Positions 1 to 24,297 of a stretch of 24,297 nucleotides of DNA are shown here, piece by piece. Location: positions 1 through 24,297 of the IMG/VR virus record IMGVR_UViG_3300011113_000326; one strand, given 5' to 3'. Position 1 is the stretch's first letter. Every line of letters starts with the position of its first letter. Position numbers and translations under genes: made by a program. Under the pieces are notes generated by a model. It did not search any database. It saw nothing but the letters and a program-made list of their open reading frames with translations, and had not been told where the DNA came from. Source of the DNA: a virus.

Positions 1-56
1 GGTAGACAAACTCTCGTAACTTTCCTATGAATAGGCAAAAAATGCCCAGTTAACGA

Positions 57-506
57 ATGAGCCGTCAAAAGTCCACCGAAGGTCAAGCTGCCATCGCTCG
101 AGCATGGGGAATGTCACGCGCCGCCGTGACGAAATGGAAGCAGCTTGGATGTCCGATGGATTCGCTGGAAGCCGCGACCAAGTGGCGCGACGATTACCTG
201 GCCGCAAACTCCAACGGCGCCCAGGCTCCCCAATCGCTGAATGATGCGCGAATGCAAAAGCTCGTGCTTGAAAGCGAGCGGCTCCGAATCAAGATCGCGC
301 AAGACAAAGGCGAGTTGGTAGACATCGCGAAGGTCAAAGAATCCGGCATCCGCATCGGCGCAATCTTCAGCGCCAAACTTGCCGCGTTAGTCAATGATGC
401 TTCGGGCGCATTGGCTGGGCTTGGAGAAGTCGAGTTGAGAAAGAAGCTGCATGAGCGGACGCAGGCGATCTTGGCAGAAATTAGAGATGAATTAGAAAAA
501 GTATGA
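57..506 (+). CDS. terminase small subunit (Nu1-like DNA-packaging protein)
   Basis: The 149-aa product has an N-terminal helix-turn-helix (residues about 8-30, AAIARAWGMSRAAVTKWKQ), a central spacer and a helical, charged second half with many K/E residues, the layout of Nu1-type small terminases. Such proteins bind the packaging site (cos or pac) and recruit the large subunit, encoded here at 1567-3291. The ATG at 57 has no Shine-Dalgarno sequence; the ATG at 42 is closed by a stop after three codons. The 3' end overlaps the next gene by ATGA. The 56 bases before it hold two tiny inverted repeats (cctat/atagg around 23-34 and ggca/tgcc around 33-45) but no convincing promoter. Family assignment rests on the helix-turn-helix, the length and the position. 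Confidence 0.78.
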   Translation: MSRQKSTEGQAAIARAWGMSRAAVTKWKQLGCPMDSLEAATKWRDDYLAANSNGAQAPQSLNDARMQKLVLESERLRIKIAQDKGELVDIAKVKESGIRIGAIFSAKLAALVNDASGALAGLGEVELRKKLHERTQAILAEIRDELEKV

Positions 507-733
507 CCTACGAAACCCGAATCACCAAAATCACCGTGTTGCCAAAAGGCGAACCGATCTTCCATGAAGGAGCGACTGAAATTAAGATCGTTGATGATGC
601 CGGTGGCGAATACTTGGAGGTATCGCAGTGCAGCGATGCTAACGAAGGCAAGATCCTCATCGACCCCTTGGAATGGCCGGTATTGAAGAAGGCGATTGAT
701 AAAATGATAAAAAAGTGCCGTGAAGAAGTCTGA
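503..733 (+). CDS. hypothetical phage protein, packaging operon
   Basis: A 76-aa acidic/mixed small protein with no recognised domain, signal peptide or membrane segment. Its start overlaps the stop of the small terminase as ATGA (503-506), and its end overlaps the next gene by 14 nt, so it is translated as part of the packaging operon. The sequence alternates short beta-like stretches (ITKITVLPKG, EIKIVDDAGG) with a C-terminal amphipathic helix (LKKAIDKMIKKCREE). It could be a small packaging accessory factor, but nothing in the sequence proves a function. Confidence 0.6.
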   Translation: MTYETRITKITVLPKGEPIFHEGATEIKIVDDAGGEYLEVSQCSDANEGKILIDPLEWPVLKKAIDKMIKKCREEV

Positions 734-941
734 ACTCTGGGCGCAATACGTGGCAAAGAACCCTTCATTCGCTGGTGACGGCAACGTCACGATGACCGCT
801 CGCGGCCTGCGGAAATTGTTTGACACGACTTGGGACATTGCCTTCTTCGACGGTGAAGATGAAGTTCGCGAGCCTGGGCCGATTGGCGCTGGGCATGCGG
901 GGAACATTGAAGCGCTGAAAAGGTTTTTTGGGATGTCATGA
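720..941 (+). CDS. small conserved phage-type protein, GTG start
   Basis: A 73-aa protein starting at GTG 720 inside the end of the previous gene; the next in-frame ATG (792) would remove the N-terminal half. The N-terminus (KKSELWAQYVAKNPSF, then a short TMTARGLRKLFDTTWD segment) resembles small phage proteins of the form 'sel-yv-knP...tpeglrklfd' seen near terminase genes; their function is not known to me. It ends in an ATGA overlap with the methyltransferase. No cysteine cluster, helix-turn-helix or membrane segment is visible. Confidence 0.6.
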   Translation: MKKSELWAQYVAKNPSFAGDGNVTMTARGLRKLFDTTWDIAFFDGEDEVREPGPIGAGHAGNIEALKRFFGMS

Positions 942-1570
942 ATCCGCTTCTTGATCTGCGGCTTGCCGATTGCATGGATGTCATGCGGGAGTTTCCCGAC
1001 AAGCACTTTGATCTGGCGATTGTCGATCCGCCGTATGGGATTGGCGCGGAAAACCACGCGGGAAAACAAGAGAATGGGTGGACGCAATGGACAAAGAAAA
1101 GCTGGGACGCTCGCCCACCTGATGCCGACTACTTCCGCAAACTCTTCCGCGTATCAAAAAATCAAATCATCTGGGGCGCGAACTACTACCCTCAACGCCT
1201 GCCGCCGAGTATGGGCTGGGCGTTCTGGGACAAGGGCCAGCGCGGGTTTTCACTGGCAGATGGTGAGCTGGCTTTTACGTCGTTCGACAAGGCGCTTCGA
1301 GTATTTGAATATGCGCGAGGCACGGCGTTAGCTGAAGGCGAACGCATCCACCCAACCCAAAAACCAGTTGCACTCTACAACTGGCTTCTTGAGCATTATG
1401 CCAAGCCGGGCGACAAAATCTTAGACACTCACATGGGAAGCGGGTCGATTGCGATTGCGTGTCATTATCGCAATCATCCGTTAGTCGCCTGCGAGATTGA
1501 CCCTGATTATTATCAAGCTGCGCTGGCAAGGATAAAACGAGAGACGCGGCAACTGACATTTTGGACATGA
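938..1570 (+). CDS. orphan DNA (adenine-N6) methyltransferase, beta class
   Basis: The 210-aa product has the catalytic motif IV DPPY at residues 30-33, HPTQKP at 138-143 and the AdoMet-binding motif I as DTHMGSGS at 163-170. DPPY before the FxGxG-like motif is the beta-class order (CcrM/HinfI type). It would methylate adenine, less likely cytosine-N4, in a short DNA site; the target cannot be read from the sequence. No restriction enzyme gene is adjacent, so it is an orphan methyltransferase. At 210 aa it is shorter than CcrM-type enzymes (about 350 aa) and lacks their C-terminal extension. It sits between the terminase subunits, coupled by ATGA overlaps on both sides (938-941 and 1567-1570). 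Likely roles are protecting phage DNA from host restriction or marking DNA for packaging. Confidence 0.88.
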   Translation: MNPLLDLRLADCMDVMREFPDKHFDLAIVDPPYGIGAENHAGKQENGWTQWTKKSWDARPPDADYFRKLFRVSKNQIIWGANYYPQRLPPSMGWAFWDKGQRGFSLADGELAFTSFDKALRVFEYARGTALAEGERIHPTQKPVALYNWLLEHYAKPGDKILDTHMGSGSIAIACHYRNHPLVACEIDPDYYQAALARIKRETRQLTFWT

Positions 1571-3291
1571 ACCCGCTGGCCACAGGAATCCGGGACGGAA
1601 TCAAGCTCGCCTATCAGGGGTCGATCCTCGACTGGGCAGAGGAACACGTCAAATTCCCGAACTCTGACCGGGCGTCACGCTTTGACAGGAGCGTGGCGCC
1701 ATGGCTCAACGAGCCGCTTCTGGCGGCCTCGGATGACGAGACAACGCAAGTGTGCCTTCGGGCTCCGACGGGCGGGGGAAAGACCACATTAATGGAAACG
1801 CTCGCGTGTTACATCGTCGGGCAGAAGCCTGGGCCGACATTGTTCGTCGGCCAGACCGACGACATGGTGAAAGACTGGACGGAGTCGCGATTGATTCCGA
1901 TTTTCAGCGAATGCGATCCGGTGCGGGCTTTGTTTCCCGAAGACCGGCACGCAATGCGAAAGACAACGATCTTCTTCCCGCACATGGTCCTCTTCGCTGG
2001 CGGCGCGAACATGACCAACCTGCAGGAAAAATCGATGCGCTACTGCATCGGAGACGAAGTCTGGAGATGGAAGGGTGGCATGATCCGCGAACTTAAAGCC
2101 CGGCACCATGACCGATGGAACCGCAAGACGATTCTCGTTTCGCAGGGCTGGGACTCTACGCACGAGGCCGATGCCGAGTGGGAGAGTGGCACCCGCGAGG
2201 TGTGGGGGTGGACGTGCAAATGTGGAGAGTGGAACCGCTACACTTGGGACCACATCCAATACGAGGTAGCCAAGGCCGAGAATGGCGAGGTGCTCTGGGA
2301 CTCGGTCCAAGACTCGGTGCGGATGGAATGCCCGAGCTGTCAAGCGCAATATCGTGACAATGCAGCAACCCGGCGAGAACTTGCAAATGGTGCGAGCTAC
2401 CGCGCACTCAATCCACATCCGGTCCGGGGGCACCGGTCATTTGAATACCCGGCCTTCGCCGTCTGGTGGATACCCTGGTTCACCATCGTTCGTGAATGGC
2501 TCGAGGCCCAAGAGGCCAAGGGCAGCGGGAATCTGGAGCCGCTGAAACAATTCGTTCAAAAACGAAAGGCACAGGTCTGGGTCGAGGAGGTAGTGAGCGA
2601 CATGCCTGAGGTATCGACCGGCGACTATGCGAAGGCTGATTTTGTCGAGGGCCAGAAGATCGATGGCGAGGTGAGGCGATTCTTGGCGGTCGATAAACAG
2701 CGAGATCATTTCTGGTGCCTCGTCCGCGCATTCAGAGCCGATGGTTCATCGATGCTCCTGCACGAATCACGACCTCTGACATGGGAAACGCTCGACGGAA
2801 TCGCCGCGCAATATCAGGTGCCACCTCGGTGCGTCATTGTCGATGCGGGCTACGACACCCCGATCGTTTATGAATCGTGCGCCCGCCGTGGATGGACAGC
2901 CTCACACGGATCTGGTCAGGACGGATTTTACCACGTCGAGAATGGCCGTCGATCTCGGCGCTTCGTTTCCAAAATCGAGGCCGCGCAGGCCGGGAGCGAT
3001 GGGCTGAAGTGTGCATATTTCTTTTTTTCCAACGAGGGCATCAAAGACAAGTTGGCCTCACTCCGACAAGTTGGAGCCGTGCCCGCGTGGGAGGTGCCGC
3101 GTGATGTCTCGGAGGACTATCGCAAACACATGCTGTCGGAGATGAAAAAAGACGTCGTCAATTCGAAAACCAAACAGGTCGAGCAACGCTGGATCAGGAT
3201 AGGCGGCAGGGCCAACCACCTTTGGGACTGCGAGTGTATCGCGCTCGCGTCTGCGATGCTCGCTGGTGTGCTGCCTGTCGGGGAGGCGTGA
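1567..3291 (+). CDS. terminase large subunit, GpA family
   Basis: The 574-aa product is the packaging ATPase-nuclease motor. The N-terminal ATPase shows Walker A APTGGGKTT (residues 66-74) and a Walker B-like YCIGDE (159-164). A Cys pair CKC (217-219) and CPSC (255-258) can form the zinc-binding insert seen in GpA-type proteins. The C-terminal nuclease carries spaced acidic residues in LAVDKQ (about 365), VIVDAGYD (about 420) and HLWDCE (about 555). I chose ATG 1567 over TTG 1561, because it forms an ATGA overlap with the methyltransferase stop. A perfect 12-bp inverted repeat begins at its stop codon. Length is close to lambda gpA-type enzymes (about 640 aa). Confidence 0.93.
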   Translation: MNPLATGIRDGIKLAYQGSILDWAEEHVKFPNSDRASRFDRSVAPWLNEPLLAASDDETTQVCLRAPTGGGKTTLMETLACYIVGQKPGPTLFVGQTDDMVKDWTESRLIPIFSECDPVRALFPEDRHAMRKTTIFFPHMVLFAGGANMTNLQEKSMRYCIGDEVWRWKGGMIRELKARHHDRWNRKTILVSQGWDSTHEADAEWESGTREVWGWTCKCGEWNRYTWDHIQYEVAKAENGEVLWDSVQDSVRMECPSCQAQYRDNAATRRELANGASYRALNPHPVRGHRSFEYPAFAVWWIPWFTIVREWLEAQEAKGSGNLEPLKQFVQKRKAQVWVEEVVSDMPEVSTGDYAKADFVEGQKIDGEVRRFLAVDKQRDHFWCLVRAFRADGSSMLLHESRPLTWETLDGIAAQYQVPPRCVIVDAGYDTPIVYESCARRGWTASHGSGQDGFYHVENGRRSRRFVSKIEAAQAGSDGLKCAYFFFSNEGIKDKLASLRQVGAVPAWEVPRDVSEDYRKHMLSEMKKDVVNSKTKQVEQRWIRIGGRANHLWDCECIALASAMLAGVLPVGEA

Positions 3292-3320
3292 CCATTTTCG
3301 TGACACCGCGAAAATGGTCA
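3289..3320. other. perfect 12-bp inverted repeat at the terminase stop codon
   Basis: The arms tgaccattttcg (3289-3300) and cgaaaatggtca (3309-3320) are perfectly complementary around an 8-nt loop. The left arm includes the TGA stop of the large terminase gene. No U-tract follows, so it is not a canonical rho-independent terminator. It could stabilise the 3' end of the packaging mRNA, act as a weak terminator, or be a protein-binding palindrome. Confidence 0.8.
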
Positions 3321-3337
3321 ATTCCCGCAGAGGCCCA

Positions 3338-3364
3338 TTTCATGCGGATTTGCGGGGCATGAAA
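3338..3364. other. second inverted repeat upstream of the promoter
   Basis: The arms tttcatgc (3338-3345) and gcatgaaa (3357-3364) form an 8-bp stem with an 11-nt loop. The right arm runs into the A-tracts just upstream of the predicted -35 box. It may be a weak terminator for incoming transcription, with the A/T-rich tail on the wrong strand for a classic one, or an operator for a dimeric regulator. Confidence 0.55.
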
Positions 3365-3411
3365 AAAAGTTGAAAAAAAATGTTGACGATTTTCAAGGTT
3401 GGTGAGATAGT
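3362..3411 (+). promoter_or_regulatory. sigma70-type promoter with UP-element-like A-tracts
   Basis: The -35 box TTGACG (3383-3388), a 17-bp spacer and the -10 box GATAGT (3406-3411) preceded by TG one base upstream (3403-3404, extended -10) form a good housekeeping promoter. Two A-tracts (3362-3368 and 3373-3380), centred about 11 bp apart, lie exactly where an UP element would. Transcription should start near 3418, giving an A-rich leader of about 50 nt before the ATG at 3468. It is the only convincing promoter I see in the window. It drives the 77-aa gene that ends at a terminator. Confidence 0.68.
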
Positions 3412-3467
3412 CATTCCAGATCGAAGCCACCACGGCGACGACGAAACAAAAAAACAAAAATCCAATT

Positions 3468-3701
3468 ATGAGCACTTCAACTCTCCACTCACTGCAAAAC
3501 GCAGGCTCCACTCACAACTACCGCCTCAACCAAATTGTGCGCGGTATCAACGCAGGTGTTTTTGTGATCCTTGATTTCAAAACCATCGCCAACATTCCAA
3601 TGGCGATTTTGAAAGAGGTGAATCCCAAGAATCTCTCAGAGACAGCGCCCGGAACCATCGCCCTGGATTTCACAGCGATCAAACCTTACGCGGCCGCCTA
3701 A
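3468..3701 (+). CDS. hypothetical moron-like 77-aa protein with its own promoter and terminator
   Basis: The product (starts MSTSTLHSLQNAG, ends FTAIKPYAAA) matches no family I recognise. It has a polar N-terminus, a beta-like hydrophobic centre (GVFVILDFKTIANIPMAIL) and no signal peptide or clear membrane helix. The gene is bracketed by a promoter at 3383-3411 and a terminator at 3712-3741, so it forms an independent transcription unit inside the late packaging/head operon, the hallmark of a phage moron. No Shine-Dalgarno sequence precedes the ATG; the leader is A-rich. Expression from a lysogen, or early in infection, is plausible. Alternatives are a small structural or assembly protein needed in high amount. 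Confidence 0.72.
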   Translation: MSTSTLHSLQNAGSTHNYRLNQIVRGINAGVFVILDFKTIANIPMAILKEVNPKNLSETAPGTIALDFTAIKPYAAA

Positions 3702-3711
3702 CCCTCCACCC

Positions 3712-3741
3712 GGCGCGGGTTCGATCCCCGCGCCTCTTTTT
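3712..3741 (+). terminator. rho-independent terminator resembling a tRNA T-arm
   Basis: An 8-bp perfect GC stem, ggcgcggg (3712-3719) with cccgcgcc (3727-3734), has the 7-nt loop ttcgatc and is followed by tcttttt (3735-3741). It lies 11 nt after the stop of the 77-aa gene. The stem and TTCGATC loop mimic a tRNA T-arm, but no other tRNA arm is present upstream. Confidence 0.85.
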
Positions 3742-3918
3742 ATGAAAACACACGGCGGCAAGCGCCCCGGTGCCGGGCGCAAAAAAGGAACCGGCAAAGG
3801 CCGGACGGCAATCACAAAATCGATCAGTATGTCCCGCGAAGCGTGGGACATGATTGACCGGGCTCGAGGGGCAAAGTCTCGGGGCAAATATCTGACGTCG
3901 ATTCTCACCTCCTTTTGA
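3742..3918 (+). CDS. 58-aa ribbon-helix-helix-like basic protein
   Basis: A short frame starts at the ATG in the T-tract of the preceding terminator. The N-terminus has the basic Gly/Lys/Arg motif GGKRPGAGRKKG (residues 5-16), common at the start of phage-type DNA-binding proteins. Residues 25-57 (TKSISMSREAWDMIDRARG...YLTSILT) fit a beta strand plus two helices, as in ribbon-helix-helix (Arc/CopG-like) domains. It could regulate a nearby promoter, including the one at 3383-3411, or bind phage DNA during packaging. There is no visible promoter or Shine-Dalgarno sequence of its own, and its TGA lies within a TTGACA hexamer 13 nt before the next gene. Confidence 0.62.
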   Translation: MKTHGGKRPGAGRKKGTGKGRTAITKSISMSREAWDMIDRARGAKSRGKYLTSILTSF

Positions 3919-3933
3919 CAACGGGCGCAAATT

Positions 3934-4182
3934 GTGGCGCTCAACAAATCTTTTTTCGGTCTACCCGTAGCAACCCTTGAAGAGTTGCTCAACGACTATG
4001 TGGCCTGCCTGAAGGCCATCGCAGTGGCCGGCGCTTCTTACAGCATCGCGGGACGCTCATTCTCTCGGGCGAATCTCAACGAGGTCTCGCAGACCATCAA
4101 AGAACTGCAAGCCGCCCTTGACGCGGCGAGCGGTCGGCGTATTAAACGAGTTGTGACCGCATTTGCCAGCCAGCGCCCATGA
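3934..4182 (+). CDS. gpW-like head-tail joining protein
   Basis: The 82-aa protein sits directly before the portal gene, the place of gene W in lambda. Residues 20-60 (LNDYVACLKAIAVAG, then YSIAGRSFSRANLNEV and IKELQAAL) follow the gpW pattern: helix, beta hairpin carrying a Gly-Arg-Ser turn, then a helix beginning with an 'L-E' step. A basic tail ends the protein. gpW-type proteins fill the portal channel after packaging and form the site for tail attachment. The start is GTG 3934; the frame is closed upstream by the TGA at 3916 and no ATG is available. It overlaps the portal start by ATGA (4179-4182). Confidence 0.65.
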   Translation: MALNKSFFGLPVATLEELLNDYVACLKAIAVAGASYSIAGRSFSRANLNEVSQTIKELQAALDAASGRRIKRVVTAFASQRP

Positions 4183-6383
4183 AGCCGGATTTGATCACCC
4201 GAGCCCTATCGATCGTGGCCCCGAAGGCCGCCCGCACCCGCATGATCGAGCAGGCTAGGCTTCGCGAATTTGGGCGTTTTGATTCGGCGCTCGACAGCTA
4301 CAAGCGGGGCATCGCACGCAACCTCTCGGGCGCTGAGGATCTCAGCGGAACAGCGGAACGATACAAATTAATTCGCGCCGCTCGCGACCTCGCAGACAAT
4401 TTCCCTCCGGTCCGATCGCTCCTCCTCAAATTTGCAACCTACGTTGCCGGGAGTTTGCGCTACCAGGCGCGAACCGGAGATAAGGATGTTGATTTTGAGG
4501 TGGAGCGATTTTGGGCGCGTTGGATTCGGGAGTGCGATTTCATGCGTAAGCATGATTTTGTCAGGCTCCTCCAACTCGCAGTCATGGCCATCATTCGGGA
4601 TGGCGACTGCGGATTCATCATCGTGCGCGACGGTCAGGAGCTAAAATTGCAGGCCGTCGAGGCGGACCGCATCGGCTCGCCATACAACCAAACAATCGAC
4701 TCGGACAAATACATCGGCGGAATCAATCTCGACGAATTCGGTCGCGCTATCTCATATCAGATTTTTGTTCGCACCATAGCGAATCAATACATTTCTCCAA
4801 CCGACATCCCGGCCAATGAATTTGTGCATTTATTCGATGCCACTCGCCTCGATGAATACCGCGGCCGATCTGCATTTGCCACGGCGCTGAATGCTACTCG
4901 CGATTTGCAAGAGGCGCTGAAAGCTGAGATTCAAGCGATCAAATATGCGAGCTACCAGACCTCGGTGATCTTAACCGAAAACGGATCTGCGGACGCTACC
5001 GATTATTTCGCGACATCGTCCACAAATGACCTTGGACAACGCGACAGGCTCCAGGCTATCGAGCCCGGCGCGGTCAACTATCTCGGGCCGGGTGAGAAAA
5101 TGGAGATGTTTAAATCCGATCGTCCGGGCGGCGCCTTCGGCGAATTTGTGCGGCTCGTGCAGAGCCACATTTGCATGGCAGTCGGTCTCCCTTACGGTTT
5201 CGCATTTGATGCCGACAAATCCGGCCCGATGGCCCGCCTCGAAGCCGCGATGGCAGAGCGCACATTCTCGCGCTGGCGCGGGCTTCTGGAGGCGCAATTT
5301 CTCAACCGAGTCAAGAACATTGTTTTGCTTGACGCGCAAGCCCGAGGGCTATTGCCAGAAAGCGAGTTTTTACTTGACGGAAAATGGTGCTGGCCAGCGA
5401 AAGTTTCGATCGACTACGGGCGCGAGGCCAATGCCGATATTGCGCTCTGGAAAGCTGGCCTCAAGACCGCAGGCACGATTTATTCCGATGCAGGCGAGGA
5501 CTACGAAGAGGCGATTCGCGCACGGGCCAAAGAAGCCGCCATCATTCGCGACCTTGGCATCGAATACCAATTGCAACCAGGACGCATTTCGGATTCGGCT
5601 CCGACGTCCCAACTCGACAAGGAGAGCGCGGTTGATATCGAGCAGGGGCCGCTTATCGACACGATTGGAATCGGTGGCACGGATGCTTTGGCTGGTATCA
5701 TCGCAGCGATGGCCGATGGAAAACTGACGCCGGAGCAGGTCGCGGTGCTCTTGAAAACGGTTTTCGGCATGAGCGAGGAGGCGGCTAATGAGATTCTCAA
5801 AGCGCAATCCATCGAGCCAGAGCCAGAGCCGGTGCAAGCCGAACTCGAAGACGGATTCAAACCCACGGCGGGCATGGTTGCTGAGGCCAAAAAGGGTCTC
5901 GCATGGCGGAAGGAATTTAACCGTGGCGGCACTGATGTCGGAGTCGCCCGGGCACGCGACATCTCGAATCGCAAGAATCTTTCCGAAGACACAATCAAGC
6001 GGATGCATTCCTATTTTTCGCGTCACGAAGTTGATAAAAAGGGACAGGGTTTTCAACCGGGCGAGAAGGGATTCCCGAGCGCTGGGCGCATCGCATGGGC
6101 ACTCTGGGGCGGGGATGCAGGTCAACGATTCGCGGCTGCTAAAGTCAAGACCATCGCGGCTCGCGAAGCCGCTTCCAGAAAGCCTCAAATGACTTTCTCG
6201 CGTGACGCTCACGGCAGATTCTTGGGCGTCAATCTCGCCGCGGAATTTGTCATGCCAACCCCATCGCCGGGGGAATCTGAATCTGAATTTGTGTCACGCT
6301 GCATGGGCGATGAAACAATGGTCACCGAATACCCCGACACTGAGCAACGCGCCGCCGTGTGCTACGCGCAAACAAAACAATGA
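4179..6383 (+). CDS. portal protein, lambda (gpB) family, with C-terminal extensions
   Basis: The 734-aa product forms the dodecameric portal at the capsid vertex through which DNA is packaged. Residues 1-490 match lambda-type portals, including an RDGDCGF segment near 146, VEADRIGSP near 167, and IEPGAVNYLGPGE followed by a GLPYGFAFDAD-like segment near 300-350. The tail is unusual. About 490-557 is a linker; 558-645 (FKPTAGMVAEAKKGLAWRKE ... PSAGRIAWALWGGD) is a phage module often met in capsid-maturation proteins. Residues 691-734 (MPTPSPGESESEFVSRCMGD ... EQRAAVCYAQ) are a second short module with two Cys. Lambda gpB is 533 aa, so about 200 residues are extra. Genes on both sides overlap by ATGA. 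Confidence 0.92.
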   Translation: MKPDLITRALSIVAPKAARTRMIEQARLREFGRFDSALDSYKRGIARNLSGAEDLSGTAERYKLIRAARDLADNFPPVRSLLLKFATYVAGSLRYQARTGDKDVDFEVERFWARWIRECDFMRKHDFVRLLQLAVMAIIRDGDCGFIIVRDGQELKLQAVEADRIGSPYNQTIDSDKYIGGINLDEFGRAISYQIFVRTIANQYISPTDIPANEFVHLFDATRLDEYRGRSAFATALNATRDLQEALKAEIQAIKYASYQTSVILTENGSADATDYFATSSTNDLGQRDRLQAIEPGAVNYLGPGEKMEMFKSDRPGGAFGEFVRLVQSHICMAVGLPYGFAFDADKSGPMARLEAAMAERTFSRWRGLLEAQFLNRVKNIVLLDAQARGLLPESEFLLDGKWCWPAKVSIDYGREANADIALWKAGLKTAGTIYSDAGEDYEEAIRARAKEAAIIRDLGIEYQLQPGRISDSAPTSQLDKESAVDIEQGPLIDTIGIGGTDALAGIIAAMADGKLTPEQVAVLLKTVFGMSEEAANEILKAQSIEPEPEPVQAELEDGFKPTAGMVAEAKKGLAWRKEFNRGGTDVGVARARDISNRKNLSEDTIKRMHSYFSRHEVDKKGQGFQPGEKGFPSAGRIAWALWGGDAGQRFAAAKVKTIAAREAASRKPQMTFSRDAHGRFLGVNLAAEFVMPTPSPGESESEFVSRCMGDETMVTEYPDTEQRAAVCYAQTKQ

Positions 6384-6793
6384 TTACCCAAGGAGTCGCA
6401 CTCTCTGCAAAACAGGCTTTTCTGATCGGCCTTCACCAATCTGCCGACGAATACAAGCTCGCGCTCTACCGCGCTGATGCCAAGGTTGGTCCCGAACTTC
6501 AACGTTACACGCCAACCGGCGAGATCGAAGGCAAAGGCTACAAAGCCGGTGGCATCGCTCTGAGCGGCTTCAAGGCTGGAGTTGCAGGCAAAAGCGCATG
6601 GGTATCATTTAACGATATCAAGCTTGACAAAGCCTCATTCCAAGCCGCTGGCGCGATCATTTACAATGCCAGCAAGGACAACGCTGTGCTTTGCGTCTTG
6701 GCCTTCGGTGGCGAGCGCGGAGTTTTTGACGGCACGTTTGAATTAAAATTTCCAAAACCGACCGAAAATAACGCTTTGATTTTGCTCTCATGA
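6380..6793 (+). CDS. conserved phage structural-type protein of unknown role
   Basis: The 137-aa product resembles a widespread phage family that begins 'MITQ-v--s-K-e-l-G-h', followed by a -YK-ALY- segment, a TGE--G-GY-AGG turn, and alternating beta strands to a C-terminal 'F-F-FP-----NA-I-L-'. Members often lie among head and tail genes, and the beta-rich pattern suggests a virion or appendage subunit. I know no proven function. I prefer ATG 6380 (ATGA overlap with the portal stop) to the upstream GTG 6359. It is the first of five accessory genes between portal and protease. Confidence 0.7.
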   Translation: MITQGVALSAKQAFLIGLHQSADEYKLALYRADAKVGPELQRYTPTGEIEGKGYKAGGIALSGFKAGVAGKSAWVSFNDIKLDKASFQAAGAIIYNASKDNAVLCVLAFGGERGVFDGTFELKFPKPTENNALILLS

Positions 6794-6930
6794 TCTCGCC
6801 ACTTTTCGGCCAACTCGCTCCGATCAAACTTGCGATCATCGTCGCAGTCTTGCAACGGGCGCTGCAAATCTCCTCCCAAGGACTCAACACTAACAACCCA
6901 TTAACAATCGCAACCCAAGGACTCCTATGA
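6790..6930 (+). CDS. 46-aa small protein with paired QGL motifs
   Basis: A very short gene is supported by ATGA overlaps at both ends (6790-6793 and 6927-6930). A hydrophobic N-terminal half (LAPIKLAIIVAVLQRAL) could be an amphipathic or membrane-associated helix. The C-terminal half has the doublet ISSQGL then PLTIATQGLL. The same doublet (IASQGLL, PLSIGSQGLL) opens the protein at 8579, suggesting a shared binding or assembly peptide. I recall similar PLTIATQGLL-type motifs in small phage head-region proteins, function unknown. Confidence 0.6.
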   Translation: MISPLFGQLAPIKLAIIVAVLQRALQISSQGLNTNNPLTIATQGLL

Positions 6931-7208
6931 TCGCTACGAACCCAATCCAAATCGACGGCCAATCCTTTGACCGCTACAGCCTCAATCTCGCCATCAACGG
7001 CAAATACAACGGAGATGGAACAACTGATGCAAACATCGCTTGCCGCTTGATTCCCACCCGCATCGAAAACGGAGAGGTCATTACCGCCGAGGCCGAAGCC
7101 AAAGCCATCGTTTTTGGGAGCCTCGCTGGAGCTGATGCTGCGACATTGCAAGCTGTCGGAGCCATCCAATCTACTCTCCAAGCATACCTGCAAGCGAAAG
7201 GACTCTGA
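6927..7208 (+). CDS. hypothetical phage structural-region protein
   Basis: A 93-aa protein with no recognised domain. It has a beta-rich first half (IQIDGQSFDRYSLNLAING), then an ACRLIPTRIENGEVITAE stretch and a helical C-terminus (AATLQAVGAIQSTLQAYLQA). An AAGGACTCC Shine-Dalgarno-like stretch lies before the ATG, one of few in this window, and the start forms ATGA with the previous stop. Its place in a tightly coupled accessory cluster suggests a virion component. Confidence 0.58.
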   Translation: MIATNPIQIDGQSFDRYSLNLAINGKYNGDGTTDANIACRLIPTRIENGEVITAEAEAKAIVFGSLAGADAATLQAVGAIQSTLQAYLQAKGL

Positions 7209-7211
7209 GTC

Positions 7212-8579
7212 ATGGCGACCTACTACGCTCGCAAGGCAGGGAACATCAACGCCACGGATGTCTGGGCCACCACGCCCAGCGGCACGGCTGGCGACTTCTT
7301 CCCATCTTTCACGAATGCCGATGTGCTGATGTCGAATTCGTTCGCGATTACGGTTAACGTCAATGCAACCGTTGCAGAGGTGCGTAACGATACGACCGGT
7401 GGAGCTACAGCTGGCGGATCGTTCACGCTGTCGAATGGGGTGACCCTAACCGCTAATGTCTTTGCTGGAACTGTGACCTGTGTGACATTTTCCGGAACTG
7501 CCGGGAATACCGCCACGCTCGTCGGCAACCCGACTGGCGGATCAGCCAGCAACGCCTACGGCTGCAACAACCAATCTACCGGCACGTTCACTGTGACTGG
7601 CAACCCGACCGGCGGATCAGGCGGCAACGCCTTCGGCTGCAACAACCAATCTACCGGCACGTTCACTGTGACTGGCAACCCAACCGGCGGACCAGGCAAT
7701 GGCGCCCACGGCTGCAACAACGTGTCTGCCGGCACGCTAACCGTCACCGGCAACCCGACTGGCGGATCAGCCAGCAACGCCAACGGCTGCAACAACCAAT
7801 CTACCGGCACAATGACCGTCGTTGGCACAATCAACGCCAGTGAATTCAATTATGGAGTCGGCGGCACAAACCGAGGCCAAGTTACGCTTCTCACTGGACC
7901 ATTTGTTGCCAGCACAACCTTTGGTGTCAATCCCATCGGTTGCCTCTCATGGCGATGGGCCGCATCGCTCAACGACCAGACATACATAACCGTCCCAACC
8001 AACAACCTCCTCGCCACTCGCAACCTTGTCACGCCCGACAATGCTACAAATTTCCCCGCGCAAAGTGATGTTCGGAGCGCGATCACATATGGCATCGGCG
8101 GCGCTTTGACGGGAACGTGTGCGGTTCCTCCAGCGGGGTCTGTGGCCCTCGGAGTCCCAGTCGATGCGACCACGGGGACGGCGGTGTTGACGGGGAGCGA
8201 TATTGCGAATGCGGTTTGGGGCGCATTGCTCTCAAGCCACACGACGAATAACACCTTTGGTGCCCGCGTTGTGCGCTCGCTCAATTCCAACAATACGCTT
8301 CAACTGACCGGTTCGCACCACGCGGCAGCGGATATTCACGAATTCCAAGATGCGGTTATCACGGCAGGCGCATTTGCGCCTTCGGCGATCACACTTTTTT
8401 CGGATGCAATGCGCACTGAACTGACGCCAGAACTCGATGAGATCAGTGAGGTGCATTTGATCCATGGCTTGCAATCTGGATCGGCGCTGACCGTCACGCC
8501 ATCAAGCCGCACAGCCGGAGCGATCTCGCAGACGATCACCGGGGACGGAACAACTTCAACTACCGTTACCCGCGACTAA
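7212..8579 (+). CDS. repeat-containing, beta-helix-like virion/fibre protein
   Basis: The 455-aa product starts MATYYARKAGNINATDVWAT, a pattern seen in phage fibre-like proteins. Residues about 37-105 are Thr/Val/Asn-rich beta. Residues 105-204 are four 25-residue repeats (GNPTGGSASNAYGCNNQSTG and so on), each with a conserved Gly-Cys-Asn-Asn, as expected for stacked rungs of a beta-solenoid. The C-terminal third has a SDIANAVWGAL ... GARV segment (similar to the gene at 15120) and ends in SEVHLIHGLQSG ... TVTPSSRTAGAISQTI, a module I know from other phage proteins. It lies in the head block, so a head fibre or decoration is possible. It ends in a one-base overlap (TAATG) with the next gene. 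Confidence 0.65.
   Translation: MATYYARKAGNINATDVWATTPSGTAGDFFPSFTNADVLMSNSFAITVNVNATVAEVRNDTTGGATAGGSFTLSNGVTLTANVFAGTVTCVTFSGTAGNTATLVGNPTGGSASNAYGCNNQSTGTFTVTGNPTGGSGGNAFGCNNQSTGTFTVTGNPTGGPGNGAHGCNNVSAGTLTVTGNPTGGSASNANGCNNQSTGTMTVVGTINASEFNYGVGGTNRGQVTLLTGPFVASTTFGVNPIGCLSWRWAASLNDQTYITVPTNNLLATRNLVTPDNATNFPAQSDVRSAITYGIGGALTGTCAVPPAGSVALGVPVDATTGTAVLTGSDIANAVWGALLSSHTTNNTFGARVVRSLNSNNTLQLTGSHHAAADIHEFQDAVITAGAFAPSAITLFSDAMRTELTPELDEISEVHLIHGLQSGSALTVTPSSRTAGAISQTITGDGTTSTTVTRD
7524..7823 (+). repeat. four in-frame 75-bp tandem repeats
   Basis: The units are 7524-7598, 7599-7673, 7674-7748 and 7749-7823, each encoding 25 residues starting GNPTGG and containing GCNN. Units 1 and 2 are identical through their second halves; units 1 and 4 are nearly identical through the first 62 bases; unit 3 is the most diverged. 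This mosaic fits duplication followed by recombination between units. The period is a multiple of three, so copy number can change without breaking the frame. Confidence 0.92.
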
Positions 8580-9046
8580 TGCTCGTGCCGTTGCTCATCG
8601 CCTCGCAGGGGCTTCTGCCTTCGCCGAGTCCGCTGAGCATCGGCTCACAGGGGCTTTTGCAGGTCGGTGTCGCGCCGGTTATCGTCGCGCCTACCGACCT
8701 GCCTGGTGGCGGGGGGGCAATTCGCGAGGATGTCATTGTTCGCATCCGCGGCAACAAGCTTCGGATCACCTGTCACAGCCCGAGCATCGCAATCTCTACG
8801 TCATTCGCGAATAGCGGATGTCACGTCACATCGGCGTCTCGCGATGTCAGGGTCGATTGCCATGCGCTTGTCGAGGCCGGAGGCACTCGCACCCACCTTT
8901 CCGCCTCGCGAGTCAAACAAAAAATCTCGACGTCATTTGAGATTGTCGGATGCGCACCGGATGATGAGGCTAAAATCATGGCGACAGTTCAAGCCGCGCT
9001 TGAGCAAAAAATTCTTGACGACATCGTATGGTCATTTGACGATTGA
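8579..9046 (+). CDS. hypothetical structural-region protein with N-terminal QGLL doublet
   Basis: A 155-aa protein. Residues 6-27 carry IASQGLL and PLSIGSQGLL, the doublet also ending the 46-aa protein at 6790-6930. A Gly-rich linker (LPGGGGA) follows, then a beta-rich domain with repeated ISTSF segments (SIAISTSFANSGCHVT, KISTSFEIVGC) around about 75 and 125, and a C-terminal helix. It may contain two related beta hairpins. The start is ATG in TAATG. After its stop, 9047-9159 holds a small hairpin (gcagtg/cactgc, 9059-9074) and no convincing gene. Function unknown. Confidence 0.6.
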   Translation: MLVPLLIASQGLLPSPSPLSIGSQGLLQVGVAPVIVAPTDLPGGGGAIREDVIVRIRGNKLRITCHSPSIAISTSFANSGCHVTSASRDVRVDCHALVEAGGTRTHLSASRVKQKISTSFEIVGCAPDDEAKIMATVQAALEQKILDDIVWSFDD

Positions 9047-9159
9047 TTTTCCGGGGGAGCAGTGAGGGCACTGCAGCGACTTGGCTGTGAGCGCGGGGAA
9101 AACATCGCGCACAGTGAGCGACCTGGCCTCCCTCGGACCTTTTGACACGGCGTCCCAAC

Positions 9160-10008
9160 ATGGACGTCATTGAAGGAGTGTCAATCATCAGTATCGGCGA
9201 GGCGAAGGGCCACGGGCTCTTTGTTGATGCGCAAACGCTCGAGGAGGTCAAAGCCTGCGCGGAATCTTACGCCGGGGGTGTCAAGGTCAATTTGGACCAC
9301 GGCGCAGGCATCAAGGACATCGTTGGATTCTGTGACAATTTTCGAATCGTCGGTGACAAACTCATCGCTGATCTAAACCTCCTGCAAAGCGCCGAAAAGC
9401 GGGACTACGTTTTGGAAATTGCCGAGAAACTGCCCGATGCTTTCGGCATCAGCATCGCATTCTCTGGACCCGTTCGCGAGGTAGATGGCAAGCGGTTCGC
9501 CAGTTGCTCGGAGCTTTATTCTGCCGACCTCGTGCAGACTCCGGCAGCCAATCCAACCGGGCTTTTTTCATTTTCCGCAGTTGACAAAATTTCCGAACAA
9601 ATGGAAGACGCGACAATTGAAATCGAACCCAAGGAGGACGAGAAGGAAATTTCCATCGCCGACCTCTTGAAGCGCATGGAAGCCCTTGAAGTCGCATTTG
9701 GCGATTACAAGAAAAAAATGGAGGAGCCTGCCGCTGATCCTGAGAAGCAGGAGGAGATGTGCGAGTGCAAATCGAACTCCGATGTTTCCAAACTGGAAGC
9801 CAAGCTCGACGCGATCATCTCTAATTTTGGAGCATCTCCCGTCAAAGCCAGTGCGCCCGAGGCGCCTGTTGAAAAACTCGACCTCCGCGCCGTGATCGAA
9901 GCCAAGACCTCCGAACTCGGAAGCCGCACTGAAGCGATCAAATTCGCGATGCGCAATCACACCGCCGCTTACATCGAAGCTCGCGACAATAACCAACTCA
10001 ATTTCTAA
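9160..10008 (+). CDS. prohead maturation protease fused to scaffold domain
   Basis: The 282-aa product combines a capsid protease (about 1-140) with a scaffold-like C-terminus. Candidate catalytic residues are His47 in LDHGAG, Ser98 in FGISIAFSG and an acidic partner in CSELYSADL (Glu118 or Asp123). This is the His-Ser-Glu/Asp arrangement of HK97-like prohead proteases, followed by the usual PAANP. Residues 150-215 are acidic with coiled-coil periodicity (DLLKRMEALEVAF ... KLEAKLDAII), typical of scaffolding that is degraded after assembly. It precedes the capsid genes as lambda C/Nu3 do. TTG 9142 is in frame upstream, but I prefer ATG 9160; a TTGACA lies 12 nt before it. Confidence 0.82.
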   Translation: MDVIEGVSIISIGEAKGHGLFVDAQTLEEVKACAESYAGGVKVNLDHGAGIKDIVGFCDNFRIVGDKLIADLNLLQSAEKRDYVLEIAEKLPDAFGISIAFSGPVREVDGKRFASCSELYSADLVQTPAANPTGLFSFSAVDKISEQMEDATIEIEPKEDEKEISIADLLKRMEALEVAFGDYKKKMEEPAADPEKQEEMCECKSNSDVSKLEAKLDAIISNFGASPVKASAPEAPVEKLDLRAVIEAKTSELGSRTEAIKFAMRNHTAAYIEARDNNQLNF

Positions 10009-10013
10009 TTCCC

Positions 10014-10373
10014 ATGGCCACCCAAATCGACAACACATTCCGGACCTTCTCGTTTGCGTCTGCTCTCTCGGGCAACACGCTCGTGAAAATCTCCGGCGAT
10101 AACGCCGCCGCTGCGGCATCTCCCGCGAACACCGCTGTCGGTGTCCTTCAAGATGACGTTGCTGCCGCTGACGTGGGCGATGTCAAGTTGTTTTTCCCAA
10201 CCCAATTCGGCATCGTTTCGGCTGGTCCTGTGACTGCTGGATCGACCGTGTTTGCGATCACTAACGGCTTCGTCGCTGGATCGCTCATCACCAGCGCCAT
10301 GACCCTCGGAGTTGCGATCAACTCTGGAGTCAACGGCAACGTCGTTGAATACGCACCTAATTTCAACCTCTAA
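10014..10373 (+). CDS. small head protein, capsid decoration-type
   Basis: The 119-aa, Ala/Val/Gly-rich beta protein lies between protease/scaffold and the major capsid gene, the position of lambda D. Its pattern (LVKISGDNAAAAASPANTAV, then a GVLQDDVAAADVGDVKLF segment and a Gly-Val-Ala near the end) matches small capsid cement proteins that bind between capsomers. Head stabilisation is inferred from family resemblance and position. There is no Shine-Dalgarno sequence; the spacing to the capsid gene is 5 nt. Confidence 0.68.
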   Translation: MATQIDNTFRTFSFASALSGNTLVKISGDNAAAAASPANTAVGVLQDDVAAADVGDVKLFFPTQFGIVSAGPVTAGSTVFAITNGFVAGSLITSAMTLGVAINSGVNGNVVEYAPNFNL

Positions 10374-10378
10374 AATTT

Positions 10379-11332
10379 ATGTCACTCGCATACACCACTA
10401 TCCGCGCTGATATCGCGCAAACCGTCTACGAAGGCCGCAGCAACAAGAAGAATCTGTTCATCGGCGCTGAAGTCATGCCGCTCTACACGGCTGACGTGCG
10501 TGCTGGCGAATACCTCAAAATTCTCCTCGGCGACTCCGAGGCGCTCAACGATGACGCGACCAAGATCGCTCCTGGTTCCGCCTATCCTCGCGTGTCCCGC
10601 AAATTCACTTCGGACACGTACACCACGACCGAATACGGTCTCGAAGAAGTGCTGCCCGATGCGCAGAGTCGCGATCTTGCCCGCTTCTTGGACGTGGAAG
10701 TCAGCATCGCTGAGATGCTCCTGAATCAAATTCAAATCGGTCACGAGACCCGCGTTGCGAGCGCAACCTTTGCCGCCAATGGACTCTCGGTTGTGACTTC
10801 GACCGTTGCTTACACCGAGGCCAACATCACGAGCTTCGACGTCCCCGGTGACGTTGCCACTGCGAAATTAGAACTCGCCAAATACGGCGTGCTTCCCAAC
10901 GCTCTGGTGATGTCCGCTCCTGTGTTCGAGCGCATCCGCCGTTCGACCAAGGTTCAAAACCAATTCTTCGGCGTGGTTCCTTCGGATCAAAGCCGCCTCC
11001 TCAGCGAGCAAGAAGTGGCTCAAGCTTGCGGCGTGGACAAAATCCTCGTCGGTCGTGCTGCCAAAAATACCGCCAAAAAAGGCCAAGCCTATGCCGGTGG
11101 GTTCATCTGGAGCAACACCTACCTTGCTCTGGCTTATGTCTCCGGTGGTGAATTCGCCGCTGGTGGCTTCGGACGCACGATCCTCTGGGGAGCTGATTCT
11201 CCGGTGCCCTTCGTTGCCGAGACCTATCGCGACGAAGCCCGCCGCTCCAACGTCCTCCGCGTGCGTCAGCACGTTGCCGAGAAAGTTGTGGACGGTTCGA
11301 GCATCATCCGTATTGCGACTCAATACGCGTAA
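10379..11332 (+). CDS. major capsid protein (lambda gpE-like, HK97 fold)
   Basis: The 317-aa product follows the protease and small head protein, has the right length, and shows features of E-type capsid proteins. These are an N-terminal region ending in a Tyr-Glu-Gly-rich stretch, an AQSRDLARFLDVEVSIAEML helix near 95-115 (the spine-like helix), VMSAPVFERIRRS near 180, and a C-terminal domain (VPFVAETYRDEARRSNVLRV). The gene has few rare codons and is followed after 24 nt by a strong terminator, consistent with high expression. There is no Shine-Dalgarno sequence before the ATG; the leader ends in taaaattt. Confidence 0.88.
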   Translation: MSLAYTTIRADIAQTVYEGRSNKKNLFIGAEVMPLYTADVRAGEYLKILLGDSEALNDDATKIAPGSAYPRVSRKFTSDTYTTTEYGLEEVLPDAQSRDLARFLDVEVSIAEMLLNQIQIGHETRVASATFAANGLSVVTSTVAYTEANITSFDVPGDVATAKLELAKYGVLPNALVMSAPVFERIRRSTKVQNQFFGVVPSDQSRLLSEQEVAQACGVDKILVGRAAKNTAKKGQAYAGGFIWSNTYLALAYVSGGEFAAGGFGRTILWGADSPVPFVAETYRDEARRSNVLRVRQHVAEKVVDGSSIIRIATQYA

Positions 11333-11356
11333 AAATCGCTGGTTGGTTTGTTCATC

Positions 11357-11391
11357 AAAAAAACCCGCCCTTGCAAGAGGGCGGGTTTTTT
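11357..11391 (+). terminator. strong rho-independent terminator after the capsid gene
   Basis: The stem cccgccc (11364-11370) with gggcggg (11379-11385) extends by two inner pairs closing a GCAA tetraloop (11373-11376). It is flanked by a run of A on the left and a run of six T (11386-11391) on the right, so it may work in both directions. It marks the end of the head operon. Downstream genes need read-through, antitermination or a promoter I cannot see. Confidence 0.93.
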
Positions 11392-11415
11392 GTTGACATC
11401 GCGACCAGATCAGAC

Positions 11416-13089
11416 ATGAGCAAAAAAACGAACCTCGTCGCAGGGTTAATTTGCGGCAATGAAGAGGCACGCATCGAGCGATGCGTGAAATCGCTATTTC
11501 AAATTTGCAATGACATCGTAGTCGTTCGCGCAATCGGAGCGCAGAAACCGGATGAGACGTTGAAGATTGCTAAGAAGCTCGGATGCCACATCGGCCACTA
11601 TTTTAACGAGCCCCTTTGCGCGAACTGGCCGCATCTCGACAATTTCGGGCGAGCAAGGAATCAGGCTTTCGAGGTGGCCTACGATCTGGCCGGAAAAGAC
11701 GGCTGGGTGATGTGGGCCGACTGCGATGACATCATCCCTGAGCACATGGCCGAGCCGCACCTCAAGGCTCTCCGCGACTGCCCGAGCGAGTGTGACTGGA
11801 TTCTGACCGATTACGTGATTCCGGAGCAAAACAAACGTGCACCTCGGGAGCGATTTTTCCGTTACAAAACAGCTTGGTGGTGGAGGCCGGTTCACGAAAA
11901 TGCGCATCCGACCAAGGAAATCAAAATCCATCTTCGGCGTGATCTCGAAATCGTGCATCAACCGCCACTCGGGAGACGCCCGAGCAATGAGCGCAACACG
12001 CGGATTCTTCTATGGAACGATCAATTCTCGCCGCACTTCAAATTCTACTTGCACTACGAACTCATGATCCAAGGCCACCGCGAGAAGGCGCTCCGCTACG
12101 GCGCTGAGGCTATCGCGCTGAAGGGTCTGGATCCGGTCCACCGCTACGAGACACTGATCAATTTGGCCAACATGAGCGATGCTCAGACGGCGCTCACGTT
12201 TGCAGACAAAGCCATCGAGCTTGACTCGCAACGCCGCGAGGCTCTGGCACTCAAGGCCAACATCCTTCTTGACCTCAACAAGCCCCAAGAATCGCTTGAG
12301 ATCATCGACCGGATGGAGTCGGTGCAGGTTCCCAAATTCCCGCAATGGACGCACAAAGCCGAATACTACGGATGGAAAGCCACACGACTCCGCGCATGGG
12401 CTGAGCGCATGATGGGCAACGGAGAAAAGGCATTTGAGCTTGAACAAAGCATCCTCAAAGCCGCGCCACGGCCTCGCATTTCGCTTCTTCACGCGACCTA
12501 CGGGCGGCCAATCCAAGCGGCATCGACAATGTCGCAGTGGCTATCCCGAGCTACCAAGCCCGAGCGGATCGAACACATATTTGCGGTCGATCACGACGAC
12601 CCGACTGCCGAGCATTTGCAACGATTCGGCGGCGTTGTGCAGACTGAGCGCGGATACAGCGTTGGCGCATGGAATCTGGCTGCGCAACACGCGACCGGCG
12701 ACATCCTCGTGCAACTCTCCGACGATTGGGAATGTCCGCCGGGATGGGATGAAATGTTGGTCGAACGTCTCGACTACGAAAAACCACAGGTGCTCCGCAT
12801 TTCGGATGGCTACCGCAAAGATGAACTGCTTTGCATGGCGATCCTCACGCGCCCGTATTATGAGGCCGCCGGGTTATTCGACTCGCGTTTCAAAAACGTC
12901 TATTCCGACACCGACTTCACATTTCGTGCTGCGAAAAATGACGTCATCATAAACGCTCGAGATATCTGTTTCGTTCATCATCATCCATTCTGGGAGGGGC
13001 GTGAGCTTGATCCGACCTATGAGCGCGGAAACGATCCTGCCGAATACGAACGCGCTAGGGCGCTTTTTGAAAGCATCCACAAGCCATGA
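11416..13089 (+). CDS. two-headed glycosyltransferase with TPR-like linker
   Basis: The 557-aa product has a GT2-like N-terminus (NLVAGLICGNEEARIERCVK, then WVMWADCDD with DxD at 102-104, the metal/nucleotide-sugar site). A helical repeat region at about 215-330 resembles TPRs (ETLINLANMSDAQTALTFAD, EALALKANILLDLNK). A second GT-A-like domain from about 352 to the end begins PRISLLHATYGRP, has QLSDDWECPPGW with Asp436-Asp437, and ends near VHHHPFWEG. It should transfer sugars to a protein or glycan, probably a virion or host surface structure. It is the first gene after the capsid terminator and starts the sugar-transfer cassette. ATG 11416 is chosen; the in-frame TTG 11371 falls inside the terminator. 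Confidence 0.8.
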   Translation: MSKKTNLVAGLICGNEEARIERCVKSLFQICNDIVVVRAIGAQKPDETLKIAKKLGCHIGHYFNEPLCANWPHLDNFGRARNQAFEVAYDLAGKDGWVMWADCDDIIPEHMAEPHLKALRDCPSECDWILTDYVIPEQNKRAPRERFFRYKTAWWWRPVHENAHPTKEIKIHLRRDLEIVHQPPLGRRPSNERNTRILLWNDQFSPHFKFYLHYELMIQGHREKALRYGAEAIALKGLDPVHRYETLINLANMSDAQTALTFADKAIELDSQRREALALKANILLDLNKPQESLEIIDRMESVQVPKFPQWTHKAEYYGWKATRLRAWAERMMGNGEKAFELEQSILKAAPRPRISLLHATYGRPIQAASTMSQWLSRATKPERIEHIFAVDHDDPTAEHLQRFGGVVQTERGYSVGAWNLAAQHATGDILVQLSDDWECPPGWDEMLVERLDYEKPQVLRISDGYRKDELLCMAILTRPYYEAAGLFDSRFKNVYSDTDFTFRAAKNDVIINARDICFVHHHPFWEGRELDPTYERGNDPAEYERARALFESIHKP

Positions 13090-13667
13090 CGCGAGACGTT
13101 ACACTCATCACATTTGAAGGCGTGCGATCCCGATGGGCGACATCGGAGGCGCTCCACAAGCGCATGCGCGAGTTTGGGGATTTCGGTGAGGCGCATTTCA
13201 TCGGCGCCGATTGTACCTACGATGAGGCGATGCGCTGGGAGGTCGGTCGACTTTCCGATTTTTTGAAAACCTCTCACGCGCTCATCTGCACATGGGACGG
13301 GTTCATCGCCAATCCGCATCTTTGGGACGATGGCTGGCTCGAATACGATATGATTGGTGCGCCGTGGCCCGCATTTTGGCACACCGGCCATCGAGTCGGT
13401 AACACCGGATTCTCTCTCCAAAGCAAATGGTTTTTGGAAACCGCGAGGGTTCTTGGCGTTCACTACCAAGGCGGCCCAGGAGACGTCTGGCTCTGTCGCA
13501 CCATGCACGATCGATTTGTTGACCGCGGTATCAAATACGCGCCGGTTGACGTGGCCTCCAGATTCTCGTGGGAACATAACACCGAAGAGGGCATCGCTGG
13601 CCCGCTCTCATCATTCGGATTCCACGGCTGGGTGGCTGGCAAACAACCTCAACACTACTACCGATGA
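13086..13667 (+). CDS. DUF5672-like glycosyltransferase-related protein
   Basis: The 193-aa product has ALICTWDGFIANPHLWDDGW at about 66-85, EYDMIGAPWPAFW, VGNTGFSLQS, an AP--VASRFSWEH segment and FGFHGW near the C-terminus. These fit the DUF5672 family, which lies beside glycosyltransferases and is thought to be GT-A-related. The usual acidic pair near the end of the fold appears here as GGPGDVWLCR. Its start overlaps the previous stop (ATGA at 13086-13089), so it is co-translated with the two-headed transferase and probably acts on the same glycan. Confidence 0.78.
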   Translation: MTRDVTLITFEGVRSRWATSEALHKRMREFGDFGEAHFIGADCTYDEAMRWEVGRLSDFLKTSHALICTWDGFIANPHLWDDGWLEYDMIGAPWPAFWHTGHRVGNTGFSLQSKWFLETARVLGVHYQGGPGDVWLCRTMHDRFVDRGIKYAPVDVASRFSWEHNTEEGIAGPLSSFGFHGWVAGKQPQHYYR

Positions 13668-13858
13668 CACCATCCCGACGATACACCTGCAAAATCTGCG
13701 GAACCAAGGGCCGCAGGGGAAATACAATTCAGCAACGTGTGCGCTATCCCGTCTGCCCGCAATGCGAGGAAAACCTTGATTCTATCGACCGCATCGCTTC
13801 TCGCGGATTTGTGCAGGCATCATTGACCTTGTTTCATTCGATATGTCGAAAATTGTAA
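13664..13858 (+). CDS. small zinc-ribbon protein
   Basis: A 64-aa basic protein with CxxC at residues 9-12 and a second CxxC at 31-34, the spacing of a rubredoxin-like zinc ribbon (one zinc ion, nucleic-acid or protein binding). Its start overlaps the DUF5672 gene (ATGA) and its end overlaps the next gene by 16 nt, so it belongs to the sugar-transfer cassette. It could be a small adaptor or a late-gene regulator; no catalytic motif is visible. Confidence 0.65.
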   Translation: MTPSRRYTCKICGTKGRRGNTIQQRVRYPVCPQCEENLDSIDRIASRGFVQASLTLFHSICRKL

Positions 13859-14496
13859 TCGCGTATCACATGCGCCTCGGGGATGTCGCACGATGCCTGC
13901 CGATCGCGAAGCATTTTCACGACCAAGGCCACGAGGTCTTTTTCGAGTGCGCCGCGGCCTATCATGGGCTTTTCGAGATGGTCGATTACTGCCAGCCAGT
14001 GCTACCTCGAAACGACATCAAGGCCGATCGCAGATTGGATTTGCAAATCTGGCCGCACAAATTCGGGGCCTTTGAGTCAAGCGGCAAAAATTGGAGCGAT
14101 TTTGTCTACGGGCTCTTCCCAGAAGGCGCAGAAATCGACCGTCAAATTATGCTTCGACCACCTGCCATCGTGGTCCCGCCGATGGTCAAAGATTGCACGC
14201 TGGTCTTTCCGACCGGTTACAGCCAGGCCGCACCGATCCCGCCTGGGGATGTGCTACTGATGGCCCATCGCATCGGCAATCCGGTGGTTGCAATTGGCAA
14301 ACAGGAGCATGGCATGATGGAGCTGCAAAGCATCGAAGTCATGTGCGCGTGGATACGCTACGCGAAACAGGTTTTGACGATTAACACATCCGCTTCAATC
14401 CTCGCATCGGCGCTTCGCGAGAGTTGGATTCACATTTCCGACAAGCCGAATCACGATTTCCGTCACCCAAATCAAATCCGCATTGAGCGCTTTTGA
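13843..14496 (+). CDS. short GT-B-like (GT9-type) glycosyltransferase-related protein
   Basis: The 217-aa product starts MSKIVIAYHMRLGDVARCLP and continues with a GHEVFFECA strand, resembling the N-terminal Rossmann start of ADP-heptose/GT9-type transferases ('H-RlGDv---LP---'). The C-terminal half has LTINTSASILASALR (about 178-192), like the sugar-nucleotide site of those enzymes, then WIHISDKP. It is shorter than full GT9 enzymes (about 350 aa), so it may be a compact or non-catalytic version. It closes the cassette; its TGA lies in a TTGACA hexamer before the connector gene. A sequence ttgacc lies 14 nt before its own ATG. Confidence 0.6.
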   Translation: MSKIVIAYHMRLGDVARCLPIAKHFHDQGHEVFFECAAAYHGLFEMVDYCQPVLPRNDIKADRRLDLQIWPHKFGAFESSGKNWSDFVYGLFPEGAEIDRQIMLRPPAIVVPPMVKDCTLVFPTGYSQAAPIPPGDVLLMAHRIGNPVVAIGKQEHGMMELQSIEVMCAWIRYAKQVLTINTSASILASALRESWIHISDKPNHDFRHPNQIRIERF

Positions 14497-14513
14497 CATT
14501 GCTTCCCCATCGC

Positions 14514-14822
14514 ATGGGGATGCTTGACGTTTTTGCCTTCGACCTCGCGGCGATGATCGACGATCTGCCGGTCAATGTTATTTTTCGCGAACAAGTTTTC
14601 GGGGCATCGCGCACGACATTACGCCGCGCAAATACGTTGAGCGAAGGCGGATTTTTGGAAGATGCTGCTATGACCATCACGGCGCATTATGACGCCATCA
14701 CTCAGAAGGTATCGCTGGGTGACACGCTAATGATTGACGGACGCAAATTCCGCGTGATTTCGGCAGACCTCGCACCCGATGCCGTCTCGGTTGACTTCAC
14801 CCTCCAAGACATCAACCGATGA
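14514..14822 (+). CDS. head-tail joining/connector protein
   Basis: About 102 aa. The C-terminal half (VSLGDTLMIDGRKFRVISAD, then VSVDFTLQDI) has the beta pattern of small head-tail completion proteins related to lambda FII, where a 'G---idG--yrV' strand pair is common. The position, after the capsid region and before tail genes, agrees. Start choices are TTG 14493 (4-nt overlap with the upstream stop), ATG 14514 or ATG 14520; I favour 14514. It overlaps the next gene by ATGA (14819-14822). Confidence 0.6.
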   Translation: MGMLDVFAFDLAAMIDDLPVNVIFREQVFGASRTTLRRANTLSEGGFLEDAAMTITAHYDAITQKVSLGDTLMIDGRKFRVISADLAPDAVSVDFTLQDINR

Positions 14823-15115
14823 GCCTCTTTTTCAAGCGATCTTCCGCCGCTCCTCGCACGATTCTCAACAATCCTCCGAGTGCAGAGGCCACGCGCATTT
14901 CATCGGTCTCGTTCACAGTCGAGGCCCTCGGTATCGGCTCCCAGCCGAAGGTCGAAAACATCGGCAGGCTCGCGTGGGATGACTATCCTGCCGAGGGCGA
15001 CGCGGATGACGTTGCAGACTGGACGATCTACAAAATCTCAACTGACTCCGCTGGCGATGTGACCGGCGAACAAAGTGCCACGGGAGCGTGGTCCAACCGG
15101 CTTTCTCTTTTCTAA
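14819..15115 (+). CDS. hypothetical connector/tail-region protein
   Basis: A 98-aa protein with basic N-terminus (FFKRSSAAPR) and a beta-rich core. The pattern IGRLAWDDYPAEGDADDVAD, then WTIYKISTD and TGAWSNRLSL resembles a short segment in tail and fibre proteins of other phages ('aWtdYp---da-dv---Wt-y-it'), function unknown to me. The start forms ATGA with the connector gene and the next gene begins 5 nt after the stop. Confidence 0.55.
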   Translation: MSLFFKRSSAAPRTILNNPPSAEATRISSVSFTVEALGIGSQPKVENIGRLAWDDYPAEGDADDVADWTIYKISTDSAGDVTGEQSATGAWSNRLSLF

Positions 15116-15119
15116 AACT

Positions 15120-15554
15120 ATGATCGAAAAATTATCCACAGCGGTCAAATTTTTGGCCTTCTTTACATCACAAAAAATCGGAAAAACGGGCTTGACAGTG
15201 ACCGTGAATGTCCGCAATCCGGCTGGAACGTTGATTGTGGACGCCGGTGCCGCTACGGAAATCGGCGATGGGCTCTACAGCTACACGCTGTCTTCCAACA
15301 ACTCTACCGCTGGCGAATATGTCGCAGTTTTCAAGACCTCGGATTCATCCGTCGATCTTCAATGGGTTCCATCCTTGTGGTCTCTTGGCCGTGCCGGTGT
15401 GGATAATCTTGACGATGCGGTTTCCAGCATTTCGGGCGCAGTCTGGGACACGGCGACGACCGCAATGACCGCATCCGGCAGCATCGGCGCTCGTTTAAAA
15501 TCCGCCTCTACTGTCTCGACAACCGGCGCTCAACTCGCCGCAGCCTTGTCATAA
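15120..15554 (+). CDS. virion-associated protein with Ig-like beta domain
   Basis: The 144-aa product has a beta sandwich-like first part (GLTVTVNVRNPAGTLIVDAG then IGDGLYSYTLSSNNSTAGEY, residues 20-70), as in appendage or tail-needle proteins. The second part has an ISGAVWDTATTAMTASGSIG segment followed by ARL, a module also seen at about residues 330-355 of the protein at 7212. The ATG at 15120 is preferred over the upstream GTG frame. It ends in a TAATG overlap (15552-15556) with the next gene. The function is not certain; it lies among head-tail connector genes. Confidence 0.55.
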   Translation: MIEKLSTAVKFLAFFTSQKIGKTGLTVTVNVRNPAGTLIVDAGAATEIGDGLYSYTLSSNNSTAGEYVAVFKTSDSSVDLQWVPSLWSLGRAGVDNLDDAVSSISGAVWDTATTAMTASGSIGARLKSASTVSTTGAQLAAALS

Positions 15555-16021
15555 TGGCCCTGTTGCTCACATACAAGAAACCGCTCGCTCGCATCACCCA
15601 GACGCTTGAGAAGGCCGTTACCGATGCGTTTATTCTCGCGATACAAGGCGAGATGGGCGACTCGCTCGTTGTGACATCGTCGGAAAATTTCGAGTCGATT
15701 GCACTGCCAGCCTGCTTTGTTAAAGCCACGCGGCAGCGCGAATCAATCACCGGCTCCGCGATCTATCAATTTGAGGTTTCCGTGTCGCTTTTGGTGCAGG
15801 CCGACGATTCGACTCCCCAAGATTTGGAAAGCCTCTGGGCGCAGGTCTTGTGCGTGACGCATGACGTTTTTACTCTCGCCGAAAAGATCAACTCGATCCG
15901 TCCGCAATACGCAAAAGTTTTCGGCATCCTTCGCGACGGGCCTGTTAGCATGGCCACATCCGAGCGCTATTTCGAGCGCAACGTGGCGATCACTGTCCAC
16001 GCTGGGCTTCTCGGCAGTTGA
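15554..16021 (+). CDS. candidate tail terminator protein (gpU-like)
   Basis: A 155-aa alpha/beta protein between the connector genes and the tail tube, where siphovirus tail terminators lie. The arrangement (helix ITQTLEKAVTDAFILA, then VCTHDVF-type and a final ERYFERNVAITVHAGL strand) matches the 'R---v-l-v-v---g' end common to such proteins. The C-terminus is the strongest clue. It would stop tail growth and join the tail to the head. A minor capsid/tail completion protein is the alternative. Confidence 0.45.
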   Translation: MALLLTYKKPLARITQTLEKAVTDAFILAIQGEMGDSLVVTSSENFESIALPACFVKATRQRESITGSAIYQFEVSVSLLVQADDSTPQDLESLWAQVLCVTHDVFTLAEKINSIRPQYAKVFGILRDGPVSMATSERYFERNVAITVHAGLLGS

Positions 16022-16036
16022 CAATTTCGGCCAATC

Positions 16037-16408
16037 ATGGCCGCAACCGTCATTACCTCTTCCACAGCCGCCAACGTGTCATTCGGCGCTAATGCCGAGA
16101 CTGGGCTGATCCTCTCCTCCTTTTCTCGTTCCGTGCAGTCTCAAAAGGCTGAACTCATGGACGAGGACGGCGACATCGTTGCCGTTTCGTATTACGGCAA
16201 AACTGCCACGATCTCGATCTCCGGTGCCATCAATGGTTCGACCGGCGTGGCATCTGCCGCTGTTGGTTCTCTCCTGACCCTCGCGAACTCGACCGTCTCT
16301 GGCGGCGTGAGCGGTGGCAAAATCGTGGTTGATTCGCTCAGCTACGAACAGGGCTCCGATTCGTTCAAAACAATGACGATCGAGGCCACGCAGTATCCCG
16401 AAATGTAA
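16037..16408 (+). CDS. tail tube protein
   Basis: The 123-aa protein follows the terminator candidate and precedes the chaperone and tape measure genes. It is almost wholly beta: LILSSFSRSVQSQKAELMDE, then VAVSYYGKTATISISGAING, then a VVDSLSYEQGSDSFKTMTIE strand pair. The 'D--G-iva-s-yg-----si-g' pattern fits tail tube subunits that stack as hexameric rings. It is smaller than lambda gpV (246 aa), which has an extra Ig-like domain. A TTGACA hexamer precedes the ATG by 13 nt. Confidence 0.65.
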   Translation: MAATVITSSTAANVSFGANAETGLILSSFSRSVQSQKAELMDEDGDIVAVSYYGKTATISISGAINGSTGVASAAVGSLLTLANSTVSGGVSGGKIVVDSLSYEQGSDSFKTMTIEATQYPEM

Positions 16409-16423
16409 TTTTGTAGGCACCCG

Positions 16424-16449
16424 CTGGCAGGCCGGGGAAAGCCTGCCGG
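16424..16449 (+). other. hairpin before the 16457 gene
   Basis: ggcaggc (16426-16432) pairs with gcctgcc (16441-16447) around an 8-nt loop. One G-T and one C-G pair outside extend the stem to 9 bp. No T-tract follows; the sequence runs into ataaataATG. It is not a standard terminator; it may pause transcription or hide the start region of the next gene. Confidence 0.65.
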
Positions 16450-16456
16450 ATAAATA

Positions 16457-16870
16457 ATGATCTCCGAAACAATACTTGACAAAGAAGAATTTTTTTACAC
16501 GGCGAACCTCAAGGTCGCCACGGCACTTGCCACTTTAGGCTTTCGCCCAAAATACCCGCAACCTGTCACACGCATCGTGCGCACGGATGGCAAAGAATCG
16601 ACCGTCTTTTGGTTTGACTCGATGAACTCCACCGGGCTGCAAGCCGAAAAGGTGCATCTGTGGATGACCAAAGGGGGCGAGGATTTCGAGAAGGAACAGC
16701 CCGAGCATGTGGTCAATTACCTACGCGCCTACGCGGCCAATCGCGATGCGCTGATCGATATTATTCACCAAACACCGCGCCGAATCGTGATCGAGGCAAA
16801 AGGCAAGCGGATCGCCGTTCGCGAGGATGCCACGCCTGAGGACCGCGCTGAAATCGCTCGTCACCTCTAA
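16457..16870 (+). CDS. hypothetical tail-region protein
   Basis: A 137-aa protein with no recognised domain. It has a short acidic start, a helix (NLKVATALATLGFRP), a strand pair (TRIVRTDGKESTVFWF), a helical middle (VVNYLRAYAANRDALIDII) and a C-terminal KRIAVREDATPEDRAEIARH. It lies after the tail tube, as tail-assembly genes do. The leader before it carries the hairpin at 16424-16449. The end overlaps the next gene by TAATG (16868-16872). Confidence 0.5.
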   Translation: MISETILDKEEFFYTANLKVATALATLGFRPKYPQPVTRIVRTDGKESTVFWFDSMNSTGLQAEKVHLWMTKGGEDFEKEQPEHVVNYLRAYAANRDALIDIIHQTPRRIVIEAKGKRIAVREDATPEDRAEIARHL

Positions 16871-17115
16871 TGCCTGGGAGCTTCTGGGAGGAATGCGGAT
16901 CAGCGCCCAAGCGAGGACGTGAGGGCGCTCAAGAACGCCGCAAGAAGCGCAAGGAGGGCCGGGAGAGGCGATCTGCAAAAGGTGCCAAGGGCCGCAAGGG
17001 CGACAAAGGAAGGGGCGAAAAACTTACACCGCAGCAACGCCGCCAAAAGCGGCAAGAAGAACGCCTGCGGGGCCGATGTGGCCCCAATGGCAAGAAAGGA
17101 AAAACACGCAAATGA
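16870..17115 (+). CDS. very basic 81-aa hypothetical protein
   Basis: The product is strongly basic, rich in Lys, Arg, Gly and Gln (KRGREGAQERRKKRKEG, KGAKGRKGDKGRG, QRRQKRQEERLRGRCG), with no folded-domain signature; it may bind nucleic acid or be disordered. The frame is favoured because it begins in TAATG with the previous stop and ends in ATGA with the chaperone gene. A second + frame is also open over 16919-17155 and gives an equally basic product, so the frame choice rests on these overlaps. It may also be an unusual but non-functional open frame. Confidence 0.45.
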   Translation: MPGSFWEECGSAPKRGREGAQERRKKRKEGRERRSAKGAKGRKGDKGRGEKLTPQQRRQKRQEERLRGRCGPNGKKGKTRK

Positions 17116-17513
17116 AAAAAACAAAACCGCAAGACAACGAATTCGTCAAAGATGACGATGTGCTCCGCATCGTCGGGGTTGAGGATGGAGAAAAACAAGT
17201 CGGCAAATGGACGTTCCGTCCGATGACCGCACTGACTGTCTCATGGATGCAACGCAACAATGTTTTTGGAGAGGATAAAGACCTCATCTGGAAAGCTGCC
17301 GCATTCGCTTTTTTGCATTCCGAATCCTTCGCCAAAATCCGCGAAGTTGTGAACGATGAAATTGATTTCATTGAAGCGGTCGATTGCTGGACCGAGCGCA
17401 ATTTGACCGGGGGACCAAAACAAGTCGCCGAACTCTCCGAAGTTATGTACGGTGCTTTTGAGCTTTACGTGGCAGCCGATACCGTCTCAACCGCGTCCGG
17501 CGCAAAAAACTAA
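17112..17513 (+). CDS. tail assembly chaperone (short, G-like form)
   Basis: The 133-aa acidic protein (PQDNEFVKDDDVLRIVGVED, then a helical second half with KIREVVNDEIDFIEAVDCWT) lies between the tail tube and tape measure, the place of lambda G. It starts at ATG 17112 in ATGA with the basic protein gene. It ends at TAA 17511-17513 directly after A AAA AAC. In siphoviruses the G protein and the GT frameshift fusion bind the tape measure during tail assembly. The in-frame GTG upstream (17076) is less likely. Confidence 0.7.
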   Translation: MKKTKPQDNEFVKDDDVLRIVGVEDGEKQVGKWTFRPMTALTVSWMQRNNVFGEDKDLIWKAAAFAFLHSESFAKIREVVNDEIDFIEAVDCWTERNLTGGPKQVAELSEVMYGAFELYVAADTVSTASGAKN

Positions 17514-17743
17514 CAAGCCCCAACTGGCTCGCGGCCTACCTCTACAGGCTCGCGAGGATTACCGGCTGGGGCCGTCGAGAGATTTTGGAGGAGCTGCCAT
17601 TCTCTGCCGGGCTTCAAATGATCCATGCCGACGATTTCGCCAACGGCAATCGTCGCGAGTGGAGGCATCAACGCCGAAAGGCGGATGTTGACGCTCTGGC
17701 CATTATGGAGAACGCATGGCAAAATTTAAATTCGAGTCTGTAA
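17112..17743 (+). CDS. tail assembly chaperone GT-like -1 frameshift fusion
   Basis: After a -1 shift at 17504-17510, translation continues from CTA (17510) for 77 codons to TAA 17741-17743. The added part begins LTSPNWLAAYLYRLARITGW and ends AIMENAWQNLNSSL. The WLAAYLYRLARITGWGRREI stretch (part of a helix-rich T-like domain) and the acidic/basic helix REWRHQRRKADVDALAIMEN are as expected for T domains of GT proteins, which recruit the tape measure. The downstream frame has no start codon upstream of its conserved part, so only frameshifting explains it. The fusion is about 210 aa; lambda GT is 279. The next gene starts inside its last 28 nt. Confidence 0.8.
17504..17572 (+). promoter_or_regulatory. 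programmed -1 ribosomal frameshift signal
   Basis: The slippery heptamer A AAA AAC (17504-17510) lies in the zero frame as gcA AAA AAC, immediately before the TAA stop. A spacer of 6 nt (17511-17516) leads to a stem: gcccca (17517-17522) with tggggc (17567-17572). An internal hairpin follows: ctcgcg (17528-17533) with cgcgag (17551-17556), plus gcct/aggc inside it. This is a textbook slippery site, spacer and downstream structure. Confidence 0.85.
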
Positions 17744-18516
17744 AGTTCGACAGCATCATGGCTGACTATGCTCGCATCCGGGAACAAACGATTCCCGATG
17801 CAGTGGTCGCCAATGCTCGGTTGCTTTGCGTCGAATTAGCTCGCAGGACTCAGCCATTCGGTGCTGATGATGTCAGCAAAAAAGCTGGCGAGGGGCGCGT
17901 CGAAAAGGACATCGGAAAGATCATAAAAACGCCCGAGGCACTTGAGCAAATGGCAACTCACGTCGATAGCGAGCGGATCCGCGCACGATTGCAAAATCTG
18001 ATCTCAGCGGGACGCTTTGAAGTCGTCCAGCGCATTTTAAACAATATCGGCTTTTTAAAAAGATGGGGTGGGATGCAACAGGTAAGTGGCGGGCAGATTG
18101 CGAGCCTGCACAAGGCGGCGAGAAATCCTCGCACAGGCCGAACGAAATCCCGAGGCACGATGCTCAACGTCGCCAACGCTGGCGAATTGCAGCAATACAT
18201 CTCCGGCGTCATTACGCGGGTCGGGATGTCCAAAGCCGGGTGGGCCGAATGCGCTCGCCAACTGCGCAGGGTGACCAAGGGATCGCCGACTCGGGGAATG
18301 GCAAGCTACGTGGTCAAACAGCAAGGCCGCGGGAGCGTCACAGATCATTCCAACGACCTCGCGAACCCTCGCGTGACGTTGACCAATCAAACGCCGTGGG
18401 CAGATAACATTTGCACGCCCGCTGAGCAGGATCGGGCAAAATCCATCGTTGTGCAGCGGATGATGAATCAAATGCGCAACATTCTCAAAAAACGATTGAC
18501 AACCCTCCCAGAGTAA
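17716..18516 (+). CDS. hypothetical tail-region protein
   Basis: A 266-aa protein starting inside the end of the GT frame and ending 1 nt before the tape measure gene. It begins FKFESVKFDSIMADYARIRE and contains LLCVELARRTQPFG, an opening seen in small tail-completion proteins of the HK97 gp10 or lambda Z type ('a---a--l---tqp--'). The rest is helical and basic (SKAGWAECARQLRRVTKGSP) with a C-terminal VVQRMMNQMRNILKKRL helix. I cannot place it firmly; a minor tail or neck protein is likely. Confidence 0.5.
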   Translation: MAKFKFESVKFDSIMADYARIREQTIPDAVVANARLLCVELARRTQPFGADDVSKKAGEGRVEKDIGKIIKTPEALEQMATHVDSERIRARLQNLISAGRFEVVQRILNNIGFLKRWGGMQQVSGGQIASLHKAARNPRTGRTKSRGTMLNVANAGELQQYISGVITRVGMSKAGWAECARQLRRVTKGSPTRGMASYVVKQQGRGSVTDHSNDLANPRVTLTNQTPWADNICTPAEQDRAKSIVVQRMMNQMRNILKKRLTTLPE

Positions 18517-18517
18517 T

Positions 18518-20998
18518 ATGGCCGACGTATCAGTAGAATTTGGAGCCAAAGACACCGGGCTCGAACAGACCTTACAACGCATCCAAGGTGAGTTGACTGA
18601 CCTCAAGAGCAAGGTGACCTCGGGCGAGTTGTCCATGACTGAGCTCGAACAGACGATGAAGCGCATTGGTCAGGTCGAGAACATGGAGAAGAGGCTCAAG
18701 GCCATCGGTGGCGAATCTGCGGCTGCCGCTCCAAAAGTGGATGTGCTCGGTAAAGACCTGACCGAAATGGGAGACAAGGGCGAGCAGGGAGCAAAGAAGG
18801 TTGAATTCTCCCTGAAGAATGTCGGCCTCGCAGCAGGCGTCGCAGCTGTCGCTGCAAAAGCCGCAACTGCCGCCATTGACTTGGCATTTGCTGGAGTGCA
18901 AAAGACGATCCAAAGCTTCGGCGATGCTCTCGATATGGGAGGGCGCTTGAGTGACCTGTCAGAACGAACTGGCGTGGCCACCGACAAGCTTTTGCTCATG
19001 GAGCGAGCGATGAATAACACCGGAGTCGGAGCCGACAGTCTCGGACCGCTGATCAATAAGATGCAAAAGAATCTTGTTGACGCCGCTGACGGATCGAGCA
19101 AGGCCGCTGATGCTTTGACTGAACTTGGGATCCCGCTTTCTTCGCTGCAAAGTTTGACTCCCGATGATCAGTTCCGGCGCATTGGGCGGGCGATTGCTGA
19201 TATCGAAGACCCTGCAAAACGCGCCGCCATATCGATGGAGATTTTTGGCAAATCCGGCGGGGCATTAAATCAACTTTTTTCAAATCTCGACGGAGAATTG
19301 GCCAATGCCTCGCGTGAACTCGGAGTGATGCCAGCCATTATGGCTGAACTCGGCTCCCGATTTGATGGGATCAGCGACAAACTGGCCGTCGTGCAGGGCA
19401 AATTTGTTGAGTTTGCCGCGGGCATCTTGTCCAAGGTTGTCCCGGCGGTCGAGGCCATCGCGACCGGACTCGCCAACATCGATGCCGCATCGCTCGGTCA
19501 GAAGCTCGCTGATGCTTTTGTGGGGGCTGGTAATGCCATGAGAGGCTTTGAGAGTGCTATTGCCGCCATGAAGGTTGGTAATCTGGGAACGGCTTTTGAA
19601 CTCGTTTTTGAGTCGATCAAATTGCAAGTCAAGGAGACCGGAAATTCAATCTGGGGCATCTTGTCCGCTGCTTTCAAGTCAGTGGTTGATTACATCAAAA
19701 CCATTTTTGATCCATCGTCCATGACGATGACTTACATCGTTGGCGCTTTTAATTTGATAGGCATGAAGGCCGCCGCCTCTCTTGCTGACTCGATGGCAAA
19801 GGCGCTCCCGCAAATCAATCTATTCGCGCCTCTGATCAAAGGCATGAAGGAGTTTGCCAATAATGCCCGAACGGATTCTGAAGCGCTATTTGGTGCGATG
19901 TATCACGATGTTGGATTGCTGGAAGCCGAATTGACTGCCGCCGGCGCAGCACTCCCAGAATCCTTCGACAAACATCTCGCGCAATCCACGGCGCTCTTTG
20001 ACACTCAGCAGGAGATCGACAAAATTAATCAGCTAACCCAACAGGTCGAAAATAGCACCAAGGGCGTCACGCAAGAACACGCCAACGCTGAGGCCGAGGC
20101 GAGACGGTATTTTAGCGAATACATGAAGGGGGTAGCCCAGCAAGAGCAGGCTACCGCAAGAGTGACTCAGCAAGAGCGCGAGAAAGCGGAGGCCGCAGCG
20201 GCGACGCTCTCTGCGATGCGCGAGCAAAAGCTTGAAGACCTGGCAATCGCCGAAGCGAAGGCGAGCGGGAACACTCAGCTCGCCGAGCAGCTTGAGAAGC
20301 AGAAAACCTACAATGCGGCATTAGAAGAGGCTCGCGAGAAGTTGGGCATGAATCAGCAGGAGGCGCAAAAATACGCCACGCGCATGGCTGATGCAGCACA
20401 TCCGGTCAAAACCATCCGCGACGTCCTCAACGAAATCGCGCAGAAAAAAATTGACGAACCCGTCAAGACACTTGGTCAGCAGACCGACGATACCAAGGGC
20501 AAGTTAAAGGAGATGGCGGGTGTCCTCGGTCAGGACCTTTCGAGCTACCATTTCAGCGATGTTATGAAAAAGTTGGGCCTCGATTCTTTTGGTTTGACGA
20601 CCACGCAAGAAAAAATTGATGCGATCAACGCCGAGCTAAAGCGCATCGAAGAAAAGCCGGTCGGTGTCGCGGTCGATGTCAAGCAAGAATCGGTCAAGGA
20701 CATCGAAGCGAAGATCGCAAGCATCGGCAAGGATCCGATCCAGACCCGCTTGGATGTCGATAAAACGTCGCTCGATGCCGCACTCGCGCAGACTAAGGTG
20801 GAGATGCAGAATGAATTTGTGTCCATCACATCGGCCTCCGGAGGCGACGGCGGAGAGGGAGGCGAAGGCGGCGAAGGCGGTACGGCCACGTTGGAGGAGA
20901 CGATCATGGACAACATTCGAACTGCGGTCGAGGCCATACGGGTTGCCGTCGTCGAGAAAATCGAACCCAAACTTCCGCAAACAGCACTTTCATACTAA
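18518..20998 (+). CDS. tail tape measure protein
   Basis: The 826-aa product is the largest protein here and lies directly after the chaperone region. Residues 1-80 are a coiled coil (LEQTLQRIQGELTDLKSKVT). Residues 100-300 hold the usual hydrophobic tape-measure core (VGLAAGVAAVAAKAATAAID, LSDLSERTGVATDKLLLME, LGIPLSSLQSLTPDDQFRRI). A Gln/Ala/Glu-rich coiled coil occupies about 490-620 and a Gly-Glu linker 775-788. By the usual rule of about 0.15 nm per residue, the tail would be near 120 nm long (inference). It sets tail length and is threaded through the tube. It ends in a TAATG overlap with the next gene. Confidence 0.9.
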   Translation: MADVSVEFGAKDTGLEQTLQRIQGELTDLKSKVTSGELSMTELEQTMKRIGQVENMEKRLKAIGGESAAAAPKVDVLGKDLTEMGDKGEQGAKKVEFSLKNVGLAAGVAAVAAKAATAAIDLAFAGVQKTIQSFGDALDMGGRLSDLSERTGVATDKLLLMERAMNNTGVGADSLGPLINKMQKNLVDAADGSSKAADALTELGIPLSSLQSLTPDDQFRRIGRAIADIEDPAKRAAISMEIFGKSGGALNQLFSNLDGELANASRELGVMPAIMAELGSRFDGISDKLAVVQGKFVEFAAGILSKVVPAVEAIATGLANIDAASLGQKLADAFVGAGNAMRGFESAIAAMKVGNLGTAFELVFESIKLQVKETGNSIWGILSAAFKSVVDYIKTIFDPSSMTMTYIVGAFNLIGMKAAASLADSMAKALPQINLFAPLIKGMKEFANNARTDSEALFGAMYHDVGLLEAELTAAGAALPESFDKHLAQSTALFDTQQEIDKINQLTQQVENSTKGVTQEHANAEAEARRYFSEYMKGVAQQEQATARVTQQEREKAEAAAATLSAMREQKLEDLAIAEAKASGNTQLAEQLEKQKTYNAALEEAREKLGMNQQEAQKYATRMADAAHPVKTIRDVLNEIAQKKIDEPVKTLGQQTDDTKGKLKEMAGVLGQDLSSYHFSDVMKKLGLDSFGLTTTQEKIDAINAELKRIEEKPVGVAVDVKQESVKDIEAKIASIGKDPIQTRLDVDKTSLDAALAQTKVEMQNEFVSITSASGGDGGEGGEGGEGGTATLEETIMDNIRTAVEAIRVAVVEKIEPKLPQTALSY
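20840..20881 (+). repeat. Gly-Glu low-complexity repeat in the tape measure gene
   Basis: A short run of GGC/GGA and GAA/GAG codons encodes GGDGGEGGEGGEGG (residues 775-788). The near-identical 9-bp units probably vary by slippage. It forms a flexible linker before the C-terminal helix of the tape measure protein. Confidence 0.75.
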
Positions 20999-22041
20999 TG
21001 GCATATCAATACCACGGCACAACCAACCTCATACCGCTGCCCAATCGCACGGTGCAGACATATCCTAGCGGCCTCGTGCGGGTCGAAAGGTCGTTTGCCT
21101 GCCGCAAGGCGCAAGGCTCGGCCTATCGGGGGGCGCTGAAGGTGGGCAATTTAATGCCGACCGACAATGGCGCTCCGGCTGTCGATGGCATTTACATTTT
21201 TCCAGAGCCTCAAGAAATTTCTCGCGACGACGGGTTTGTTGAGTTTCGCGTCAGCGCATATGGTCGAGCCAATTTCACCGGTCAATGCACTCGGGTTCCA
21301 TTTTCCTCGACTGCCACGGTCTCGGCGCTCGCTGAATTTTACAACCAATACTACAACCCATCCGATCCATCGAGCAATCAGGTTCAGTTGTATTCCTACA
21401 AGGAGAGTCTTGGAGAGATCGAGGGTTACAATTTGTTGATGAGTATTTGCCTCCCAACCACAGATCGAGAGATCCCAGTTGCGCCTCAGGAATTGATTTC
21501 CGCGCAGTTAAAAAGCAGCGGGCAAGATTTGTATGATTTGAGGTTGTCCGCCGAAGAGATCTGGCCATTCCTCGCAGGGATGACGCAATCCGGATTGGTG
21601 AATGCCAGCTCGCAATTAAGATCGTTTTCGCGACAGACTACTGCGGTTGTTGTCGAGAGAAAAAATTTCGGAAAATTTGACGAGGTGCTGATTTCTTTCA
21701 CGCAAAGAAATCCGAATCTTGATTTTGGAATGTTCTACAACACGAACGCGACGCCATCGAGGCCTGTTCTCAATGGAATCCTAGTGCAATCCAATTTGGT
21801 CAAAATCGATTTTAGCGCCCCCGAAAACTCGACAGGAGTTACCTATCAGGTCGGCGCAAATCCGCCAATTTATCTACCCTACAACACGGGCGACCTGACG
21901 AAAACCAACGCTTATGCAAGCCTCGGCATTCGCGGGCTGTCGCCAAATACAAATTACACGGCCACGATACAGGCGACCAACAACAACGGCAGCTCCGCGG
22001 CGCTCGCGCTGTCGTTCAGAACGGCTGATTTCATAGGCTAA
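20998..22041 (+). CDS. minor tail protein with C-terminal fibronectin III-like domain
   Basis: The 347-aa protein follows the tape measure, where distal tail proteins lie. The N-terminal 240 residues are mixed alpha/beta with no named domain (LPNRTVQTYPSGLVRVERSF; DLRLSAEEIWPFLAGMTQSG). The end (about 250-345) is fibronectin III-like: VKIDFSAPENSTGVTYQV and GLSPNTNYTATIQATNNNGS. Such domains bind sugars or proteins on the cell surface. It begins in TAATG after the tape measure stop and ends in TAATG with the next gene. Confidence 0.62.
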   Translation: MAYQYHGTTNLIPLPNRTVQTYPSGLVRVERSFACRKAQGSAYRGALKVGNLMPTDNGAPAVDGIYIFPEPQEISRDDGFVEFRVSAYGRANFTGQCTRVPFSSTATVSALAEFYNQYYNPSDPSSNQVQLYSYKESLGEIEGYNLLMSICLPTTDREIPVAPQELISAQLKSSGQDLYDLRLSAEEIWPFLAGMTQSGLVNASSQLRSFSRQTTAVVVERKNFGKFDEVLISFTQRNPNLDFGMFYNTNATPSRPVLNGILVQSNLVKIDFSAPENSTGVTYQVGANPPIYLPYNTGDLTKTNAYASLGIRGLSPNTNYTATIQATNNNGSSAALALSFRTADFIG

Positions 22042-22469
22042 TGCCATCCACGCCTCCAGTCGATTTTCAGGCACTGGCGCAGGGCCAGAGCGGCACAACC
22101 AATCAGGACTATCCGTATTCCATCAAGGCCACCGATCTGATGGAAAATTATTACTATGCCACGCCGATCGTTCCTGCCACGAACGAATCTGGTCGCCAAA
22201 ACCTTTTGACAGAAATTGAGGTGAATGAGGGTGCATTTACTCAGCGCAAATTTCAGGTCGAATTGGCCGCTGGCAGCAACGTTGGCGATTTGCTGCAATG
22301 GGACGGCGCAGAGTGGATATCGGTTGCCGGGGGCGCAAACAACGAATCACTATTGATTTTTAGAAACGGATTTTGGTCGGCATTTTCTCCGCCACCGTCG
22401 AGCGGAATCTATGTGCTCGGCAGCAACAATGGCGTTGTCCAATGGCTCGCCACGGAAGATTGTAACTGA
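22041..22469 (+). CDS. hypothetical distal tail-region protein
   Basis: A 142-aa protein with no named domain. It has an N-terminal polar segment (PPVDFQALAQGQSGTTNQDY), a PYSIKATDLMENYYYA stretch, and a beta repeat-like part (LLQWDGAEWISVAGG and FRNGFWSAFSPPPSSG), similar to the 'G--LvW---W' repeats of tail fibre tips. It ends in TGATG with the next gene (22467-22471). It is likely a tail-tip or baseplate component. Confidence 0.5.
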   Translation: MPSTPPVDFQALAQGQSGTTNQDYPYSIKATDLMENYYYATPIVPATNESGRQNLLTEIEVNEGAFTQRKFQVELAAGSNVGDLLQWDGAEWISVAGGANNESLLIFRNGFWSAFSPPPSSGIYVLGSNNGVVQWLATEDCN

Positions 22470-23119
22470 TGGCTATAGTCAAACTCCAAAACGGAAATGT
22501 GCTTTTAAAAAACGGCAAGGTGTCTTGCTCTTGTTGTGCGCCTGTAGCCTGCTGCATGTATCCGGCGCAAGCTTTTTACGACGGGCTGTATTCTGCCGGG
22601 GACTTGCCGGACGCAATAGAATTGGAATGCGAGGCTGGCCCTTTCATTCTTCCTAAATCTGGATCAACATTTACAGATGGCACGATTGTTGTTGATAATT
22701 GGTTTAATCCATTCTATGGATATGCGATTTGGCGCGTCTATCATCCAGTTCCTCCATTTTTGGGATGCGGTTCAGAAATCGGGCAATGCCTGATAACTGA
22801 CCCCGCCAAACAGGGCTACTATTCCCGAGACCAATTCGCGGATAGTTATACAATTACCGGAGGCCAGCTTGGACCAATACAAGTCACAAGAGTCTCATTG
22901 TGCGTTTGGACAGGAACCGATTCTTGTGGGAATCCTGCAACTTTGCTCTATACAGAAAACGAAGAAAGCGGGAAATTGTGGTTTGCAGATGTTCCAAACT
23001 ATATTGACCCTGAATTGTGCGAAATTTTTGATGTGCGGCAGGGCGATAAAATAGGCTTGCAGAATACTCCAGTAGGAGATTACGGAACCGAAGAATTTGT
23101 TGTTTTAACCGTCTCATGA
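22469..23119 (+). CDS. Cys-rich distal tail-region protein
   Basis: A 216-aa protein starting VKLQNGNVLLKNGKVSCSCC, with Cys at 20, 22, 23, 28 and 29 and several more later (FLGCGSEIGQC, VSLCVWTGTDSCG). The opening 'ILL-NGK-S---C' followed by C-rich segments, and a beta-rich body, suggest a small N-terminal metal-binding or disulfide element and a large sandwich. The function is not recognised. The next gene overlaps by ATGA (23116-23119). Confidence 0.52.
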   Translation: MAIVKLQNGNVLLKNGKVSCSCCAPVACCMYPAQAFYDGLYSAGDLPDAIELECEAGPFILPKSGSTFTDGTIVVDNWFNPFYGYAIWRVYHPVPPFLGCGSEIGQCLITDPAKQGYYSRDQFADSYTITGGQLGPIQVTRVSLCVWTGTDSCGNPATLLYTENEESGKLWFADVPNYIDPELCEIFDVRQGDKIGLQNTPVGDYGTEEFVVLTVS

Positions 23120-23340
23120 CCTGCCCACATATCACCGCCACAACTCGCGAATACAACATCTGCGCGCTCGGCCTCTACGGTGGCAAACCCAGCCACGGCA
23201 CCTGCCAGCAGTGCATCGCCAAGGGACAAAACAACGAAACCTACGCAAAAGAGCTTTTTGCCAGATACGAAAAGACACACCCACAAAATCGCTCTCGCAT
23301 TAGCGGGTGCTGTGATTCAGCATTAAATTTGACAACCTGA
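23116..23340 (+). CDS. small Cys/His zinc-binding-like protein
   Basis: A 74-aa protein with C3-x-H5, C16, H27 and C30-x2-C33, then a C65-C66 pair. The core CALGLYGGKPSHGTCQQC resembles a short phage motif 'C-lGLYGGkPs-g-C--C' seen in small tail-region proteins, likely a zinc-binding fold. The C-terminal part (ETYAKELFARYEKTHPQNRS) is helical and basic. It could be an adaptor near the tail tip. It is closed 7 nt before the next gene. Confidence 0.6.
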   Translation: MTCPHITATTREYNICALGLYGGKPSHGTCQQCIAKGQNNETYAKELFARYEKTHPQNRSRISGCCDSALNLTT

Positions 23341-23347
23341 CCCAACA

Positions 23348-24297
23348 ATGGCACGCGACCTCTTCATTGACCTGACCAACCGCCGCCTCGCGGCCTCTGA
23401 GACCAACCTTGCTCCCCTCGGGAGCGTGTCATTCGTTAAGGGGGACAATGGGCCATTTAATCTGTATTTCCTCGAAGCCACGGGCGCAATCAATCAGCCA
23501 TTTGTTGTCGTCGATAAAAGCTCAGCAACCGTCAAACTGGGCATTGGTAGCCGCACCGGGACTCCAACGAGCGGCACGTATTCACTCACATTCGACGGCT
23601 ACACTACCGGCGCCCTGCAAGCCGCCGCGACCTCGGGTGACATTGCAAATGCGCTCAACGCGCTAACCTCGGTCGTCTCGGCTGGAGGCGTCACAGTCAG
23701 CGGGGCGCTCGACAATCATTTTACGGTTCGATTCACAAGCGCCGGGACCCGCGGCGCAATCACGGCAGATGTTACGCAACTCATCCCCGACACCGAGGCC
23801 ATCATCGATGAACGTGTGGCGGGAACGGCGAGCGTGCCAGAGGTGCAGGAATTGCAGCTGAAACTTACGCCAGCGGTTTTTCAGGACGCTTGGACCGATC
23901 TATCGACCGCTGTCACCGCAACGCTCACAACGGTCGTCACAGGCTCCGCACTGACTAACGACGTTCAGCGTTTGGCATTTTCGCAAAAACCATTTAATGG
24001 CACATTCCGGCTCACGATGCCGACCTATTCGGCCAGCGTCATTACAGATGTTGCGAGTGGCCTATTCGTGACAGGTAACAATCATGGCCTTGCAATCAAT
24101 CAACCTGTCGCGCTCACAGGATTTTCGGCACTCACAGGATTTACGCAGGGAGTCAATTATTTTGTCCGAACCGTTCCGCAGCCGACGCAATTCACGCTAT
24201 CGGCCACCGCAGGTGGGACCGCGCTGACTGGCACGGCAGCGATCACCGGGGGATCGGTGGCGACAACTATCCTACGCCAGACCGCGCCAATCGATGC
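23348..24297 (+). CDS. tail fibre/baseplate-like protein, 3' end beyond the window
   Basis: The frame is open to the window end (316 codons with no stop), so this is a partial gene. It starts MARDLFIDLTNRRLAASETN. The first 180 residues have TYSLTFDGYTTGALQAAATS and VSAGGVTVSGALDNHFTVRF, a module I know from phage baseplate or fibre proteins. The later part (HGLAINQPVALTGFSALTGF, QGVNYFVRTVPQPTQFTLSA) fits the 'HGL--g--V--tg---l--G---ytv-------f-ls' beta module of tail fibres. It probably binds the host. A TTGACA hexamer is 13 nt upstream of the ATG. Confidence 0.7.
   Translation, partial: MARDLFIDLTNRRLAASETNLAPLGSVSFVKGDNGPFNLYFLEATGAINQPFVVVDKSSATVKLGIGSRTGTPTSGTYSLTFDGYTTGALQAAATSGDIANALNALTSVVSAGGVTVSGALDNHFTVRFTSAGTRGAITADVTQLIPDTEAIIDERVAGTASVPEVQELQLKLTPAVFQDAWTDLSTAVTATLTTVVTGSALTNDVQRLAFSQKPFNGTFRLTMPTYSASVITDVASGLFVTGNNHGLAINQPVALTGFSALTGFTQGVNYFVRTVPQPTQFTLSATAGGTALTGTAAITGGSVATTILRQTAPID

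Follow-up and report, generated by a model that had tools for sequence, protein, structure and literature searches.

A putative moron-type expression slot with exchanged small ORFs between the terminase and head-tail adaptor genes of uncultured phages

Between the large terminase gene (terL) and the head-tail adaptor gene of an uncultured phage lies a small gene flanked by a promoter-like sequence and a GC-rich hairpin, which raises the question of whether this gene belongs to the late operon or forms an expression unit of its own. The window, by which we mean the whole stretch analysed (IMG/VR record IMGVR_UViG_3300011113_000326, 24,297 bases), encodes a lambda-like packaging, head, and tail module in the order terS, two small genes, a DNA methyltransferase gene, terL, a 77-aa ORF, a 58-aa ORF, the head-tail adaptor gene, and the portal gene. 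The phage family is uncultured and probably infects Verrucomicrobia. The sole cellular TerL relative found was that of a lake Verrucomicrobia MAG (38%), and the lowest E-value listed for TerL in cultured phages belonged to Verrucomicrobia phage P8625. A preliminary description of the locus had placed a promoter, the 77-aa ORF, a GC hairpin with a T-tail, and inverted repeats here, and all of these are present at about the positions it gave (Table 1).

Table 1. Features of the slot and its borders in the window
Feature	Position	Strand	Basis
terL, GpA-type large terminase, left border of the slot	1561..3291	+	Pfam GpA_ATPase E 5e-29, GpA_nuclease E 1e-18
Perfect inverted repeat starting at the terL stop	3289..3320	+	RNA fold -20.8 kcal/mol, z -8.0
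Second inverted repeat, TTTCATGC...GCATGAAA	3338..3364	+	Sequence
Promoter TTGACG-17-GATAGT, extended -10	3383..3411	+	Strongly conserved in 51 leaders of unrelated ORFs
5'UTR stem-loop TCG-AA-GCC-ACCAC-GGC-GA-CGA	3421..3441	+	Fold z -2.9
Cargo ORF, 77 aa, predicted SH3-like beta-barrel	3468..3701	+	AF2 pLDDT 85
T-arm-like hairpin, GGCGCGGG-TTCGATC-CCCGCGCC	3712..3734	+	Comparison, fold; breakpoint between shuffled ORFs
TCTTTTT tail, makes the window hairpin terminator-like	3735..3741	+	Sequence
58-aa basic protein, proposed ribbon-helix-helix autoregulator (Aca-like)	3742..3918	+	Conserved family; promoter B linkage
Head-tail adaptor gene, right border of the slot	3934..4182	+	phrog_118 E 5e-12

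Consensus scanning of the window returned 3 promoter-like sites compared to 1.0 +/- 1.0 in shuffles, and 6 terminator-like sites compared to 2.6 +/- 1.6. Promoter and hairpin consensus matches alone are not clearly above chance, and the case for a unit therefore rests on comparison. In the window, TTGACG (3383-3388) and GATAGT (3406-3411) are separated by a 17-nt spacer, with TG before the -10 element and A-tracts at 3362-3368 and 3373-3380, and transcription would start near 3418. When related leaders were compared, we found that the -35 element, the spacer core, the -10 element, and the 5'UTR are strongly kept across 51 leaders that precede unrelated ORFs. Two main leaders occur among the matches listed: leader B (51 cassettes, including that of the window), with the consensus GTTGTTGACGAGAAATCAAGTTCGTGAGATTGTCATCCCAGATCGAAGCCACCACGGCGACGACGAAAACAAAAAACCAAAACGAAAAAATG, and leader AT (46 cassettes), which is AT-rich and has an equivalent 5'UTR hairpin. 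The promoter of a filled slot is accordingly TTGACG-17-GATTGT or its AT-rich equivalent. As judged from the aligned leaders, the 5'UTR hairpin covaries; the middle pair of the inner stem of leader B is C-G in 34 of 49 leaders, G-C in 15, and broken in none. A third leader (3 typed, among the matches listed) goes together with a hairpin variant, GGCGCAGG/CCTGCGCC, that amounts to a compensatory stem change; this variant is differently positioned and was seen in contig L003 behind lysis-type genes.

Both inverted repeats that the preliminary description had reported upstream of the unit exist, but the first is better assigned to terL. Since a repeat similar to that at 3289-3320 recurs after terL in 13 relatives with differing slot contents, it is, by this comparison, a 3' element of terL that lies outside the cassette. 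Conservation of the second repeat (3338-3364) was not seen in the other leaders compared.

A terL search of IMG/VR returned 80 relatives, most of them about 82% identical in TerL, and the slot was tallied in the 76 related contigs that hold both borders, with the window and L002 subtracted. Comparing relatives with and without the segment had been suggested in the preliminary description, and the terL-adaptor gap proved to be empty (16-22 bp) in 24 of the 76, non-coding in 8, and filled in 44. Since the slot is empty or otherwise filled in relatives, an essential structural gene common to them all, which was the contrary case raised in that description, is ruled out. A hairpin scan of IMG/VR contributed at least the loci L086-L197, in many of which the unit again lies between terL and the portal gene, usually with a 58-aa homologue behind it. 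This placement is kept even where TerL is 22-41% and the portal protein 22-25% identical to those of the window. After de-duplication, we counted at least 119 cassettes with at least 49 unrelated ORF families, 22 of them seen once, in contigs that are related to each other, so that the counts are not independent events. Frames were typed by regular expression, which may have mislabeled a few cassettes (L137 is doubtful) and left 19 unclassified. The cargo consists mostly of single ORFs of about 35-190 aa, and none of the cargo families matched PADLOC or a named Pfam toxin family; PHROGs matches were limited to a few families and to unnamed groups.

Other insertions were observed around terL. 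In L039, L068, L018, L008, and others, non-coding modules with their own inverted repeats are stacked in the terL-adaptor gap, and the octamer TTTTGACA, which borders each stacked module and also starts one empty-site form, may mark an insertion or recombination point. On the other side of terL, the DNA methyltransferase gene (938-1567) sits between a 73-aa gene and terL; it is missing from most relatives, in which the 73-aa gene adjoins terL directly, and other insertions of about 870 bp occur at this site in L008, L030, L065, and L081. The methyltransferase site is a second accessory slot. In L035 and L078, terL and its neighbors are present as inverted copies on both strands, possibly as assembly artefacts or concatemers.

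Each filled slot has a constant frame made up of the promoter, the covarying 5'UTR hairpin, an A-rich start region, the variable ORF, and the hairpin. At least 11 ORF families are shared between frame types. When six pairs with related ORFs in different frames were compared, mean identity was 88% for the ORFs, 49% for the leaders (-100 to -31; random AT-versus-B pairs gave 54%), and 45% for the 40 nt after the hairpin. Within one frame, differing ORFs (55%) have leaders that are 81-91% identical. For the pairs L069/L141 (94%) and L101/L195 (90%), identity begins at or a few bases from the ATG and stops at or just after the stop codon. In these comparisons, the frame variant tracks the phage lineage rather than the gene. 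Since identity is limited to the ORF and the frame is tied to lineage, the swapped unit is little more than a bare ORF, with regulatory ends that stay fixed on either side. Behind the hairpin, all 17 multi-member ORF2 families pair with at least two ORF1 families (one pairs with 15), and 7 ORF2 families are also found as ORF1; ORF2 is shuffled independently of ORF1. The structure and modularity of the slot are well supported by such comparisons.

The 3' flank common to filled slots is GGCGCGGG-TTCRATC-CCCGCGCC, in which an 8-bp stem carries a 7-nt loop matching the tRNA T-loop, and the hairpin begins mostly 7-11 nt past the ORF stop codon. In the window, no other T-loop hairpin has a stem of at least 7 bp (0.0 expected), and the fold of this one has an energy of -17.9 kcal/mol (z -3.8). 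Among the matches listed, the base at loop position 4 is mostly G in B cassettes (45 of 51) and mostly A in AT cassettes (44 of 46), and a T-run behind the hairpin is common in AT-frame cassettes (43 of 46) but rare in B-frame cassettes (2 of 51); ACCA often follows the hairpin. The preliminary description had read this element as a GC-rich terminator, which suits the window insofar as TCTTTTT follows the hairpin there and makes it terminator-like. However, the element resembles a T-arm and is not merely a terminator, since it is kept without a T-run in 49 of the 51 cassettes with the TTGACG leader. Because many loci were selected by the hairpin itself, its conservation in them is partly circular, and the fairer figures come from the terL-selected set, where 42 of 44 filled slots have the hairpin and 2 lack it, and from the leader-selected set (26 of 37).

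Several origins for the hairpin were considered and rejected. It is not a tRNA or tmRNA gene, as ARAGORN found 0 such genes, Rfam gave no match up to an E-value of 5, and the complete fold is absent. Copying from host tRNA genes, or a common presence in host prophages, was discarded after the exact 23-mer was found in 0 of 388 genomes of the phylum to which the Verrucomicrobia MAG belongs. As a general explanation, an attP site was rejected because the hairpin is mostly distant from the integrase. The T-arm beside the 77-aa homologue in a Desulfovibrio phage is a real tRNA-Leu and not a cassette hairpin. The open-licence literature yielded nothing relevant on T-arm cassettes in phages or on tRNA-like intergenic elements. 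In L142, an unrelated GC-rich phage contig, tRNA-like mini elements lie at two gene junctions (1020-1110 and 1550-1640). Each has a 7-8 bp acceptor-like stem and a T-arm, with about 11 nt in place of the D and anticodon arms, and is followed by a repeated leader, TTGTATCRA-CGCAGTACAACC...ATGAACGCAGAATCAGAGATG.

The moron candidate of the preliminary description ended at the hairpin. An accessory unit between late genes, with a putative promoter of its own that is conserved in sequence, is what we also find, but the unit very probably extends through the 58-aa gene at 3742-3918, which had been missed. The 58-aa protein has a basic N-terminus, HGGxRxGAGRxxG, and a C-terminal motif, S(I/V)SMxxExWxxxDxxRGxxSRGK(Y/F)I, and its AF2 model (pLDDT 72) has helices at 32-42 and 47-56 behind a possible strand, which suggests a ribbon-helix-helix fold. 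Searches returned no Pfam match, including to HTH families, and no useful PDB fold match, and hhalign against four ribbon-helix-helix-type sequences gave a pairwise E-value of 0.025, which we do not count as proof. Among the matches listed, 42 of 47 B cassettes but 0 of 42 AT cassettes have a 58-aa gene no more than 900 nt behind the hairpin (Fisher 5e-20, a value that overstates independence because frame type partly tracks, and is confounded with, phage lineage). L052 and L054 possess leader B and the 58-aa gene, though their TerL falls in the 82% group of the AT-frame phages, and in two records a block of promoter, ORF(s), hairpin, ORF, and 58-aa homologue adjoins a tyrosine integrase gene. 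Promoter B and the 58-aa gene therefore travel together, as a promoter and its autoregulator would be expected to do. Since it co-occurs and moves with promoter type B, the 58-aa gene is probably the regulator of the unit. In the window, the T-run ends at the ATG of the 58-aa gene, leaving no room for a normal ribosome-binding region, and translation of this gene may depend on read-through or opening of the hairpin.

The 77-aa ORF is under purifying selection, with a dN/dS of 0.13-0.24 compared to three diverged homologues and changes concentrated at third codon positions. The preliminary description had recognized no family for this gene; relatives do exist in other phages, and its fold is predicted to be SH3-like. 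The family shares the motif NQIVxGxxAGxFV(I/V)L...GExALPL and includes members in a Manatee Spring phage, Desulfovibrio phage 7757, and other contigs. L002 carries a 99% identical protein in the same slot, with a TerL that is only 82% identical, and proteins that are about 80% identical were found in L158 (same slot) and in L003 (another slot, near lysis-type genes). The profile and structure searches that had been advised thus gave phage homologues and a fold prediction, but no known family in Pfam, PHROGs, NCBIfam, PADLOC, or PDB sequences. The best fold neighbors of the model, none of them significant, are the UvrD Tudor, CarD, and Mfd RNA-polymerase-binding (Tudor/RID) domains, CAP-Gly, and R67 DHFR, and we assign no function from the fold because SH3 folds are too common. 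In other phages (L204-L208), distant relatives of the 77-aa protein are 58-aa ORFs behind a TTGAC-/TTTAC-type promoter-like sequence, followed in L204, L205, and L208 by a CCCCTTCGGGG-type hairpin, which makes another candidate promoter-gene-terminator unit.

Altogether, we give a probability of roughly two in three to the reading that the locus is a modular moron-type expression slot with fixed regulatory ends and exchanged ORFs, in which recombination, self-regulation, and cargo directed at the host or at rivals would each play a part. Comparison shows that the promoter, the structured 5' leader, and the A-rich start region are constant in front of whichever small ORF occupies the slot, and that ORFs are exchanged between phages and slots with breakpoints near the start codon and near the stop codon or hairpin, the ends remaining with the phage lineage. 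The exchange would take place when phages co-infect a cell or encounter a prophage, through homologous or homeologous recombination for which the A-rich leader and the GC-rich hairpin would serve as anchors, and the positions of the breakpoints fit such recombination. Lambda Red promotes recombination between diverged sequences (PMC2327257), but since RecT was found in just 2 of 19 longer records, we leave the recombination pathway at the level of a proposal. Integrase matches in 7 of the 19 longer records also speak for the slot reading. The promoter would be active separately from the late operon, and its repressor would be the basic 58-aa protein encoded downstream, acting in an Aca-like manner. 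From the turnover, size, and placement of the cargo, we infer that it may comprise anti-defence, superinfection, or host-takeover factors, of which the 77-aa protein would be a small SH3-like binding module.

Other explanations account for parts of these data. The T-arm hairpin could chiefly be an RNA element, namely tRNA-like punctuation or a 3' stabiliser between ORF1 and ORF2 of a polycistronic mRNA (for example, an RNase P or CCA-enzyme mimic). The T-loop consensus is retained without a T-run in most B-frame cassettes, often with ACCA behind it, and the unrelated L142 has acceptor-plus-T-arm elements at two gene junctions. However, ARAGORN and Rfam were negative, the loop allows C or T where a tRNA always has a purine, the canonical hairpin is missing in 11 of 37 leader-B loci, and the swap breakpoints would go unexplained, though both roles could coexist; we consider this explanation doubtful. 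Integron gene cassettes have a common promoter, compact ORFs, a structured hairpin after the ORF, and occasional arrays, and the slot resembles them in each of these respects, including some two-hairpin arrays. The T-arm hairpin would then be a site of site-specific recombination, used by a recombinase of the phage or of its host to move ORF cassettes into and out of the position behind the fixed promoter, the 7-nt loop between inverted arms resembling the core of a tyrosine-recombinase site in tRNA genes. ORF1 and ORF2 shuffle freely across the hairpin, with 7 families found on either side of it, and several carriers have tyrosine integrases, which adjoin the unit in two. On the other hand, simple site-to-site insertion leaves the left junction unexplained because no hairpin precedes the first ORF, and, unlike attC, the hairpin variant stays with the slot and its lineage and is not carried with each ORF family. 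A genome usually has one hairpin copy, the unit contains no dedicated recombinase or integrase, and tyrosine integrase matches (E-value up to 0.001), found in 7 of the 19 longer records tested, were not detected in the AT-type records among them. We regard such site-specific insertion as quite unlikely, and it is unlikely too that the slot is a phage-borne cassette system, the phage counterpart of an integron, with the T-arm hairpin as its dedicated site of recombination (or processing) and with single-ORF weapons pooled within a host group behind a standard self-regulated promoter.

With a variable small ORF first and a gene for a small, basic, and possibly DNA-binding protein after it, the gene order also resembles that of a type II operon, and the ORF and the 58-aa gene might form a toxin-antitoxin pair or a similar addiction module. 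We find this very unlikely, as about half of the classified frames are without the 58-aa gene, a single family of regulators accompanies dozens of unrelated ORFs, and the cargo matches no named Pfam toxin family and nothing in PADLOC. The 77-aa gene lies between terL and the head-tail adaptor gene and its promoter consensus alone is not clearly beyond chance, so it could be read as a late-operon gene with an accessory role in packaging or in the head, the promoter and hairpin matches being incidental. This reading is scarcely credible given that relatives have an empty slot or unrelated ORFs in it, that the family also has members in a second slot, close to lysis-type genes (L003), and in unrelated phages, and that the promoter is conserved over unrelated cargo.

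The modular moron-type slot shares traits with several known systems. Passages of PMC4378225 describe the morons of lambdoid and other temperate phages as single coding regions with a promoter and a terminator between adjacent genes. Similarly, the slot holds an extra gene between conserved genes that is absent from close relatives (24 of 76 empty), but here only the ORF is replaced, with a constant promoter, leader, and hairpin serving one ORF after another, and the hairpin is T-arm-like and often without a T-run. In acr-aca operons, as described in sections of PMC9410906, the Aca protein encoded downstream binds to promoter repeats, and in the variable region RGP G of Pseudomonas Mu-like phages, according to the part of PMC4378225 on this region, one accessory ORF accompanies all known anti-CRISPR genes. 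As portrayed there, these operons resemble the slot in having one promoter, variable small ORFs, and then a conserved small regulator gene (putative here) in a fixed variable region, and by this analogy we propose that the 58-aa protein is an Aca-like autoregulator. However, the candidate regulator looks ribbon-helix-helix-like rather than helix-turn-helix, no cargo here has a known anti-CRISPR function, and the passages of PMC4378225 and PMC9410906 on these operons describe no T-arm or 5'UTR hairpin. The antiviral hotspots of P2 and P4 (PMC9122126) likewise show high turnover between two conserved phage genes, but these loci span about 1-5 kb and contain larger defence systems, whereas the slot holds mostly single ORFs in a fixed expression frame.

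Since dozens of unrelated small genes have been swapped into it, the slot may be a catalogue of candidate phage weapons or host-control proteins. The fixed frame, with its promoter core, 5'UTR hairpin, and T-arm hairpin, is a searchable tag for small phage proteins without a known family. Anti-CRISPR and other anti-defence proteins were discovered through similar guilt by association, and by this precedent the slot could yield testable candidates for an understudied host group. With swap junctions near the gene ends between constant flanks, the slot also makes the origin of phage genome mosaicism directly testable.
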